Source: Acidobacteriaceae bacterium (lineage in GTDB: Bacteria; Acidobacteriota; Terriglobia; Terriglobales; Acidobacteriaceae). From it: DNA of 64,000 bases. This document shows positions 1-64,000 of this stretch, piece by piece. Positions within the stretch are counted from its first letter, which is position 1. Each line of letters starts with the position of its first letter. The DNA is taken from assembly GCA_030041515.1 (NCBI GenBank), contig JASHNS010000034.1:1-64000 (forward strand). The letters run 5' to 3'. The position numbers and the translations under genes are program-made. The notes under the pieces are model-generated. The model was given only the letters and a program-made list of their open reading frames with translations. It was not told where the DNA came from and did not search any database.

Positions 1-811
1 CGTGCTGGCCGGCGAGGTGAAGGACCTGCTGCTGCTGGACGTAACGCCGCTGACGCTGTCGATTGAGACGCTGGGCGGCGTGGCTACGCCGATGATCCCG
101 CGCAACACCACGATCCCGACGAAGAAGACGGAGACGTTTTCGACGGCGGCCGACAGCCAGACGGAAGTCGAGGTTCACGTGCTGCAGGGCGAGCGGCCCA
201 TGGCGGCGCAGAACCGGACGCTGGGTAAGTTCAAGCTGAGCGGCATTCCTCCGGCGCCGCGTGGGATCCCGCAGATCGAGGTGACATTCGACATCGATGC
301 CAACGGCATCCTGAACGTGACCGCCAAGGATAACGCCACCGGCAAGGACCAGAAAATCACCATTACTTCCTCCTCCGGCCTCAGCAAGGAAGAAGTGGAG
401 CGGATGGCGAAGGAAGCCGAAGCGCACTCCGCTGAGGACAAGCAGAAGCGCGACGAGATCGAGGCTCGCAACCAGCTCGACGGCCTCGTCTACAACATGG
501 AGAAGATGCTGAAGGAGAGCGGCGACAAAGTCAGCGGCCCGGAGAAGGCCGAGGTTGAGTCGGCGCTGGCCGAGGCGAAGAAGACGCTGGAAGGAACGCC
601 GAGCCCGGCCGAGATGAACGCGGCACGGGAGAAGCTGACGGCAGCCTCCCACAAGCTGGCCGAGGCTATGTACAAAGCCAACGCGGCGAACCCCGCAGGC
701 GCGGGCGTTCCGCCGACCGATGGCGCAGCAGCGGCCGAGGGCACGACCGAACAGAAGAAAGACGAGGCCGTGATCGATGCCGAGTACGTGGACGTGGAGG
801 ACAAGAAATAG
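1..811 (+). CDS. dnaK: Chaperone DnaK, C-terminal part (cut by window edge)
   Basis: Hsp70 chaperone that binds unfolded hydrophobic segments and releases them on ATP binding, working with DnaJ and GrpE in the cytoplasm. Only the last 269 codons or so are present: the linker and start of the substrate-binding domain ([19 protein letters not shown]), the beta-sandwich with the NTTIPTKK and STAADSQ blocks and the [21 protein letters not shown] segment, then the helical lid and the acidic tail ending in [10 protein letters not shown], typical of bacterial DnaK. The ATPase domain lies outside the window. The GTG at position 2 is an internal codon, not the start. The gene is followed by a strong hairpin and then by a small ORF, dnaJ and hspR on the same strand, the usual heat-shock grouping in actinobacteria and acidobacteria. 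Confidence 0.98.
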
Positions 812-850
812 CAGTCAGCGGCCGGCTTCCAGCCGTCAGCAAGGCTCACG

Positions 851-872
851 GGGCGTTCCGCGAGGAACGCCC
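851..872 (+). terminator. Hairpin after dnaK (terminator or processing site)
   Basis: A perfect 9-bp stem, GGGCGTTCC (851-859) pairing with GGAACGCCC (864-872), is closed by the tetraloop GCGA, a GNRA-type loop. It begins 39 nt after the dnaK stop. The downstream sequence TAGCTTTAGG holds only a short T run, so termination may be partial. It could lower expression of the downstream dnaJ-hspR part relative to dnaK, or protect the 3' end of the dnaK message. Confidence 0.55.
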
Positions 873-909
873 TAGCTTTAGGTTGGAGACGCAATTGAGG
901 GATGCAAAG

Positions 910-1080
910 ATGAGCAACAAAATGTGGAAGTGCGAGCAATTGCGTGCGGGTAAAGTCACGAACAGGGTTTTGTTTGACACCGAAAAGCAGGCCAGTGCCT
1001 TCGCCTCGAAGATGCAGGAGCTTGAGCCGGACCTCTTCTGGCGAGTTGAGGCTGTTGAGGCATGGAGGGTGTGGAACTGA
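910..1080 (+). CDS. Small basic-acidic protein of unknown function between dnaK and dnaJ
   Basis: A 56-residue protein starting MSNKMWKCEQLRAGKV and ending AWRVWN. ATG 910 is preferred over an in-frame TTG at 883 because GAGGG lies at a good distance upstream. There is no signal peptide or membrane segment and a single Cys (residue 8). The composition (Trp at both ends, a charged helical middle with Glu/Lys/Gln) looks like a real small folded protein, not a shadow ORF. It lies co-directionally between dnaK and dnaJ, so it is probably co-transcribed with the heat-shock genes. I do not recognise the family and assign no function. Confidence 0.6.
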   Translation: MSNKMWKCEQLRAGKVTNRVLFDTEKQASAFASKMQELEPDLFWRVEAVEAWRVWN

Positions 1081-1130
1081 TTTTGGGCCGCGCTTTTGCG
1101 CCGACTGGAATTAGTCTGTCATGAGACAAC

Positions 1131-2309
1131 ATGCCACCGACCCAGCACAAAGACTATTACGCAACGCTTGGGGTGAAGAAGGCGGCCACGCCGGAAGAGA
1201 TTCGCAAGGCCTTCCGCAAGCTGGCGCGCAAATATCATCCCGACGTGAATCCGGGCGATAAGAAGGCTGAGGAGAAGTTTAAGGAGATCTCCGAGGCCAA
1301 CGACATTCTTTCCGACGACAAGAAGCGGAAGATCTACGACCAGTTCGGGTTCTACTCCGACCAGATCGACCCGGCGGCGGCTGAGGCGGCGGCACGCGCG
1401 GGAGCGGGCCGCGGCGCGGGCCAGGGGCAGGGTGTGCCCTTCGATTTCGGCGGCTTTGATTTCTCAGAAGAGGCTGCGCCGGGAGCGGGCGGCTCCGGAT
1501 GGGGCAGCTTCCGCGACATCTTCTCCGGCATGTTCAACCGCGAGCGACAGCCGGAGCAGGGGCCGCACCCCGGCACGGATCTTGAATATCAGGTGAACGT
1601 GGACTTTTGGACGGCGATCCGCGGCGGCACGGCGCGGCTGCAGATCCAGCGCCAGGAAGTTTGCCCGACGTGCCACGGGCGGGCCTCGACGGGCGGCGCC
1701 CAGCAATGCCCCGAGTGCCATGGCACCGGACAGGTGACGCAGATGGGCGGCCGGATGAAGTTCAACATCGCCTGCCCGCGATGCGGCGGCACCGGGAAGG
1801 TGCAGCACGCTTGCCCAACCTGCCACGGAGAAGGAACGGTCTACCGTACGGAGCCGCTGGAGTTCCGCATCAAGCCGGGCACGCGCGATGGGCAGCGCAT
1901 CCGGCTGGCCGGCAAGGGCAACGCCGGGGTCAACGGCGGAGCGGCGGGCGACCTTTATCTCATCATCCGCACGGGCACGCACCCGGTCTTCACGCGCCAG
2001 GGCGACGACATTCTGCTGACCATTCCGGTGACGGTCTCGGAAGCGGCGCTGGGGGGACGGATTGAGGTGCCGACGATCGATGGGCGGGCGCAGTTGCGTA
2101 TTCCTCCAGGGACGCAAAGCGGGCAGAAGCTGCGCATGCGCGAGCGCGGCGTCTCGTCGGCGACGAAGGAGAGCGTGCGCGGCGACCAGATTGTCACGGT
2201 AGAAGTGGCGGTCCCGCAGGTACGTGACGAGCGGTCGCGGGAAATCCTGCGGGAATTTGCGCGGCTGAATCCGGACGATCCGCGCGACGCGCTGTGGGCG
2301 AAGGTATAA
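1131..2309 (+). CDS. dnaJ: Chaperone DnaJ (type I Hsp40)
   Basis: Co-chaperone that delivers clients to DnaK and stimulates its ATPase. The J domain spans about residues 7-70 with the HPD motif at 36-38; a Gly/Phe-rich linker follows (about 82-135). The zinc-binding domain has four CxxC pairs at Cys 178/181, 193/196, 215/218 and 228/231 (CPTCHG, CPECHG, CPRCGG, CPTCHG). The C-terminal client-binding domains follow. The length of 392 residues is normal for DnaJ. The first zinc repeat reads CPTCHGRA, not CxxCxGxG, a minor deviation. ATG 1131 gives the canonical N-terminus KDYYATLGV. The next gene's start lies 2 nt after the stop, so translation is probably coupled. Confidence 0.97.
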
Positions 2310-2311
2310 CG

Positions 2312-2821
2312 ATGCTGGCGCTCGAAACCGCGCGACTGAGATTGCGCGAGATGACTCCTCAGGACGCATCCGCACTGCATGCAGTGTGGGGCAATGCGAA
2401 GACCATGCGCTGGTATCCGCGGGCGCTCACCCCCGAGGAGGTGGATGGGTGGATTACGCGACAGATGGAGCGATACCCTTCGGGAACGGGGTTACTGGCC
2501 ATCGTGCTGAAGGTGACAGGCGAAGTGATTGGCGATTGCGGCCCGGTTTGGCAGGAGATCGATGGGCCAACCGAGCTGGAAATTGGCTATCACGTGCGGC
2601 GTGACTGCTGGAATCGGGGGTTTGCGACAGAGGCCGCGGCTGCGGTGCGCGACTACGCGTTCGCTGAACTCGACTGCGACCACGTGATCTCGCTGATTCG
2701 TCCCGAGAATCTGCCGTCGCGGCGTGTAGCGGAGAAGAACGGGTTCACGGTCAACCGCATGGTTTTCTGGCGTGAGTACGACCACTGCGTCTACAGGCTG
2801 GACAAGGGAGCGGCGAGATGA
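2312..2821 (+). CDS. GNAT-family N-acetyltransferase
   Basis: A 169-residue acetyltransferase of the GNAT fold, closest in pattern to the RimJ/RimL-like group (TARLRLREMTPQDA at the N-terminus, DCWNRGFATEAAAAV as the acetyl-CoA pyrophosphate-binding loop around residues 100-115, RPENLPSRRVAEKNGF near the C-terminus). It would transfer an acetyl group from acetyl-CoA to an amine; the substrate (protein N-terminus, antibiotic or metabolite) cannot be read from sequence. ATG 2312 is chosen over an in-frame GTG at 2294 inside dnaJ, since GAAGG sits about 8 nt upstream and the family motif begins right after the ATG. It follows dnaJ by 2 nt and overlaps the next gene by 4 nt (ATGA), so it sits within the heat-shock operon. 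Confidence 0.85.
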   Translation: MLALETARLRLREMTPQDASALHAVWGNAKTMRWYPRALTPEEVDGWITRQMERYPSGTGLLAIVLKVTGEVIGDCGPVWQEIDGPTELEIGYHVRRDCWNRGFATEAAAAVRDYAFAELDCDHVISLIRPENLPSRRVAEKNGFTVNRMVFWREYDHCVYRLDKGAAR

Positions 2822-3279
2822 CGATCGAGGCCGACCGCAACCGCCATATTGCGACACAATTGATGAACGCGGCCATGACCTACGCGCGGCTGATTCTGCG
2901 CCGCTATGGAGAAATCGGACCGTTTGGCTTCTCGATGAGCCCGGAGGGGGAGATCGCTCGCGAGGTGCTGGAAATCCCGCGCTTGCCGCAGGATCCGGCG
3001 CGGCAATGGAAGCTTCTCGCCGAACACGCGGCGGAGCGTGCACGCAAAGGCAAGGTGCAGGCAATTGCGCTGGGCGCCGGTGTCAGCCTGAAGGAGCCCT
3101 CGGCGGAAGGTTACCTAGATGCAGTGGACATGACGATCGAAGTCAACCACGGCTACGCGATTCAGGTGACGGTACCCTACCGGATCTATGGTGGGCAGTT
3201 TTGGACGCTGATCCCGCGGCGCATCGCAATTGGGAAGCCCGGCATGGAGCAGGAAGTCATGAGCAGGCTGTTCCATTGA
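2818..3279 (+). CDS. Conserved-looking protein of unknown function
   Basis: A 153-residue cytoplasmic protein that I do not recognise. The N-terminal half is helical and charged (MNAAMTYARLILRRYGEIG, then alternating Arg/Glu), and the C-terminal half looks like beta strands (AVDMTIEVNHGY, IQVTVPYRIYGG, FWTLIPRRIAIG). There are no Cys residues, no signal peptide and no transmembrane helix. Its ATG overlaps the stop of the acetyltransferase (ATGA), which argues for coupled translation and possibly a joint function. It is followed after 27 nt by hspR. Position within dnaK-dnaJ-hspR suggests expression under HspR control. Confidence 0.7.
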   Translation: MTIEADRNRHIATQLMNAAMTYARLILRRYGEIGPFGFSMSPEGEIAREVLEIPRLPQDPARQWKLLAEHAAERARKGKVQAIALGAGVSLKEPSAEGYLDAVDMTIEVNHGYAIQVTVPYRIYGGQFWTLIPRRIAIGKPGMEQEVMSRLFH

Positions 3280-3306
3280 AAACGAGAGTTTCAGGGGACA
3301 AAGGAT

Positions 3307-3702
3307 ATGCCCACGAAACGTAAATCGAAAGGTGCGTACATGATCTCGGCGGTGGCGGAGATGTACGACATCCATCCGCAGACGCTGCGGCTTTACGAGC
3401 GCGAGGGGCTGCTGAAGCCGTCGCGCACCGAGGGCAATACGCGCCTGTACACCGATGAGGACCTGGAGCGGCTGGAGTTCATCCTGAACCTGGCGCGCGA
3501 TCTGGGCGTGAACATCGCTGGCATCGCCATCATCCTGCAAATGCGCGAGCGCATGGAGGCGATGAACCGGCAGATGCAGGACTTCGTGGAATACGTGCGC
3601 AGCGAGATGCTTTCGCGGATGCAGAAGGTCAGCGAGCCGAGCGCGGCCATGGTGCCGCTGCGGCGGCCGGTCGTGGTTGCCGAAGAGAAAAGCCGGAAGT
3701 AG
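3307..3702 (+). CDS. hspR: Heat-shock repressor HspR (MerR family)
   Basis: A 131-residue MerR-type DNA-binding protein. After a short basic lead, the helix-turn-helix and wing are clear (YMISAVAEMYDIHPQTLRLYEREGLLKPSRTEGNTRLYT), followed by a helix rich in Met/Glu and a basic tail. HspR typically represses its own dnaK operon by binding an inverted repeat (HAIR) upstream of dnaK, with DnaK as co-repressor; here the operator would lie upstream of the window. The start ATG 3307 has AAAGGA just in front, with AGGGG further up. It is the last gene of the heat-shock group and converges with the minus-strand CRTAC1 gene 9 nt away. Confidence 0.9.
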   Translation: MPTKRKSKGAYMISAVAEMYDIHPQTLRLYEREGLLKPSRTEGNTRLYTDEDLERLEFILNLARDLGVNIAGIAIILQMRERMEAMNRQMQDFVEYVRSEMLSRMQKVSEPSAAMVPLRRPVVVAEEKSRK

Positions 3703-3711
3703 GCGCTGGCG

Positions 3712-5439
3712 TCATGCCCTCTTCTGGAACGGCTCGGCGTGGATGATGCCTGATCCCTCGCGAATGGTCAGAATCTGATCGGCCGGGATGTTCGTGAGGC
3801 GCGTGACCGCGCCGCTCGGCCAGTGAATCTCGATAATATTCGCCCGGGTCGACGATCCGAGCCCGAACGTGAGCACCAATTCACTGGCAGACAGGTAGCT
3901 CGAACCGCTGGTGAGCATCTGCTTCTGCGACGTGATGTTCGACTGCACCCAGACCACCGATCCGATACCGTCGCGATTCGATTTGGTTCCCACGAGCTTG
4001 ATGCGGAGAGCGTGGTTGGTTGCGCCCTGATTCTCGAAGAGCTGCGCGGGACCACCATTCGTGGTGATCGCGATATCCGGAGCGCCGTCGTTGTTGATGT
4101 CGCCATACGCTGCGCCCCGATCCACGCGCGGCGCGTCGAAGGACGCTCCCATCTGCGCAGCGACATCCACGAAATTCTTCCCATCGAGGTTGCGGTAGAG
4201 GTGGGGCGGCTCCGCGTACTTTACGCGGCGCTGGATCATTTCGATGGCGGGATCGAGATGGCCGTCGGCAACGAAGATATCCGGCCAGCCATCGAGGTCG
4301 TAGTCGAAGAAGAAGCAGCCAAACCCAAGGGTAAGCAGGCTGGTGTGGCCAATCGCCGAGGTGGGCGCCTGGTCGACAAACAGACCGTTCTCCTGGTTCT
4401 GATAGAGCGCGATCATCTGGTTGGAGAAGTTGGTGATGACCAGGCTGGGGTAGCCGGATTGGTCATAGTCGGCGGCGGCGATGCCCATGCCGGCGCGCGC
4501 AACGCCGTCTTCGCTGTAGGCGATGCCCTCCGGGATGCCCTTCTCAGTAAACGTGCCGTTGCGGTTGTTGATGTAGAGCTTGTTGGGCTCGGTGTCGTTG
4601 CTCACCGCGATGTCGGGCCAGCCATCCTGATTGGCGTCAAGGATGGCGATGCCAAGGCTCTTCGAGGTCGGATCGTAGAGTCCGGCCTGCTTCGTTTCAT
4701 TCGTGAATGTCCCATTACCGTTGTTGTGCCACAGCTCCAGCGACGCACCCTTGTAGGATTCCGGCGTGCAGTAGGACTTGTGCACGCCGTCCATGGTGCA
4801 GTAGAGGTCGGTCTGCGGCGACCACTGCACATAGTTCGCGACCAGCAGGTCGAGCCGGCCGTCCCGGTCGGTGTCCACCCAGGCAGCGCTGGTGCTCAGT
4901 CCACTCGTACCCGAGCTCGCCAGGCCGGCTTCCTTCGTCACGTCGGTGAACGTCCCGTTGCCGTTGTTGCGGAAGAGGTGGTTGCCACCGTAGGCGGTCA
5001 CAAAGATGTCGTCGTTGCCGTTGTTAAGGTAATCCCCGACGGCGACGCCAAAGCCGTACATGGGAATGGCGAGCCCTGCCTGCTTCGTCACATCGGTAAA
5101 AGTGCCGTCGTGGTTGTTGCGGTAGAGCGCGGGCGTAGTCACGGCGCCGGGATGGCCGGGCCAGCGCGTGCCGTTCACGAAGAAGAGATCCTGCCAGCCG
5201 TCGTTGTTGTAGTCGATGAAGGCGACGCCGGGGCCCATCGTCTCCGGCAGGTATTTCTTGCCGAAGGCGCCGTTGTTGTGGACGAAGTGAATGCCGGCGG
5301 AGCGGGTGATGTCGGCAAAGTGAATGTGCTCCGGCAGAGCGACGGGGTTCGCAGTCGATCCGGCCACTGCGGCTAGAACAGTGAGCCCGGCCAGGGCGAG
5401 CACAGCGGCGGGAACGAGCGCGGCGCGGGAGGACCTCAA
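3712..5439 (-). CDS. CRTAC1-family secreted beta-propeller protein (FG-GAP repeats, ASPIC/UnbV domain)
   Basis: A 575-residue exported protein. A signal peptide (AALVPAAVLALAGLTVLAAVAGS) is followed by repeated FG-GAP/VCBS blades with DxNxDGxxD calcium-type motifs (DYNNDGWQD, DTDRDGRLD, DANQDGWPD, DYDLDGWPD, DINNDGAPD), then a C-terminal ASPIC/UnbV domain (RIKLVGTKSNRDGIGSVV, IHWPSGAVTRL). Such proteins are thought to be extracytoplasmic adhesins or binding proteins; enzymatic function is unknown. It begins with TTG inside the stop codon of the upstream cytochrome gene (TTGA overlap), indicating tight translational coupling with that protein. Confidence 0.9.
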   Translation of the reverse strand: MRSSRAALVPAAVLALAGLTVLAAVAGSTANPVALPEHIHFADITRSAGIHFVHNNGAFGKKYLPETMGPGVAFIDYNNDGWQDLFFVNGTRWPGHPGAVTTPALYRNNHDGTFTDVTKQAGLAIPMYGFGVAVGDYLNNGNDDIFVTAYGGNHLFRNNGNGTFTDVTKEAGLASSGTSGLSTSAAWVDTDRDGRLDLLVANYVQWSPQTDLYCTMDGVHKSYCTPESYKGASLELWHNNGNGTFTNETKQAGLYDPTSKSLGIAILDANQDGWPDIAVSNDTEPNKLYINNRNGTFTEKGIPEGIAYSEDGVARAGMGIAAADYDQSGYPSLVITNFSNQMIALYQNQENGLFVDQAPTSAIGHTSLLTLGFGCFFFDYDLDGWPDIFVADGHLDPAIEMIQRRVKYAEPPHLYRNLDGKNFVDVAAQMGASFDAPRVDRGAAYGDINNDGAPDIAITTNGGPAQLFENQGATNHALRIKLVGTKSNRDGIGSVVWVQSNITSQKQMLTSGSSYLSASELVLTFGLGSSTRANIIEIHWPSGAVTRLTNIPADQILTIREGSGIIHAEPFQKRA

Positions 5440-8288
5440 CGGCCACCTCCCGATGCGGGCAGAAGAACGAGGTTCGGCTCAGGACCGCTGTTCGCGTTCG
5501 CTTCCGCGAGCGGGACAGAGTCATGCTCGTGAATGGGCTGGCGCTCCAGATTATCGAACGGGTGTTTGGCGCGGTAAGGCCCGGTGAGTGTCTGCGCCGC
5601 CTCGTCATCTTTGAAGCGCATGTACCGTTCCTCGTATGCCGCGGATTGCTGAGCGTCGCCGAGGCCGGTGTAGCAGAGCATCAGGTTGTAATTTGCTTCC
5701 AGATCTTCGGGATCGATCGCAATGGCTTTAAGGAACTGGTCGCGCGCCTCCCCGTACTGGCGCTCGAGGAAATACACGCGGCCGAGATCGTTGCGAACGA
5801 CCCGGTCGTAGGGATACTGCAGGATCACGAGGCGCAGTTGCTCGATGGCTCCCGCATAGTCGCCCTGCTGGCGCAGCACGCGGCTCAGGAAGTAATGCGT
5901 GCGGGCGAGGTTGGGATCCAGCGCGAGCGCCCTATTGAGCACGACACTCGCGCCGGCCAGATTTCCTTCCTGGAGGCGCACGCGTCCGATATTCACCCAC
6001 CCATCCGGATTCGCCGGGGCGCACTGCGTGGCACGATCAAAGGCCATCTCCGCAGCCTTCAGATCGCCCTGCAGCAGCAGCCCGATGCCATAGTCGTTCC
6101 ACCGATGCCAGTCGGCTTTCTCAGTGACTGCCTGCGCGGCGGGCTGCGGCGAGCCGGGCGGGAGCACGGTCAGCTCCGCCCTGGACTGCGCCATCACGAC
6201 AATCGGAAGGTTGGGAATGGCTTTGATCTTACCGGAGACATCCGCGGTGCTCGCGGTAAAGACCATCTTTCGGTCATCGTATCCTGGGGTTACATCGTGG
6301 GGCCCTGTGCTGACGAAGTTGCCGGCGAACGAAAACCGGGTGAGGATCCAGGGAAACTTGCGATAGTTCACCCGCGCTACCAGATGGACGTGCCCGCGCG
6401 CGTTCTTCGGGATCTGCAGCCGGAAATGGACGGTGTCTGCGGCGCCGGGCGGGATGAGGTGCACATAGACGGTTGCGCGATCAGCCCACGCATTGCGCTT
6501 GTCGGTAGCGTTGCCGTGCGCGTCGATGGCGAGCCCGCGATAGAACTCGGCGCTGGGATCGACGGGGCCCTTGCCATGGTCTTCTACCATGCCGCTCCAG
6601 AACAGGACTCTGCCCTGATCGTCGGTGGCCTTCAGTTCCACCCAGCAGTCGACGGCGTCTACCGTGCCGCCGGGGAAGAAATGCCCCACGCCGAGCGTGC
6701 GCACCACTACGTCGACGCGAGCCGTCTCACCGGGAACCACCTCACCCTCCACCCTATTGAGCGGAGCTGAGACAGGGGCCACGTTCACCTCGCCGGTCAT
6801 GCCGGTGATCTGCTGCTCCGCCTCTTCGCCGACGGCGAACGTGGTGTTGGCCTGCATCGGCGAGGCAGCTGAGGCCTGGATCACCTGATTCCGGGTCATT
6901 TCCGGCGAAACAGCGAAAATGTCGACGCTGACCTTGTGATCCTGCAGAAATTTCTCGGTGTCGTCGAGCTGGGTTTTGTCCTTGTTCACGAAGGGCAGCG
7001 CGAAGTTGGCCGCGATGAAGCGATGCGAATGAATGAAGCCGTCGACTTCGCCCGCATCGTTCGAGCGCACCGGCGGCATGTGGCAGTCCACGCAGTTTTC
7101 AGGATGTGGCGGGTAATAGAAGGAGCGCGCACCGAATCCGGACACGCCGCTGGCTTGCCAGTTGTCGTAGTCGTTAAAGCCGCGGATCCAGCGATAGTGA
7201 TCCACGGGCACGTCCAGATGCACTTTGTGGCACGCGGAGCAGAACTCGGCGGGATTGTTCTGCATGAAGGGCTTCATGAAGGTGCGCCGATGCGGCTCGG
7301 GATCCTCCTCAATCAAAAAGTCGATCAGCTTCCGCAGGTAAGGGTTCTTCGTGTCGACCAGTTTGAACAGTGCCGGATATTCGATGGTGTACGCCCCGTT
7401 GCCCATGGTGCTGCGCACCGCGCGAATGGAGTGACACACCATGCATCCGATACCGGCCTGCGCGGCGGGCGTAAAGATACGGTCTTTGATGGGCGTATTG
7501 AAGTTGCCCGGAAAGAACAGCGCCGCATCGTGGCAGCCAGCACAGAATTTTGAGGCCTGCACGCCGTCCACGTCCTGCATGTAGACGATCGCCTGACGGT
7601 ACCACTGATTGTTGAACGACGAGTAGTGGTGGGCGGAGCTTTCCCACTCACGATAGATGTCAGCGTGGCACTGCTTGCATGCGGCGGAGTCGACGAAGTA
7701 ATCCTCAGGAACCGTTTTGCCCGTGGAGGTTTCTGCGGAACTGGGGAAAAATTCGCTCTTCGGCCCCGCGCCTTCCTGATCCATGGAAGCCGGCGCGATG
7801 GACGGATTGCGGACCACATATGCGCGTTGCCACGGGACCGTGCGGACCCACCAGGCTCCTGCAGCAACAGCGGAAGCGAGAGCTACGCAGCAGGCCAGAC
7901 GTGCAGAGGTGCGCAGCGGAGTTCCGCGCAACAGACACAGCCGCTCAGAGCGCCCAGCCCAGACGAACAGCAGCACTGCGCAGCCAAGAATGGAGACGAT
8001 CTCATGCGTATAGAGAACCGGCCACATCGGCCGGCGCGCGCCGGTGAAAATGATAATGGCGCCGAGGGCCCCGCCGAGCAGCAATATCGCCCAGCCCAGT
8101 TTTTCCCAGAAGTTGCGGCCTTGCATGAGTCGCGCCATCCAGGGCACACCCAGCACCAGAAACAGCGCGCCGGCGATGATGTGGAAGAGAACGACGGCTT
8201 CATACACGAGAGTGGCCGAAGGAAACGCGAACAGATAGATCGCGCTGCCGGCCAGGCTGAGGGCCCCAGCAATCAGGAATCGTCTCAT
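5436..8288 (-). CDS. Membrane-anchored multihaem cytochrome c with TPR domain
   Basis: A 950-residue protein in three parts. The N-terminus has about four or five hydrophobic helices (residues 3-150). A cytochrome part follows with five CxxCH haem-binding motifs near residues 204, 249, 282, 350 and 399 (CKQCH, CAGCH, CMVCH, CSACH, CVDCH). A beta-rich central region and then about four or five TPR repeats (residues 740-900) complete it. Likely an extracytoplasmic electron-transfer or scaffold protein related to the cytochrome c554-type fold. ATG 8288 is preferred to an in-frame TTG at 8312, because GGAAGAAG lies upstream and a hydrophobic N-terminus follows directly. Its stop overlaps the CRTAC1 start. 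No dedicated electron donor or acceptor gene is nearby. Confidence 0.88.
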   Translation of the reverse strand: MRRFLIAGALSLAGSAIYLFAFPSATLVYEAVVLFHIIAGALFLVLGVPWMARLMQGRNFWEKLGWAILLLGGALGAIIIFTGARRPMWPVLYTHEIVSILGCAVLLFVWAGRSERLCLLRGTPLRTSARLACCVALASAVAAGAWWVRTVPWQRAYVVRNPSIAPASMDQEGAGPKSEFFPSSAETSTGKTVPEDYFVDSAACKQCHADIYREWESSAHHYSSFNNQWYRQAIVYMQDVDGVQASKFCAGCHDAALFFPGNFNTPIKDRIFTPAAQAGIGCMVCHSIRAVRSTMGNGAYTIEYPALFKLVDTKNPYLRKLIDFLIEEDPEPHRRTFMKPFMQNNPAEFCSACHKVHLDVPVDHYRWIRGFNDYDNWQASGVSGFGARSFYYPPHPENCVDCHMPPVRSNDAGEVDGFIHSHRFIAANFALPFVNKDKTQLDDTEKFLQDHKVSVDIFAVSPEMTRNQVIQASAASPMQANTTFAVGEEAEQQITGMTGEVNVAPVSAPLNRVEGEVVPGETARVDVVVRTLGVGHFFPGGTVDAVDCWVELKATDDQGRVLFWSGMVEDHGKGPVDPSAEFYRGLAIDAHGNATDKRNAWADRATVYVHLIPPGAADTVHFRLQIPKNARGHVHLVARVNYRKFPWILTRFSFAGNFVSTGPHDVTPGYDDRKMVFTASTADVSGKIKAIPNLPIVVMAQSRAELTVLPPGSPQPAAQAVTEKADWHRWNDYGIGLLLQGDLKAAEMAFDRATQCAPANPDGWVNIGRVRLQEGNLAGASVVLNRALALDPNLARTHYFLSRVLRQQGDYAGAIEQLRLVILQYPYDRVVRNDLGRVYFLERQYGEARDQFLKAIAIDPEDLEANYNLMLCYTGLGDAQQSAAYEERYMRFKDDEAAQTLTGPYRAKHPFDNLERQPIHEHDSVPLAEANANSGPEPNLVLLPASGGGR

Positions 8289-8427
8289 GGACGCTTCTTC
8301 CAGCTCTCCCAAAATGATGACTGCGCGGATCCGGCGGCCTCTTTAGCGCTCAATCCGGCACGAGCATAGTAGCGGCCGGAGACGACGCCTGACATCCACC
8401 TTTGGATGGAGATCGCGCCGGCAAATC

Positions 8428-9981
8428 TCAGTTTTTCACCGTTGCGGTGCGAAGAAAGTCGTAGGTGCCGGTGGGATCCAGCTGGATGTTGGCGATGCGG
8501 CGATCGTGCACAACAACGGTGTCCATATACCAGAGGTTCAGGTCGGGCAGATCGCGTGCGGCGATCTGCTGAATGCGGTGATAATCACCGATCCTCTGCT
8601 GCCGATCACTGGTCAGCGCAGCGTCCGCGATCAGGCGGTCCATCTCCGGATCGGAATAGTAGCCGCGGTTCGCGCCGTGGGGCGGAAATGCACTCGTCCT
8701 CCAGATGTAGCGGAAGATGTCCGGGTTGGCGTTGCCGCCGATCCAGCGCGAGGGCGCCATCTGGAACGCGCCCCGGGTGAGATCGGCATAGAAGGTCGCG
8801 AATTCGTAGCTGCGCAGATCGACCGCGATCCCCACTTTCGCCAGCATGGCCTGGATGGCGACCGCCGTCAGGCGAACTTCTTCCTCGGCGTTCGAAATCT
8901 TCATGGTGATGTGGAAGCGCACGCCGTCGGAACCTCGACGATAGCCGGCCTGATCGAGCAGGGCGCTGGCCGCGGCCGGGTCGAAGGGGTAATGCCTGGT
9001 GTCGGCGGTCCAGGCCCAGTGCCCGGGGGGCAGCGTGCTTTCGGCCGGGCGCGCCTGGCCGCGATAGAGCGTCTGGATGAGCAGCGGCCGATTGATGGCC
9101 ATGGCGATGGCGCGGCGTACGCGCACGTCTCTCAGGATTGGGTCACGCAGATTGAAGACGATGTAGTAGAGATTCGTGCCCGGGCCTTCGTCAACCGCGA
9201 GACGCGGATCGCGGCGCAAAACATCCACCATGTCCGGCGGCACCGCGTTGCTCTCCACGTCCGCTGAGCCTTTTTGCAGTTCCAGCGCGCGCGTGGTCGC
9301 ATCCGGGACCACGGCGAAATCGAGCCGCGCAATGTGCGGCATCGATCCCCAGTAGTTGGGATTGCGCGCCAGAATCACATCGCGATCGACCTGCTGGCTG
9401 ACAAAGACGAAGGGGCCGCTGCCAACAGGATGGCGCCAGAAGTCGCGACCGCTTCCGTAGGGCACAATGCCGATTGCGCCATCGCAGAGGTTGAAGAGCA
9501 GGGATGGGTCCGGCGTTTTGAGATGGAAGATGACCGTCGTGGGATCGGGAGCTTCGATGCTGGCGAGGCTGGTGTAGGAACCGGCCTTCACGCTGATCAC
9601 CGTGCCGTTCATGATGGAATCGATCGTCCATTTCACATCGCGCGAGGTGAGCGGGCGGCCGTCGGAGAAGTGGACGCCGCTGCGCAGATGAAAGATCCAG
9701 GTGAGCGGGTCGGGGTTCGACCAGCTGGTGGCGAGGCCCGGCTGCAGGCCGAAGTGAGCATCTCGCCAGACCAGCGGATCGAAGATGAGGGCGTCGATGT
9801 GCTCGGCTTGCCCGTCGGTGCCGATGCGCGGGTCGAGGTTTGCCGGGCTGCTTTCGATCAGCATCGTCACCGTGCCTGGCGGCGGCTTGTGCGCGCTGCA
9901 GCCGCAAAGACAGAGCGCAGAGCTCAGAGCACAGAGCACTGCTAAAAATCGGCCGGCTCTAAGTGGAATGAGGCCCTGCAT
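8428..9981 (-). CDS. Oligopeptide-type ABC transporter substrate-binding lipoprotein
   Basis: A 517-residue extracytoplasmic solute-binding protein of the SBP_bac_5 (DppA/OppA) family. The signal peptide ends in a lipobox LCGC with the acylated Cys at residue 28. Family blocks include NLDPRIGTDGQAEHI, the WxFHLRSGVHFSDGRPLTSRDV strand and the DVRVRRAIAMAINR motif. The start at ATG 9981 places the signal peptide correctly; a longer frame to 10083 would add an Arg/Pro-rich lead inside anmK. The gene overlaps the end of anmK by 23 nt and follows nagZ-anmK, so its ligand may be a murein peptide or muropeptide, by analogy with MppA. No permease genes lie next to it. Confidence 0.9.
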   Translation of the reverse strand: MQGLIPLRAGRFLAVLCALSSALCLCGCSAHKPPPGTVTMLIESSPANLDPRIGTDGQAEHIDALIFDPLVWRDAHFGLQPGLATSWSNPDPLTWIFHLRSGVHFSDGRPLTSRDVKWTIDSIMNGTVISVKAGSYTSLASIEAPDPTTVIFHLKTPDPSLLFNLCDGAIGIVPYGSGRDFWRHPVGSGPFVFVSQQVDRDVILARNPNYWGSMPHIARLDFAVVPDATTRALELQKGSADVESNAVPPDMVDVLRRDPRLAVDEGPGTNLYYIVFNLRDPILRDVRVRRAIAMAINRPLLIQTLYRGQARPAESTLPPGHWAWTADTRHYPFDPAAASALLDQAGYRRGSDGVRFHITMKISNAEEEVRLTAVAIQAMLAKVGIAVDLRSYEFATFYADLTRGAFQMAPSRWIGGNANPDIFRYIWRTSAFPPHGANRGYYSDPEMDRLIADAALTSDRQQRIGDYHRIQQIAARDLPDLNLWYMDTVVVHDRRIANIQLDPTGTYDFLRTATVKN

Positions 9982-11158
9982 AATTGACTGATCCCAGAAT
10001 AACGGGCCGCGCCGCGCCGGTGGCGGAGGGCACATTGCCGGGCCGATGGTGCCACGTTTGCCACGCGAGCAGCGCGAAGGCAACGGCTTCTTTGGCTTCG
10101 GCGGGGATGCCGGAGTCGTCGCTGGTCATGATGGTGCAGTCGACGGTCGCGAAGAAATCGCGCAGGCGGGCGATGAGAAATGCATTGCGAGCGCCGCCGC
10201 CGGAGAAGATGAAATCGACAGGAGCGGAGCCGGTCAGCGGAGCCACCCATCGGAGGACGGCGTCGGAAATGCTGACTGCCGTGAGCGCGGTGGCCGAGGC
10301 AATGGCGTCTTCGGGCTTGCGGCTGATTCTGCGGCAGGCAGCGAGGAAGCGCGCGGCGTATGCAGCGCCAAATTGCTCGCGCCCGGCGGATTTGGGTGGC
10401 GTTTTCTGAATGAATTCCTCTTTCAGAAATGGCAGCGCAGCAGAGCGGATGGGCAGGCCTCGTGAGGCAGTTTTGCCGCTGCGGTCGAACGGCTTACCGA
10501 ATAGCTGCTGCATGAGCGCGTCAATGACCATATTGCCGGGACCGGTGTCGAAGGCCAGGATCTTGTCCTGCGCCGCGCCGGCGGGGATCGCAGTCACGTT
10601 CGCAATGCCGCCGATGTTCACCAGCACACGCGCCCGCTTCGGATGCGCATAGAAGACATAATCGAAGAGGGGCACCAAAGGCGCGCCCTGTCCGCCAGCA
10701 GCCATGTCGGCGGGCCGAAAATTCGAGACCACCGGCACGCCGATCTCGGCGGCCAGCAGCGCCGGCTCGCCCAGCTGCCACGTGCAGGCAAAGCGCCGGC
10801 CGGCATAGGGGGTTGCCACGCCCTGGTGGTAGAGCGTCTGGCCGTGGCAGCCGATCAGCGCTGGCTGAATCCCGGTGGCGTCGATCGTGGCGCGAACCGC
10901 CTCGGCATAGGCGAGCCCGAGCCTCCAGTTCAGACGCGCAAGCTCCGCGGTGGAAATGGACGCGGCGTTCATGGCGCGGAGAATGGCCTCGCGCAGGGTG
11001 CGCGAAAACGGAAAGGCGCGATGGGCCAGCAGCTCGATCTTCGTGCGCTGGGCACGCTCGGCAATGCGTACCAGAGACACGTTGATACCGTCGGCGGAGG
11101 TGCCGCTCATGAGGCCGGCAACGATCTGTGGGCGAGCAGGAGGCTGGGCGCGAGTCAT
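9959..11158 (-). CDS. anmK: Anhydro-N-acetylmuramic acid kinase AnmK
   Basis: Cytoplasmic enzyme that hydrolyses and phosphorylates 1,6-anhydro-MurNAc to MurNAc-6-phosphate during peptidoglycan recycling. Sequence marks are the N-terminal phosphate loop GLMSGTSADGINVSLV, the GCHGQTLYHQG block, and FDTGPGNMVIDALM carrying the catalytic Asp. The length of 399 residues is slightly above the usual 370. It follows nagZ by 47 nt and overlaps the substrate-binding lipoprotein gene. NagZ and AnmK act in consecutive steps: NagZ frees anhydro-MurNAc species and AnmK phosphorylates them. The downstream etherase MurQ is not in the window. Confidence 0.95.
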   Translation of the reverse strand: MTRAQPPARPQIVAGLMSGTSADGINVSLVRIAERAQRTKIELLAHRAFPFSRTLREAILRAMNAASISTAELARLNWRLGLAYAEAVRATIDATGIQPALIGCHGQTLYHQGVATPYAGRRFACTWQLGEPALLAAEIGVPVVSNFRPADMAAGGQGAPLVPLFDYVFYAHPKRARVLVNIGGIANVTAIPAGAAQDKILAFDTGPGNMVIDALMQQLFGKPFDRSGKTASRGLPIRSAALPFLKEEFIQKTPPKSAGREQFGAAYAARFLAACRRISRKPEDAIASATALTAVSISDAVLRWVAPLTGSAPVDFIFSGGGARNAFLIARLRDFFATVDCTIMTSDDSGIPAEAKEAVAFALLAWQTWHHRPGNVPSATGAARPVILGSVNYAGPHST

Positions 11159-11205
11159 TCCGGATGCGGGATGCTCTGATTTTATGTGCGATTCTGTTTT
11201 TTGGG

Positions 11206-12438
11206 TTACGCGGCGCCTTCAGGCTCTGGTTTCAATCCGCGCCACCGCTCGGGATCGGCGCTCTGCACAGGAGCTTCCGCGACTTCCTGGGCGAACGTCT
11301 TTACATCCTCGCAGAGGCGGTTCAGCCTCTCCTCTGAAGGTGTGTGGCGCCGCACTGGCTGCAGCCAACGCTTCTTGGAGCGATAGATTTTCCGCCATGC
11401 GCTGGCCACGGCTTCGGCAAAGGCCACGGAGCGCTCGCCCTCGCGCAGCAGCGTTTCGTACGCCCGCTCAATCAGGGCGGGATCGCGACAGACGGGAATC
11501 ATCTGGATTCCGGCCAGCACGGCCTTGACGACCGCCTCTTCAATCGGCATCTGCGAGAGGATGCCGCCCATCTCCATGTCGTCGGAGACAATGATGCCCT
11601 TGAAGCGGACCTGACGGCGGAGGACGTTTGTCACCCAGTAGCGGGAGACCGTGGCAACCGCCGCGTCGCGGCCCGGCCACGGATAGGACGCGTGGGCAAC
11701 CATGGCAAAGGGCAATTTTCCAGAAACGGCCAGCCAGGGAGCCAGATCCGTGCGCCACATCATGCGCGTCTGGCGGCGGATCACCGGCGTATCCTGGTGC
11801 GAATCGGCCGTGGCACCGCCGAGCCCGGGAAAATGCTTGCCGCAACCCAAAATTTCTTCCATGGCCAGGCCGGAAAGAAAGTAGCGGACGTAATCGATAA
11901 CCCGCCAGGGTTCGGCGGCCACCGCGCGCGAGTGCATCACCGTTTTGGATTCCGGCAGAGCAAGATCGAGTACGGGAGCGAACACTGTGTTGAAGCCGAG
12001 AGTGCGGGCCTCGCGGGCAATCAACGATCCGTGCCGGCGATACAGATGCCTCCGGCCTGTGGCGAAAACCGCTGCAGCCGACGGAAGCGGGTGAATAATA
12101 TCGCGGAAGCGGTCCACCAGACCGCCTTCTTCGTCCACACAACGGAAGAGCGGGACGGCGCCCAGGCGATCAGCATCGCGCAGCAGGGATGCCACCTGCC
12201 CGGCTCCTTCGATATTGCGCCGGAAAAGGACGACGCCTCCAGGACGGATCCGCTTGATCCAGGCCTGCTCGGCAGCGGTCAAAGAGGCGGACTGGAGGCC
12301 GACAATCAGCATTTGGCCAGCCTGTTCAGCCAAATGCACATGGCGGCGGCGCGGCATAAACACGCGCGCGCCGCGCCGGCCGTCGGACGCCGGAAGCCCG
12401 GTGGAGTGGGGGGGGATCGTCGTGGGTTTCGGACTCAT
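11206..12438 (-). CDS. nagZ: Beta-N-acetylhexosaminidase NagZ (glycoside hydrolase family 3)
   Basis: GH3 enzyme that removes N-acetylglucosamine from anhydro-muropeptides in the cytoplasm. The catalytic loop CGKHFPGLGGATADSHQDTP contains the Asp-His dyad characteristic of NagZ, and IIVSDDMEMGG supplies the nucleophilic Asp. No signal peptide is visible, consistent with cytosolic recycling. The length of 410 residues exceeds the usual 340 or so because of a basic N-terminal lead and an extra C-terminal tail of about 60 residues. A second Met at residue 28 (MPRRRHVHL) is an alternative start. It lies 17 nt after mutS and is followed by anmK, probably one operon. Confidence 0.92.
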   Translation of the reverse strand: MSPKPTTIPPHSTGLPASDGRRGARVFMPRRRHVHLAEQAGQMLIVGLQSASLTAAEQAWIKRIRPGGVVLFRRNIEGAGQVASLLRDADRLGAVPLFRCVDEEGGLVDRFRDIIHPLPSAAAVFATGRRHLYRRHGSLIAREARTLGFNTVFAPVLDLALPESKTVMHSRAVAAEPWRVIDYVRYFLSGLAMEEILGCGKHFPGLGGATADSHQDTPVIRRQTRMMWRTDLAPWLAVSGKLPFAMVAHASYPWPGRDAAVATVSRYWVTNVLRRQVRFKGIIVSDDMEMGGILSQMPIEEAVVKAVLAGIQMIPVCRDPALIERAYETLLREGERSVAFAEAVASAWRKIYRSKKRWLQPVRRHTPSEERLNRLCEDVKTFAQEVAEAPVQSADPERWRGLKPEPEGAA

Positions 12439-12455
12439 GGCACTTCAGTGGCGGA

Positions 12456-15089
12456 TCAGCTTTGTATCTCGGTTTTCAGCTCTTCGAGCAGGTTTAACGC
12501 TTGCAGTGGCGTCAGCCTATCGATATCCGTTTGCGCCAGGCGATCGAGGATGCGCTGCGAAAGCGGAGTAAAGATCGTTAGCTGAAGCGAGGGTGCGGTT
12601 TCCGCGGCCACGTTGTGCCGCTCGGAGCGCTCGTGCTGCTTCAGCACCTGACGGGCGCGCTGGATGACTGCCGGGGGCAGTCCGGCCAGGCGCGCAACAT
12701 CGATCCCGTAACTACGATTCGCAGGCCCCTGTTCTATGCGATGCAAAAAAACGATCCCCTGGGGAGATTCGTTTGCTTCGACATGGAAGTTTTTCAGGCG
12801 GGGAAATTCCTCCGCCAGGAGCGTGAGTTCGTGGTAGTGCGTGGCAAAGAGGGCTCGCGCGCCAATCCGGCTCTGGAGGTGTTCGAGGGTCGCCCAGGCC
12901 AGCGCCAGGCCGTCGAAAGTGGATGTTCCCCGGCCCATCTCGTCCAGAAGGATCAGAGATTGCGGAGTCGCCGTGTTCAGGATGGTCGCCGTCTCGGTCA
13001 TCTCCACCATGAAGGTGGAGCGTCCCCGGGCGAGGTTGTCGCTGGCGCCGATCCGCGTGTAGACGCGGTCTACAAGGCCGTAGATCATGCGCTGGGCGGG
13101 GACGAAGCTGCCCATTTGCGCCAGGATGACCAGCAGGGCAGTTTGCCGCAGGTACGTGGATTTCCCGCCCATGTTGGGGCCGGTGATGAGCAGCAGGCTG
13201 GGGTGGGAGCTGTTCTGGCTCGCGTCGAGAAACAGGTCGTTGGACACGAAGCGGCTTTCACCGGCTTCCTCCATCAGCCGTTCAATCACGGGATGCCGGC
13301 CGCCCACAATCTCCAGCATCGGCGCCGGATCGATGCGGGGACGCGTGTAGCTGCGCAGCGCGGCCAGATGGGCGAAGTTCGCGATCAGGTCGATCTCCGC
13401 GACTTCTGCGCTCGTGCGCCGGAGGCGGCCGGCGTTCTCCACCAGGCGTGAACGCAGCGCCCCAAAGATTCGCTTCTCGATTTCGACGCACCGCTCCTGC
13501 GCGGTCAGGACTTTCGTCTCGTACTCCTTCAGCTCGGGCGTGGTGAATCGCTCGGCGTTCACGAGGGTCTGCTTGCGCTCATAATCCGCAGGGACGCTGG
13601 CGAGATTGGCTTTGGTGATCTCAATGTAATAGCCGAAGACAGAATTGAACCGAACTTTGAGCGAGCCAATGCCGGTGCGCTTGCGCTCGCGGTCCTCGAT
13701 GGCCGCGATCGAGGCACGGCCGCTGGAGCCGATGGATCGCAGATCGTCCAGTTCGGCGTCTACGCCAACGGCGATAACACCGCCCTCGGCCAGGGTGAGG
13801 GGTGGCTCCGGCACGAGCGTGGAACCGATAGCGGAGCAGAGTTCCTCCAGCGGATCGAGCATGGCGGAAATGCGTTCCCAGAACGGCGCGCGCAGCCCCC
13901 CGGCGGAGCGCTTCACGGCAGGCAGATGCCGCAGTGAAGACGCCAGGGCCAGCACATCCCGCGGACCGGCGCTGTCGAGGGAAATGCGCGCCAGCAGTCG
14001 ATCGAGGTCGAGGATGCCGGAAAGCGCGCGACGCAATTCCTCCCGCCCGATCAGGTCTGCGCGCGCGGCGTCTACCGTCTCGTAACGCGACTCGATCGCA
14101 ATGGGATCGAGCATGGGCCTCAGCAGAGAGGCGCGCAGCAGGCGCTTGCCCATGGGCGTGCAACAGGCGTCCATCGTGCGGAAGACCGTGGTTTCCGGCC
14201 CCGCGTCGAAGAAGAGCGGCTCCACCAGTTCCAGATTGCGCGCCGTCACCTGATCCAGATGGAGGTGTTCCGAGCGGTCGTAGAAGCGCAGCGAATCGAC
14301 GTGCTGCGCTTCGGACTGCTGCGTGCTCCGGACGTAGTGAACGATAGCTCCGGCAGCCACAGCAGCGGCAGGATGACCAGCAAGACCGAAGCCTTCCAAT
14401 CCGTGGCTGCCCAGTTGCCGCTCCAGCAATGGAATGGCGAAGTCGGGAGAGAAAGCAAAATCGTCGACCGGAGTGTGAGTTTTGATCTGCGTAGTCAGCG
14501 GCTCGAGCGCCATGCTGTCGGAGATGCCGGCGAAGGGACCGCGCGCCGCCGGAAAGATGAACTCGCTGGGAGCGAGTCGCAGCAGTTCGTCGAGGCACTG
14601 CGCCGCGGCGCCGGAGCCCTGAAATTCGGTGGCGCGAAAGTCGCCGGTGGAGAGATCGAGCCACGCCAGGCCGGCCGCCTCGCCGCCAAACTGCGCCGCG
14701 GCCAGATAATTGCTCTGCTCGGCGGCCAGCGAGGTATCGATCGCCGTGCCCGGCGACAGGACGCGCGTGACTTCGCGCCGAACGATCTTTTTCGCCAGCT
14801 TCGGGTCTTCCATCTGGTCGCAGATCGCGACGCGGAAGCCTTTGCGCAGGAGACGGGCGATGTAGTTTTCCGCAGCGTGGTAGGGGACACCGCACATCGG
14901 GACGTTGCGTTCTTTATCACGAGCGGTCAGCGTGATTTGCAGCTCGCGGGAGGCGGTTTTTGCGTCGTCGAAAAACAGCTCATAAAAGTCGCCGAGCCGG
15001 AAGAAAAGCAGGGCGTCGGGATGCTGGCGTTTGGCGGCCAGATATTGGCGCATCAGCGGGGTTTGTGATTCGATCGTTGCCTCGGCCAC
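12456..15089 (-). CDS. mutS: DNA mismatch repair ATPase MutS
   Basis: Recognises base mismatches and small loops and recruits MutL. The mismatch-binding Phe-x-Glu is in FFRLGDFYELFFDDAK near the N-terminus; the Walker A is TGPNMGGKSTYLRQ and the Walker B LILLDEMGRGTSTFDG, with the helix-turn-helix dimer segment near the C-terminus. I place the start at GTG 15089, giving 877 residues and the family N-terminus (AEATIESQTPLMRQYLAAK). The reading frame stays open to 15821, but the extra 244 residues are Arg/His/Gly-rich and lie antisense to a plus-strand gene. No good Shine-Dalgarno is visible, so the exact start is uncertain. First gene of the mutS-nagZ-anmK-lipoprotein series. Confidence 0.95.
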   Translation of the reverse strand: MAEATIESQTPLMRQYLAAKRQHPDALLFFRLGDFYELFFDDAKTASRELQITLTARDKERNVPMCGVPYHAAENYIARLLRKGFRVAICDQMEDPKLAKKIVRREVTRVLSPGTAIDTSLAAEQSNYLAAAQFGGEAAGLAWLDLSTGDFRATEFQGSGAAAQCLDELLRLAPSEFIFPAARGPFAGISDSMALEPLTTQIKTHTPVDDFAFSPDFAIPLLERQLGSHGLEGFGLAGHPAAAVAAGAIVHYVRSTQQSEAQHVDSLRFYDRSEHLHLDQVTARNLELVEPLFFDAGPETTVFRTMDACCTPMGKRLLRASLLRPMLDPIAIESRYETVDAARADLIGREELRRALSGILDLDRLLARISLDSAGPRDVLALASSLRHLPAVKRSAGGLRAPFWERISAMLDPLEELCSAIGSTLVPEPPLTLAEGGVIAVGVDAELDDLRSIGSSGRASIAAIEDRERKRTGIGSLKVRFNSVFGYYIEITKANLASVPADYERKQTLVNAERFTTPELKEYETKVLTAQERCVEIEKRIFGALRSRLVENAGRLRRTSAEVAEIDLIANFAHLAALRSYTRPRIDPAPMLEIVGGRHPVIERLMEEAGESRFVSNDLFLDASQNSSHPSLLLITGPNMGGKSTYLRQTALLVILAQMGSFVPAQRMIYGLVDRVYTRIGASDNLARGRSTFMVEMTETATILNTATPQSLILLDEMGRGTSTFDGLALAWATLEHLQSRIGARALFATHYHELTLLAEEFPRLKNFHVEANESPQGIVFLHRIEQGPANRSYGIDVARLAGLPPAVIQRARQVLKQHERSERHNVAAETAPSLQLTIFTPLSQRILDRLAQTDIDRLTPLQALNLLEELKTEIQS

Positions 15090-15170
15090 GGGAAGGCTCA
15101 GAATACAGGGAAGGCCGGAGGAAACCACCTGGATTTTCCAGCCCCTCCCGGACCACTGGAACCAGACAGG

Positions 15171-15830
15171 ATGATAGGCTGGCGGGGAATGAACCTTCGA
15201 GCCATTGCCGCTCTGGGTTTGGCCGTAGCCGGTTTTGCCGTGCCGGCGCAGACAGCGCCCATGCGAATTTGGAAGGATCCTGCGCTGCATCTCAGCTTTT
15301 CCTATCCCGCCGAGTTGCAGGTCCGGGATCCCGCTTCCGTCGGTGGCGGCGGTTGCGCAATCGTCCTGCTGGCGCTGGGTCTGGGCACCGATCCGAATCA
15401 AGCCGTCGCCTCGGGTACCGCTCCCGCCTCTGATCGATGGGCGAGTCTGGAGCTTTCCGATATGGGTCCGGCCTGCATCCCTCAGAAGGTCCTGAAGAAG
15501 CCAAAAATGATGGATCAGATGATGTACGGGCTCACAGGGGGCGCCACGCAAACACTGGGGCTGATGCCGCTGGAGCAGCCTGTCGGATACCTGATCGAGG
15601 GGAATCACGCCTATGTGGCGGCAGCGCAGGGCGAGCCCGTCTCCACTGACGTGGTGCAGCCCGCCAACGGTGCTGAGGTCCTGGCAGTGATCGCCGTCCA
15701 CGAAAACGATCACGTGTTGATTTGGCGCATGGCTTCGAACGACGCCAACCTTTTGAACCGGATGCTCGCCAGCCAGGTGGATTTTGGCGCCGGGACCCCC
15801 CAGGCGCTGTATCCCGGGCATATTGGGTAG
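15171..15830 (+). CDS. Small exported protein of unknown function
   Basis: A 219-residue protein with a clear signal peptide (MNLRAIAALGLAVAGFAVPAQTA, counted from an alternative ATG at 15189). The mature part opens with a WKDPALHLSFSYPAELQV stretch that resembles PsbP/DcrB-type domains, where a beta strand carries the F-x-YP motif; this is only a resemblance. It has three Cys residues, a long Met-rich middle and no lipobox. It is divergent from mutS with 81 nt between them and lies upstream of the haem operon, though not obviously linked to it. Function unknown; probably periplasmic. Confidence 0.75.
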   Translation: MIGWRGMNLRAIAALGLAVAGFAVPAQTAPMRIWKDPALHLSFSYPAELQVRDPASVGGGGCAIVLLALGLGTDPNQAVASGTAPASDRWASLELSDMGPACIPQKVLKKPKMMDQMMYGLTGGATQTLGLMPLEQPVGYLIEGNHAYVAAAQGEPVSTDVVQPANGAEVLAVIAVHENDHVLIWRMASNDANLLNRMLASQVDFGAGTPQALYPGHIG

Positions 15831-15865
15831 CAGCTCGATGCCCGGGCCACGCCATTTCGCACCTG

Positions 15866-15881
15866 TGTGATGTTGCTCACA
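15866..15881. promoter_or_regulatory. Perfect CRP/FNR-family operator upstream of the haem operon
   Basis: TGTGA (15866-15870), six bases, then TCACA (15877-15881): an exact dyad of the form bound by CRP and related CRP/FNR regulators. It lies in the 152-nt gap before hemX. A -10-like TATACT follows at 15941-15946 with no recognisable -35, as expected for an activator-dependent promoter; the site centre would be about 80 nt upstream of the inferred transcription start. Which family member binds cannot be told from the site. Confidence 0.55.
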
Positions 15882-15940
15882 TTCGGCGTCGCCGGGCCTC
15901 GGGATAATGGGGCTTCGGGTCCGGAACTCGGCAGTTTATT

Positions 15941-15946
15941 TATACT
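15941..15946 (+). promoter_or_regulatory. Likely -10 element of the hemXACD operon
   Basis: TATACT matches the -10 consensus at five of six positions. The start of transcription would fall near 15953, leaving a leader of about 30 nt before ATG 15983. No -35 hexamer is found 16-18 nt upstream. This placement also argues against TTG 15947 as the hemX start. Confidence 0.4.
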
Positions 15947-15982
15947 TTGAGTACCTCGGGTTCCGGCCCCTCCTCTACGCGT

Positions 15983-16810
15983 ATGGTTCTCCTCTGGCTT
16001 CGAGTTGCGGCGGTTTTGTACGGGGTCGCCAGTTTGCTGGCTATCCCGGCCGTGCTCGGAAAGCGTCCGCGAGGGCACCGCTTTTGCCTGCCCTCAGCGC
16101 TGGCCGGCTGGTTTTTCCACCTGGTCGCCATGGTGGAAATGATGTCTGCGGCCCATCACCTCATTCCCGTGATGGCGGATGAGATTCTGTCGACCCTGGC
16201 GCTGCTGATTGTCGCGGTTTTTCTGCTGATCTTCTTCACCTGGCGGACAATTTCGTTCGGACTATTCGCTTTGCCGCTGGCGTTTCTGCTCACGGTGATT
16301 CCGGCCATCGGACCGGACCATTACACCTTTTCCTCGCCGCTGGTCCGCAACGGATGGATTGTCGTTCACGTCGTCCTGCTGCTGGCCGCCTACGCAGCGT
16401 TACTGTTCGCCATGCTGTCGAGCGTGCTGTATCTGGTGCAGGAGCGCCGGCTGAAGGACAAGCGCATGCCTGGATTTCTGACATGGCTGCCCCCGCTGGC
16501 CACGATGGACCAGATCACGCAGAGCACGCTGGTTCTCGGCTTCTGCTGCATGACAGCCGGGCTTTTTGCGGGGTCGCTGGTCGCGCAGGAGGACGTGGGT
16601 GCGCGGTATTTTGCCGATCCGAAGGTGCTCCTCTCTTTTGCGATCTGGGGCCTGTATGTCGGCATTCTGTTCATGCGGAGATCTTCGGGACTGCGCGGGC
16701 GGCGCGCGGCCTGGGTCACCTCAGGCGTTCTGGTGGCAATTGTTTTTGTTTGGGCTGCGAATCTGCTCGGCTCGGTGCATAGTTCTGCTCACAGGTTCGG
16801 TTTGAAATGA
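15983..16810 (+). CDS. hemX: HemX-like cytochrome c assembly family membrane protein
   Basis: A roughly 275-residue polytopic protein with about eight hydrophobic helices, of the CcsA/HemX-like cytochrome assembly family. Family features visible are a conserved WFFHLVAMVEMM block with His, GPDHYTFSSPLVRNGWIVVHVVLLLAAYAALLFAM, and a later LYLVQERRLKDKR loop. In several bacteria HemX lies next to hemA and modulates glutamyl-tRNA reductase or haem handling. Here its stop overlaps the hemA start by 4 nt (ATGA). ATG 15983 is chosen; TTG 15947 would add 12 polar residues and overlaps the presumed promoter. I see no good Shine-Dalgarno for either. Confidence 0.85.
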   Translation: MVLLWLRVAAVLYGVASLLAIPAVLGKRPRGHRFCLPSALAGWFFHLVAMVEMMSAAHHLIPVMADEILSTLALLIVAVFLLIFFTWRTISFGLFALPLAFLLTVIPAIGPDHYTFSSPLVRNGWIVVHVVLLLAAYAALLFAMLSSVLYLVQERRLKDKRMPGFLTWLPPLATMDQITQSTLVLGFCCMTAGLFAGSLVAQEDVGARYFADPKVLLSFAIWGLYVGILFMRRSSGLRGRRAAWVTSGVLVAIVFVWAANLLGSVHSSAHRFGLK

Positions 16811-18171
16811 GATTCCTGGTCGCAGGCCTTAACCACAAGACGGCGCCCGTCGAACTGCGGGAGCGGCTGGCTATTGGGCCGGACATGCTGCCCGAGGTCA
16901 CCATGGCGCTGCTGGCGGAGCCGGGCGTGACCGAGGCCATGATCCTTTCCACCTGCAACCGTGTGGAACTATTCGTCGCGCACAATGGCATGGAACCGGC
17001 ATTGACGGAGTTCCTGGCGACGCGTTTCAGCGTCGATCACAACCTGCTCGTCCCGCACATCTACCTCCATCGCGACGAAGAAGCGGTGCGTCATCTGTTC
17101 CGTGTGGCCGCCAGCCTCGATTCGATGGTGGTGGGCGAGGCGCAGATTCTGGGGCAGGTGAAGAATTCCTGGAACGTGGCGCGGCAACTGGGCGCCGTGC
17201 GCGGCCCTATGAACCGTCTGGTTCAGGGCGCATTCTCAGCCGCCAAGCGCGTCCGGAGCGAAACCGAAATCGGCTCCTCCTCGGTCTCCATCGCGTCTGT
17301 CGGGGTGGATTTGGCGCGCCGCATCTTCGGTTCGCTCGAAGGCAAGCGAATTCTGCTGATCGGCGCGGGCAAGATGAGCGAGCTGGCCGCTCGCCATCTC
17401 ATGCAGCACGGCGCCGATTCCCTGCTGGTCGCCAATCGTACGCAGGAACGCGCCGCGCGGCTTGCCCAACAATTTCTCGGCGAGGCCATCTACTTCGAAG
17501 ATCTGCCTGCTCGCGCGCACGAAGCCGACATCATCATCACATCGACCGGCTCGACTGAGCACATCATCGGCATGGAGCAGGCGCAGGCCATCCTGCATCG
17601 CCGGCGCAACCGCCCCGTCTTCCTCATCGATATCGCCGTTCCGCGTGATGTCGATCCGCGGATCAATCGCCTCGAAGGCATCTTTTTATACGACATTGAC
17701 GACCTGCAGCAGGTGGCGGCGGCCAACCTGGTCGACCGCGGAAAGGAAGCGGAACGCGCCGAGGCCATCATCGCCGAGGAAACCGAGCGATTCCATCGCC
17801 GCATCCGCGCGGTGGATATCACTCCGGTGCTCATGCACGTGCAATCGAAAACCGAAGAGATGCGCCAGGCAGAATTGCATCGTGCGCGGCGGCTGTTGCA
17901 GTCGCTGACCCCGGAGCAACAGGTTGCTGTGGATTCGCTCACGCGTGGGCTGATGAACAAGTTCCTGCACCTGCCCCTCCAGGCGCTCAAGACCGCGGCG
18001 CGCGAGGGCGATGCTTCGTCGCTGGAAGCCATCGGCAACGCTTTTGCCCGCGAGTGCGTGGCACACAAAGCCGAACAGGACGCTGAGCGCGAAGCGGAGA
18101 GGCAGGCCGAGACCCAGGCCGAACAACTCGACACGGACGTCGCAACCGGCGACGAAGCCGCAAAGAACTGA
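16807..18171 (+). CDS. hemA: Glutamyl-tRNA reductase HemA
   Basis: First committed enzyme of the C5 pathway to tetrapyrroles: NADPH-dependent reduction of glutamyl-tRNA to glutamate-1-semialdehyde, which HemL then converts to 5-aminolevulinate (hemL is at 48.3-49.6 kb). The catalytic Cys is residue 50 in MILSTCNRVELF. The GLNHKTAPVELRE N-terminus, MVVGEAQILGQVK block, and the NADPH-binding loop LLIGAGKMSELAARHL are all intact. A tail of about 35 residues after the dimerisation helices is rich in Ala, Glu and Gln and is not usual for the family. It is coupled to hemX by ATGA and followed after 35 nt by hemC. Confidence 0.97.
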   Translation: MRFLVAGLNHKTAPVELRERLAIGPDMLPEVTMALLAEPGVTEAMILSTCNRVELFVAHNGMEPALTEFLATRFSVDHNLLVPHIYLHRDEEAVRHLFRVAASLDSMVVGEAQILGQVKNSWNVARQLGAVRGPMNRLVQGAFSAAKRVRSETEIGSSSVSIASVGVDLARRIFGSLEGKRILLIGAGKMSELAARHLMQHGADSLLVANRTQERAARLAQQFLGEAIYFEDLPARAHEADIIITSTGSTEHIIGMEQAQAILHRRRNRPVFLIDIAVPRDVDPRINRLEGIFLYDIDDLQQVAAANLVDRGKEAERAEAIIAEETERFHRRIRAVDITPVLMHVQSKTEEMRQAELHRARRLLQSLTPEQQVAVDSLTRGLMNKFLHLPLQALKTAAREGDASSLEAIGNAFARECVAHKAEQDAEREAERQAETQAEQLDTDVATGDEAAKN

Positions 18172-18206
18172 CTCACGCTTACCCGAACGCGGTACGCTGA
18201 TTCCTG

Positions 18207-19202
18207 ATGTCCGATCCCGCCACCAACTCGTCGCCTGGTCACCGGCCGTTGCGCATCGGGTCGCGCGGCTCAAAGCTCGCGCTTTGGCAAGCGAACCACA
18301 TTGCGGACTGCCTGCGCGCCGCAAGGCACGAAGTCACCATCGAGATCATCCGCACCCTCGGCGACGCCATGCAGCACGTGCCCTTTGCGCAGGTGGGAGA
18401 CGCCGGCCGTGACGGTAAGGGCATGTTCACGAAGGAAATCGAGGAGGCGCTGCTCACGGGCCGCATCGATCTGGCTGTGCATAGCCTGAAGGATCTGCCC
18501 ACCGAGTTGGCAGCGCCATTTGTGATCGCGGCGATTCCGGAGCGTGTCGATCCGCGCGATGCTTTCGTTTCGGTGAATTACCAGAATTTCGCCGCGCTGC
18601 CGCAGGGGGCGCGCATCGGCACCAGCAGCCTGCGGCGCCAGGCGCAGCTCCGTGCGGAGCGGCCCGATGTGCAGTGCCTGGAATTCCGCGGCAACGTCGA
18701 TACGCGCCTGCGCAAGCTGGTCGAGGGCCAGGTAGACGCCATCATTCTCGCGTCCGCTGGCCTGGAACGGCTCGGGCTCACGCAATATCGCCGGGAATGT
18801 TTCTCTCCACTCGTGCTCTGCCCGGCTGCGGGTCAGGGCGCGCTGGCCATTGAGGCGCGGGCCAATGACGAACGTACTCTCGCTGCGCTGGAATTCCTGA
18901 ATCACGAGCCCACTCGTTACGCCGTCACCGCAGAGCGAGCAGCGCTGGCCGCACTGGGGGGAGGCTGCCAGGTTCCCATCGGCATCCATTGCCTCCCCGC
19001 TGACGAAGGTTACAGCGTAGCCGCGGCCGTGGCCGCGCCGGATGGCTCGGAGGTCCTGCGGGTTGCGATGAATCGCCAAAGCGGCGATCCGCTGGCCCTG
19101 GGCCACAGGATCGCCGGGCACTTGCTGGAACAGGGCGCGCAACGTCTGCTGGAGATGGTCGCCCTGTCGCCCGGGGCCGCAGGAAGCGCAGCCGCACCAT
19201 GA
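18207..19202 (+). CDS. hemC: Hydroxymethylbilane synthase HemC (porphobilinogen deaminase)
   Basis: Joins four porphobilinogen molecules into linear hydroxymethylbilane. The cofactor-attachment Cys is residue 254 in ALGGGCQVPIG; the conserved RGSKLALWQ, DLAVHSLKDLPTE (catalytic Asp) and GTSSLRRQAQL blocks are present. The length of 331 residues is about 20 above average because of a Pro/Ser-rich N-terminal lead of 13 residues. Its stop overlaps the hemD start by 4 nt (ATGA), which fits channelling of the unstable product to HemD. Confidence 0.97.
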   Translation: MSDPATNSSPGHRPLRIGSRGSKLALWQANHIADCLRAARHEVTIEIIRTLGDAMQHVPFAQVGDAGRDGKGMFTKEIEEALLTGRIDLAVHSLKDLPTELAAPFVIAAIPERVDPRDAFVSVNYQNFAALPQGARIGTSSLRRQAQLRAERPDVQCLEFRGNVDTRLRKLVEGQVDAIILASAGLERLGLTQYRRECFSPLVLCPAAGQGALAIEARANDERTLAALEFLNHEPTRYAVTAERAALAALGGGCQVPIGIHCLPADEGYSVAAAVAAPDGSEVLRVAMNRQSGDPLALGHRIAGHLLEQGAQRLLEMVALSPGAAGSAAAP

Positions 19203-20005
19203 GTGCGCCAGCCATCACACGGGACCCGCAACCTCTGACAGGACGGCGCGTTTTGGTGACGCGAACGCGCCACCAGGCTGGCCGACTGGCTGAGGAACTG
19301 CGCGCCCGGGGCGCGGAAGTGCTCGAAGTGCCGGCCATCGAGATCGCGCCACCGGAGTCGTATGAGCCGCTGGACCAGGCTCTCCGGCACTTGTCACAGT
19401 ATCAGTGGCTGATTGCGGCCAGCGTTAATGCCGTGGGCGCTCTGAGCGGACGCATTGAGGCACTCGGGCTAACGTCGAAGATTTGCGATCATCTTCGCGT
19501 CGCCGCGGTCGGCTCGGCAACCGCGCAGGCGTTGCGTGCACTGGGACTGCCCCCGGCCATTACACCCCCGGAATACGTGGCCGAATCACTGGTAGAGGCC
19601 ATCAGTGCTCAGATGCGCGGGCAGCGTGTGCTGCTGGCGCGCGCAGCCGTAGCACGCGATGTGATTCCTGATGCCCTGCGGGCGCAGGGCACACTCGTGG
19701 ATGTCGTCGATGCCTACCGCACAGTGATTCCCGCCGGTTCTGTGGCTGCCATCCGAACACTCTTTGGCAACGACAGCCGCCGTCTCGATGCCGCCACGTT
19801 CACCAGTTCCTCGACGGTCGTGAATTTTCTTGCTCTGCTGCGTGAAGCGGGCGTTGAAGCTCCCGCATCCCTGCATGCAATCTCAATTGGGCCCATCACC
19901 AGCCGCACTCTGCGCGAGCACGGTTGGGAACCCGCAGCTGAGGCCGCTCCGCACGACCTGGCTGGACTGGTGGCTGCCGTAGTGCAGTCACTCAGCGCGC
20001 ACTGA
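19199..20005 (+). CDS. hemD: Uroporphyrinogen-III synthase HemD
   Basis: Cyclises hydroxymethylbilane with inversion of ring D to give uroporphyrinogen III. The two-domain HemD fold is recognisable from LTGRRVLVTRTRHQAGRLAEELRARG at the N-terminus, the WLIAASVNAVGAL loop, and FTSSSTVVNFLALLRE and AISIGPITSRTLREHGW in the second half. Family members diverge strongly, so the call also rests on overlap with hemC. The length of 268 residues is typical. The start is ATG 19199 within the hemC stop. Confidence 0.9.
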   Translation: MSAPAITRDPQPLTGRRVLVTRTRHQAGRLAEELRARGAEVLEVPAIEIAPPESYEPLDQALRHLSQYQWLIAASVNAVGALSGRIEALGLTSKICDHLRVAAVGSATAQALRALGLPPAITPPEYVAESLVEAISAQMRGQRVLLARAAVARDVIPDALRAQGTLVDVVDAYRTVIPAGSVAAIRTLFGNDSRRLDAATFTSSSTVVNFLALLREAGVEAPASLHAISIGPITSRTLREHGWEPAAEAAPHDLAGLVAAVVQSLSAH

Positions 20006-20041
20006 TGCGCTGTAGACTCTTAGCTCTATACACTGGGGTTC

Positions 20042-20944
20042 GTGGCGACTCCGCGCATTGGCATCCATTTGTCTACCTCTGGCGGCGTGTTTCGAGCGGC
20101 TGAGCGCGCGCATGAAATCGGCGCCAACACCTTTCAGATCTTTTCATCGAGCCCGCGCATGTGGCGCGCCGCGCGCCTGGAACCTTCCCACTGCGAGCAG
20201 ATGCGCCGCCTGCGCCGCCAGTACGGCTGCGCTCCCCTGGTGATCCACGTTAGTTATCTTGTGAATCTCTGCAGTCAGTCCGAGACGGTGCGCGAAAAAT
20301 CCGTGACCGCATTTCGCGCGGAAGTCGAGCGCGCCCTGGCTCTCGGCGCGGAATACCTCGTTCTGCATCCCGGCTCGTGGAAGGGGCTCACACGCGAATC
20401 GGGTCTTGCGCTTGCCGCGGACTCCATAGGGCGCGCTGTCGATCGTATCTCTTTCGATGACTGTGACTTTCGTGTCTTGATCGAGAACACCGCGGGCGCT
20501 GAATTTTCGCTGGGCGGCAGCTTTGGGCAGGTCGGTGAGCTGATCGAACGGCTGCGGGCCATCGTTCCGGTGGGCGCGTGCCTCGACACCTGTCACTGCC
20601 ATGTTGCTGGCTACGACCTGCTGAGCGCAACCGGCTATGAGGAAACCGTTGCGTTGATCGGCAACACGATCGGACTCGACGCCGTCCGCGTCTGGCACAT
20701 GAACGACGCCAAAGCTGCGCGCGGGTCTCGGCTGGATCGCCACGAGCACATCGGCCAGGGAACCATGGGACTCGAGCCATTTCGCCGGCTGCTCCAGGAT
20801 GCACGCTTCGCACACTGCTCCTTCATCGCGGAGACGCCCGTGGATGAGCCGGAAGACGACCGGCGCAATGTTGCGACGATGCTGCGGCTGGCAGCGAGCT
20901 CCGAATCCAAACAAGCGCCGAAGCCGGTTCGCCGCAAGCGCTGA
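20042..20944 (+). CDS. nfo: Endonuclease IV (apurinic/apyrimidinic endonuclease Nfo)
   Basis: Zinc-dependent AP endonuclease of base-excision repair, cutting 5' of abasic sites. The TIM-barrel family blocks are ordered as expected: GIHLSTSGGVFRAAERA, LVIHVSYLVNLCS, LVLHPGSWKG, LIENTAGAEFSLGG, CLDTCHCHVAGYD, WHMNDAK plus RHEHIGQG, and FIAETP; these carry the His, Glu and Asp metal ligands. The start is GTG 20042, 36 nt after hemD. There is no Shine-Dalgarno, but TACACT stands 7 nt upstream and may mark a leaderless promoter. A basic Lys/Arg tail follows the catalytic domain. Confidence 0.93.
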   Translation: MATPRIGIHLSTSGGVFRAAERAHEIGANTFQIFSSSPRMWRAARLEPSHCEQMRRLRRQYGCAPLVIHVSYLVNLCSQSETVREKSVTAFRAEVERALALGAEYLVLHPGSWKGLTRESGLALAADSIGRAVDRISFDDCDFRVLIENTAGAEFSLGGSFGQVGELIERLRAIVPVGACLDTCHCHVAGYDLLSATGYEETVALIGNTIGLDAVRVWHMNDAKAARGSRLDRHEHIGQGTMGLEPFRRLLQDARFAHCSFIAETPVDEPEDDRRNVATMLRLAASSESKQAPKPVRRKR

Positions 20945-20956
20945 TCCGAGCTCCGA

Positions 20957-23692
20957 TCAGATCTGCGGAGACAGCGCAGTGGAATTCTGGGTTGACTGCG
21001 GCGGTGTTGAAGGCTGTGCCTTCGGCGCTCCGCTCGACGACGCGTTCGAAGATGAACCAGACGACGTCGACGCTCCGGCCGCGCCGCTCGGCGGTGGCGG
21101 CGGCGACGTGCCGGTTGCCGGGGCGCTGCTCGGCGGCGCCTCGGTGCTGGTGGCTGGCTTAGGCGGCTTTTTCTGATTTTGCTGCGACGCGCCTGGCGCC
21201 GGCGTGGCTTGGCCGGGGACGTAGGGAGGACGCGGAGAAGGCGTCGCCTGTCCTGGCGGAACAGGGAGTTCCCGAGCCGCCAGCGTAATCTGGTTCACAA
21301 CGGAGGGATCATCGCGCAGCTTCACGTAGAGCTGGCCGCCCTGCGGGTGCGGAACGGGCAGCACAAATCCCGGGAAGCCGTCGGGCACCTGGACTGCGCC
21401 TGTAAACTCCGGGTTGGTGGCGACGGAGTCAACCAGGAACAGATTCGAGCCGCTGAGACGGCACTGCTGGCTCGCAGCTGCCGGGCACTTCAGATCATGG
21501 AGTGCCGGCAGACGCACCAGCGTCGCCAGCGCCTGCCAGTCCCCATTCGAGCCGCTGTCGACCACGCGGAATTTCAGCGGGCCGAATGCTGAGTCGCCAA
21601 AGGCCTTTGCCGGATCGAGCGTGGCGAGGGCCACCTGCCCGTTCTCCAGCGTCATGCCCCCGTTTGCCAGGCTCAGCGTTGTGGTGAATCCCTCGTCCTG
21701 CGTCGCTACTTCGATCTGCTCATTCATGCCGAAGCGCGTTGGCGACTGCGCGCGCAGCGAAAAGGTCAACACAGCATCCTGAGGCAGTTCGTCCTGTCCG
21801 GCCAGCTCGATGTTACTGTTGCTGCCGGCTGCCGAATCCTGCACGCTTTTTCCGATCAATTCCACACTCGGGCGCGGGGCGGCCACAGCAGCGACCACCG
21901 TCAGATCGCGACCGTCCTCCAGTTCGACCGTTGCGGTGCCCGTCTCACCTTGTTTCAGCTTCGCTGCGGAGGATGGATTCTTCGCGACCATGGCAATCTC
22001 GTCGCTGCTCAGAGATGAGCCTGACGCGCCAGGAATGAAGTTGACGCCGTCCAGCGTGAGGCTGGCAACCTCATCCAGGCGGCTGCCCTTGAGCACGCCC
22101 TGCGTGTCCCCGGCATGCAGAGTAAAGCTGGTCAGGTGGCCTGCTTCGGCGAAGGCATGCAGCGGCAGCGTCTGCGCGGTGACGGCGCCATACTGCTTCA
22201 CCTCCAGGAGCATGGGACCCGGTTTGGCCGTTTGGAGCGGCAGGCTGACCTGCATCTGATCAGGACCCGTAATCTTCCATGCAGCTTTGATCTCTGTTCC
22301 TGCTGAATCTTTCAGCAGGACCGTGTCGACGCAACTTGCATCGTCAGCCGAGAGCTGAATCGTATCCAACTTACCCACAACGAGCGACTCACGATCCGCC
22401 GGCGCCAATTCCCAGTGCTGGCTATGGGTGTTCTGAAGACGAAATGTCGGCCCATCAAACCTCGCAAAGCCCCAGTCGCCTTCGAGCGACGCGTCGATCC
22501 TGGGGCCGAAATCGGTGGCGCTTACGTCCTTTGCCTCGAGCACCAGTCCGCCGCGTTCCGCATCGGGCCTGAGCGGCACGTCCAGGTATTTGCCGCTCTT
22601 CGTCCTGAGCCGCAGATTCAATCCATGCGCGTAGCCGGTGGAAAAGACCAGGGGGGCGCCGTCGACCGCCAGCACCAGCGAGTCCTTCTCCGCGCAGTAG
22701 TTCTGCTGCGCATCCACGGGATGCAGGGGGGGAGGCTGGGACGCTTCAACCGCGGGCAACGCTGTCACCAGCACCGACTTGGGATTGTGGAATGAAGGCG
22801 GCGTGTTCAGCATAAGGGCCAGCTGATCTCCCTGCTGTACCGCCAGCGCGGGAATGTATTGGTATTGAGCGGTCCGGAAACCATCGAGGATGCGCGCAAT
22901 GTCCATCACCGAGCCCACGTAGGGGCTGTAAAAGCCGTAGTCGGCCTGGGGTGTGGAACTGAGTTGCATGGCAAGATCGCCTTCCGGGCCGGAGGTCACC
23001 GCCTGCACAATCGACTCACTGTGCCCGTCGCTCAGGATCATCGTGTCCTGCCCCTGCGTCAGGCAGGCGGCCTGCAGCTCCGGCATCTTCTGCAGGCAGT
23101 TGGGATCGATCTTCATGCCCAGGCTGCGGGCCAGCAGGGGCGTAGCCTGCGCGAGCTTCGCCGGGTCGCTCTGGTTGAGCGAGCGAATCGCCGCCAGATA
23201 AGCGTCCAGGCGGGTACGGTCCAGCATTGCCTGATTCAGATCCTGGGAGGAGCGGACAAAGGCGCCCGGCTGACCGCGCACCGCATTCACGAGGGTCCGA
23301 TAATCTCCGCTGGTCTCCGGCGCGAGGAAAATGAGCACCTGCTGTGCACCGTCAGGCACGGTCACAGACAGACCCTTTTTGTTCGCGTCGCGGTCCCAGG
23401 TTTGCTGACGGAAAAACCACTTCGCGGGAGGCGGATTGGTGGATCCACGCAGGAAAGCCGCAACCATCAGATAGCGGGCCGACTGGCCCTCGGGCAGATC
23501 CGCGCGGATCCAGACGCGATCACCGGCCTGCAGGTTCGGAACTTCAGAGATCGGGAGGGTTTTCCCGCCGCGCGTCACCTTCACTTCGAGCGTGGGACCG
23601 CTCAGATCGAACGGAGCGGCAGCCCATGCGGCGGTAACCGCAGCCAAACACACCAGAGACACCAAAAACGCGCGAGACCATCGGATTGCCAT
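20957..23692 (-). CDS. Large secreted protein of unknown function with Pro/Ser-rich tail
   Basis: A 911-residue exported protein I do not recognise. A signal peptide (SRAFLVSLVCLAAVTAAWA) leads into a beta-rich region (GKTLPISEVPNLQAGDRVWIRADLP resembles a carbohydrate- or Ig-type module), a helical stretch around residues 160-230 with two Cys, then more beta-rich modules. The last 110 residues are low-complexity Pro/Ser/Gly/Ala (PPPPPSGAAGASTSSG), suggesting a flexible cell-surface tail. ATG 23692 is preferred to GTG 23701. It converges with nfo (12 nt apart) and is divergent from the kumamolisin gene across 303 nt. Confidence 0.75.
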   Translation of the reverse strand: MAIRWSRAFLVSLVCLAAVTAAWAAAPFDLSGPTLEVKVTRGGKTLPISEVPNLQAGDRVWIRADLPEGQSARYLMVAAFLRGSTNPPPAKWFFRQQTWDRDANKKGLSVTVPDGAQQVLIFLAPETSGDYRTLVNAVRGQPGAFVRSSQDLNQAMLDRTRLDAYLAAIRSLNQSDPAKLAQATPLLARSLGMKIDPNCLQKMPELQAACLTQGQDTMILSDGHSESIVQAVTSGPEGDLAMQLSSTPQADYGFYSPYVGSVMDIARILDGFRTAQYQYIPALAVQQGDQLALMLNTPPSFHNPKSVLVTALPAVEASQPPPLHPVDAQQNYCAEKDSLVLAVDGAPLVFSTGYAHGLNLRLRTKSGKYLDVPLRPDAERGGLVLEAKDVSATDFGPRIDASLEGDWGFARFDGPTFRLQNTHSQHWELAPADRESLVVGKLDTIQLSADDASCVDTVLLKDSAGTEIKAAWKITGPDQMQVSLPLQTAKPGPMLLEVKQYGAVTAQTLPLHAFAEAGHLTSFTLHAGDTQGVLKGSRLDEVASLTLDGVNFIPGASGSSLSSDEIAMVAKNPSSAAKLKQGETGTATVELEDGRDLTVVAAVAAPRPSVELIGKSVQDSAAGSNSNIELAGQDELPQDAVLTFSLRAQSPTRFGMNEQIEVATQDEGFTTTLSLANGGMTLENGQVALATLDPAKAFGDSAFGPLKFRVVDSGSNGDWQALATLVRLPALHDLKCPAAASQQCRLSGSNLFLVDSVATNPEFTGAVQVPDGFPGFVLPVPHPQGGQLYVKLRDDPSVVNQITLAARELPVPPGQATPSPRPPYVPGQATPAPGASQQNQKKPPKPATSTEAPPSSAPATGTSPPPPPSGAAGASTSSGSSSNASSSGAPKAQPSTPPQSTQNSTALSPQI

Positions 23693-23995
23693 ACTAGTCA
23701 CTATTTTAGGTGGGAAATGAGGGCCGAAACGGCGAAAAAAGGCCCGTTACCATTGACCCGGCTGAGCCCCCAAGGTTGCGGACAAGCGCGCTCCGAGCGG
23801 CCCGGGCAATCCTTTCCACATGTGGGCAATTTCTGCTGCCTCTGCCTGCGAAGAATTGCGCACCGAGCTTTTAAGCCCTTTGCAGTTGCGAATTTACAGG
23901 GATGGAAGAGCAACCATAGTTGCGGCGCATCGCCTCTTGATAAATGTTCGGGGGCTCTCTACGGCATCATTCACTGCTTTTCAGGAGTCCACCCC
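23693..23995. other. Divergent intergenic region
   Basis: A 303-nt gap separates the divergent secreted-protein and protease genes and must hold promoters for both. I see no convincing -35/-10 pair or RNA. The only clear element is the ribosome binding site AGGAG at 23983-23987, 8 nt before the protease ATG. An AT-richer patch (TTGATAAATG near 23938) could be part of the protease promoter. Confidence 0.35.
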
Positions 23996-25663
23996 ATGCA
24001 ACGTCTCAGATCCTTTGCGGCCGCTTGTTGTGCCGTTGTTTTTGCATCCTTCTCCCTGCTACCCGCCTGCGCCCAAACCGTATGGACGAGCACTGCAACC
24101 CAGGGAATCTCCGCTGCGGAGCTCGTTTCGGCAGCGGATTACGGTCCACTGGCATCGAGTCAGTCCCTCACCGTGCGCGTTGTGCTCAAGCTCCAAAACC
24201 AGGCCGCGCTGAGCACTTACATCCGGGACACCAACGACCCCAGCAATCCGCTGTACGGACAGAGCCTCACGCCGGCGCAGTTTGCAGCCGCGTACGCGCC
24301 CCCATCCGCACAGGTGCAGCAGGTCGTGAGTTACCTCGAGGACGCCGGATTCAGCAACGTCGCCGTGGAGCCGAACAACCTGATGATCAGCGCCGACGGC
24401 ACCGTGGCTCAGGCAGAAGCCGCGTTCAACACGCCGATCGAGCAGTTCAGTGAATTCGGCAATATTGTTTACGGGAACACTGCGACGGCGCAGGTGCCCG
24501 TGTCGCTGAGCGGCACCGTCGCCGCGGTGCTCGGGCTGAACAACATCGGCCAGATGAAGTCGACGCTGGTCACGAAATCGCAGGTGAGCGTGCCGCAGTA
24601 CGATGTCAGCTACACGCCGCAGCAGATGCAGCTCGCGTATGGCGCCGCTGGTACGGCGACGGGGAGCAAAGCGACGATCGCCATCATGGCCGAGGGCAAC
24701 GTTTCCGGCGTGATCACGGATTTGCGCGCCGAGGAGAAAGCCAATAACCTGCCGCAGGTGCCGGTCACAGTAGTGCCGGTTGGCATCGCCAGCACCGACA
24801 CCTCCGGCTGGGATGAATGGGATCTCGACACACAATACTCGACGGGCATGGCGCAGACGGTCCAGCGCCTCTATATCTACGACACGACATCGCTGACCGA
24901 CTCCGACCTGGCGCTTGAAATCAGCCGCTGGGCCACCGATGACAAAGCCAAAGCTGGCAGCGCCTCGCTGGGCGAGTGCGAAGCGTTTCCGTATCTGGAC
25001 GGCTCCATGCTGGCCGATGACGAATCCTTTGCCGAGGGCGCTGCTCAGGGGCAGAGCTTCTTCGCCTCCACCGGGGACACGGGATCGTTCTGTCCAGTCG
25101 ACGTGGGGGAGAACGGTGTTCCCGCCGGCGCGCCTATGGTGAACTACCCGGCAGCGTCGCAGTACGTGATGGCGGTGGGCGGAACGACGCTGCTGACAAA
25201 CTCCGATGGCACGTACGATACCGAGACCGCGTGGTATGCGGGCGGCGGCGGTATCAGCCAGTTCGAGTATTCGCCGTATTGGCAGACGGCGGCGGCGGTT
25301 CCCAGCTCCGAGCTCGGCGACAAGGGCATTCCCGACATCGCGATGGATGCCGATCCCTACTCGGGCGCAAACATCTACTACAACGGCACGTGGGAAGGCG
25401 TAGGCGGCACGAGCCTGTCGTCGCCATTGGCGCTGGGCGTGTGGGCGCGGCTGATTTCGGAAAACCCGAAGCTGGGCTTTGCGCCGATCCGGTATTACGG
25501 TCTGTATGACGGGTCAACCACTCCAGGGTCGTATCCCAACGGCGGATTCCACGACATCATCGTTGGCGCCAATGGCTTCTATACCGCGTTGCCGGGCTGG
25601 GATTACACGACGGGCCTTGGCAGTCTTTGGGTAAGCGAGCTGGCGGCTGACCTGAAGAATTAG
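23996..25663 (+). CDS. Secreted pro-kumamolisin protease (S53 sedolisin family)
   Basis: A 555-residue exported serine-carboxyl peptidase, usually active at acid pH. It has a signal peptide (to about residue 26), a pro-kumamolisin activation domain (about 45-185, with SNPLYGQSLTPAQFAAAYAPP) and an S53 catalytic domain (about 215-555). Probable catalytic residues are Glu274 and Asp278 (WDEWDLDTQ), oxyanion Asp361 (STGDTGSF) and nucleophile Ser473 (GGTSLSSP). A C-terminal GWDYTTGLGS segment matches the calcium site region. The frame is open upstream to 22859, but that part is antisense to the neighbouring gene; ATG 23996 has AGGAG 8 nt upstream. Secreted proteases of this type are common in acidobacteria. 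Confidence 0.93.
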   Translation: MQRLRSFAAACCAVVFASFSLLPACAQTVWTSTATQGISAAELVSAADYGPLASSQSLTVRVVLKLQNQAALSTYIRDTNDPSNPLYGQSLTPAQFAAAYAPPSAQVQQVVSYLEDAGFSNVAVEPNNLMISADGTVAQAEAAFNTPIEQFSEFGNIVYGNTATAQVPVSLSGTVAAVLGLNNIGQMKSTLVTKSQVSVPQYDVSYTPQQMQLAYGAAGTATGSKATIAIMAEGNVSGVITDLRAEEKANNLPQVPVTVVPVGIASTDTSGWDEWDLDTQYSTGMAQTVQRLYIYDTTSLTDSDLALEISRWATDDKAKAGSASLGECEAFPYLDGSMLADDESFAEGAAQGQSFFASTGDTGSFCPVDVGENGVPAGAPMVNYPAASQYVMAVGGTTLLTNSDGTYDTETAWYAGGGGISQFEYSPYWQTAAAVPSSELGDKGIPDIAMDADPYSGANIYYNGTWEGVGGTSLSSPLALGVWARLISENPKLGFAPIRYYGLYDGSTTPGSYPNGGFHDIIVGANGFYTALPGWDYTTGLGSLWVSELAADLKN

Positions 25664-25675
25664 CACGAACCCGAT

Positions 25676-25704
25676 GGCCGGGCCCGCGACACCGCGACCC
25701 GGCC
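25676..25704. terminator. Hairpin between convergent genes
   Basis: GGCCGGG (25676-25682) and CCCGGCC (25698-25704) form a 7-bp stem in the 47-nt gap between the convergent protease and GH8 genes. The interior CCCGCG/CGCG part may add pairs. There is no T tract on either side, so it is only a possible bidirectional terminator. Confidence 0.35.
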
Positions 25705-25710
25705 CCAGCT

Positions 25711-27084
25711 TCATTGCGACGGCAGGATGATCCGGTACTCGCCGCTGACGTGCAACAAACTCATCAGGTAGAGCATGCCGTCGTAGTAGCGGCTGAATCC
25801 CGACGGAATCGGCTCGTTCCAGAGCGCCTCCGTGAAGAGGCGCGCCCTGGCATGATTCATCGCAGCGAGGCTGGCCACGGCGTTCGTACCAACCAGGCCG
25901 CCCGGATGGCCCTCCGGGGTGACGCCCGGACGGTTCGGAACTGGAATGGGCTGGCCGTCCAGCGTATACATCGGCCCATACGTTTCGACGCCCTGCGATG
26001 CAAAGAACTTCTGAATGCGGTCGCTTAGAACCTGTTCCGCGGGCGCCTTCCGCCACCACGACCAGTCCACGGACCAGTTCCTCTCGACGCGCCAGGCGTC
26101 ATAGCCGAAATGTGAGTACTGATTGCCGAACCAACTCTTTGCTGGGGAGCCGTCAAAATTTGCGTAATCCGGGGCAAGGCCGGTCTTTGGATTGGCCGTC
26201 TCCACAAAGAACTCCCGGCTCTCGGTCGCCGCGCGCTCCCAGTACGCGCGATCCGCCGGCGGACCCCAGCGCGCGAACAGCTCATAAAACGCAGGAAGAT
26301 GGTAGGAAGGGTCGGTGAACGGATTTGGCATGATCCCAGGCACGAACAGCACCAGCGGCGGATCCTGATTCATTTCCGGACCTACGCTGTACGGCCCGCG
26401 GGGACCGATGCCCGTGATCACTCGGCGGTGCACCATCGCGGTCAGCAGCTGCTCGGCCTTGGCGTGGTAATCGTAGATCCCGTGGCCGCCCGGCCATCGA
26501 TTCCCCGCAAAGAGCAGCGCCATCGCAAAGAACTCCTCTCCATCGGGTGCGGGCGTTTGCGAGTTCGGCGTGCCGTCCGGCTTACACGACCACCTGAAGA
26601 ACTCATAGCCCGGTGCCTTTGGGTCAGAGACATACATGTAGGTCATCACCCAGTTCCAAAGCGCATCGAAATCGGCCTTCCTGTCGAGCTGAACCGCGAT
26701 CATCATCCCGTACGACATGCCTTCGGTGCGCACATCGTGGTGAGCCCAGTCGGTCAGGTACGCCAGAGGGCCATTGGCATTTTTGCCGGCCGGGAAAACC
26801 ACCAACTGTGTCTGCGGATCGCCGTGGAACAGCTGATGATAGGCCGTCTCGATCTTCGCTCGGATGGCCGCTTCCGAGTGCCCATCCGCAAGGAACAGAT
26901 CTGGATACCGCCCCGTCGCGAACGCGCCCGAGCCGTTATCGAAAACCACGGAAGGGGTGGGCAGCGCTGCGTTCTGAGCAACAAGCCGATGCGAGCTTGC
27001 CGGCACGCCGACCAGCATGAGAAATGTCACCGCCAGTTTCGCGCTTCCGATGCCCACCCGATTCCGCCTCCGCGCAGTACCCAT
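25711..27084 (-). CDS. Secreted glycoside hydrolase family 8 enzyme (exo-oligoxylanase-like)
   Basis: A 457-residue exported GH8 enzyme. After a signal peptide (LAVTFLMLVGVPASSHRLVAQ) the family blocks appear: DVRTEGMSYGMMIAVQLD with the catalytic acid Glu121, APDGEEFFAMALLFAGNRW, and YSHFGYDAWRVERNW, where the base Asp is expected. The DVRTEGMSYGMM and DGEEFFAMAL pattern matches reducing-end xylose-releasing exo-oligoxylanases (Rex) better than bacterial cellulose-operon cellulases, and no cellulose synthase genes are near. The specific substrate is inferred. It is divergent from the pectinesterase with 82 nt between starts, so the two may share control during plant cell-wall breakdown. Confidence 0.85.
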   Translation of the reverse strand: MGTARRRNRVGIGSAKLAVTFLMLVGVPASSHRLVAQNAALPTPSVVFDNGSGAFATGRYPDLFLADGHSEAAIRAKIETAYHQLFHGDPQTQLVVFPAGKNANGPLAYLTDWAHHDVRTEGMSYGMMIAVQLDRKADFDALWNWVMTYMYVSDPKAPGYEFFRWSCKPDGTPNSQTPAPDGEEFFAMALLFAGNRWPGGHGIYDYHAKAEQLLTAMVHRRVITGIGPRGPYSVGPEMNQDPPLVLFVPGIMPNPFTDPSYHLPAFYELFARWGPPADRAYWERAATESREFFVETANPKTGLAPDYANFDGSPAKSWFGNQYSHFGYDAWRVERNWSVDWSWWRKAPAEQVLSDRIQKFFASQGVETYGPMYTLDGQPIPVPNRPGVTPEGHPGGLVGTNAVASLAAMNHARARLFTEALWNEPIPSGFSRYYDGMLYLMSLLHVSGEYRIILPSQ

Positions 27085-27166
27085 TCAGAGTAGCTGCTCG
27101 CCGCGCGGAAAGAACAGTCGCCGCTTGCTTGCCTGTGCCGGCGAGCTCGCTGCACACTGGACCACG

Positions 27167-28153
27167 ATGCGTTTTCCCCTGCTGCTTGCGCTCGCTGTAC
27201 TTCCCGCCGTTTCCGCCCAGAACGTCTATGTTCGCGTCTCGCCGGCCGTGACTACGGGAATTCACGGCACAAACGCCTTCCCTACCATTCAGAACGCGCT
27301 CGACCATCATCCATGGCCTGCCCCTGGCGGACGCGTCATCATCGAAATCGCACCTGGCGTTTACCACGAACGCCTCGACATCACGCAGAACCATCCCAAC
27401 ATCACGCTGCTGGGCATGGGCCGTTCGCCCGCCGACGTCGTCATCACCAACAGCCTGAACGCGAAGCAGGCTGGCGGGACCTTTTTCACCGAAACGGTCG
27501 AAGTGGACGGCAGTGGCTTCGAAGCCGATAACGTGACGTTTGAGAACGCCGCCGGCGACACTGGCCAGGCGGTCGCAGTCGTGGTTCGCGCCGACCGCGC
27601 GGTCTTTAAGCACTGTCGCTTCCTTGGCTATCAGGACACGCTCTTTGCCGACTATGGCCGCCAGTATTACGTCGATTCGACCATTGAAGGGGCGGTCGAT
27701 TTCCTCTTCGGCGATGCCGCCGCCGTCTTCGACCATGATGAACTGCGCGTCACCGGACCCGGCGCACTCACGGCTCAGTCACGCACCTCGCCCGAGCAAA
27801 CAACGGGCTACGTCATCCTGAACAGCCGGGTCACCAGCGCGATCCCGGCCGGAAAGCGCCAACAGATCTGGCTCGGCCGGCCGTGGCGACCGTACTCCCG
27901 GGTTGTCTTCCTGCATACCTGGCTCCCTGCCGACGTGGCTTCTGAGGGCTGGAATAACTGGAGAGATCCGCGGAATGAGAAGACCTCCTGGTACGCTGAA
28001 TACGCAGAGATCGGCCCCGGCGCCCGCCGTGCCGATCGCGCCTCGTGGTCGCACCGCCTCACCGCCGCGGAGGCAAAAGCCTTTGAGCCCCGCGTCTTTC
28101 TGGCCGGCTCCGATGACTGGGATCCGGTGGCGGAGGCAGCCAGGATGCCGTGA
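27167..28153 (+). CDS. Secreted pectinesterase (carbohydrate esterase family 8)
   Basis: A 328-residue exported enzyme that removes methyl esters from homogalacturonan. A short signal peptide (RFPLLLALAVLPAVSAQ) precedes a right-handed beta-helix. All family motifs are present: GQAVAVVV, CRFLGYQDTLF (catalytic Asp), VDFLFGDAAAVF (second Asp) and LGRPWRPYSRVVF (substrate Arg/Trp). ATG 27167 is chosen because the signal peptide begins there; an open frame to 27017 is Arg-rich and overlaps the GH8 start. Divergent partner of the GH8 gene; no polygalacturonase is present in the window. Confidence 0.92.
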   Translation: MRFPLLLALAVLPAVSAQNVYVRVSPAVTTGIHGTNAFPTIQNALDHHPWPAPGGRVIIEIAPGVYHERLDITQNHPNITLLGMGRSPADVVITNSLNAKQAGGTFFTETVEVDGSGFEADNVTFENAAGDTGQAVAVVVRADRAVFKHCRFLGYQDTLFADYGRQYYVDSTIEGAVDFLFGDAAAVFDHDELRVTGPGALTAQSRTSPEQTTGYVILNSRVTSAIPAGKRQQIWLGRPWRPYSRVVFLHTWLPADVASEGWNNWRDPRNEKTSWYAEYAEIGPGARRADRASWSHRLTAAEAKAFEPRVFLAGSDDWDPVAEAARMP

Positions 28154-28161
28154 GTTCTCAC

Positions 28162-28226
28162 CCGTGTTCGCTAAACACGGAATAACCCTATATTCATCAA
28201 TTACTTAAGGTGACAGTATTCCGTGT
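28162..28226 (+). repeat. Overlapping inverted repeats after the pectinesterase gene
   Basis: CCGTGTT (28162-28168) and AACACGG (28174-28180) make a perfect 7-bp hairpin with loop CGCTA, 8 nt after the pectinesterase stop. The right arm also belongs to ACACGGAATA (28175-28184), which pairs perfectly with TATTCCGTGT (28217-28226) across 32 nt. The two folds exclude each other. The first may be the pectinesterase terminator, though no T run follows. The 10-bp arms could instead be a protein-binding dyad. Confidence 0.4.
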
Positions 28227-28337
28227 GTTCGCTTCGCAAATTGCTCATTTAAAATGGCTTGATGGCTGGCATCTCGGGATCCTCGATCAGCCGCCCGGAC
28301 AGTCCGGTCGAAGTTGGTGAATATTCCGGTTTCTGAG

Positions 28338-28366
28338 TTGCATCCAAAGAGAAACCCCTTTAAGAT
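28338..28366 (+). promoter_or_regulatory. Possible promoter of aroDE
   Basis: TTGCAT (28338-28343) and TAAGAT (28361-28366) are separated by exactly 17 nt and lie 15 nt before the aroDE ATG. Both hexamers deviate from consensus at several positions, so this is a weak call based mainly on spacing and location. Confidence 0.25.
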
Positions 28367-28381
28367 GCGTCAATTGCGGCT

Positions 28382-30031
28382 ATGAAAACAGGTGGACTTC
28401 TGGAATCGGCGCCGGTAACGCGGCCCCACCCTGCGGGGGCGGGTGCGCGGGGCGGCACTGCGTCCGAAGACGGATCCGCTTCCCGGACCCCCCTCTCGAG
28501 CTATTACATCCGCTCCCGGATCGGGAAAATCTGCGTGGCGATCACGGGCGCGTCTCCCGCCGAGATGCTGCGCAATGCGGAAGAGATTTCGCGCGAGAAC
28601 CATTTCGTCGAATTTCGCCTGGACTACCTCGCCAATCCGATTGCGGCGATTCCGAAGATCAAGCAGTTCCTCTACGAGAGAAGTGAGGTTACGGCGATCG
28701 CCACCTGCCGCCGCGCGGCTACGGGAGGCAAGTTCAAGGGCACCATCGCCGCGGAACTGGAGATCCTCGAAAAAGCCGCGCTGGCCGGTTGCCATCTGGT
28801 CGACCTGGAGTTGCAAACCGCGGAACACATGAAGCCGGCGCAGTTGCAGCGCCTGCGCTCACGAGGCGCCGCGCTCATCATCAGCTATCACGATTTTGAG
28901 AGCACGAAGGACCTGGATCGCGTCTTCGAGCGGATTCACCCGTTTCAGCCGGAATTCGCCAAGATCGTCTCGACCGCGAAGACCCTTGCCGACAACGTGA
29001 CGATGATGCGCTTCCTCGACCGCCGGCGCGACGAGGCCAACCTGATCGGAATCTCGATGGGCGAGCAGGGAACAATCAGCCGCGTGCTGGGTCTGCGCGC
29101 GGGCAGCGTTTTTACGTTTGCCTCGGCGCATGCCGGCGAGGAAACCGGTCCGGGCCAGATTGACGCGCGCACACTGCGCGAGACCTGGCGTATCGACCAG
29201 ATCGATGCTTCGACGAAGGTTTACGGCGTTGCCGGGAATCCCGTGCGGCACTCCCTTTCGCCGCTCATCCACAACATGGCGTTCCGGCGTGAGACGGTAA
29301 ACGGCGTCTTTCTTCCGCTGCAGACCACGCGCATGAATGATCTGCTCACCCTGACGCGGGAGGTGCCGCTGCATGGTTTGGCCGTTACCATGCCCTTCAA
29401 GAGCGAAATCCTCAGGCATCTGGAGCGGACGGACGCAATCTCGGAGAAAATCGGCGCCTGCAATACGGTGGTCCGCGCGCAGGACGGCAAGTTGTACGGA
29501 TTCAACACCGATGTGGCGGCCATTGTGCGACCGCTGGAGCGGCGCTTGCCGCTTTCCGGAGCGAAGATTCTGGTCCTGGGCGCTGGAGGCGCCGGACGCG
29601 CCGCGGCCTTCGGGCTCGCCGAAAAGCGCGCCGAGGTTTTCGTCTGCAATCGCACACCGGAAACGGCCAGGAAACTGGCACGCCAGGCGAAGGCAAAATT
29701 CATCCGGCGCGACCAGCTGGCCAAGTCGAATTTCGACGTGATTATCAATGCGACGCCCGTGGGCATGCGCAGCCTGAAGCCGGCCAGCCCGCTGGAGCCG
29801 AAGGAACTGAACACGCGTCTGGTGTTCGATCTGGTCTACAACCCCATCGATACGCCGTTGATCCGCATGGCCCGCGAGAAGGGTCTGCCCGTCGTGACTG
29901 GCGTGGAGATGTTCGTGCATCAGGGCGCCCGCCAATTCGAAATCTGGACCGGCAAGCCCGCTCCGGAAGAGGAGATGCTGCGCGTGGTGGTGCATGCACT
30001 GCGCCAGGACGCAAACGCGAACCGCACTTAG
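28382..30031 (+). CDS. aroDE: Fused 3-dehydroquinate dehydratase / shikimate dehydrogenase
   Basis: A 549-residue bifunctional shikimate-pathway enzyme. After a 45-residue disordered lead, a type I dehydroquinase (about residues 48-270) shows FVEFRLDYLA, catalytic His in IISYHDFESTKD and the Schiff-base Lys in FAKIVSTAK. A shikimate dehydrogenase (about 278-540) shows GNPVRHSLSPLIHN, VTMPFKSE (catalytic Lys), GACNTVV, GFNTDV (catalytic Asp), the NADP loop GAGGAGRAAAFG and GVEMFVHQGARQFEIWTG. Both halves look catalytically complete. Such fusions are known in plants, chlamydiae and some other bacteria. The lead peptide might be shorter if translation begins at an internal codon, but ATG 28382 is the only good start. 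Confidence 0.95.
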   Translation: MKTGGLLESAPVTRPHPAGAGARGGTASEDGSASRTPLSSYYIRSRIGKICVAITGASPAEMLRNAEEISRENHFVEFRLDYLANPIAAIPKIKQFLYERSEVTAIATCRRAATGGKFKGTIAAELEILEKAALAGCHLVDLELQTAEHMKPAQLQRLRSRGAALIISYHDFESTKDLDRVFERIHPFQPEFAKIVSTAKTLADNVTMMRFLDRRRDEANLIGISMGEQGTISRVLGLRAGSVFTFASAHAGEETGPGQIDARTLRETWRIDQIDASTKVYGVAGNPVRHSLSPLIHNMAFRRETVNGVFLPLQTTRMNDLLTLTREVPLHGLAVTMPFKSEILRHLERTDAISEKIGACNTVVRAQDGKLYGFNTDVAAIVRPLERRLPLSGAKILVLGAGGAGRAAAFGLAEKRAEVFVCNRTPETARKLARQAKAKFIRRDQLAKSNFDVIINATPVGMRSLKPASPLEPKELNTRLVFDLVYNPIDTPLIRMAREKGLPVVTGVEMFVHQGARQFEIWTGKPAPEEEMLRVVVHALRQDANANRT

Positions 30032-30257
30032 GCGCAGCTTTTCTGTCTGACCTGCCGATGCCTGGCCGCGCAGCCCCAGATCCGTTTCCTCAGAGCAGAC
30101 TATTCCGCGCATGGCTGAGCTCGGCCATACCGAAGCGCCGATGCCACTGAGGGCGCGCGAATCCCGCCTGCTTCCTTTGCGGTTACTCCCAGGCTTCAAT
30201 CTCCGGAAAATACTGGAGTCGGATGCTCTGTTTGACTATGATCGTGAGAAGTTCACG

Positions 30258-30827
30258 ATGAATTCCCGCGTTGCTGAATCCGCGGTCGATCGGCTGATTG
30301 CTTTGGCGGAAGAAGAAAAGCAGGAAAGTCCGAAACCAGCGGAGGAGTTGCCTGAAAACCCGGTCTCTGCGGATGCTCCCCCATCCGAGCCTCCTCCAGC
30401 CGGAGCGATGGCGATGATGGCCGACCCGCTGCGCAATCTTGACGACAACGCCACGCTCAAGACCCTGCTCCAGTTCCGCATGCTGATGCCCTATCTGTCG
30501 CATATGGCGGGACAGGAACAGGATCCCGCCATGGGCAGCCTGACCACGGAACTCAAACAGAGCGTCGGGGATCTCCAGCTCACGCAGCGCGACCTGCGCA
30601 TGACCGTCCAGGAGCAGCTCGTGCAGATGAAGCGCGTCGAGGAAGAGATGCACCGCATGCGCGAGGCGACGGAAAAGAATGCCTTCGAATCCGGGAATCT
30701 GGTTGAAGACATGAAGTCCACGTACTCCCTGCTGAAAAAGGCGGCCGGAGGGCTGGGTGTCGCGATCGCTGCGCTCATTGGCCTCGCTCTCTACCTGATG
30801 GTTCGGCTTCCGCATCTGCTTCACTGA
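30258..30827 (+). CDS. Coiled-coil protein with C-terminal membrane anchor, unknown function
   Basis: A 189-residue protein. A Glu/Pro-rich disordered segment (EEEKQESPKPAEELPENP) is followed by a region predicted to be coiled coil (about residues 90-150: TELKQSVGDLQLTQRDL, QEQLVQMKRVEEEMHRMREATEK) and one hydrophobic helix near the end (GGLGVAIAALIGLALYLMV), giving a tail-anchored topology with most of the protein probably in the cytoplasm. ATG 30258 has GAGAAG 7 nt upstream; the longer frame from 30111 adds an Arg/Leu-rich stretch with poor coding character. Function not recognised. Confidence 0.65.
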   Translation: MNSRVAESAVDRLIALAEEEKQESPKPAEELPENPVSADAPPSEPPPAGAMAMMADPLRNLDDNATLKTLLQFRMLMPYLSHMAGQEQDPAMGSLTTELKQSVGDLQLTQRDLRMTVQEQLVQMKRVEEEMHRMREATEKNAFESGNLVEDMKSTYSLLKKAAGGLGVAIAALIGLALYLMVRLPHLLH

Positions 30828-30882
30828 GAGACGGGGGCAACGGATAGCCCTCTCCGCGACTCTCCCTGATAAGGAGGAGCGT

Positions 30883-31131
30883 ATGGCCGAGCCGTTAAGG
30901 AATCCAGGACAACAACCGCGTGATGCCGATGAGGCGCATCGTGCGGCGGCAGAGCATCACAGCGAATCGCCAACCGAGGGGGTCGATCACGGCATGGAAC
31001 GCGCGCCAACCGTCACCAGCCTGGGCGAGGACATTCGCGCGCACGCCAATCACCCCCACAAGGGCGATGTGGGACGCAAAGGAACGAACGAGGAAGTTTT
31101 CCAGGGATCGAAACAAAAAGAACTGCCCTGA
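30883..31131 (+). CDS. Small hydrophilic protein, unknown function
   Basis: An 82-residue, very hydrophilic protein, rich in His, Glu, Arg, Gly and Asn with almost no hydrophobic residues, so likely intrinsically disordered. A near-perfect ribosome binding site (AAGGAGGA, 30871-30878) precedes ATG 30883, the strongest Shine-Dalgarno in the window, indicating high translation. The composition resembles small stress-induced or desiccation-type hydrophilins, but no family motif is recognised and this is only a compositional remark. Confidence 0.65.
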   Translation: MAEPLRNPGQQPRDADEAHRAAAEHHSESPTEGVDHGMERAPTVTSLGEDIRAHANHPHKGDVGRKGTNEEVFQGSKQKELP

Positions 31132-31221
31132 GATGCATGCAGCGACGCCGGCTGCGAGCGTGGTTCACCAGAACCTCCTGGGATTCCCCGGCGTGCACAG
31201 GTTTTCCCCCGAACGCCGAGC

Positions 31222-31227
31222 TATACT
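31222..31227 (+). promoter_or_regulatory. Likely -10 element of the zapB-like/zapA pair
   Basis: TATACT stands 29 nt before the GTG of the ZapB-like gene, leaving room for a short leader that contains GGAGG at 31244-31248. No matching -35 is evident. Confidence 0.35.
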
Positions 31228-31255
31228 GCGCGAAGAGAACCGTGGAGGTGAAGGG

Positions 31256-31537
31256 GTGTCAACGACCAGCCTGCAGGAACCGGAGCTGCCGATGACTGTG
31301 GACGATTTCAGTGCGCTCGAAGAGCGCGTATTGCGTGCTGTGGAACTCGTGAAGACAGAGCGAGCGGCCCGTGCAGAAGCCGAACAGACAGCGGAGCTCT
31401 TTCGCAAAGAAGCCGAGGAAAAATCGGCCGAGCTGCAGCACGTCCGTGAGCAGGTCCGTACGTTTGAGCGCGAGCGCGACCAGGTTCGCAAACGCGTGGA
31501 GAAGCTCCTGAAGCAGGTGGACGAGATCGCCTCCTGA
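31256..31537 (+). CDS. Small coiled-coil protein, ZapB-like
   Basis: A 93-residue protein that is nearly all coiled coil: after a 20-residue lead it runs through SALEERVLRAVELVKTERA, then Glu/Lys/Arg-rich heptads to KKLLKQVDEIAS-like ends (EKLLKQVDEIAS). GTG 31256 is chosen because GGAGG lies 7 nt upstream. Five nucleotides separate it from zapA, so the two are probably co-translated. In gammaproteobacteria ZapB is a short coiled coil that bridges the Z-ring and ZapA; the size, form and partner here fit that role, but ZapB is too simple in sequence for a firm family call. Confidence 0.65.
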   Translation: MSTTSLQEPELPMTVDDFSALEERVLRAVELVKTERAARAEAEQTAELFRKEAEEKSAELQHVREQVRTFERERDQVRKRVEKLLKQVDEIAS

Positions 31538-31542
31538 CCGCA

Positions 31543-31866
31543 ATGGAAAACGAAGCGCAGGCTATCACCGTAGACATTTACGACCAGGCCTACCGTCTGC
31601 GTGGCAACGATCGCGCCTATGTGGAACGGTTGGCTGCGCTCGTCGATGGAAAGATGCGGGCGGTGGCCGCGCACGGTCGCACGGCAGACTCTCTGCGGGT
31701 CGCCGTGCTCGCCGCACTCAACATTGCGGACGAGTTGCTCCGCGTTCAGGAAAAATACGAGGCCGTGACCGGATCGCCGGAAAGCAAGGAATCTCTGCTC
31801 AACCGCGCTCACTCGCTCAGCGGCCTGCTGGACGAAGTGCTGGGTGAGGAGCGGAAGGCGGGTTAG
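31543..31866 (+). CDS. zapA: Cell division protein ZapA
   Basis: A 107-residue FtsZ-associated protein that bundles FtsZ filaments at midcell. The N-terminal head (ITVDIYDQAYRLRGNDRAYVERLAALVDGKM) and a long helix with LRVAVLAALNIADELLRVQEKYE match the ZapA pattern. It follows the coiled-coil gene by 5 nt. The stop codon overlaps that of the convergent methyltransferase gene in the tetranucleotide TTAG. Confidence 0.85.
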   Translation: MENEAQAITVDIYDQAYRLRGNDRAYVERLAALVDGKMRAVAAHGRTADSLRVAVLAALNIADELLRVQEKYEAVTGSPESKESLLNRAHSLSGLLDEVLGEERKAG

Positions 31867-32354
31867 ACCGGCACATGGCGGCGGCTGGGCCACCAGCGAT
31901 GCACGCGCCTTCGGTACTCCTCATAATCCGCGCCAAATTTGCGGCCCAGGGTCGGCTCTTCGTACAGAATCACGAACAGATGAAAGACCAGCAGGAGTCC
32001 CAGCGCGTAGGCCAGCAGCCACGCTGAGTCGTAGATCAAGGCAGTGCCTGCGAGCGCCATCGCCGCACCCTCATACATGGGATTGCGGACGAAGCGATAG
32101 GGTCCATGGACGACGAGGCGGCGAGGGGCGTCGAAGGGCGCGGGGGTGCCTTTGCCGAGCCGGATAAACGCCGCAACACACCACAAGGCGAGCGCCACCC
32201 CGAGCGAACAGACGACCGCGCCAGTAACCTGAGCCACGCCAAACGCCGCGGGGCGGTGGATCCCTGTGCGCGCCAGCACGCGAGCCGGTAGATAGACGAG
32301 CAGAAATCCGACGAAGAGCGTGGCGTACACCAGCGTTCGCATCACCAGGGACAT
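31863..32354 (-). CDS. Membrane methyltransferase of the isoprenylcysteine / phospholipid methyltransferase type
   Basis: A 163-residue protein with about four transmembrane helices. The C-terminal part shows the ICMT/PEMT signature: GPYRFVRNPMYEG followed by YEEPTLGRKFGADYEEYRRRVHRWWP, which binds S-adenosylmethionine and the lipid substrate. Bacterial members methylate diverse lipids or small amphipathic molecules; the substrate here is unknown. It converges on zapA and shares a TTAG stop overlap. Upstream (on its own strand) lies the long non-coding stretch described at 32.4-32.7 kb. Confidence 0.82.
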   Translation of the reverse strand: MSLVMRTLVYATLFVGFLLVYLPARVLARTGIHRPAAFGVAQVTGAVVCSLGVALALWCVAAFIRLGKGTPAPFDAPRRLVVHGPYRFVRNPMYEGAAMALAGTALIYDSAWLLAYALGLLLVFHLFVILYEEPTLGRKFGADYEEYRRRVHRWWPSRRHVPV

Positions 32355-32426
32355 ACCTGCTCGCCTCCTCTGCCCGGCTGGAGTTTAGCCCCGCACCGCA
32401 CTTAGATCAACGAGCATGAGTTCGGC

Positions 32427-32664
32427 GCATTCCGCATTGTTCGGAAAGGGGATAGTTCGCCCGCGAACAGAACCGAATTGCAAAGGCTCCCAAACTGACA
32501 CTTCCGGAGCTTGCCAAATGCGAACCCTCCCGTTAGCATCCAGTGAAGAGACCGGTCTGCAAAGCAGGTGAGGACGGTCAACGCTGGATGAACCTACATT
32601 CATGCGAACAGGGAGCTCGACTCGACAATCGGCTCGGTGTGCAGTGTCCGCCAGTTCGGAATGC
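32427..32664 (+). ncRNA. Candidate structured RNA in a 422-nt non-coding gap
   Basis: The gap 32355-32776 has no credible protein gene. Its core folds well. CATCCAGTG (32537-32545) pairs with CGCTGGATG (32582-32590) with one G-U; inside it GACCG (32550-32554) pairs with CGGTC (32575-32579), and CTGC (32557-32560) with GCAG (32564-32567) over loop AAA. A wider frame is suggested by GCATTCCG (32427-32434) pairing perfectly with CGGAATGC (32657-32664), and by GCTCCC/GGGAGC between them. GTTCG/CGAAC (32455-32468) is a further small hairpin. Strand is assigned by symmetry only. It may be an RNA gene or the long leader of lgt. It does not match 6S, SRP, RNase P or tmRNA signatures that I know. Confidence 0.35.
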
Positions 32665-32776
32665 CTAAAGAGCCGCGGAGAGTTCCCACCGTCTTAGGAC
32701 GGGTTCACCAGCGCATCGTCCCACGGCCCAGCGGGTCGGATCCTCTTCCCCACGCAGCCGGAAGCGGTTTTCTTGC

Positions 32777-33559
32777 GTGCATCCTCTCCTCTTCCATTTC
32801 GGCACCATTGCTATCCCCACGTACGGCGTACTCACGGCGGCAGGGCTCTTGGCCGCGCTTGGCATGCTCGCCCCTGAGGCGCGCCGATTGCGCCTGCGCC
32901 CGGGCAAGGTCTGGAATCTGGGACTGATCGCCATATTGGCCGCGCTCTTCGCAGCTCGCCTGCTGCTGGTGGCCACGCACTTTTCCATTTTTCGGGCGCA
33001 CCCGTTCTGGATTCTGGGACTGGCCACAGTCCCGGGCGCCTGGATCGCTGTCGGTGGCGCGGCGGTTGGAGTGGCCGCGGCAGCGCTTTATGCTCTGGCT
33101 GAAGGCCTGCCTCTGCTCCGCACTGCGGATGCTGTGGCTCCGGCGGCCGCGCTCGCCTTTGCGATCAATCGCATTGGCGCGTTTTGCGCGGGCCTTGACT
33201 GGGGCACGCCGACGAGATTGCCTTGGGGAGTCACTTACCGCAGCGTGGTCGCGTACCTTTGGTATCAAACGCCGCGGGGGGTGGCGCTACATCCTGTGCA
33301 ACTCTACGATGCCGCCGCTTCCGGCGCGATCTTCGCGCTGCTCCTCTTTTTGCCCCATCGCCGCGACGGCGAGACGGCTGGCGCGTGGCTCTTCCTGTAT
33401 GGGATCTCCCGCTTTTTCCTCGAGTTCTTCCGCGGCAATGCCGAACACGTGCTGGGTGGAGCCCTGACCGTGACGCAACTGCTGGCCGTCGTCGGCGTGG
33501 TCGCCGGCGGCGCGCTCTGGCTGCGACGTGGGGCGCATCCCGCAGCGGTCTCGACTTGA
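32777..33559 (+). CDS. lgt: Prolipoprotein diacylglyceryl transferase Lgt
   Basis: Inner-membrane enzyme that attaches diacylglycerol to the lipobox Cys of prolipoproteins, such as the substrate-binding lipoproteins in this window. The 260-residue protein has about seven hydrophobic helices. Lgt marks include NRIGAFCAGLDWGTPTRLPWGV (the Lgt signature with essential Arg and Gly), HPVQLYDA and FFRGNAEHV. It starts with GTG 32777 and has no strong Shine-Dalgarno; the non-coding region just upstream could act as its leader. The next gene is a potassium channel, 55 nt away. Confidence 0.92.
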   Translation: MHPLLFHFGTIAIPTYGVLTAAGLLAALGMLAPEARRLRLRPGKVWNLGLIAILAALFAARLLLVATHFSIFRAHPFWILGLATVPGAWIAVGGAAVGVAAAALYALAEGLPLLRTADAVAPAAALAFAINRIGAFCAGLDWGTPTRLPWGVTYRSVVAYLWYQTPRGVALHPVQLYDAAASGAIFALLLFLPHRRDGETAGAWLFLYGISRFFLEFFRGNAEHVLGGALTVTQLLAVVGVVAGGALWLRRGAHPAAVST

Positions 33560-33614
33560 TCGCCGTTCAGGAAGGAGTTTTGCCGCATCCCATCTGCGGC
33601 GGTGTTCGTCAGCC

Positions 33615-34853
33615 ATGAGACTTCCCCTTCTTCAGCGATGGCGCGCGCGGTATCAGCGCCTTCACCACGAGACCGGAGGCCGCCGCTGGTTTCCACATGT
33701 ACCGCTCGCTCTGATGCTGATCGGCGGCGGTGCCTGGATCCTGCACGCTACGTTTGGCTGGGACTGGGCGCCCTACTTCCACTCGATGATTCGCGGAGAC
33801 TTTCATCTCCAGCTGCGCCTGCTCCCGTCCGTGCTCATCGGCGGCGGTATGGAACTGATGGGTGTCGCGCTGCTGTGGCGCTCGCGGCTGGCGTGGGTGG
33901 TTGCGCTGCTGCTGGCTGTCGTCGCCGGGGTCAACACCGCCCTCACCGGCCGCACCCACGTCGACGTGCTGCTGGCGTATTTCACCCTGGTCGTGGCGCT
34001 CCTGCTGCTGGCGTGGCGCCATTTCGATCGCACCAGCCTGGCTGCGAGCACGCTGTTCGCCATTACGTCGGTAGTGATGCTGCTGCTGTACGCGACATTC
34101 GGCAGTTTCTATCTCGGCGGCGAATTTCATCCGCCTATCCATGACCTGGTTACCGCACTCTACTACTCGATGGTGACGATGAGCACGGTGGGATACGGCG
34201 ATATTGTCCCGACCACTCCTGAGGCCCGTCTCTTCACGGTCTCAGTAATCGTGCTTGGCGTCGCCATCTTCGCTACCTCGCTCACCGCCGTCATCGCGCC
34301 GCTGGTCAGCCAGAGCCTGCAGCGCATCATCAACCGGAAAGGACCGGCCATGAAACGCGAAAACCATTTTGTCGTGATCGGCAACACGCCCCTGGCGGTG
34401 AATACCTGGCGCGAGCTCGCACGGCGCGGCCGGCCCGTGACGCGCGTCCTGCGCGAAGCTCCCGAAGAGACGCAAACCAAAGATGTAGACCTGGTCGTCG
34501 GCGACCCCAGCATGACCGAGACCCTGCGCGAAGCCGGCGCAGACAAGGCCGAGGCCGTTCTGGCCATGATGGCTGATGACTCGGAGAACGCCTTCTGTGT
34601 ACTCGCTGTGCGCGAACTGGGCTCCGCTACGCGCACGGTCGCCGCAGTGAACGACGCGCGGCATCTGAGCCGCGTGAAGCTCGTTCAGCCGGATGTCGTG
34701 ATCGCCCCCCAGGTCCTCGGCGGAGAACTTACGGCCATGCTGCTCTCCGGCGAACAGGTGACGCCCGAGTTCGTCATGCAGCGCGTTTTTCAGCAAACGG
34801 ACTCCCAGACCGGAGCGCAAAACCAGGCACCACACTCCGGCGACACCCCTTAA
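33615..34853 (+). CDS. kch: Kch-type voltage-gated-like potassium channel with RCK (TrkA-N) domain
   Basis: A 412-residue potassium channel. The N-terminal half has about five or six hydrophobic helices; the pore helix and filter read SMVTMSTVGYGDIVPTTPEARLF, with selectivity filter TVGYGD. The C-terminal half is a TrkA-N/RCK domain (ENHFVVIGNTPLAVNTWREL). The whole layout, including the segment after the filter, follows E. coli Kch closely. ATG 33615 gives the natural N-terminus; the frame extends to 33528 but that part is Arg-rich. An internal ATG at 34350 with its own ribosome binding site may yield the free RCK domain (separate entry). Confidence 0.9.
   Translation: MRLPLLQRWRARYQRLHHETGGRRWFPHVPLALMLIGGGAWILHATFGWDWAPYFHSMIRGDFHLQLRLLPSVLIGGGMELMGVALLWRSRLAWVVALLLAVVAGVNTALTGRTHVDVLLAYFTLVVALLLLAWRHFDRTSLAASTLFAITSVVMLLLYATFGSFYLGGEFHPPIHDLVTALYYSMVTMSTVGYGDIVPTTPEARLFTVSVIVLGVAIFATSLTAVIAPLVSQSLQRIINRKGPAMKRENHFVVIGNTPLAVNTWRELARRGRPVTRVLREAPEETQTKDVDLVVGDPSMTETLREAGADKAEAVLAMMADDSENAFCVLAVRELGSATRTVAAVNDARHLSRVKLVQPDVVIAPQVLGGELTAMLLSGEQVTPEFVMQRVFQQTDSQTGAQNQAPHSGDTP
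34336..34352 (+). promoter_or_regulatory. Internal translation start within kch for a free RCK domain
   Basis: GGAAAGGA (34336-34343) lies 6 nt before an in-frame ATG at 34350, exactly at the junction between the membrane pore and the RCK domain (MKRENHFVVIGN). Starting here gives a soluble 167-residue RCK protein. E. coli Kch is known to have an internal Met start at the equivalent place that produces a separate cytosolic domain. Confidence 0.55.
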
Positions 34854-34869
34854 GGCAACTCAGCCTGCA

Positions 34870-34875
34870 TATACT
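34870..34875 (+). promoter_or_regulatory. -10 element placed for leaderless transcription of the esterase gene
   Basis: TATACT ends 6 nt before the esterase ATG 34882, and there is no Shine-Dalgarno in between. Transcription would begin at or next to the A of the ATG. The same arrangement occurs before rsh and hemL. Confidence 0.4.
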
Positions 34876-34881
34876 GGTCCG

Positions 34882-35859
34882 ATGAAGTGGTGCTTTCTCC
34901 TTACCTTCCTGATGATGGCTTCCCTTCCCATGCATGCGCAGGTTCCACCGGGAATCCCGCAGCCCGTCTACCTGTGGCCGAATGGCGTGCCCGGTGCGCT
35001 GGGACACAGCGAGGCCGATCTCCCCCGGCTCTATCCATTTCTGCCAAAGACGCGCTCCACGAGCACCGCTGTCCTCGTGATTCCAGGTGGCGGATATCAG
35101 TTCGTCGCCATTGGCCATGAAGGCTTCCAGATCGCCCACTGGCTGAATGCGCAGGGCATCGCCGCATTTGTGCTTGACTATCGCGTGGCGCCCTATCAAT
35201 ATCCGGCGGAAATCGAGGATGGGGAGCGCGCTCTGCGCCTCGTTCGCGCTCATGCCGCGGAGTATGCGATCGACCCCGATCGCCTGGGCGTCTGGGGATT
35301 TTCCGCCGGTGGGCACCTTGCGTCGACGATCGGCACTCACTGCGACGACGATCCGGTACGGCTCGCAGCTCCTGATGCCGTCGACAAGCTCAGCTGCCAT
35401 CCGGACTTCATGATTCTCGCCTATCCGGTCATCGGCATGACTCCTCCGGTCACGCACATGGGATCCCGCGAGAACCTGCTCGGGGCTCATCCGAACCCGC
35501 AGCTGGAACGCAACTTGTCGAATCAGTATCAGGTGACTGACAAGACCCCCCCAACATTCCTCTTCGCCACCAGCTTCGACCCCACCGTTCCCATCCAGAA
35601 CAGTCTCGATTTCTACCGCGCGCTCCTCGATCATCACGTTCCGTCGGAGGCGCACTTTTACGATTACTCCAACCACGGCTGCGGACTCTGCGGATCGATT
35701 GAGCCGCTCTCCACCTGGCCGATGCTGCTGCGCAACTGGCTCGTCCAGTTAGGCTGGATCCCTCCAAATGCGCCGCCTCCTCCGCCGCCAGCGCCGAATG
35801 TCCCCGTGTGGGTTCCCGGCCTGCAGGGTCCTGGCGCACCGGCCACAGCGCCCCAATAA
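34882..35859 (+). CDS. Secreted alpha/beta-hydrolase, carbohydrate-esterase-like
   Basis: A 325-residue exported alpha/beta-hydrolase. A signal peptide (CFLLTFLMMASLPMHAQ) is followed by VLVIPGGGYQFVAIGHEG (oxyanion region), GVWGFSAGGHLASTIG (nucleophile Ser in GFSAGG) and a C-terminal His in DYSNHGCG. The pattern matches acetyl- or feruloyl-esterase proteins found beside xylanases (BD-FAE or Est2-like group). The last 30 residues are Pro-rich and probably unstructured. Together with the GH8, pectinesterase and GH92 enzymes it supports degradation of esterified plant polymers. rluD starts 10 nt downstream. Confidence 0.85.
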   Translation: MKWCFLLTFLMMASLPMHAQVPPGIPQPVYLWPNGVPGALGHSEADLPRLYPFLPKTRSTSTAVLVIPGGGYQFVAIGHEGFQIAHWLNAQGIAAFVLDYRVAPYQYPAEIEDGERALRLVRAHAAEYAIDPDRLGVWGFSAGGHLASTIGTHCDDDPVRLAAPDAVDKLSCHPDFMILAYPVIGMTPPVTHMGSRENLLGAHPNPQLERNLSNQYQVTDKTPPTFLFATSFDPTVPIQNSLDFYRALLDHHVPSEAHFYDYSNHGCGLCGSIEPLSTWPMLLRNWLVQLGWIPPNAPPPPPPAPNVPVWVPGLQGPGAPATAPQ

Positions 35860-35869
35860 CGTTGTCACT

Positions 35870-36853
35870 ATGACAGGCACCTATTCAGTTCCGGCGGAAG
35901 CGGCAGGTCAGCGGCTGGATGCCTGGCTCGTGCGCCAGATCGAGGGCATCAGCCGCGTACGTGTGCAGCTTCTGCTCAGCCAGGACAAGGTCCGTCTCGA
36001 TGGCAAATCGGCCAGGCCCTCCCTGCGCCTGCGCGGCGGCGAAACGGTCGAGGTCCTCGGCAATCCCGCGCCGCCCCCACTTAAAGCCTTCCCGGAAGAC
36101 ATTCCGCTGCAGGTAGTCTATGAAGACGATGATCTTTCAGTCATCGACAAGCCAGCCGGCATGATGGTTCACGCGGGTGCGGGGGCGGCCGATCAAGGCA
36201 CTCTCGTGAATGCGCTGCTGCACCGGTATGAAGCGCTTTCCGGTGCCGGGGGCGAGTTGCGGCCTGGTATCGTGCATCGCCTCGATAAGCAAACCAGCGG
36301 CCTCATCATCGTCGCCCGCAACGACCCCGCGCACGCGCGCCTGGCTGCAATGTTCTCGGGCCGCCAGATTCGCAAGACTTACCTTGCGCTCGTCCACGGC
36401 GAGATGAAACACCCCGCAGGCACCATCAACGCGCCCATCGCCCGCGATCTGCAGCGGCGTACGCGCATGACGACCCGGCGTGAATCGGGCGCGCGCCACG
36501 CGGTTTCGCACTATACCGTGCAGCGCCGCATTCGCTCGCGATTTGGAGCATTTACGCTGGTTTCAGTGCGGATTGAAACCGGCCGAACACACCAGATCCG
36601 CGTACACCTTGCCTCGCTCGGCCACCCGGTCGTCGGGGACACACTGTACGGCGCGCCGGCGCGCATCACGGAGCCAGTTACAGGTGGCAAATCGGCGCCT
36701 CAACCAGAAACCCTCGCGCTCGATCGCAATTTCCTGCACGCGGCAGAGCTGGAATTCGCTCATCCCACCACCGGCAAGCCGTTGCACTTCCAGGTGCCGC
36801 TGCCGGGGGAGCTCGACCAGTTCCTGCGCGGCCTGGAGCAGCCAGCAGCCTGA
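35870..36853 (+). CDS. rluD: RluD-type ribosomal pseudouridine synthase
   Basis: A 327-residue enzyme converting uridines to pseudouridine in 23S rRNA. The N-terminal S4 RNA-binding domain (RLDAWLVRQIEGISRVRVQLLLSQDKVRLDG) is followed by the catalytic domain with IVHRLDKQTSGLIIVARND, in which the Asp of RLDKxTSG is catalytic, and RIETGRTHQIRVHLASLGHPVVGD. ATG 35870 begins the S4 domain; the frame extends upstream into the esterase gene but without homology. RluA, RluC and RluD are hard to separate by eye; the S4 domain excludes RluA. Confidence 0.9.
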   Translation: MTGTYSVPAEAAGQRLDAWLVRQIEGISRVRVQLLLSQDKVRLDGKSARPSLRLRGGETVEVLGNPAPPPLKAFPEDIPLQVVYEDDDLSVIDKPAGMMVHAGAGAADQGTLVNALLHRYEALSGAGGELRPGIVHRLDKQTSGLIIVARNDPAHARLAAMFSGRQIRKTYLALVHGEMKHPAGTINAPIARDLQRRTRMTTRRESGARHAVSHYTVQRRIRSRFGAFTLVSVRIETGRTHQIRVHLASLGHPVVGDTLYGAPARITEPVTGGKSAPQPETLALDRNFLHAAELEFAHPTTGKPLHFQVPLPGELDQFLRGLEQPAA

Positions 36854-36878
36854 TGCCAGCGGCGCCCCTGCTTCGCGC

Positions 36879-37586
36879 CTACAGCCCGAAATAAATGCCG
36901 ATGGTAGGTTCGGCAGTCTGGACAAAGGCCCCCGTCGCGGGAAAAAGCGACGCTGCCACGTCTGGATCCTTATACATCTCGCCACGGTACTGCAGGCGGA
37001 TACCAGCGCGGTGCAAAATCTGCCAATCAACACCAGCGCCGTAGACATAGGCCGCCGTGACAACACTGGACAGGCTGAAATAGTTCTCGACCGGAGCGCT
37101 TCCCGCGCTCGATGGAATCGCCACCGTCACCTGGCCGTTATCGGGCGTGGCGAGCAGGGCGCCGATACCCAGTACGGCGAAGGGCCGCAGGTTCCCAACT
37201 TTCATCGAAGGCACCCAGTCCACGGAAAACGTCTGGTCAAAGGTTTGTACCGTCGTCGCCGCTGGCGTGAAACTGCAGGCCGGTGTGCACGGAAACCCCG
37301 GCGGCGTAAGCGGGGCTGTGGTCGACCACGTATCGTTGTGCGGACCTACGATCGAGTACGCGGCTTCAAAGCCCATCAGCGGACTGCTGACGTGCCGCAG
37401 TTCCACTGTGCCGCCATACCAGTTCGGCGTCGTATGCGTCACAAAGTTGCCGGTGGCGCTTTGCGTCAAAGCAAAAAAGCCGCTTAGCCCAAGGTCAGTT
37501 TCGCCATGGCCCTTTGGGTTGGCGGCAAGAGCGGGCAAAGCGAGCATGGCGAGCGTTGCACAGGCAAGCAGGGGACGAATTCGCAT
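36879..37586 (-). CDS. Probable outer-membrane beta-barrel protein
   Basis: A 235-residue exported protein. A signal peptide (RIRPLLACATLAMLALPALAA) precedes alternating polar/non-polar strands and a C-terminal aromatic strand (EPTIGIYFGL) like those recognised by the BAM machinery. A loop contains two Cys close together (CTPACSF). The start ATG 37586 has GGAGG 5 nt upstream. It resembles small OmpW/OmpA-like barrels in size, but no specific family can be named. Converges on rluD 25 nt away; divergent from ohr. Confidence 0.72.
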   Translation of the reverse strand: MRIRPLLACATLAMLALPALAANPKGHGETDLGLSGFFALTQSATGNFVTHTTPNWYGGTVELRHVSSPLMGFEAAYSIVGPHNDTWSTTAPLTPPGFPCTPACSFTPAATTVQTFDQTFSVDWVPSMKVGNLRPFAVLGIGALLATPDNGQVTVAIPSSAGSAPVENYFSLSSVVTAAYVYGAGVDWQILHRAGIRLQYRGEMYKDPDVAASLFPATGAFVQTAEPTIGIYFGL

Positions 37587-37730
37587 GAAGCCTCCACAAA
37601 GACTTTATAGGATTGTTCGTTGATTTTGAATTCAGCAATTGGACGTGCCGTATCGGGGTTGGTAACTTCAGAGTGCGGCGCAATTCCGGTGGGGAGCTGC
37701 CCGAAAATCGACAACAGGGGATCAAGCTCA

Positions 37731-38162
37731 ATGAAGGTTCTCTATACGGCTGATGTGACGGCGGAGGGCGCGCGCCACGGGCATGTGCGCTCGTCCGACG
37801 GCCTGCTGGACCACGATTTGGCTCTGCCGCCGGGTATGGGCGGCAAGGGTGACAAAACCAATCCCGAGCAGCTCTTCGGCGCCGGTTATGCGGCCTGCTT
37901 CGGCGGCGCGGTGGAATTCATGGCGCAGCAGGCGAAGAAGCCCACCGGCACGGTCAGCGTGCGCGCGCGCGTTGGCGTCGGCCCGTTTGACGAGGGCAAC
38001 GGTGAGGGATTCACCTTGCGGGTGGAACTGGACGTGACCATCCCCGAGCAGGATCAGAAGGGTGCGGAAGAACTGGCCGCAGCGGCGCATCGCGTGTGCC
38101 CGTATTCGAATGCGACCCGAGGCAACATTGAAGTGGTTGTGCGGGCGAAGGGCGGGAAATAA
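37731..38162 (+). CDS. ohr: Organic hydroperoxide reductase Ohr
   Basis: A 143-residue thiol peroxidase that reduces organic hydroperoxides, including lipid hydroperoxides. Redox Cys are at 56 (YAACFGGAVEF) and 123 (HRVCPYSNATRGN); the conserved Arg near residue 20 is present. The start ATG 37731 follows AGGGGAT; the frame extends to 37620, but that stretch is unlike the family. No ohrR repressor is adjacent. Only 1 nt separates its stop from that of the convergent rsh gene. Confidence 0.95.
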   Translation: MKVLYTADVTAEGARHGHVRSSDGLLDHDLALPPGMGGKGDKTNPEQLFGAGYAACFGGAVEFMAQQAKKPTGTVSVRARVGVGPFDEGNGEGFTLRVELDVTIPEQDQKGAEELAAAAHRVCPYSNATRGNIEVVVRAKGGK

Positions 38163-38163
38163 C

Positions 38164-40440
38164 CTACAGCTTCTGCGAGCGCTGCACATCACGCACGCCT
38201 GGCAAGCGCCTCAGGCCCTGGACGAGACGGTTCAGATGGCGCAGATCCTCGGCTTCCAGAACGAATTCGATCAGAGCGTCCCCGGCGTCGCCCGGATGCG
38301 TTTCCACCGTGCGGATATTCGCTTCCTCGTCGCTGATGACCGCCGTGATTTCCTTCAGCATGCCCGCGCGATCGTCGCAGTGGATGGTCAGCTTGACCGG
38401 ATACGTTTGTGTGGGGCCGGATTTCACCTCGGGCGCGCGCGCCCACTCCACGGCGATGCGGCGATCGGACTCGTAGAGCAGATTCTGCACGTTGGGACAA
38501 TTGCGCGCATGCACGGCCACACCCTTGCCGCGTGTGACATAGCCAATGATCTCTTCGCCGCGGATCGGGTTACAGCAACGCGCGCGATAGACCAGCAGTT
38601 CGTTCTGGCCCTCCACGATCAGCGAATCCGAGCCGCTCGTCGCCGAGACGCGCGTGACCGCCGCCGCGCCGGGCGCCGTCGCCGCTTCGGGCTCCGGCTG
38701 CTGGTGCACCAGCCCCGGCGCCAGCCTGTTCAGCACCTGACGCGCGGAGTACTTCCCAAAGCCGATGGCCGCCATCAGGTCGTTCGGCGTGGCCACGCTG
38801 TACTCATTTGCGAGCCGCGCAAAGTCTGACTCTTCGAACTGCGAGAGCGGGATTTTGTACTTCCGCGCTTCGCGCTCCAGCAGTTTGCGGCCGATCTCGA
38901 TGGCGCGCTCGCGCTGATGCTCGTTCAGCCAGTGGCGAATCTTGTTGCGCGCGCGGCTGCTCTTCACAAACGTCAGCCAGTCGCGGCTGGGCGTGTGCCC
39001 GTTCTGCGTGATCACTTCCACGATGTCGCCGTTGCGCAACCTGGTCCGCAGCGGCACCATGCGCCCGTTCACCCTCGCACCGACGCAGGTATTGCCGACT
39101 TCCGTGTGAATCGCGTAAGCAAAGTCGATCGGCGAGCCGTCGCGCGGCACCACGACCACTTTTCCTTTCGGCGTGAAGGTATAAACCTCCTCCGGGAACA
39201 GATCGATCTTGAGCGTCGAAAGGAACTCGTTCGGATCGCTCATGTCGCGCTGCCACTCGACCAGTTGCCGCACCCACGCGAGGCGCTGCTCGTCGCGCGC
39301 GCTAATCGGCGAGCCGCCGTCCTTGTACTTCCAGTGCGCGGCGATGCCCTCTTCGGCGATGCGGTGCATCTCCTCGGTACGGATCTGCACCTCGAACTGA
39401 TGCCCGCCCTCGCCCATTACCGTCGTGTGCAGCGACTGATAGAGGTTCGGCCGCGGCATCGCGATGAAATCCTTAATGCGCCCCGGCACCGGCCGCCAAA
39501 TCGAGTGGATCAACCCAAAAACTGCGTAGCAGTCCTGCACGCTGGTCGTAATCACCCGCAGCGCCAGCAGATCGTAGACCTGATCAATCGATGTCTGCGA
39601 CTTCACCAGCTTCTGGTGAATGCTGAAGAGCCGCTTGATGCGCCACTCCACCCGTGCCTTGATGTGGTTCTCACGCAGCTTCTCGACGAGCAGCGCCTCC
39701 ACGCCGGCCAGAAACTGCTCACCTTCCGAGCGGCGCGCCTCGACGGCCTCGTTCAGCTGTTCCCAGGTGATGGAGTCCACATAGCGGAACGCCAGGTCTT
39801 CCAGCTCGCCGCGCAGCTTGCCCATGCCCAGCCGATGCGCAAGCGGGGCGTAGATGTCCAGTGTCTCGCGCGCGATGGAGCGCTGCCGCTCCGGCGACAA
39901 ATGCTCGAGCGTGCGCATGTTGTGCAAACGATCAGCCAGCTTGATGAGCACGACGCGCACGTCGCTGACCATGGCCAGCAGCATCTTGCGAACATTCTCG
40001 GCCTGACGATCTTCGCGATTGGCGAACTGGATCTTGTCGATTTTGGTGACGCCTTCGACGATGTGCGCCACCTGCTCGCCGAACCGGGCGACGATGTCCT
40101 CGGTGGTGACGGGCGTATCTTCCACCGCGTCGTGCAGCAGCCCTGCCGCGATGGCCGTCGAGTCCAGTTTCATCTCCGCCAGCACTATCGCGACTTCCAG
40201 CGGATGCAGCACGTAGGGCTCGCCCGAGGCGCGCCGTTGCCCCTTGTGGTGCTCCAGACAGAACTGCCAGGCGCGGCGGATGATCTCCAGATCGTCGGTG
40301 GGGCGGTTGCCGCGGATCGTGTCCAGGAGCCGCCCAAACTTCTCCGGAAACGGGTCAACCACCCCATCAGCGGAAGCTGATGGGGACCCCGGCCCGGAGA
40401 CCCGCTCAACCTGGAGCGGTTGAGGCTGAACACTCGCCAT
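38164..40440 (-). CDS. rsh: Bifunctional (p)ppGpp synthetase/hydrolase Rsh (RelA/SpoT homologue)
   Basis: A 758-residue stringent-response enzyme. The HD hydrolase domain is intact (YVLHPLEVA and LLHDAVEDT carry the metal ligands). The synthetase domain has RIKD, the RxKD motif of bifunctional enzymes as opposed to the ExDD of RelA, then PRPNLYQSLHTTVMG. TGS (VYTFTPKGKVVVVPRDGSP), a zinc-finger-like CCNP region and a C-terminal ACT domain follow. ATG 40440 has a perfect TATAAT 5 nt upstream and no Shine-Dalgarno, suggesting a leaderless message. Divergent from rlmI; convergent with ohr. Confidence 0.96.
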   Translation of the reverse strand: MASVQPQPLQVERVSGPGSPSASADGVVDPFPEKFGRLLDTIRGNRPTDDLEIIRRAWQFCLEHHKGQRRASGEPYVLHPLEVAIVLAEMKLDSTAIAAGLLHDAVEDTPVTTEDIVARFGEQVAHIVEGVTKIDKIQFANREDRQAENVRKMLLAMVSDVRVVLIKLADRLHNMRTLEHLSPERQRSIARETLDIYAPLAHRLGMGKLRGELEDLAFRYVDSITWEQLNEAVEARRSEGEQFLAGVEALLVEKLRENHIKARVEWRIKRLFSIHQKLVKSQTSIDQVYDLLALRVITTSVQDCYAVFGLIHSIWRPVPGRIKDFIAMPRPNLYQSLHTTVMGEGGHQFEVQIRTEEMHRIAEEGIAAHWKYKDGGSPISARDEQRLAWVRQLVEWQRDMSDPNEFLSTLKIDLFPEEVYTFTPKGKVVVVPRDGSPIDFAYAIHTEVGNTCVGARVNGRMVPLRTRLRNGDIVEVITQNGHTPSRDWLTFVKSSRARNKIRHWLNEHQRERAIEIGRKLLEREARKYKIPLSQFEESDFARLANEYSVATPNDLMAAIGFGKYSARQVLNRLAPGLVHQQPEPEAATAPGAAAVTRVSATSGSDSLIVEGQNELLVYRARCCNPIRGEEIIGYVTRGKGVAVHARNCPNVQNLLYESDRRIAVEWARAPEVKSGPTQTYPVKLTIHCDDRAGMLKEITAVISDEEANIRTVETHPGDAGDALIEFVLEAEDLRHLNRLVQGLRRLPGVRDVQRSQKL

Positions 40441-40445
40441 AATTC

Positions 40446-40451
40446 ATTATA
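40446..40451 (-). promoter_or_regulatory. Consensus -10 of a probable leaderless rsh promoter
   Basis: TATAAT on the minus strand, an exact -10 consensus, lies 5 nt before the rsh ATG. No ribosome binding site fits in between. A -35 is not obvious (TTGCCG stands 20 nt upstream, longer than usual). Confidence 0.5.
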
Positions 40452-40543
40452 TGCGGGCTTTGCAGCAGGATCGGCAACGGTATCGCGGGACGATTGCGCC
40501 CGTCACGCCGCCCCGAGCCGCTGTGCGAAGATTCTGAAAGACC

Positions 40544-41884
40544 ATGCCGAAGCCGAGATCTCATCGAGGCCGCACAAAATCCACCAACGGACCGGGCCCG
40601 CACAGGGGGGCAGCGAGCCGCGAAGGCGCCAACATACATGAGCCCCCCGACGTCCACGTCGAGCTCCCTCCCAACGCCGTCCAGATCTCTCGCCGCGCCG
40701 CGGACCGCCTGCGCGCCGGCCACGTCTGGGTCTACCGCTCCGACGTGGAAGCGTGGCCCAACAACCTGGGGGCCATCCCCGCCGGCTTGATCCCGGTCGC
40801 CGACCAGCGCGGCGCGCTGCTCGGCACCGCGCTCTACAGCCCGGCTTCCGAAATCGCGCTGCGCCTCGTCACGCGTGACCTGCTCGCTGCGGAGTCCGCC
40901 TGGCTCGACCTGCTGCGCGAGCGGCTCCGCGACGCCATCTGCCGCCGCCAGTCCCTGCTCGACGCAAATACCGACGCCTGCCGGCTCGTCTTCAGCGAAG
41001 CCGACGAGCTGCCCGGCCTCACCGCCGACCGTTACGCCGGCCTGGTCATCGTCCAGCTCCGGCATAAAGCGCTGGACACCGACTCGACCCGCACCGCAGT
41101 CGCCGAAACGCTCCGCGACGCCCTCGACCCTGACACTATCCTTGAGCGCGAGGATCCCCGTATTCGCGAGCTGGAACAGCTCAGCTCACCCGCCTCGGCC
41201 ACGCTCTTCGCGCGCTATCCCGACCGTCCCATCACTCAAACCGTCTTCCGTCTCAACGGCCTCAACTTTCACTTCGACGCCGCCAGCGGCCAGAAAACCG
41301 GCGCGTTCCTCGACCAGCGCGAGAACTACGTCGCCGCCGCGCGCCATGCTCGCGGCGAAGCCCTCGACGTCTGCACCTATCAGGGCGGATTCGCGCTGCA
41401 CCTCGCCCGCTCCTGCCCGCGCGTCACCGGCGTCGACGTCTCGCATGCTGCACTGGAGGTTGCCGAGCGCAATCTCGAAGAGAATCGCGCCGCTCTCGCC
41501 AGCACCGAAGTCGACTGGGTCGAGGCCGACGCCTTCGATCTGCTCCGCGACTGGAGCGATGCCGGCACGCAGTACGGCACCATCGTGCTCGACCCTCCCG
41601 CCTTCGCCAAAAGCCGCCGCGCCCTCGAGGGAGCGCTGCGCGGTTATCGCGAGCTGAATCTTCGCGCGATGAAGATGCTGCGCCCGGGCGGCCGTCTCAT
41701 TACCTGCTCCTGCTCGCATCACGTCTCGCTCAATGATTTTCTCGAAACCCTGCGCGGTGCCGCCGGCGACGCGCGCCGCCGCGTACGCCTGCTCGAAATC
41801 CGCGGCGCCGCCGCCGACCACCCTGTGGTCCTCAACATCCCCGAGACGGAATATCTGAAGTGCGTAGTGCTGGAGGCGGTTTAG
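40544..41884 (+). CDS. rlmI: Class I SAM-dependent 23S rRNA methyltransferase (RlmI family)
   Basis: A 446-residue enzyme that methylates a cytosine C5 in 23S rRNA. A disordered basic lead of about 40 residues precedes a PUA domain (ADRLRAGHVWVYRSDVE) and the Rossmann methyltransferase domain: FLDQRENY, ALDVCTYQGGFALHLAR (SAM motif I), VLDPPAFAKSRRALEG (catalytic NPP-like region) and ITCSCSHHVS. These are typical of RlmI/YccW. The first 40 residues are unusual and the start could lie further in. Its stop overlaps that of convergent iscS within TTAG. Confidence 0.88.
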   Translation: MPKPRSHRGRTKSTNGPGPHRGAASREGANIHEPPDVHVELPPNAVQISRRAADRLRAGHVWVYRSDVEAWPNNLGAIPAGLIPVADQRGALLGTALYSPASEIALRLVTRDLLAAESAWLDLLRERLRDAICRRQSLLDANTDACRLVFSEADELPGLTADRYAGLVIVQLRHKALDTDSTRTAVAETLRDALDPDTILEREDPRIRELEQLSSPASATLFARYPDRPITQTVFRLNGLNFHFDAASGQKTGAFLDQRENYVAAARHARGEALDVCTYQGGFALHLARSCPRVTGVDVSHAALEVAERNLEENRAALASTEVDWVEADAFDLLRDWSDAGTQYGTIVLDPPAFAKSRRALEGALRGYRELNLRAMKMLRPGGRLITCSCSHHVSLNDFLETLRGAAGDARRRVRLLEIRGAAADHPVVLNIPETEYLKCVVLEAV

Positions 41885-43062
41885 GTCATCTCCGCCCAGG
41901 CGGGCGAAAGCTCGCGCAGCTTCGGCACCACTTCAACGATCCGCTCCGCCACAAAATCGATCTCTTCTTCCGTGTTGAAGCGCCCGATGCCGAAGCGCAG
42001 CGTGCTGTGCGCATCGTCTTCGCTCAGCCCCATCGCACGCAGCACATGGGAGGGCTGAATCGAGGCCGAGGTGCACGCCGACCCGCTCGACACGGCCACA
42101 TCTTTCAGCCCCATCATCAGCGACTCGCTGTCCACTCCCTGGAAGGTCACGCTCAGATTGCCGGGCAGCCGATGCGTGGCCGAGCCGTTCACACGCACGC
42201 GTTCGAGCCCCGCCAGTAACTTCGTCCGCAGGCGCTCGCGCAAAACGCCCAGCCGAACGGTTTCCTCCGCCATTTCGCCCGCCGCCAGCGCACACGCCGC
42301 GCCCAGCCCCACAATGCCCGCAACATTGAGCGTGCCGGACCGCATGCCGCGCTCATGGCCGCCTCCATGCATCTGCTCGGCCACTTTCACGCCCCGCCGT
42401 ACGTACAGTGCGCCCACGCCCTTTGGCCCATAAATTTTGTGCCCTGAAAGCGAAAGCAGGTCGATCTTCGCGCGCGCGACGTCAACGGGAATCTTTCCCA
42501 CCGCCTGCGCCGCATCTGTGTGGAACAGCACGCCGCGCTCGCGGCACAGCACGCCAATCTCCTCGACCGGCTGCATGGTGCCCACCTCGTTGTTCGCCGC
42601 CATGATGCTCACCAGCAGCGCAGGCTCGTCGTCCAGCGCGCGCCGCAGCTCGTCCAGATCAACCAGTCCCTGCGCCGAAACCGGCAGCGTCGTCACGAGG
42701 CAGCCCTGCCTGCTCAGCCACCCGCACACGTCCAGTACCGCCTTGTGCTCGGTGGCCTGCGTGACGATGTGCAGCGGCCGGTCCGGCTGGCTTTGCCGCG
42801 CAGTTTCCACCACGCCCTTCAGCGCAACGTTGTTGCTCTCCGTCGCGCCGGAGGTAAAGACGATCTCCTTCGCCGTCGCCCCGATCAGTTGCGCCATCTG
42901 CGCCCGCGCCGTCTCCACAGCCTGCTCCGCGGCCCAGCCGAAGCTGTGGCTGTGGCTGGCCGCATTGCCGTACGTGCCGGTCAGGTACGGCATCATCGCC
43001 TCGAGGACGCGTGGATCCAACCGCGTGGTGGCATGGTTGTCCAAATAAATGGGTAGTCTCAT
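41881..43062 (-). CDS. iscS: Cysteine desulfurase IscS/NifS
   Basis: A 393-residue PLP enzyme that releases sulfur from cysteine for Fe-S clusters and tRNA thiolation. The PLP Lys is residue 209 (SGHKIYGPKG), the persulfide Cys is residue 330 (SSGSACTSA), and the start MRLPIYLDNHATTRLDP is that of the IscS/NifS class. ATG 43062 is chosen (GGGAG 5 nt upstream); the frame remains open to 43281 over the iscR end. It follows iscR by 35 nt. No iscU, hscA or hscB gene is nearby. Confidence 0.95.
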   Translation of the reverse strand: MRLPIYLDNHATTRLDPRVLEAMMPYLTGTYGNAASHSHSFGWAAEQAVETARAQMAQLIGATAKEIVFTSGATESNNVALKGVVETARQSQPDRPLHIVTQATEHKAVLDVCGWLSRQGCLVTTLPVSAQGLVDLDELRRALDDEPALLVSIMAANNEVGTMQPVEEIGVLCRERGVLFHTDAAQAVGKIPVDVARAKIDLLSLSGHKIYGPKGVGALYVRRGVKVAEQMHGGGHERGMRSGTLNVAGIVGLGAACALAAGEMAEETVRLGVLRERLRTKLLAGLERVRVNGSATHRLPGNLSVTFQGVDSESLMMGLKDVAVSSGSACTSASIQPSHVLRAMGLSEDDAHSTLRFGIGRFNTEEEIDFVAERIVEVVPKLRELSPAWAEMT

Positions 43063-43097
43063 CCCAACTCCCAATGGCATTGCCTGACTGGCGAGCC

Positions 43098-43556
43098 CTA
43101 CATTCGGATCGTGACCAGTTCCTGGCCGGGTCCCGATCGTGGTGCCGCGCCCGGCGTCTCCGCGAGGTCGGCGATGCTGATGTTGCGCAGCAGATCCGAA
43201 ATGCTGTCGTTCACACGCGCCAGCGGCTCTTTGATGGTGCAACTTTCGGTCAGGTCGCAGGAGCTCTGCGTCGCGCCGCACGATGTGATGAACAACGGCC
43301 CATCGATAGCGCGGATCACCTCGAACGCCGAAATCTCCCGCGGCGGCTTCTCAAGCGAGTAGCCTCCGCTCATGCCCGCATGCGAGCGCAGGATGCCCAC
43401 CTTCGCCAGCCTTTGTAGAATCTTCGCCAGCAGCTGCGGCGGAATGTGGTACGCCTCAGCGATATCGCGCGCGCTCAGCGAATCATCCACCGGGTGCTCG
43501 GCGAGATACTTCAGGGCCATCAGGCCGTAATCGGCTTTTTTGGTGAGCCGGAGCAT
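43098..43556 (-). CDS. iscR: Rrf2-family iron-sulfur regulator (IscR-like)
   Basis: A 152-residue winged-helix repressor. The HTH region (ADYGLMALKYLAEHP, SARDIAEAYHIPPQLLAKILQRLAKVGIL, GMSGGYSL) is classic Rrf2. Three Cys at 93, 100 and 106 (SCGATQSSCDLTESC) can hold a Fe-S cluster, as in IscR, NsrR and RsrR. Adjacency to iscS supports the IscR reading, with feedback on Fe-S assembly. A near-consensus promoter lies upstream (separate entry). Its own binding site could overlap that promoter, but I do not see a clear dyad. Confidence 0.9.
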   Translation of the reverse strand: MLRLTKKADYGLMALKYLAEHPVDDSLSARDIAEAYHIPPQLLAKILQRLAKVGILRSHAGMSGGYSLEKPPREISAFEVIRAIDGPLFITSCGATQSSCDLTESCTIKEPLARVNDSISDLLRNISIADLAETPGAAPRSGPGQELVTIRM

Positions 43557-43583
43557 AAAGGGCCGCAGGACGACCGTATCTCG

Positions 43584-43612
43584 ATTTTACGGGCCATGAC
43601 AAGCGAATTCAA
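43584..43612 (-). promoter_or_regulatory. Sigma70-type promoter of iscR-iscS
   Basis: On the minus strand TTGAAT (43612-43607) and TAAAAT (43589-43584) are spaced by exactly 17 nt. The start of transcription would be about 43577, leaving a leader of about 20 nt before ATG 43556. Confidence 0.5.
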
Positions 43613-43697
43613 TGGAATAGAGGCGTGGGCGCCCAGACGCGGAGACTTCACCCCCGAACCCGGGGATTCCGCGGGTAAGCCTCTGATTGCGGACTGC

Positions 43698-44177
43698 TTA
43701 TTCCTGCTTCAGCCGCTCGATCAGCTTCAGAGGATGAATCGGTTTGGCCAGCAGCTCGAATTCATAGCCCCGCCGCTGTCCTTCCAGCAGGATGTCCGAG
43801 ATGCCCGCCTGCCCGGAGAAGAGCAGGATCGTGAGCTGCGGATCCGTCTGGCGCAGGGTGATGGCCAATTCCACGCCATTCATGCGCGGCATCAGAACGT
43901 CGGAAAGAAGCCAGTGCGGATGGAACCTGCCGGCGGCTTCAAGAGCCTCCCAGCCATCGTAGGCGGCCATCGTCTCAAAGCCCGCGTTGCTCAGGATCTC
44001 CGCAATCGTATCCGCAATCAGCTTTTGGTCGTCCACCACCAGCACTTTGGTCCGGCTCAGCGCAGATTCGGGGTCCGGCGCGCGCGAGCTCATGGGAGCA
44101 CGCCGACTCTCTCCGGATTCGTTTCCCGCCAACGTGGATTTCGCGATGAACGGCATCAGCACAGAGCCCTCGGTCAA
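43698..44177 (-). CDS. Single-domain response regulator
   Basis: A 159-residue receiver protein with no output domain. After about 42 residues of Ser/Ala-rich lead, the CheY fold begins (TKVLVVDDQKLIADTIAEIL); the phospho-acceptor is Asp93 (LLSDVLMPRMNG), and the conserved Lys is in LLAKPIHPLK. TTG 44177 overlaps the stop of the histidine kinase gene (TTGA); ATG 44156 and ATG 44093 are in-frame alternatives, the last removing the lead. It is the probable partner of the kinase and could act in a phosphorelay or by protein contact. Confidence 0.85.
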   Translation of the reverse strand: MTEGSVLMPFIAKSTLAGNESGESRRAPMSSRAPDPESALSRTKVLVVDDQKLIADTIAEILSNAGFETMAAYDGWEALEAAGRFHPHWLLSDVLMPRMNGVELAITLRQTDPQLTILLFSGQAGISDILLEGQRRGYEFELLAKPIHPLKLIERLKQE

Positions 44178-45847
44178 CGTGTTTTTCCTTTCTCGTCGTC
44201 CGCGTCTTTCGGATGGGCGAAGGGCAAAAAAATCGTAACGGTAGTCCCGGAGGCATTGTGGCTCGTGCTGCTGGTCAGGGACACCTGACCGCCGCGCCGT
44301 TCCACCAGTTGACGCACGACCCAGAGTCCGATTCCCGTGCCGAGATTTCCCTTGGTTGTGAAGAACGGCTCAAAGATCCTGTCGAGATTCGCTGGATCGA
44401 TGCCCCTGCCGTTGTCCTGAATCACAACCTGGATGCCGTCCTTCGACCCGCTGAAAACCTTCCGGCTGGAAACCTTCAGAACGCCGCCCTCCGGCATCGC
44501 GTCGATGGCATTGGCGATGAGGTTGGAGAAGATCTGGAGCACCTCTCCTTTGCTGACGAAGATCTTTTGCAGATCGTCGTAGCGCGTATCCACGGCAATT
44601 TCCGCCGACATCATCCTGGCGCCATAAACGGTCAGAACGTTGTCGAGCAGGTCGTGAATGTGGAGCGCCACGGGCGCCGACGTGTCCTTGTAGTACCCCA
44701 GGGTCTGCCGCGCGATGTGCGCGACCCGCTCCAGTTCCTCTTCCGCGGTGGTCAGCAGCTTCGAGGCCTTGCTCTCGGGCGCGCAGTTCTGCCGGGCCAG
44801 GAAAATCAGGTTCACCAGCGATTCCAGCGGATTGTTGATTTCGTGAGCGACCGCGGCTGCCATTCTGCCGGTAGCGGCCAGCTTCTCCGACTGCAGCAGC
44901 AGATTCTCGATTTTCTTTTTGTCGGAGATGTCCCGCGCGATTTTCGACGCCCCGATGATCTTCCCCGAGGCATCCCGGATGGGAGAAATATTGACCGAGA
45001 TATCGAAGACTTCTCCGTTCTTCCTCCTGCGCCTGGTTTCGTAATGATGAATTTGCTCGCCCCGGCGCAGCTTGCCAAGAATTTCGTCTTCCTCGTATTT
45101 CAGTTCCTCGGGAAACAGGCGGAGGATGGGCGCCCCGATCATTTCTTCCGCGGTGTAGCCAAACATGTGCAACGCGCCCTGATTCCAGGTTTTGACAATC
45201 CCGTTCAGGTCCTTGCTGATGATCGCGTCGTCTGCCGACTCAACAATCGCTGCCAGGCGGAACCGGCTCTCGTCGAATCGTCGCCGCTCCGTGATGTCCC
45301 GAGCAATCTTCGACGCCGCGATGATTCTTCCGGCCTCGTCCCGAATCGGCGAGATGGTCACGGAGATCGGAAAGCGCTCTCCGCTTTTCTTCATCCGGAT
45401 CGTCTCATAGTGTTCGATCCGCTCGCCGGCCCGGATCTTTCCCAGGATCTCTTCCTCTTCGAAGTGAAGTTCCGGCGGGATCACCGTCAAAATCGGCTTG
45501 CCGATCATTTCCTCCGCCGTATAGCCGAACAGGCGAGCCGCCCCGAGATTCCAACTGATCACGATACCGTTCAGATTTTTGCTGACGATCGCGTCATCCG
45601 ATGAATCGACAATCGCGGCCAGATGGAGGCGCGGATCGACGGTCACGCGTTCGGTGACCTGCAGCTGGCGGCTGGGGAGCGGCGTCGGTTCAGCGGTCAA
45701 CGGGAAAGGCTCCGTTCTGGGCACGGCGGCTGGGAGATTTTCTTCCGGTGAAAGCCTCGCGCGCGGCGCCAGAAACAGAAGACGAGATGCGTGGGTCGAG
45801 AAGCATGCAACGATCGACCTCAGGCCGATACAACGTGGGATGTGCAA
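44174..45847 (-). CDS. PAS-PAS sensor histidine kinase
   Basis: A cytoplasmic-looking kinase of up to 557 residues. Two PAS domains (about 76-190 and 198-312) are roughly two thirds identical, a recent internal duplication. A HisKA helix with phospho-acceptor His335 (AAVAHEINNPLESLV) and a HATPase domain (IFSNLIANAIDAMP, DNGRGIDPANLDRIFEPFFTTK, GTGIGLWVVRQL) follow. No clear transmembrane segment is seen. The TTG start at 45847 is weak; GTG 45646 just before PAS1 is a plausible alternative. Coupled to the single-domain receiver gene. Confidence 0.88.
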   Translation of the reverse strand: MHIPRCIGLRSIVACFSTHASRLLFLAPRARLSPEENLPAAVPRTEPFPLTAEPTPLPSRQLQVTERVTVDPRLHLAAIVDSSDDAIVSKNLNGIVISWNLGAARLFGYTAEEMIGKPILTVIPPELHFEEEEILGKIRAGERIEHYETIRMKKSGERFPISVTISPIRDEAGRIIAASKIARDITERRRFDESRFRLAAIVESADDAIISKDLNGIVKTWNQGALHMFGYTAEEMIGAPILRLFPEELKYEEDEILGKLRRGEQIHHYETRRRRKNGEVFDISVNISPIRDASGKIIGASKIARDISDKKKIENLLLQSEKLAATGRMAAAVAHEINNPLESLVNLIFLARQNCAPESKASKLLTTAEEELERVAHIARQTLGYYKDTSAPVALHIHDLLDNVLTVYGARMMSAEIAVDTRYDDLQKIFVSKGEVLQIFSNLIANAIDAMPEGGVLKVSSRKVFSGSKDGIQVVIQDNGRGIDPANLDRIFEPFFTTKGNLGTGIGLWVVRQLVERRGGQVSLTSSTSHNASGTTVTIFLPFAHPKDADDEKGKTR

Positions 45848-45974
45848 GGCCTACACCCGGTTGGCCCATGACAACCCTCTTTCTCCGCGCCTAAGATGAA
45901 GAGGTTTGATCGTTTCCGGCCAGTCGCTCCTGTCTCTTCCACTCCTTCACGCTGCAAAACCCAGGAGATGCCGC

Positions 45975-48302
45975 ATGTTCTCTTCGCCTGCTGGTCTTCG
46001 TTCCGGAAAATTTCCGAAACTCGTTCGCTTCGTCTGCCCTGTTCTGCTGGCGCTGTTCACGGTTGGCATCGGTTCGCTGGCCGCACAGAACGCCGCGCCC
46101 GTCTCGAGCGTCGATCCGCTGATCGGAACAGGTACCGGTCCTGGTGACAGCATCAATCTGTTCCCCGGACCCACCATGCCCTTCGGCATGGTGCAGCTCA
46201 GCCCGGACACCGAAAGCAACGGTTTCGGCTATCACTTTTATCAGGACACCATCCAGGGCTTCAGCATGACGCACATGAGCGGCGTGGGCTGCCCTGACGA
46301 AGGCGATGTCTTCTTCACCGCGACCACCGGCCCGGTCCAGACTCAGACCGCCGATTTCCAGTCGCCCTACTCGCACAGCAACGAGGAAGCCTCGCCGGGC
46401 TACTACGGCGTCCAGCTCTCGCGCTGGAACATCAATGCCGAGCTGACCGCGACGGACCGCACCGGCGCAGTGCGCTTTACGTTTCCCGCCGGGCAGCCCG
46501 CCAACGTTCTCCTTCCCATCAGCCACACGCTCAACTACACCGCGGGCGCACACGTGCAGGTGGTGGGCAATCGTACCATTCAGGGCTATGTTGAAAACCG
46601 CGCCTTCTGCGGCGACCACCAGACTTATCGCGTTTATTTCGTGATGACTTTCGACCGGCCGTTCGCCTCGTTCGGCACGTGGAACGGCACGACACATGAG
46701 CCCGGCGCACCGTCAGACGGCACGAGGGAGGCAACGCAGGATGACCATGACGGCTGGATCGGCGCCTACGCAACCTGGCCGGCGCAGTCCCACGCACAAA
46801 CCGTCGAGGCTAAGATCGGCATTTCCTATGTGGATCTGGCCGGCGCGAAACACAATCTGGCCGCCGAAGCTGCCGGCAAAAGCTTTTCGGAGATTCGCCG
46901 TGCCAACGAGGCCGCGTGGAACCACGATCTCGGCGTGGTCGACGTTTCCGGAGGAACTCCTGTCGAGCGCACCGTCTTCTACACAGCGCTGTATCACAGC
47001 CTGATGATGCCCAGCATCATCAGCGACGCGGACGGCCGCTATCTCGGCTTCGACGGCAAGATCCATCACGTGGCGGCGGGTCACGAGATTTACGCCAACT
47101 GGTCCGGATGGGATATCTACCGCAGCGAGATGCCGCTGCTGGCGCTGGTCGCGCCGCGCCGCACTGAGGATATGGCGCAGTCTGTAGTGCTGATGTACCA
47201 GCAGGGCGGATGGGTCGGCCGCTGGCCGCAGATCAACCTTTACACCAACGTGATGGCGGGCAGCCCGCTCTCGGTCGTACTCGCCACGGCGTGGCTCGAC
47301 GGACTGCACGGCTTCGATATGAAGTCCGCGTGGCGGGGAATGTATGAGGACGCCACCGAGGCTCCGCCCCCCGGCAAGCCCTACGCCGGCGAGGCAGCCA
47401 TCGACTGGATCAACAAGGTCCACTACGTGCCCAACGACAAGATGAAGTACGGCTCCGTCTCCCAGATTCAGGAAGACGCGATTGCCTACGCCTCGCTTTA
47501 TCGGCTCGGCGTGGCGCTCGGCAAAAACGATGCGGCCAAAACCATGTACGATCGCGCTCTCTATTACCGCAACGTCTTCAACCCGGAGGATAAGTTCTTC
47601 CGCCCGCGCGACGCCGACGGCCAGTGGGTGCCAAACTTCGATCCCAAACAGGAAGAACACGGATTCATCGAGGGCTCCGGCTGGCACTATCAGTGGATGG
47701 AACCCGCAGATCTCGCGTGGGTCGTCCAGGCCATGGGACCGGACCTCTTCAATCAGCGGCTGTCACACTTCTTCGACTACAAAAAACCCGGCTGGTACGG
47801 CGGCTACTACAACCCCTACAACGAGACGGACCTCGAAGCGCCGTTTGAGTTCAACTTCTCGGGCCAGCCCTGGAACTCGCAGCGGGTCGTCCGCCGCGTT
47901 CTTGCTGAGAACTACACGGCCTCGCCGGATGGCATCCCCGGCAACGACGATGCCGGCGAAATGTCCTCGTGGGCGGTGATGAGCATGATGGGTCTCTACT
48001 CGGTCGACCCGGCCAGCCTCGCGTATGAGCTGGTCAGCCCCGTCTTCCCGCGCATCGTGGTGCACCTGCACCCGCCGTATCAGGGCGGAACATTCACCAT
48101 CGAGACCTCGGCCGATCCGGACAGCACGCCCTACATCGCGAAGGTCGCGCTGGATGGACGAATGCACGCGCAGAACTGGATCGACTTCCACGACATCACG
48201 CGCGGCGGCACGCTGCGTTTCACCCTCGCGGCGCAGCCGGATCAGTCCTGGGGCGCGGCTCCCGAAGATGCGCCGCCGTCGCTGAGCCAGTCGAAACCGT
48301 AG
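45975..48302 (+). CDS. Secreted glycoside hydrolase family 92 alpha-mannosidase
   Basis: A 775-residue exported enzyme of the GH92 exo-alpha-mannosidase family, calcium-dependent inverting enzymes that trim mannose from N-glycans or fungal mannans. A signal peptide (KLVRFVCPVLLALFTVGIGSLAAQ) is followed by VDPLIGTGTGPGDSINLFPGPTMPFGMVQLSPDT, MTHMSGVGCPDEGD, SHSNEEASPGYYGVQL and, near the end, GNDDAGEMSSWAVMSMMGLY. ATG 45975 has AGGAG 7 nt upstream, ruling for it over the more upstream frame. Mannan from fungal walls is a likely substrate in soil. Convergent with hemL. Confidence 0.93.
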   Translation: MFSSPAGLRSGKFPKLVRFVCPVLLALFTVGIGSLAAQNAAPVSSVDPLIGTGTGPGDSINLFPGPTMPFGMVQLSPDTESNGFGYHFYQDTIQGFSMTHMSGVGCPDEGDVFFTATTGPVQTQTADFQSPYSHSNEEASPGYYGVQLSRWNINAELTATDRTGAVRFTFPAGQPANVLLPISHTLNYTAGAHVQVVGNRTIQGYVENRAFCGDHQTYRVYFVMTFDRPFASFGTWNGTTHEPGAPSDGTREATQDDHDGWIGAYATWPAQSHAQTVEAKIGISYVDLAGAKHNLAAEAAGKSFSEIRRANEAAWNHDLGVVDVSGGTPVERTVFYTALYHSLMMPSIISDADGRYLGFDGKIHHVAAGHEIYANWSGWDIYRSEMPLLALVAPRRTEDMAQSVVLMYQQGGWVGRWPQINLYTNVMAGSPLSVVLATAWLDGLHGFDMKSAWRGMYEDATEAPPPGKPYAGEAAIDWINKVHYVPNDKMKYGSVSQIQEDAIAYASLYRLGVALGKNDAAKTMYDRALYYRNVFNPEDKFFRPRDADGQWVPNFDPKQEEHGFIEGSGWHYQWMEPADLAWVVQAMGPDLFNQRLSHFFDYKKPGWYGGYYNPYNETDLEAPFEFNFSGQPWNSQRVVRRVLAENYTASPDGIPGNDDAGEMSSWAVMSMMGLYSVDPASLAYELVSPVFPRIVVHLHPPYQGGTFTIETSADPDSTPYIAKVALDGRMHAQNWIDFHDITRGGTLRFTLAAQPDQSWGAAPEDAPPSLSQSKP

Positions 48303-48311
48303 CTACTGACC

Positions 48312-49613
48312 TTATGAGGCGGCCGCGCTGAAGGCCTGGCGCGCCGCCTCGATCGTCTGCCGCACATCGTCGTCGGTGTGCGCCGTGCTCACAAACGCCG
48401 CCTCGAACTGCGACGGCGGCAGCCACACGCCGGCCTCGAGCATGGCGCGATGAAAAGCCGCGAAACGGCGCGTGTCGCATCGCGCCGCGCCGGCAAAGTC
48501 CCGTACCGGCTCCGCGGTAAAGAACCACGTAAACATCGCGCCGACGCGATTTGTCGTCAGCGGAACGCCCACGCTCGCAGCGGTCGCAGCCACGCCGTCC
48601 GCCACGCTCGCGCTCAGCCGCTCCAGGCGCGGATAAACTTCCGCTCGGTGTTCACGAAGATAGCCGAGCGTCGCCAGGCCCGCCGCCATCGCCAGCGGAT
48701 TCCCGCTCAGCGTGCCCGCTTGATACACCGGACCCAGCGGCGCCAACCGATCCATGATCTCTGCGCGTCCGCCGAACGCCCCGCACGGCAGGCCGCCGCC
48801 CAGGATCTTGCCCATCGTCGTCAGATCCGGGCGAATCCCATACAGTTCCTGCGCCCCGCCCAGCGCCACGCGAAATCCCGTCATCACCTCGTCGAAGATC
48901 AGCAGCGCGCCCTCGCGCTCGGTGATCCGCCGCAGCGCCTGCAAATATCCATCCGCCGGCGGAATGCATCCCGCATTCCCCACCACCGGCTCCACAATCA
49001 CACAGGCAATCTCGCCGTTGTGCGCCAGGAACGCCGCATCCACCGCGGCCTCGTCGTTGTACGGCAGGGCCAGCGTGAAGTGCGCCGTCTCCTCCGGCAC
49101 GCCCGCCGATCCCGGAATCCCAAACGTTGCCACGCCCGACCCGGCCTTCACCAGCAGCCCGTCCGCGTGGCCGTGGTAGCAGCCCTCAAACTTCACCACG
49201 TATTTTCGCCCCGTGAACGCGCGCGCCAGCCGGATCGCCGACATCGTCGCCTCGGTCCCGGAACTCACAAAGCGCAGCTTCTCGATCGACGGCCAGATCG
49301 ACACCACCAGCTCCGCCAGATCGCCCTCGGCCGCCGTCGACGCGCCAAAGCTAGCGCTCCGCGCCGCCGCCGCGCGAATCGCCTCCACCACCGGTGGAAA
49401 CGCGTGCCCCAGAATCATCGGCCCCCACGACCCGAAGTAGTCGATGTACCGGTTGCCGTCGGCGTCCCACAGATAGGCGCCCTCGGCGCGCTCCACAAAA
49501 GGCGGCGCGCCGCCCACCGCGCGAAACGCACGCACCGGCGAGTTCACTCCGCCGGGAAACAGCTTCTCCGCCCGCAGCCGCAGGCTCTCTGACCGTCCCA
49601 TTGTGCGCGACAT
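48312..49613 (-). CDS. hemL: Glutamate-1-semialdehyde 2,1-aminomutase HemL
   Basis: PLP/PMP enzyme that converts glutamate-1-semialdehyde to 5-aminolevulinate, the step after HemA. The 433 residues show [18 protein letters not shown], the [13 protein letters not shown] block, [29 protein letters not shown] (Asp binding the pyridine nitrogen) and [18 protein letters not shown] with the PLP Lys. ATG 49613 is chosen; TATACT stands 7 nt upstream and no Shine-Dalgarno is seen, so the message may be leaderless. ATG 49601 is an alternative. It lies about 29 kb from the hemXACD operon, so regulation of the two may differ. Confidence 0.96.
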
Positions 49614-49620
49614 GGAATTC

Positions 49621-49626
49621 AGTATA
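49621..49626 (-). promoter_or_regulatory. -10 element placed for leaderless hemL transcription
   Basis: TATACT on the minus strand lies 7 nt before the hemL ATG 49613 with GAATTCC between. No ribosome binding site is present. The layout mirrors that of rsh. Confidence 0.45.
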
Positions 49627-49846
49627 GGAGGCCGCCCTGTCTCCTGCCTCCTGAAATGATGACAGTCGCGTCGCTCATCAGTGATACTGGAGGCCCGGAA
49701 ATGCACGTGCACCCGAGGTCCTCATCTGCGCCGCTCTCCGCCGTCTCGCCAACGCGCAGAAAACAAGCCGCATCCTATTCGAGTCCTTCAGTCTCCGGTA
49801 TCTCCCTCAGGTCTCCCAAATTTCAGGAAGGAATTCATCCGCGTCC

Positions 49847-50725
49847 ATGACCAGCACCAAAGTGCGTAAGGCTATCTTCCCCGCTGCCGGCTTCGGCACT
49901 CGTTTTTTGCCCGCCACCAAGTCCATCCCCAAGGAAATGCTGGCACTGGTCGACAAGCCTATCATCCAGTACGGCGTCGAAGAGGCCCTGGCTGCGGGCT
50001 GCGACCAGATCGTCATCGTTACAGGACGCGGCAAATCTGCGATCGAAGATTACTTCGACATCAGCTATGAGCTTGAAAACACGCTCGAGAAGCGCGGCAA
50101 GATGGACCTGCTCGCCGTCAGCCGCCAGGTCTCACAGATGGTCCGCCTTTCCTACGTGCGCCAGAAAGAAGCTCTCGGCCTCGGCCACGCCGTCCTGATG
50201 GCCCGCGATCTGGTCGGTGACGAGCCCTTTGCCGTCATTCTTCCCGACGACGTGATCGACGCACCCACTCCCTGCCTGAAGCAGATGGTCGACGCGTACG
50301 ATAAGACGCATTCCTCCATTCTCGCGACGCAGAGGATCGAGGGCGACGCCATCTCTGCCTATGGCGTGCTGGATGGCAAGGAGGACCCCTCCGATGCGCG
50401 CCTCTTTAACGTCAGCGATCTGGTGGAAAAACCCCGGCCAAAGGAAGCGCCATCCAACCGCGCCATCATCGGCCGCTATATTCTTACGCCCGCCATTTTC
50501 GAAGTGCTGGAGCGCACTCCGCTCGGCGCGGGCGGCGAACTCCAGCTTACTGACGGCATCAAGCGCCTGCTCGCCACCGAGAAAGTTTACGGCTACAGTT
50601 TCGAGGGCACCCGCTACGACGCGGGCGACAAACTCGGCATGCTGAAGGCCACTGTCGACTTCGCTCTGAAGCGTGACGACCTCGGCCCACAGTTCCGGGC
50701 CTATCTCAAATCGCTCAAGCTCTGA
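49847..50725 (+). CDS. galU: UTP-glucose-1-phosphate uridylyltransferase GalU
   Basis: A 292-residue enzyme making UDP-glucose for glycan and polysaccharide synthesis. The nucleotide-binding start AIFPAAGFGTRFLPATKSIPKEMLALVDKPIIQYGVEEA and the FAVILPDDVID, LVEKPRPKEAPSNRAIIGRYILTP and FEGTRYDAGDKLGML blocks are those of GalU. ATG 49847 follows AGGAAGGA, but at an unusually long distance of about 14 nt. The 233 nt before the gene hold no other ORF that I would support; an imperfect GGAGGC/GCCTCC repeat lies at 49626-49652. Confidence 0.95.
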   Translation: MTSTKVRKAIFPAAGFGTRFLPATKSIPKEMLALVDKPIIQYGVEEALAAGCDQIVIVTGRGKSAIEDYFDISYELENTLEKRGKMDLLAVSRQVSQMVRLSYVRQKEALGLGHAVLMARDLVGDEPFAVILPDDVIDAPTPCLKQMVDAYDKTHSSILATQRIEGDAISAYGVLDGKEDPSDARLFNVSDLVEKPRPKEAPSNRAIIGRYILTPAIFEVLERTPLGAGGELQLTDGIKRLLATEKVYGYSFEGTRYDAGDKLGMLKATVDFALKRDDLGPQFRAYLKSLKL

Positions 50726-50768
50726 CCTGCCGGCGAGAGGGCAGACGCCCGTTGAAGGACCAGCGCCG

Positions 50769-51122
50769 ATGATTCCAGTCAAGAGCCTCGATCTGTTCGC
50801 CGGAATTCCGGTTCGCGATTACGCGCATGCCCTCCCGTGGTACGAACGGCTGCTCGGATCCGCGCCCGCCTTCTTTCCGCTCGCAACAGAAGCCGTGTGG
50901 GAACTGGCGGAACATCGCTACCTCTATATCGTCCAGATACCGGAAATCGCCGGCCGCGCCAGACACACGATCTTCGTCAGCGATCTCGATGCTTTTGCCG
51001 ATCAGATTGCCAAGCGCGGGATGGAGCCGGCAAAACGGGAAACCCTCCCCAACCGCGTACGCAAGTTGACGTATCGAGACCCTGACGGAAACGAGATCAG
51101 CTTTGGCGGCGCTGCCGCCTGA
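50769..51122 (+). CDS. VOC-superfamily (glyoxalase-like) protein
   Basis: A 117-residue protein with a paired beta-alpha-beta-beta-beta pattern: FAGIPVRDYAHALPWYERLLGSAP at the N-terminus and YRDPDGNEISFGG at the C-terminus, the usual VOC signature. Members include glyoxalases, dioxygenases and resistance proteins; the possible metal ligands are incomplete, so activity cannot be assigned. ATG 50769 is chosen because the domain starts there, with GAAGGA about 10 nt upstream. It follows galU after 43 nt and converges with the von Willebrand-like gene. Confidence 0.82.
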   Translation: MIPVKSLDLFAGIPVRDYAHALPWYERLLGSAPAFFPLATEAVWELAEHRYLYIVQIPEIAGRARHTIFVSDLDAFADQIAKRGMEPAKRETLPNRVRKLTYRDPDGNEISFGGAAA

Positions 51123-51135
51123 GCCCGCCGTCCCG

Positions 51136-54100
51136 TCACTGCTGCGCCAGCTCGTTCATCTCCTTGTTCGACAGCATCCGCACCTCAGAGCCGAAGCGGC
51201 GATAGTTGCGGAATTCAAACCGATTCAGCACCGGCCGCTTCTCCGTCTCCTGCAGGCTGACGGCCCCACGCACGGGCAGCAGGAAGTCGTGATTTCCCAA
51301 GGCAATCCAGGCGTAGTCCACGGACATGCTGCAGGCGCGGATCAGCAGTCTTGAAGGAATATCGTCTACTTCGACGCTGATCCGCCGCACGCTGCGAGTA
51401 GCCGGATCGAGATACACCAGGCCGTGGAAGCCCACCGGCTGAGTATGGCCGTTGCGATCCGTGAGGTCGAAGGTTGAGTTGGCGCGCTCCACCTGGAAGG
51501 CGAACACCTGCACAGGCCGGCCTTCAATAAGGGCGGATCGTTTCCAGGCAAAAGCAGCTTTCGCTGACGGGTCGAAGATGACGTGGAACATCGCCCCGAA
51601 TTCGCCCGTGGAATGAAAAAACTTGAGCTGATCCGGCTCGCTGCCGGGGACCGCCCTGTCGCCCTGAAGGGTGGTGCGTGTTTCCGCATGGTCCACATAC
51701 TTCATCAGCTCTACCAGGGTTCCCTTTGGCTTCCAGTCGCCTTCACCGGTCGCATCCACAAAGTGGTTCGTCACCTCGAGGCAGTAGAAGTTCTCGAGCG
51801 TGTCGGACCAGCCCAGCGCCCTCTGTCGAGCGGCTTCGATCGCAGTCCGGATCGCATCGTCTGTGGGAGCCGGCAGCGGATTCGAGGGGCTGTCGATCAC
51901 GAACGGGCTGTTGGCCGTCGCCGCCTCGGCCACGTCACGCGCATGGATGGCCGGTCCGGAGTCCGCCACGGTCGGCGCAGGGATCGGGGCGCTCGACGCC
52001 GCAATCGAACCTTCCACGCGGAAAGAAACCTGGCTGGAAGCGGTGGCGCCGTCCTGGCTCAGAACCGCTTTCACCTGGTAGGCGCCGGGAGGAAACGCGT
52101 GACCTCGAATCGTCGCCAGGCACGGAACCGCCGCGCCTGTGCCTGAGACTTTCGCCAGATCCATCGGCATTTCGCTGAGAAGTTGGCCATTGCGGAAGAC
52201 CTGCATATGCAGCGTGGGCTGATTTGCGCTCCCGGCCGCCGGATGCACGAGAAGAAAGAGCGACACAGACCGTGTCTGTTCGGGGAGAAGGGGGTCGAGA
52301 TTGGGCACAATCTGGCCGTCGCGGTAGTGCATCGGCTCAAAGAAGGTCTGGTTGTCTTCCTCGGCGGGCTCGATGCTCTCAACCAGCGCGATGTCGCTCA
52401 GCGATGGCCCCCGTCGCGGAGCATCGATCGTAAACGTCATCCGTTGCGCGCCGGCCTTGTTGCCGATGCGGTCCTGCACGACGGCTTCCACCGTATAAAC
52501 ACCCGGCCCCGCAGAGAACTGGCGCTGCAGCGTCAACATCTGATTGGAATCCATCGCAAACATCTCCGGCGCTTCGTGCAGGGGGAACTCCTGGCCGAAA
52601 TGCTGCAGCACCTGGCCCTGACTGTCCTTGATCACTGCGACAATGGCGGCATTCGCCGACGAGATGTGTGTGTTCGCGTCTTCGCGGACCTCAAGCTGCG
52701 AAACCGGAACCTGCACGACGAGTTCCGCGGCATTGCCGTCCGGCAGCGCACCCAGATGCAGCACCCCGGCGTGGAAATCGATATCCGTGGGCAGCGTGGG
52801 CCGGGTCAGCAGGTTCAGCAGCGGCATCTCGAACGGGCGGATTGCCGATGCCCCTGCGGATGGCACCGCGAAGTACCCTGTTGGCCCCCGAATCACCAGA
52901 TGCTTGCGCGACGACCAGATATCGATCGGGCGAAACTGCCCGTCATAGGTCTGGATCGGAGGCACCCAGGACGCCTGGTACCACGAGCTGAGGTCTTCGT
53001 GCAGCTCCCGCAACTGACGTTTGGCATTGGAGCCGCCCACGTAGATTCCCCCGGTGCCGTCAGCCAGCGCGACGAGGGCGCTCTGTCCGTTGCCCACGCT
53101 CCCAAACTCGAAGCCGGCGATGTCATACGAATGGACGGAATTGAGAATTGAGCCGGGGGTGAAGGCGCCCGCGCCAGCCGCGGAGCCGGCGGCACTGACA
53201 CCGCCCCCGGGTGTAACTTCGCCCAGAATCGAGCTCGCCTGGGAGGCCTCCAGAGCCGCATTGTCGTGCGGATCGTAGAAGCCGGTATTCACCACTCCAA
53301 TGGTGACGCCCGCGCGGTTCGCCAGCCCCACGATCGTATGCAGGATACCGCGAGCGTCGGAATCGAACGCCCCTCCCGCCGAAAAGTAAAAGATGAACTT
53401 CCGCCCGCTCAGTGCCCGATCGCTGACCACCAGCGCCTGCAGCGCCGCCAGCGAAGGGTAGCTGCGGCGCTCCTCGAGGATTCGCTGCGACTGCTCCAGA
53501 GCATCCAGCATGACCTTCCCCTCTGTGCGATCCGCGGCCGTAAAACTCAGATCGTCGCTGTGCAGAGAGGCAATCAGGGTTTTCTCCGCCGGCGTCATCT
53601 CCCCCGACGCCGGGGCCGGCGTCGCTGGCGTCGCCTGCGCGACCGCCGCGTCCACCAGCCGCCGATCCGGGGTCCACGATTGCAACAGACGTAGACGCCC
53701 GCTCTCCTGCAGCACAGCGAACGTGTATCCGTTCCCAGGGATCGCTGCCAGGATCTTCTCCGCCATCTTGCGCGCCGCCCCGGCCGCCCTCGCATCCAGC
53801 GCATCGAAGACCAGCGCGACGAGATGCTGCGATCCTGAATTTGCATTCACCAGACGCAGCGATGTCAGCTGCACCGGCGTCCCGTCATCCCTGACTGTGA
53901 GCTGCGAAGGCTCAAGGTTCAGCACGGGCTGATGATGTTTCGTGCGTACCGCCAGATCCAGCGAAACTTCGGTGCTGGTGATGCTGATGGGGGGCTGGGC
54001 CGAGGATTTTGCCGTTCCTGATGCAGCCGCGGCCGGTGGCTTCGCCGTCGCCTGCGCCGGCGATCGCGGCGGAAACGACAGGAGGATCAGGAATGCAACA

Positions 54101-54150
54101 GGAATGGCTCGGCTGGCATTGAGAAGAGATCGGCTTGGTAATCCAGCCAT
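51136..54150 (-). CDS. Secreted von Willebrand-type A domain protein of the acidobacterial family
   Basis: A 1004-residue exported protein. A signal peptide (NASRAIPVAFLILLSFPPRSPAQ) and a Pro/Ala-rich linker lead into a vWA-like module: VSLDLAVRTKHHQPVLNL, LTVRDDGTPVQL, LVALVFDALDARAAGAARK, and a long segment ending near residue 430. This matches the VWFA-related acidobacterial domain (TIGR03436 type). The C-terminal 550 residues are beta-rich and novel to me, with a possible DUF-like outer-membrane-lipoprotein-like end (AWIALGNHDFLLPVRGAVS). Likely a cell-surface or secreted adhesion or scaffold protein; function unknown. Confidence 0.85.
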   Translation of the reverse strand: MAGLPSRSLLNASRAIPVAFLILLSFPPRSPAQATAKPPAAAASGTAKSSAQPPISITSTEVSLDLAVRTKHHQPVLNLEPSQLTVRDDGTPVQLTSLRLVNANSGSQHLVALVFDALDARAAGAARKMAEKILAAIPGNGYTFAVLQESGRLRLLQSWTPDRRLVDAAVAQATPATPAPASGEMTPAEKTLIASLHSDDLSFTAADRTEGKVMLDALEQSQRILEERRSYPSLAALQALVVSDRALSGRKFIFYFSAGGAFDSDARGILHTIVGLANRAGVTIGVVNTGFYDPHDNAALEASQASSILGEVTPGGGVSAAGSAAGAGAFTPGSILNSVHSYDIAGFEFGSVGNGQSALVALADGTGGIYVGGSNAKRQLRELHEDLSSWYQASWVPPIQTYDGQFRPIDIWSSRKHLVIRGPTGYFAVPSAGASAIRPFEMPLLNLLTRPTLPTDIDFHAGVLHLGALPDGNAAELVVQVPVSQLEVREDANTHISSANAAIVAVIKDSQGQVLQHFGQEFPLHEAPEMFAMDSNQMLTLQRQFSAGPGVYTVEAVVQDRIGNKAGAQRMTFTIDAPRRGPSLSDIALVESIEPAEEDNQTFFEPMHYRDGQIVPNLDPLLPEQTRSVSLFLLVHPAAGSANQPTLHMQVFRNGQLLSEMPMDLAKVSGTGAAVPCLATIRGHAFPPGAYQVKAVLSQDGATASSQVSFRVEGSIAASSAPIPAPTVADSGPAIHARDVAEAATANSPFVIDSPSNPLPAPTDDAIRTAIEAARQRALGWSDTLENFYCLEVTNHFVDATGEGDWKPKGTLVELMKYVDHAETRTTLQGDRAVPGSEPDQLKFFHSTGEFGAMFHVIFDPSAKAAFAWKRSALIEGRPVQVFAFQVERANSTFDLTDRNGHTQPVGFHGLVYLDPATRSVRRISVEVDDIPSRLLIRACSMSVDYAWIALGNHDFLLPVRGAVSLQETEKRPVLNRFEFRNYRRFGSEVRMLSNKEMNELAQQ

Positions 54151-54350
54151 CTGCTGACTCCCCGCTGAGAGCGATGGACTCGAAAGGTGTGGCCCGTGTT
54201 TGCTTCCCTGGAGCGGCCCCGACCGTCGCGATGATCACGATAATCTACAAGGATCAAACTGGCAATTCATAAAACGGTTTACTCGTGGCCCGCGCTGGAT
54301 GCCAACCAGACTCATATTCCCTCCAGCTCATCCCCAAGCCATCCTCCGCC

Positions 54351-54950
54351 CTATGCCCCGACGATGTCGCCGGCCTTCGCCAGCCGCGCTCCCTGTCCCA
54401 TCAGTTCGTCCAGGCATTTCCGCGCCTCCGCGGGATTCAGCGCCGCCATGGCATCTTCCACCAGCGTCACCCGGCAACCGCGCTCCACCAGGTTCCGCGC
54501 CGCCCGAACCACACAAATCTCTGTCACCACGCCGTACAGCACCACATCCGGCCGGCCCAGTTGCTCCACCAGCCGTCCGGTATTGGGATTCGTGAAAACA
54601 TCCAGCTGCTGCTTCTCGAGAACAACCTGCTGCCAGTTGCTCAGGTCCGCGGGGATCTCCACACGGCGATTCGGCAAAATCAATTGTCGCGGCAGCGTCG
54701 TCTCCGCAATCTTCTCCTGCCCCGCGGTCCCCACCAGACAATGAGGCGGCCATTGCTGGAACTCCGGATCGTTCCCATGGTGCGCATCAGCCGACGCCAC
54801 CACCAGCACCCGGTTCTCCGCCGCCCACTGCGTCAGCCGCCGCAGCGTGGGCACAATGGCTTCCGCACCCGGCACGTACAGCTTCCCGCCCGGGCTGAGA
54901 AAGTCCACCTGCGTATCCACGTCCCAGAAGATCGGCAATCGGTGCGCCAT
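54351..54950 (-). CDS. pncA: Nicotinamidase (isochorismatase superfamily)
   Basis: A 199-residue hydrolase that converts nicotinamide to nicotinate. The N-terminal Asp (FWDVDTQVDF), the metal-binding DxH...H cluster (ASADAHHGNDPEFQQWPPHC) and the catalytic Cys (GVVTEICVVRAARNL) fit nicotinamidase better than other isochorismatase-fold enzymes. ATG 54950 begins the domain. Its start lies only 46 nt from that of the divergent pncB, whose enzyme uses the product nicotinate; this strongly supports the PncA assignment. Confidence 0.88.
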   Translation of the reverse strand: MAHRLPIFWDVDTQVDFLSPGGKLYVPGAEAIVPTLRRLTQWAAENRVLVVASADAHHGNDPEFQQWPPHCLVGTAGQEKIAETTLPRQLILPNRRVEIPADLSNWQQVVLEKQQLDVFTNPNTGRLVEQLGRPDVVLYGVVTEICVVRAARNLVERGCRVTLVEDAMAALNPAEARKCLDELMGQGARLAKAGDIVGA

Positions 54951-54996
54951 GTCTGCTCCGACGCGGAACCCGTGCCCGCGGTAAAGTATTTCTACT

Positions 54997-56382
54997 GTGA
55001 TTATTAATCTGTCGCGGAGGGCGCACAATCACAACTGGGAGCTCGATCCCATCGTCCGCTCGCTGCTGGACACGGATTTCTACAAGCTCCTGATGCTTCA
55101 GTTCATCTGGAAGCATTTCTCCTCCACGCCGGCTTCGTTCTCCCTGCTCAACCGCGACTCCGGTCTGCGCCTGGCGGACGCCATCAGCGTCGGGGAGCTT
55201 CACGCGCAGCTGGAACACCTCAGAAGCCTGCGCTTTCACAAATCGGAAATCATCTGGCTGGCCGGCAATACCTTCTACGGCCGCCGCGGCATCTTCGAGC
55301 CCGCCTTCCTCGACTGGCTCGAGCACGGCTTTTGCCTCTCCGAGTACCACCTCTCCGTCCACGACGGCCAGTTCTCGCTCTCCTTCCACGGTCCGTGGAC
55401 CCAGACGACCTTGTGGGAGATATACTCCCTCTCGATTCTCAGCGAGCTGAAAACGCGCACCGCCCTCAAGCGCCTCACCGAGCTGGAACTGGACATCCTG
55501 TACGCGCGCGCTAAAGCCAAACTGTGGGAAAAGATGGAGCGTCTGCGCGGCGTGCCCAACCTGCGCATCAGCGATTTCGGCACGCGGCGCCGGCACAGCT
55601 TCCTCTGGCAGGAGTATGTGATTCTGGCCATGAGCGATGTTCTCGGCCCCGGCTTCATCGGCACGTCCAACACGTATCTCGCCTACAAGCACGATCTCGA
55701 AGCCATTGGCACCAACGCCCATGAGCTGCCCATGGGGCTGGCGGCTATGGCCTCGAGCGATGAGGAACTCAAGGCATCGCAATACCGGCTGCTGGATCTG
55801 TGGCAGCAAACGTATCATGGCGAGCTGCTCATTCTTCTGCCTGACACCTTCGGCACAACACAGTTTCTCCGCCATGCTCCAGACTGGGTTGCGGACTGGA
55901 CCGGTCAGCGCGCCGACAGCAAACCCCCGGAGGCCGCCGGCGAAGAATACATCGCCTGGCTCGAATCCCGTGGACGCGACCCGCGCAACAAGCTCTTCAT
56001 CGCCTCTGATTCTCTCGACTCCGAGGAGATTCTTCGCCTCCACGCCAAATTCGCGGGCAATATCCAGCCAGGTTCGGCACCGGGTGATTTCCGGCGCGCA
56101 GCCGACTTCACCGACACCCGCAAATGGATCCCCGAGCGACGCATTCGCTTTTCCGCCGGTTGGGGTACTCTGCTCACCAATGATTTCCGCGACTGCAACC
56201 CGCGCGGGGATGTCAGCTTCGACCCTCCGCATCTGGTCTGCAAGCTGCAGGACGCGGGGGGGCGGCCTGCCGTGAAGCTCTCCGATAATCCGGAAAAGGC
56301 TTTGGGCCTGTCCACGGAGATTGAGCGCTATAGACGCATCTTCGGCGCAGAGGGCATCGAATCGCGCCCGCTGCCAACCTGA
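54997..56382 (+). CDS. pncB: Nicotinate phosphoribosyltransferase PncB
   Basis: A 461-residue enzyme joining nicotinate and PRPP to nicotinate mononucleotide, the first step of the Preiss-Handler route to NAD. The N-terminus (LLDTDFYKLLMLQFIWKHF), FGTRRRHSF and GTNAHELPMGLAAM (the His is the phosphorylated residue in this family) are clear. GTG 54997 is the start. An extra C-terminal segment makes it longer than E. coli PncB (about 400). It forms a divergent salvage pair with pncA; panB follows on the same strand after 125 nt. Confidence 0.92.
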   Translation: MIINLSRRAHNHNWELDPIVRSLLDTDFYKLLMLQFIWKHFSSTPASFSLLNRDSGLRLADAISVGELHAQLEHLRSLRFHKSEIIWLAGNTFYGRRGIFEPAFLDWLEHGFCLSEYHLSVHDGQFSLSFHGPWTQTTLWEIYSLSILSELKTRTALKRLTELELDILYARAKAKLWEKMERLRGVPNLRISDFGTRRRHSFLWQEYVILAMSDVLGPGFIGTSNTYLAYKHDLEAIGTNAHELPMGLAAMASSDEELKASQYRLLDLWQQTYHGELLILLPDTFGTTQFLRHAPDWVADWTGQRADSKPPEAAGEEYIAWLESRGRDPRNKLFIASDSLDSEEILRLHAKFAGNIQPGSAPGDFRRAADFTDTRKWIPERRIRFSAGWGTLLTNDFRDCNPRGDVSFDPPHLVCKLQDAGGRPAVKLSDNPEKALGLSTEIERYRRIFGAEGIESRPLPT

Positions 56383-56507
56383 GCGATCTGCCGCGCCCTC
56401 GTAGTCCTTCAACGGCCGCCTGGACGCCTCGCCCCAGGGCGGCGTACCCTTGAAACTGGTTCGGGTGGCATCCTCGGCTTCCGCGAGGAGCCGCACTGGA
56501 GAAAATC

Positions 56508-57389
56508 ATGAGCGTTCCGCACTTCCGCTCCTCGGATGCCTCCGCATCCTCGCCCATCACCTTCCAGATATTGCAGCAAAAGAAGCAGGCGGGTCATCCC
56601 ATCGTGGCCCTCACCGCCTACGACTACGCCACCGCGCGCCTGGTCGACGAAGCCGGAGTGGACCTGATCCTCGTCGGCGACTCGCTCGCGCAGGTCGTGC
56701 TCGGCTATGACAGCACGCTGCCTGTCACGGTCGATGAGATGCTGCACCACACGCGCGCCGTCCGCCGCGCCGTCCGCCGCGCGCTGGTCGCTGCGGACAT
56801 GCCCTGGGGCTCCTATCACCTCACCGTCGAAGATGCCCTGGCGAATGCTGTCCGTTTTATCAAGGAAGCGGGTGCGCAGGCGGTGAAGATCGAGGGCGGT
56901 GTCGCGCGCGCAGAACTGGTCGAGCGCCTCACGGCAGCCGAGATCCCGGTGATTGGGCATCTTGGCCTCACGCCGCAATCCATCCACAGGATGGGCGGCT
57001 ATAAGGTGCAGGGCAAAACTCCCGCCGCCATTGGAGCCTTGCTCCATGACGCGCACACGCTGGAGGCCGCCGGCGCTGCGGCCCTTGTCCTCGAAGGCAT
57101 GCCGCGCGAAACCGCTGCCCGCATTACCGCGGAGGTCGGCATTCCAACCATTGGCATCGGGGCGGGCCCGGACTGCGATGGCCAAATCCTCGTCTTCCAC
57201 GATCTCGTGAACCTCAGCTTTTCGCCGCCCGCTAAATTCGTGCGCCGTTACGGTGATGCCGCCGCGCTCTTTCGTTCCGCGGTCGAAACCTATCGTCGCG
57301 ATGTGGAGGCGCGCGCCTTCCCTGCCGACGCGGAAAGCTATCATCTGTCTAGTGAAGTCGCTGCTTCTCTCGCGGACCCCGAAAACTAA
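56508..57389 (+). CDS. panB: 3-methyl-2-oxobutanoate hydroxymethyltransferase PanB
   Basis: A 293-residue enzyme making ketopantoate from ketoisovalerate and methylene-tetrahydrofolate, the first step of pantothenate synthesis. Key blocks: VALTAYDYATARLVDEAGVDLILVGDSLAQVVLGY, QAVKIEGGVARAELV and PVIGHLGLTPQSIHRMGGYKVQGKT. ATG 56508 has GGAG 7 nt upstream. Its stop codon shares one base with the panC start (TAATG), so the two are translationally coupled. No panE or panD is visible in the window. Confidence 0.96.
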   Translation: MSVPHFRSSDASASSPITFQILQQKKQAGHPIVALTAYDYATARLVDEAGVDLILVGDSLAQVVLGYDSTLPVTVDEMLHHTRAVRRAVRRALVAADMPWGSYHLTVEDALANAVRFIKEAGAQAVKIEGGVARAELVERLTAAEIPVIGHLGLTPQSIHRMGGYKVQGKTPAAIGALLHDAHTLEAAGAAALVLEGMPRETAARITAEVGIPTIGIGAGPDCDGQILVFHDLVNLSFSPPAKFVRRYGDAAALFRSAVETYRRDVEARAFPADAESYHLSSEVAASLADPEN

Positions 57390-58261
57390 TGCGCATTGTC
57401 CGCACCATCTCTGAAACACGCGCCGCACTTGCCGACCTTCGCGCCGAACAGCGCTGCGTGGGGCTCGTTGCCACGATGGGCGCGCTGCATGCGGGCCATA
57501 TTTCCCTCGTCCGCGCCGCGCGCGCTGCCTGCGACGCCGTCGTGGCCACCATCTTCGTCAACCCCACCCAATTCGGCCCCAACGAAGACTTCTCGAAATA
57601 CCCGCGCACCTTTGAGGCCGACTGCGCTCTCCTCGAAGCCGAAAGCGTCGACCTCCTCTTCGCACCGGAACCAGCCGAAATGTATCCCGAGGGCTCCAGC
57701 ACCATGGTCGAAGTAGAAGGGATCTCTGATCGCCTCGACGGCCAGTCCCGCCCCGGACATTTCCGCGGCGTCGCTACCGTCGTCGCCAAGCTCTTCAACA
57801 TCGTCGGCCCGGACAAGGCCTTCTTCGGCCAGAAGGATGCCGCTCAGGTCGCGATCCTGCGTCGCATGGTCCGCGATCTCAACTTTCCCCTTGAGATCGT
57901 CGTCTGCCCCATCGTGCGCGATCCTGGCGGCCTCGCGCTCAGCTCGCGCAATCGCTATCTGTCGCCGGAAAACCGGCAGGCTGCGCTGGCTCTGCACCGT
58001 GCTCTCCAGCGGATCGAGGCACGCGTCGCGGCGGGCGCCTCCGATGCGGCTACGCTTGTCGATGCAGGTCGCGCGGTCCTGGCCGAAGTGCCGGCGGTTC
58101 GTCTCGACTATCTCCGCATCATCGATCCTGACACGCTTGAAGATCTGCCCGACATTCGGCTGGGCGCTCTCATTGCTCTCGCGGCATGGGTTGGGTCCGC
58201 ACGGCTCATTGATAATCTGGTGATTCCGCCCGCGCAGCAAGCAACCACAACTTCGGCGTGA
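57389..58261 (+). CDS. panC: Pantothenate synthetase PanC
   Basis: A 290-residue enzyme condensing pantoate and beta-alanine with ATP via pantoyl adenylate. The nucleotidyltransferase HxGH motif is HAGHISLV, followed by TIFVNPTQFGPNEDFSKYPRT, GHFRGVATVVAKLFNIV, FFGQKDAAQVAILRRMV and SSRNRYLSPENR. It starts one base into the panB stop. The gap to convergent rsmE (52 nt) holds a small GCGGC/GCCGC hairpin (58300-58312) that is too short to call a terminator. Confidence 0.97.
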   Translation: MRIVRTISETRAALADLRAEQRCVGLVATMGALHAGHISLVRAARAACDAVVATIFVNPTQFGPNEDFSKYPRTFEADCALLEAESVDLLFAPEPAEMYPEGSSTMVEVEGISDRLDGQSRPGHFRGVATVVAKLFNIVGPDKAFFGQKDAAQVAILRRMVRDLNFPLEIVVCPIVRDPGGLALSSRNRYLSPENRQAALALHRALQRIEARVAAGASDAATLVDAGRAVLAEVPAVRLDYLRIIDPDTLEDLPDIRLGALIALAAWVGSARLIDNLVIPPAQQATTTSA

Positions 58262-58313
58262 AACGCTGAGCAATATCCTGAGCGGCTCATCCCGACTGCG
58301 CGGCGGGGCCGCA

Positions 58314-59045
58314 TTACTCCAGTAACGACGCCGCGACCGACATCGCAGCGGTCACAGCTGTCTCAGCGCGCAGGATGCGCGGACCAAGGCTCACCGCTTT
58401 CCAGTTTTCCGCATCCAGCATGGCCTCTTCTTCGGCGGCCCAGCCGCCTTCGGGGCCGGCGGCGATGCGAATTGCTGGCATCTCGTCCCCTGCGGCCGCC
58501 AACGCTTCGCTGAGCGCGTGACGCAGGGTAGTCGAGCGCTCCTGCTCCGCCAGCACCAGTCGCACGGCGCGCTCCTGCTCGAGTATCGCGGCCTTCAGCG
58601 GCAGCGGATCATCGATACGCAGAACGTCAGAGCGGCGCGATTGCTGCGATGCCTCCAGCGCGATGCGGCGCCAGCGCTCCACGCGCCCCGCCGCAGCCTG
58701 AGCCAGATGCTTCTCGCTCCGTCGCGCGATTACGGGAACAACACCCTCGGCGCCCAGCTCAGCGGCCTTCTCGATCGCCCACTCCATACGATCGAACTTG
58801 AAGATGGAGATCAGCAGCGTAACGGGCAATGCCGGATCGGCCTGAATTTCCGCGATCAGATTGAAACGAACCACGTCATCCGCGATGCCGGCGATCACGC
58901 TGTGAAAAACGCGTCCGCCGGCGACCAGATCGAATTCCATCCCTGGCTGCGCGCGCAGCACTCGGATGAGATGCGCGGCCTGGCCGCCCACCAGCGAAGC
59001 CGTTGCTTCGTCCCACGTGTCGGCAATCCAGCGGCGACGCGTCAT
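58314..59045 (-). CDS. rsmE: 16S rRNA m3U1498 methyltransferase RsmE
   Basis: A 243-residue SPOUT methyltransferase acting on U1498 of 16S rRNA. The N-terminal PUA-like part (RRRWIADTWDEATASLVGGQAAHLIRVLR) is followed by the trefoil-knot SAM site: LISIFKFDRMEWAIEKAAELG, RRIALEASQQSRRSDV, AAGPEGGWAAEE and LGPRILRAETAV. ATG 59045 is chosen; the frame stays open to 59117 without similarity. A TACCCT lies 6 nt upstream but departs too far from consensus to call a leaderless promoter. Confidence 0.93.
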   Translation of the reverse strand: MTRRRWIADTWDEATASLVGGQAAHLIRVLRAQPGMEFDLVAGGRVFHSVIAGIADDVVRFNLIAEIQADPALPVTLLISIFKFDRMEWAIEKAAELGAEGVVPVIARRSEKHLAQAAAGRVERWRRIALEASQQSRRSDVLRIDDPLPLKAAILEQERAVRLVLAEQERSTTLRHALSEALAAAGDEMPAIRIAAGPEGGWAAEEEAMLDAENWKAVSLGPRILRAETAVTAAMSVAASLLE

Positions 59046-59158
59046 GAATACAGGGTACTGCGGCGGAGCACTTGGCAACCTGAACTGAAAGTGTGCACAG
59101 GATGCGGCGTGGAACACGAATTGCGGGAACCCGCATGAATAATGGCTACAAAAGCATC

Positions 59159-59183
59159 GGGGGGATGCTCATCGCATCCCCCC
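59159..59183 (-). terminator. Intrinsic terminator of the lysine-rich peptide gene
   Basis: GGGGGGATGC (59159-59168) and GCATCCCCCC (59174-59183) form a perfect 10-bp stem with loop TCATC. On the minus strand it starts 21 nt after the peptide stop codon and is followed by GATGCTTTTG, containing a short T run. This is the best terminator-like structure in the window. Confidence 0.65.
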
Positions 59184-59203
59184 GAGGTGTTGCCGTGGAT
59201 GGC

Positions 59204-59272
59204 TTACTTTTTCTTCCCGGCCTTCTTCGCTGCCTTCTTCGCCGGTTTCTTTGCTGCCTTCTTCGTTGCCAT
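59204..59272 (-). CDS. 22-residue lysine/alanine-rich peptide, histone-tail-like
   Basis: A very small gene, below normal gene-finding limits. After Met-Ala-Thr the peptide alternates Lys pairs with short Ala, Pro or Gly spacers and ends with three Lys; 11 of 22 residues are Lys. This is the KKAAKKPAKK pattern of histone H1 tails and bacterial H1-like proteins such as Hc1 and AlgP, so it may bind DNA or RNA. Support for real expression is strong: a near-consensus promoter (59338-59366), two leader hairpins, GGGAG about 10 nt before ATG 59272, and a 10-bp terminator hairpin downstream. It may also be a degraded relic of a longer protein or a dual-function RNA. Confidence 0.7.
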   Translation of the reverse strand: MATKKAAKKPAKKAAKKAGKKK

Positions 59273-59299
59273 AGTTTCTATTCTCCCTTTTCGATGCGA

Positions 59300-59329
59300 A
59301 CATCGATGTCTGCAACATAAATGTTGCAG
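59300..59329. promoter_or_regulatory. Adjacent palindromes in the leader of the lysine-rich peptide gene
   Basis: CTGCAACAT (59310-59318) and ATGTTGCAG (59321-59329) are perfect 9-bp arms around AA; directly beside them is the 10-bp palindrome ACATCGATGT (59300-59309). They lie right after the inferred transcription start (about 59331), so they could be an operator. In RNA the first forms a 5' hairpin of at least 8 bp, and the second joins TCGATG-TTCG-CATCGA, a 6-bp stem with a UUCG loop, just ahead of the ribosome binding site. Confidence 0.6.
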
Positions 59330-59337
59330 TTAACGAA

Positions 59338-59366
59338 TGTATAGAGTTCCGCACCTGCAGTGTCAA
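59338..59366 (-). promoter_or_regulatory. Strong sigma70-type promoter of the lysine-rich peptide gene
   Basis: On the minus strand TTGACA (59366-59361) matches the -35 consensus exactly, followed after exactly 17 nt by TATACA (59343-59338), which matches the -10 at four of six positions including TATA. Transcription would start about 59331. This is the best -35/-10 pair I see in the window. Confidence 0.65.
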
Positions 59367-59441
59367 GAGAAAAATTCAGATTTTTCCTGGCGGAAGTTGA
59401 TTCCTGCAAATTTGCGCGATGCATGCTCGCAGGATTTTTCG

Positions 59442-60182
59442 TCACACCAGGTGGGCGTGACGCAACAAAACCAGCGCGACTCCCGTGATGATGTCGTGCC
59501 ACGCATGGGCGAACATCCCCGGACGCAGGCTATCGCGCGCGAGGGCAAGCACGCAGAAGAGCGCGCCGTAGACGACGATGGCGATCATGCCCGCCGCGCC
59601 TTCGTAGCCGTGGCTGCAGCCGAAGAGAAGCGATGACAGCAGCACTCCGAGCCACACCCGGTGGATGGGAGAGGAAAACTGGCGCAGGAAGTATCCCCGG
59701 AAAACGAACTCCTCGCAAAACCCTGCGGTGACGCAGAGTGCAACCCACAGCAGCATCTCTGTAGCATTGTGCGGCGCCAGCGCGGCCACGGTCTTCTGCG
59801 CCGAGGCGAGGTGTCCAAGCCGCAGCGAAAGGCTGATGAGGGCCAGGATGATCATGGCGGCGATCCAGAAGATCATGGCGGCTCCCAAATCCTCCGCCCA
59901 GGCGCGCAGCCCACGACGAAAGCCCATCACTTCGGCGATGGGAATCCGCTTCATGCGCAAGCCCCACCACGCGAGCAGGAACAGAACCCACTCCGCGACG
60001 ATAGTGGCCCCATAGATTGCCTCAAGGTGCCCCGTCACACTACCGTGCCGCGTGCTGCGAGCATTCAGCCAGGAAACGCCGACCAGCAGCGCGGCCAGCA
60101 GAGCGGCGTGCCACCAGGGCGCTACCGCCGCTGTCAGCCGGCTACGCCACGCAGTCGCGGTTTCCGATTGAGGAACGTGCAT
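59442..60182 (-). CDS. CPBP-family intramembrane metalloprotease (CAAX protease-like)
   Basis: A 246-residue membrane protein with about seven hydrophobic helices. The CPBP motifs are intact: CEEFVFRGYFLRQF (EExxxR), LLFGCSHGYEG (FxxxH) and FAHAWHDIITG (HxxxD/N). Members cleave prenylated or membrane peptides; some protect against self-made bacteriocins. ATG 60182 has GAGG 5 nt upstream. The substrate is unknown. The lysine-rich peptide gene is 169 nt downstream but has its own promoter, so a link is not implied. Confidence 0.87.
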   Translation of the reverse strand: MHVPQSETATAWRSRLTAAVAPWWHAALLAALLVGVSWLNARSTRHGSVTGHLEAIYGATIVAEWVLFLLAWWGLRMKRIPIAEVMGFRRGLRAWAEDLGAAMIFWIAAMIILALISLSLRLGHLASAQKTVAALAPHNATEMLLWVALCVTAGFCEEFVFRGYFLRQFSSPIHRVWLGVLLSSLLFGCSHGYEGAAGMIAIVVYGALFCVLALARDSLRPGMFAHAWHDIITGVALVLLRHAHLV

Positions 60183-60259
60183 GATCACCTCACGGTCTGT
60201 TATCTTCCATTGGATTCTAACGGGCCGGTTTCGCATCGAATGATGCAGTGAGAAAAACT

Positions 60260-61447
60260 ATGGAAGACATCGTAATCGTCTCCGGCGTGCGCACGCCGGT
60301 TGGGAAGTTTCAGGGTTCGCTCTCCAGCGTTTCCGCCACGCGCCTGGGCGCGGTGACGGTGCGCGAGGCCGTGAAGCGCGCCCAATTGCGCCCGGAGCAG
60401 GTGGACGAGTGCATCATGGGCAACGTTGTCTCGGCTGGGTTGGGACAGAATCCGGCGCGCCAGGCGGCGATCTACGGCGGCCTGCCGCCGGAGGTCAGCG
60501 CGGTCACCGTGAATATGGTCTGCGGTTCGGGCCTCCGAGCGATCGCCCTCGCCGCGCAGTCAATCCAGACGGGCAATGCAGAGATCATCGTCGCCGGGGG
60601 TATGGAGTCCATGACCAACGCGCCGTACCTGCTGCCGCAGGCGCGAGCCGGTTTCCGCATGGGCAATCAGGTGGCCGTCGATTCGATGGTTCACGACGGC
60701 CTGTGGGACGTCTACAACGACTTCCACATGGGCCAGACTGCGGAGTTGGTCGCGGAGAAATACCACATCACGCGCGAGGAGCAGGACGAGTTTGCGCTGG
60801 AGTCGCACCGCCGCGCAGCCAAAGCCTGGCGCGAGGGCTGGTTCGCTGCCGAGGTCGCGCCCGTGGAGATTCCGGCGAAGAAAAAGGGGGAGCCGCCGCT
60901 TCTCTTTGAGAAGGACGAGGCGATCCGCGAGGATGCCAGCCTGGAAGCACTGCGCGCGCTGAAGCCGGCGTTCAAAAAAGACGGCACCGTCACCGCAGGA
61001 AATGCTCCGGGCGTGAACGACGGCGCGGCTGCCGTGGTGGTGATGCGCGCGGCGAAGGCGAAGGAGCTGGGACTGAAGCCGATGGCGCGGATCGTCTCGC
61101 ACGCGACCAGCGGCATCGATCCGAAATGGGTGATGATGGCGCCGGTGACGGGTGCGCGCCGGGCGATGGAGAAGGCTGGATGGTCGGTCGGCGACATCGA
61201 TCTCTTCGAGGTGAACGAGGCGTTTGCCGCGCAGGCGCTGGCGGTGCTGCGCGAGCTGGGCATTCCGCTCGAGAAGGCGAACGTAAACGGCGGATCCGTG
61301 GCCATCGGTCACGCCATCGGCTGCAGCGGCGCGCGCGTGCTGGTGACCATGATGCATGAGCTGATTCGCCGCGGCGCGAAGCGCGGCCTGGCGGCATTAT
61401 GCCTGGGCGGCGGCAATTCCGTGGCCATGGCCATTGAGCGGGACTAG
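60260..61447 (+). CDS. Acetyl-CoA C-acyltransferase (thiolase)
   Basis: A 395-residue thiolase with all three active-site elements: the acylated Cys88 (NMVCGSGLRAI), the His in GGSVAIGHAIGCSGARV and the Cys in LCLGGGNSVAMAIE. The pattern (GMESMTNAPYLLPQARAG, NPARQAAI) is that of biosynthetic acetyl-CoA acetyltransferases (PhaA/AtoB-like), which make acetoacetyl-CoA, though beta-oxidation thiolases cannot be excluded. ATG 60260 is preferred to GTG 60248, which would add four residues and has no ribosome binding site. No hydroxyacyl-CoA dehydrogenase is adjacent. Confidence 0.93.
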   Translation: MEDIVIVSGVRTPVGKFQGSLSSVSATRLGAVTVREAVKRAQLRPEQVDECIMGNVVSAGLGQNPARQAAIYGGLPPEVSAVTVNMVCGSGLRAIALAAQSIQTGNAEIIVAGGMESMTNAPYLLPQARAGFRMGNQVAVDSMVHDGLWDVYNDFHMGQTAELVAEKYHITREEQDEFALESHRRAAKAWREGWFAAEVAPVEIPAKKKGEPPLLFEKDEAIREDASLEALRALKPAFKKDGTVTAGNAPGVNDGAAAVVVMRAAKAKELGLKPMARIVSHATSGIDPKWVMMAPVTGARRAMEKAGWSVGDIDLFEVNEAFAAQALAVLRELGIPLEKANVNGGSVAIGHAIGCSGARVLVTMMHELIRRGAKRGLAALCLGGGNSVAMAIERD

Positions 61448-61512
61448 CCGTCCAGGCGGAAGCCGCTGCGCGGCGAAACCATCAGCAGCATCCGATTCTG
61501 CGTGAGGAATTG

Positions 61513-62277
61513 ATGATCGCGAATCCGACGGAACGATTTACAGGCCGCGTCGAGAGCTACCGGCGCTATCGGCCCGGCTATCCGCTGGAAGTGGTGGAGT
61601 GGCTGCGGACCGAGTGCGGGCTGCGCGAGAACGCAGCCGTCGTCGATGTCGCTGCCGGAACGGGGCTGCTAACCGAGATCTTCCTCGCGGCGGGATTCGC
61701 GGTCACCGCCCTCGAGCCCAACGACGAAATGCGGGCCGCGTGCGCGACGCTCGAGGCGAGGTATCCGAAGCTGCGCTGTGTTGCCGGCACAGCCGAAGCC
61801 ACCGGGCTGCCCGACGCGTCGGCGGACCTGATTACCGTGGCCCAGGCGATGCACTGGTTCGATCTTGAGAGGACACGCGCCGAGTTTGCTCGGATTCTCA
61901 GACCCGGTGGCGGCTGCGCGGTGATCTATAACAACCGGCGGCTCCGCGGCGATGCTTTCCACGACGGCTACGAGCGCCTGCTGCGGGATTTCGGCGCGGA
62001 CTACATGGCTGTCAAAGATCAACACGTCGGCCGTAAACGGCTGGCGCAGTTCTTCGCTCCGGCAGAGATGCGCTGCAGGACCTTCCCCAACGCGCAGTCG
62101 CTCACGCTGGAAGCGCTGGAAGGGCGGGTTCTCTCCTCGTCCTACATTCCGCGGCCAGGGCATCCGCGCTTCGCGGAAATGCAGGCTGCGGTTCGGCAGC
62201 TCTTCGCAGAAACGCGGGAAAACGGGGCGGTCACGATTCACTACGACTGCGTGGTCTGCTGGGCCAGGGTCGCCTGA
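61513..62277 (+). CDS. Class I SAM-dependent methyltransferase (Methyltransf_11 type)
   Basis: A 254-residue methyltransferase. Motif I is VVDVAAGTGLLTEIFLAAGF, the acidic motif II is ALEPNDEM and motif III includes LPDASADLITVAQAMHWFD; the QAMHWF segment is typical of a broad group of small-molecule methyltransferases. The N-terminus (ERFTGRVESYRRYRPGYP) matches this group. GAGGA lies a few nt before ATG 61513 (TTG 61510 is an alternative). Substrate unknown. Converges with sdaA. Confidence 0.85.
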   Translation: MIANPTERFTGRVESYRRYRPGYPLEVVEWLRTECGLRENAAVVDVAAGTGLLTEIFLAAGFAVTALEPNDEMRAACATLEARYPKLRCVAGTAEATGLPDASADLITVAQAMHWFDLERTRAEFARILRPGGGCAVIYNNRRLRGDAFHDGYERLLRDFGADYMAVKDQHVGRKRLAQFFAPAEMRCRTFPNAQSLTLEALEGRVLSSSYIPRPGHPRFAEMQAAVRQLFAETRENGAVTIHYDCVVCWARVA

Positions 62278-62322
62278 CAAGCGTTCGGCACGCAGCGCCC
62301 TTCGCCTGGACGGCCAGTCCGC

Positions 62323-63720
62323 TCAGCACTCAATCACATTCAGCGCTAATCCAGCCAGCGACGTTTCCTTGTAGCGCGACTGCATGTCGAGGCCGGTGAG
62401 ATACATCGTCCGAATCACCTGATCGAGCGATATCTTGTGGCCCTCCGTCTCGTTCATGGCGATGCGGCACGCCTGCACGGCCTTCACCGCACCCATCGCG
62501 TTGCGCTCGATGCAGGGGATCTGGACGAGGCCGCCGACGGGATCGCAGGTCATACCGAGGTTGTGTTCCATTCCAATTTCGGCGGCATGTTCGACCTGAT
62601 CGTTGCTGCCTCCGAGCGCAGCGGCCAAGCCTCCGGCAGCCATCGAACACGCGACGCCCACCTCGCCCTGGCAGCCCACCTCTGCGCCGCTGATGGAGGC
62701 GTTCTCGCGATAGAGCGCGCCAATGGCAGCGGAAGTGAGGAAGAAACGCAGGATACCCTCTTCATCGGCACCAGGAATGAAATCACGGTAGTAGCGGGCC
62801 ACGGCGGGGATGACCCCGGCCGCGCCATTGGTCGGCGCGGTCACCACGCGGCCACCTGCTGCGTTCTCCTCATTCACCGCCATGGCGTAGATGGTGACCC
62901 AGTCGAGCGGCGCCAGTGGATCGCTGGATCCCTTCTGGCGCAGGCGCTCAGTCAGTCGCGGCGCGCGTCGGCGCACGGCCAGGCCGCCGGGCAGAATGCC
63001 TTCGGTGACCATGCCGCGATCGATACAGCCCTGCATGACGGACCAGATGCGCAGGATGCCGGCGCGGACTTCCTCTTCCGGCCGCAGCGCGGATTCGTTG
63101 GCCAGCATCAACTCCCAGATCGCGAGCCCGGCCGCCTGCGCTCTTTCGAGCAACTCAGCCGCGCTGGAAAACGGATAGGGCAGGTCGGCGTCCCTCACGT
63201 CGCCCCCTGAGCGTGGGACTTCACCGGGCTCTTCGCCATCGGCGACAATGAAGCCGCCTCCTATCGAAAAGAAAGTACCAGCGCGGAGCACTCGTCCTGC
63301 CTCGTCGCAGGCGGTGAATCGCACGCCGTTGGGATGCTGAGTCTTTGCACCCGGCGGCAACATCCGGTCGCGATGCAACAGCAGATCTTCGGCTTCGCGA
63401 AACCGGACCGGATGGCGCCCAAGCAGCGAGAGGCTGCCCGAAGCGCGAATCTCCTCAAGCTTTGGCTCGATGGTTGCGGGATCGATCGTCCCGGCTTCCT
63501 CACCGCTCAGGCCGAGGAGAACAGCCCGATCCGTGCCGTGGCCGAGTCCAGTGAGGGCGAGCGAACCGTAGAGGTCGGTCTGCACCTTCGCCGTGTGCGC
63601 CAGAGTACCGGATTCCTCCAGTTCGACGGCGAAGCGCCGAGCCGCGCGCATGGGTCCCATCGTGTGGGAGCTGGAGGGTCCGATGCCCACTTTATAGAGA
63701 TCGAAAAGGCTCGTCGTCAC
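62323..63720 (-). CDS. sdaA: L-serine ammonia-lyase SdaA (iron-sulfur, single chain)
   Basis: A 465-residue enzyme deaminating serine to pyruvate with a [4Fe-4S] cluster. The regulatory N-terminal part starts [24 protein letters not shown]; the catalytic part shows [53 protein letters not shown] and [12 protein letters not shown]. The cluster Cys are in the CQGE, CDPVGG and CIERN blocks. The protein ends in Cys, as in the Legionella enzyme, where the C-terminal Cys reaches back to the cluster. The start is GTG 63720. Confidence 0.95.
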
Positions 63721-63852
63721 TGCACGATTCTAGAGCGGCGAACGGTATGCGGTACAGCCAACCAGCGACAGGCATCCGCACCGGTTCCCCGGATGGCCCG
63801 TCCCGGACATCAGGAAGCAGCCCACTTGTTATCCTTGGTTCGGGAATGGTCT

Positions 63853-64000
63853 GTGATCGGCACGCACAATAAGATATCGCTCGCCGTCGCCACCAGCGCG
63901 TTAATGCTGGCGTCGTTGGTGGCCTGTTCGAAAACTCCGCGGAAGGCCGCAACCCGCGTGGAAGCGGCGGCGAGGGCGCGCGCACAAGCGATACAGGAGG
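63853..64000 (+). CDS. Lipoprotein, N-terminal part (cut by window edge)
   Basis: An open frame of 49 codons running off the window. GTG 63853 is followed by a signal peptide (NKISLAVATSALMLASLVAC) with the lipobox LVAC and Ser-Lys after it, then a basic/Ala-rich stretch (KAATRVEAAARARAQA). The layout is that of a prolipoprotein. The mature domain is outside the window, so nothing can be said of its function. The start could be uncertain since only a weak GGGAA precedes the GTG. Confidence 0.55.
   Translation, partial: MIGTHNKISLAVATSALMLASLVACSKTPRKAATRVEAAARARAQAIQE

Follow-up and report, generated by a model that had tools for sequence, protein, structure and literature searches.

Dual-function RNAs and small basic proteins

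In SgrST, a dual-function small RNA, the base-pairing part is conserved and the ORF is found in only a subset of species (PMC8672173), while the small ORF of VcdRP encodes 29 amino acids (PMC8672173). The Acidobacteriaceae locus described here resembles SgrS/SgrT and VcdRP in layout: each is a short RNA gene that stands alone, with a promoter and terminator to itself, and combines a small ORF with a conserved RNA segment distinct from it. SgrST is also the closest precedent for its evolutionary pattern, in which the ORF occurs in a subset of lineages and the RNA is conserved. In contrast to both systems, to which it has no sequence relation, the locus encodes a Lys/Ala polycation of variable length and is near-universal in its family. 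Literature searches of open-licence papers returned no description of such a unit.

The peptide has precedents of another kind. Hc2 of Chlamydia is a histone H1-like bacterial protein (PMC2848022), and KPAA-repeat peptides bind DNA in vitro (PMC9239181). The resemblance to H1-like proteins (AlgP/PhaF tails, Hc2) lies in low-complexity Lys/Ala(/Pro) repeats whose number sets the length; the peptides described here, in contrast, have 12 to 37 residues, no folded domain and no arginine, and are specified by their own small RNA. Curated H1-like models did not match the 22-aa peptide of the window, and the best that a 76-aa relative achieved was E 0.9 against hist_H1_lk_Burk, far below the cut-off. 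The ribosomal proteins eL41 and bTHX are likewise very short, very basic, single-copy and probably highly expressed, but they contain arginine and have a fixed sequence, whereas the unit's peptides vary in length and lack arginine.

Organization of the unit

The window, a 64,000-nucleotide stretch of an Acidobacteriaceae contig, contains the unit between rsmE on one side and genes for a CPBP protease and a thiolase on the other. An earlier note had described it as a complete miniature transcription unit, with promoter, leader with two hairpins, GGGAG, lysine-rich ORF and terminator, and every one of these elements is present (Table 1). The leader spans about 59 nt. As in stand-alone dual-function small RNAs, the unit has a promoter and a terminator of its own, and the gene order around it varies. 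The 180-nt RNA folds at −60 kcal/mol compared with −42 for shuffled sequences (z = −4.65; 0 of 200 shuffles as good), a low energy largely owed to the terminator, whose stem is conserved across units as GGGGGAYGC..GCRTCCCCC.

Table 1. Elements of the transcription unit in the window
Feature	Coordinates	Strand	Remarks
Entire unit	59157–59366	−	promoter, two hairpins, GGGAG, 22-codon ORF with 11 Lys, terminator; read directly
−35 box TTGACA	59361–59366	−	part of CTTGAC, invariant in alignment A2
−10 box TATACA	59338–59343	−	17-nt spacer to −35; followed by conserved TTCGTTA
Hairpin 1, core CTGCAACAT-TTA-TGTTGCAG	59310–59329	−	covarying stem; at or ≤2 nt from the inferred RNA 5' end
Hairpin 2	59291–59306	−	immediately 5' of the ribosome-binding block; some lineages lack it
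GGGAG	59283–59287	−	read directly
AAGGGAGAATAG block	59278–59289	−	Shine-Dalgarno and further conserved bases; also retained in ORF-less units
ORF MATKKAAKKPAKKAAKKAGKKK	59204–59272	−	22 aa, 11 Lys, stop TAA
GGCAACAC motif	59187–59194	−	before the terminator; the window's own copy is CGGCAACAC
Intrinsic terminator, 10-bp core GGGGGGATGC/GCATCCCCCC	59157–59185	−	12 bp as folded, then T-run

Searches with Rfam 15 returned no match to the unit in this region of the window even at E 1, and none at the gathering level for eight related loci. The sole gathering-level Rfam match in the window is 6S RNA (RF00013; 32551–32741, plus strand, 59.5 bits).

Conservation at the RNA level is most evident in the leader. 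In hairpin 1, 97% of alignment cells are paired and two-sided changes occur at 4 of the 7 pairs, giving a covariation score of 0.250, compared with 0.145 for shuffled alignments (reached in 0 of 500) and at most 0.058 for slid ones. Hairpin 2 is absent from L008, L049, L050, L052 and L079. The AAGGGAGAATAG block is longer than a Shine-Dalgarno sequence requires. Downstream of the ORF, 100 of 155 distinct 3'UTRs (stop codon to terminator) contain AGGCAA, compared with about 2.3 in mononucleotide shuffles, an excess that relatedness among the sequences inflates. The shorter GGCAA is absent from 42 of 148 distinct ORF-bearing 3'UTRs (about a quarter), for example those of several 13–20 aa forms, and because of these the role of the RNA may be confined to part of the family.

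Distribution

The unit is present in all 12 genomes of the window's genus. A strict pattern, GGGAGAAT followed by codons for MxxKKAAKK, was found in 94 of 300 genomes of the family, and no genome matched its reversed control; carriers of the pattern include Edaphobacter lichenicola, E. modestus, Granulicella rosea and Terracidiphilus MAGs. This pattern proved too narrow as a measure of spread, and a covariance model, R1, built from 60 sequences and reaching from the −35 box to codon 9, was used instead. R1 matched 54 of 58 sampled genera, almost all of the genomes being negative by the strict pattern, and 138 of 150 genomes of the order, usually with one copy per genome (129 of 136 in Acidobacteriaceae, the window's family, and 9 of 14 in a second family). 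Diverged units escape the model: in G222 and G262, which gave no R1 hit or lay outside its sample, a unit upstream of rsmE was seen by eye. A chance ORF is ruled out by this spread, and on the same distribution we regard the unit as a single-copy part of the Acidobacteriaceae core genome. An apparent second copy in one genome (G065, contig C75, L032) is probably binning contamination, because its rsmE is nearly identical to that beside L157, from another MAG outside the genus.

The peptide is under selection

The 163 units with an ORF encode 95 distinct peptides of 12 to 37 aa, such as MPAKKKAKKKKK, MATKKKAKKKKKH and the window's own. Together they contain 1008 lysines and not a single Arg, Asp, Glu or Asn. 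Lysine accounts for 50% of residues and alanine for 31%, followed by Thr, Pro, Ser, Val and a few His and Gly; the set was gathered with a Lys-rich filter, which helps explain the share of lysine but not the absence of arginine. The lysine codons comprise 767 AAG and 241 AAA and never AAY, the third positions of alanine codons take all four bases, and no change in length disturbs the ATG, frame or stop. The earlier note had called for a comparison of synonymous and non-synonymous change, and this favors a coding ORF: within the genus, pS is 0.365 and pN 0.068 (pN/pS 0.19), with 4, 2 and 11 of 21 columns variable at codon positions 1, 2 and 3, respectively. The all-lysine, arginine-free composition and the pN/pS ratio indicate that the ORF is under protein-level selection. 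Arginine-free polycations in a GC-rich genome suggest that lysine itself is being selected.

The second codon is GCA in 147 of 148 units, giving ATGGCAAC, although only 33 of 339 alanine codons in the window's genes are GCA; the cause of this bias may lie in translation or in an RNA motif. Many of the shortest peptides, from several genera (L203–L210, L053–L059, L254–L257), end in a single C-terminal histidine (KKKKKH). The 22-aa peptide matched no Pfam or NCBIfam model. That the window's ORF is a remnant of a longer H1-like gene is ruled out, the whole genus keeping the 22-aa ORF with its own terminator.

Loss of the reading frame with retention of the RNA

In genera g32, g64 and g44 of the family, and in two genomes of genus g34, the lysine ORF is missing, while the promoter, GGGAG block and terminator are retained. 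The earlier note had proposed that disappearance of the ORF in close relatives, with the rest of the unit conserved, would point to an RNA rather than a peptide; close relatives keep the ORF, and it is in these other genomes that the predicted pattern appears. In g64, the best-sampled of the ORF-less lineages (10 distinct sequences), the segment between GGGAG and terminator that replaces the ORF has a mean identity of 92% with 81% invariant columns, compared with 31% identity in upstream DNA, 41% in the spacer to rsmE and 64% in the first 100 nt of rsmE itself. It carries 1-nt indels, no reading frame, and in 10 of 11 rows no ATG. These values rule out the g64 units as relics. Because the segment replacing the ORF is the most conserved part of the locus, the comparison indicates that the RNA is selected without the peptide, and it probably also has a function of its own.

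Every ORF-less unit (n = 26) contains one to four copies of GGCAA, and in most g32 sequences a small hairpin presents GGCAAAG as part of its loop (GCGGTGGCAAAGGCCGC and variants); an ATG lies upstream in some and not in others. In three ORF-less g32 RNAs (L263, L270, L271) a UUCUC-type stretch, seen by eye, could pair with the GAGAG/GAGAA of the GGGAG block and hide it. On the rsmE tree, g32 and g64 form one clade (98) that adjoins the ORF-bearing L012 and L065, with g44 placed separately; from this position the loss of the ORF is judged to be derived. The 3'UTRs of L012 and L065, with the ORF present, already hold two GGCAA copies each, and the motif must therefore predate the loss. What appears new in this locus is that a lysine ORF was lost at least twice, on the best rsmE tree, with promoter, GGGAG block and terminator kept; the strongly supported branches alone would still allow a single loss. 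The g34 cases, which lie outside the tree for want of an rsmE beside them, sit in a genus that mostly keeps the ORF and thus suggest that the losses were probably three or more. A pattern search of the ORF-less genomes for a relocated peptide gene, requiring two KK pairs and so liable to pass over divergent forms, found no short peptide of the MATKKAAKK type; most hits were unrelated short ORFs or longer proteins that carry DUF6496 or another domain.

Interpretation of the unit

We consider it probable, from comparison of sequences, that the unit is a stand-alone, single-copy gene of the Acidobacteriaceae core genome for a dual-function small RNA in the style of SgrST, encoding a polycationic peptide. 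The near-consensus promoter, the covarying 5' hairpin, the fixed AAGGGAGAATAG block and the strong terminator together form one short unit, whose RNA would be abundant given the strength of the promoter and a 5' hairpin serving as stabilizer. The peptide would be a disordered polycation whose charge lets it act on ribosomes, nucleic acid or some other polyanion, for instance polyphosphate. Contact with a target RNA or protein would be made through the single-stranded GGCAA motifs in the stretch from GGGAG to the terminator. Of the two roles suggested in the earlier note, nucleic-acid coating and an RNA-level signal, the comparison supports selection at both the peptide and the RNA level; coating itself is suggested by composition and by the KPAA-repeat peptides (PMC9239181).

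A plain small mRNA would make only an H1-like polycationic microprotein, with the 5' hairpin and terminator stabilizing the message and the ORF-less forms left as relics or later repurposed. The strong protein-level selection on the ORF fits such an mRNA, as do the longer Lys/Ala-rich proteins that other families of the class encode with an identical GGGAGAAT start and the Lys-rich micro-ORFs elsewhere in the phylum (L358–L361), but a relic would not remain as conserved as the g64 segment is between its diverged flanks, and the GGCAA motif is older than the loss of the ORF. We therefore judge this explanation unlikely. The opposite extreme, a purely noncoding RNA in which the lysine codons are a purine-rich stretch (an AAR repeat that binds a chaperone, for instance) and the peptide a by-product, draws on the resemblance of AAR codons to A-R-N repeats and on the strong preference for GCA, which hints at constraint on the RNA. 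It is hardly tenable given lysine codons that vary between AAA and AAG without ever becoming AAY, alanine third positions that accept all four bases, and an ATG, frame and stop that survive every length change.

The position of the unit invites a further explanation, a cis-acting leader that attenuates the downstream 16S rRNA methyltransferase gene rsmE, with or without a lysine leader peptide. Among 189 units, 104 are followed by rsmE on the same strand, those of the window, g32, g64 and g44 included, but 72 lack rsmE over at least 1.2 kb and 5 are convergent with it, on the opposite strand (8 units are cut off). In many of the units without rsmE downstream, the thiolase on the other side is the retained neighbor. 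Neither the single minimum-energy fold of the window RNA nor its centroid fold shows an antiterminator, and ORF-less units without rsmE exist in g34. As a general role, attenuation of rsmE is thus mostly rejected, with a regulated gene downstream in only 104 units, and we regard it as very improbable. In g32, g64 and g44, rsmE follows each of the ORF-less RNAs, which may on account of this position have a cis role on the gene; it is missing only beside the two g34 cases.

Returning to the dual-function RNA, we lean, with less assurance, towards a fuller account: an undescribed core RNA of the Acidobacteriaceae would combine a GGCAA-bearing regulator with arginine-free Lys/Ala peptides as short as 12 aa, the peptide having been shed several times and the RNA held under stronger constraint than neighboring genes, and a Lys/Ala microprotein spread across the phylum may be the ancestor of the peptide half. 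An unannotated unit that almost all sampled genomes of a dominant soil-bacterial family carry, and that no Rfam, Pfam or NCBIfam model matches, is a candidate basic regulator or nucleic-acid-packaging factor. Its natural variants, with peptides of 12 to 37 aa and lineages that have the RNA only, separate RNA from peptide and so make the evolution and division of labor of dual-function RNAs directly testable. The absence of arginine beside 1008 lysines raises the question of why lysine in particular is needed.

Longer relatives and the wider phylum

Proteins with DUF6496 (PF20106) in the same bacteria share a MATKKAAKK-type N-terminus with the short peptides, and some (L072, L086, L132) a GGGAGAAT-type start as well. 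They differ in having other promoters and a conserved C-terminal domain (E 5e-20) that is missing from the short peptides; a search of the 22-aa peptide for this domain did not find it. DUF6496-like proteins of 79–131 aa with a MATKKA.KK tail at their start were seen at L072, L086, L132, L340, L341, L344, L345, L348, L350 and L352, with the profile confirming DUF6496 in L132 only; these proteins may be sources of the short peptide or may derive from it.

Other families of the class encode Lys/Ala proteins of 23–114 aa with GGGAGAATC starts. Low sequence complexity leaves their homology to the short peptides, like that of the phylum's micro-ORFs, uncertain. A phylum-wide lysine microprotein may exist; matches to R1 at the level of the phylum are weak, and several fall on other Lys-rich micro-ORFs. 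Such micro-ORFs, of 14, 27 and about 40 aa, were observed in other classes or families (L361, L358, L359, L360), and that of L361 encodes the 14-aa MATKKKAAKKKKKC and has its own terminator.
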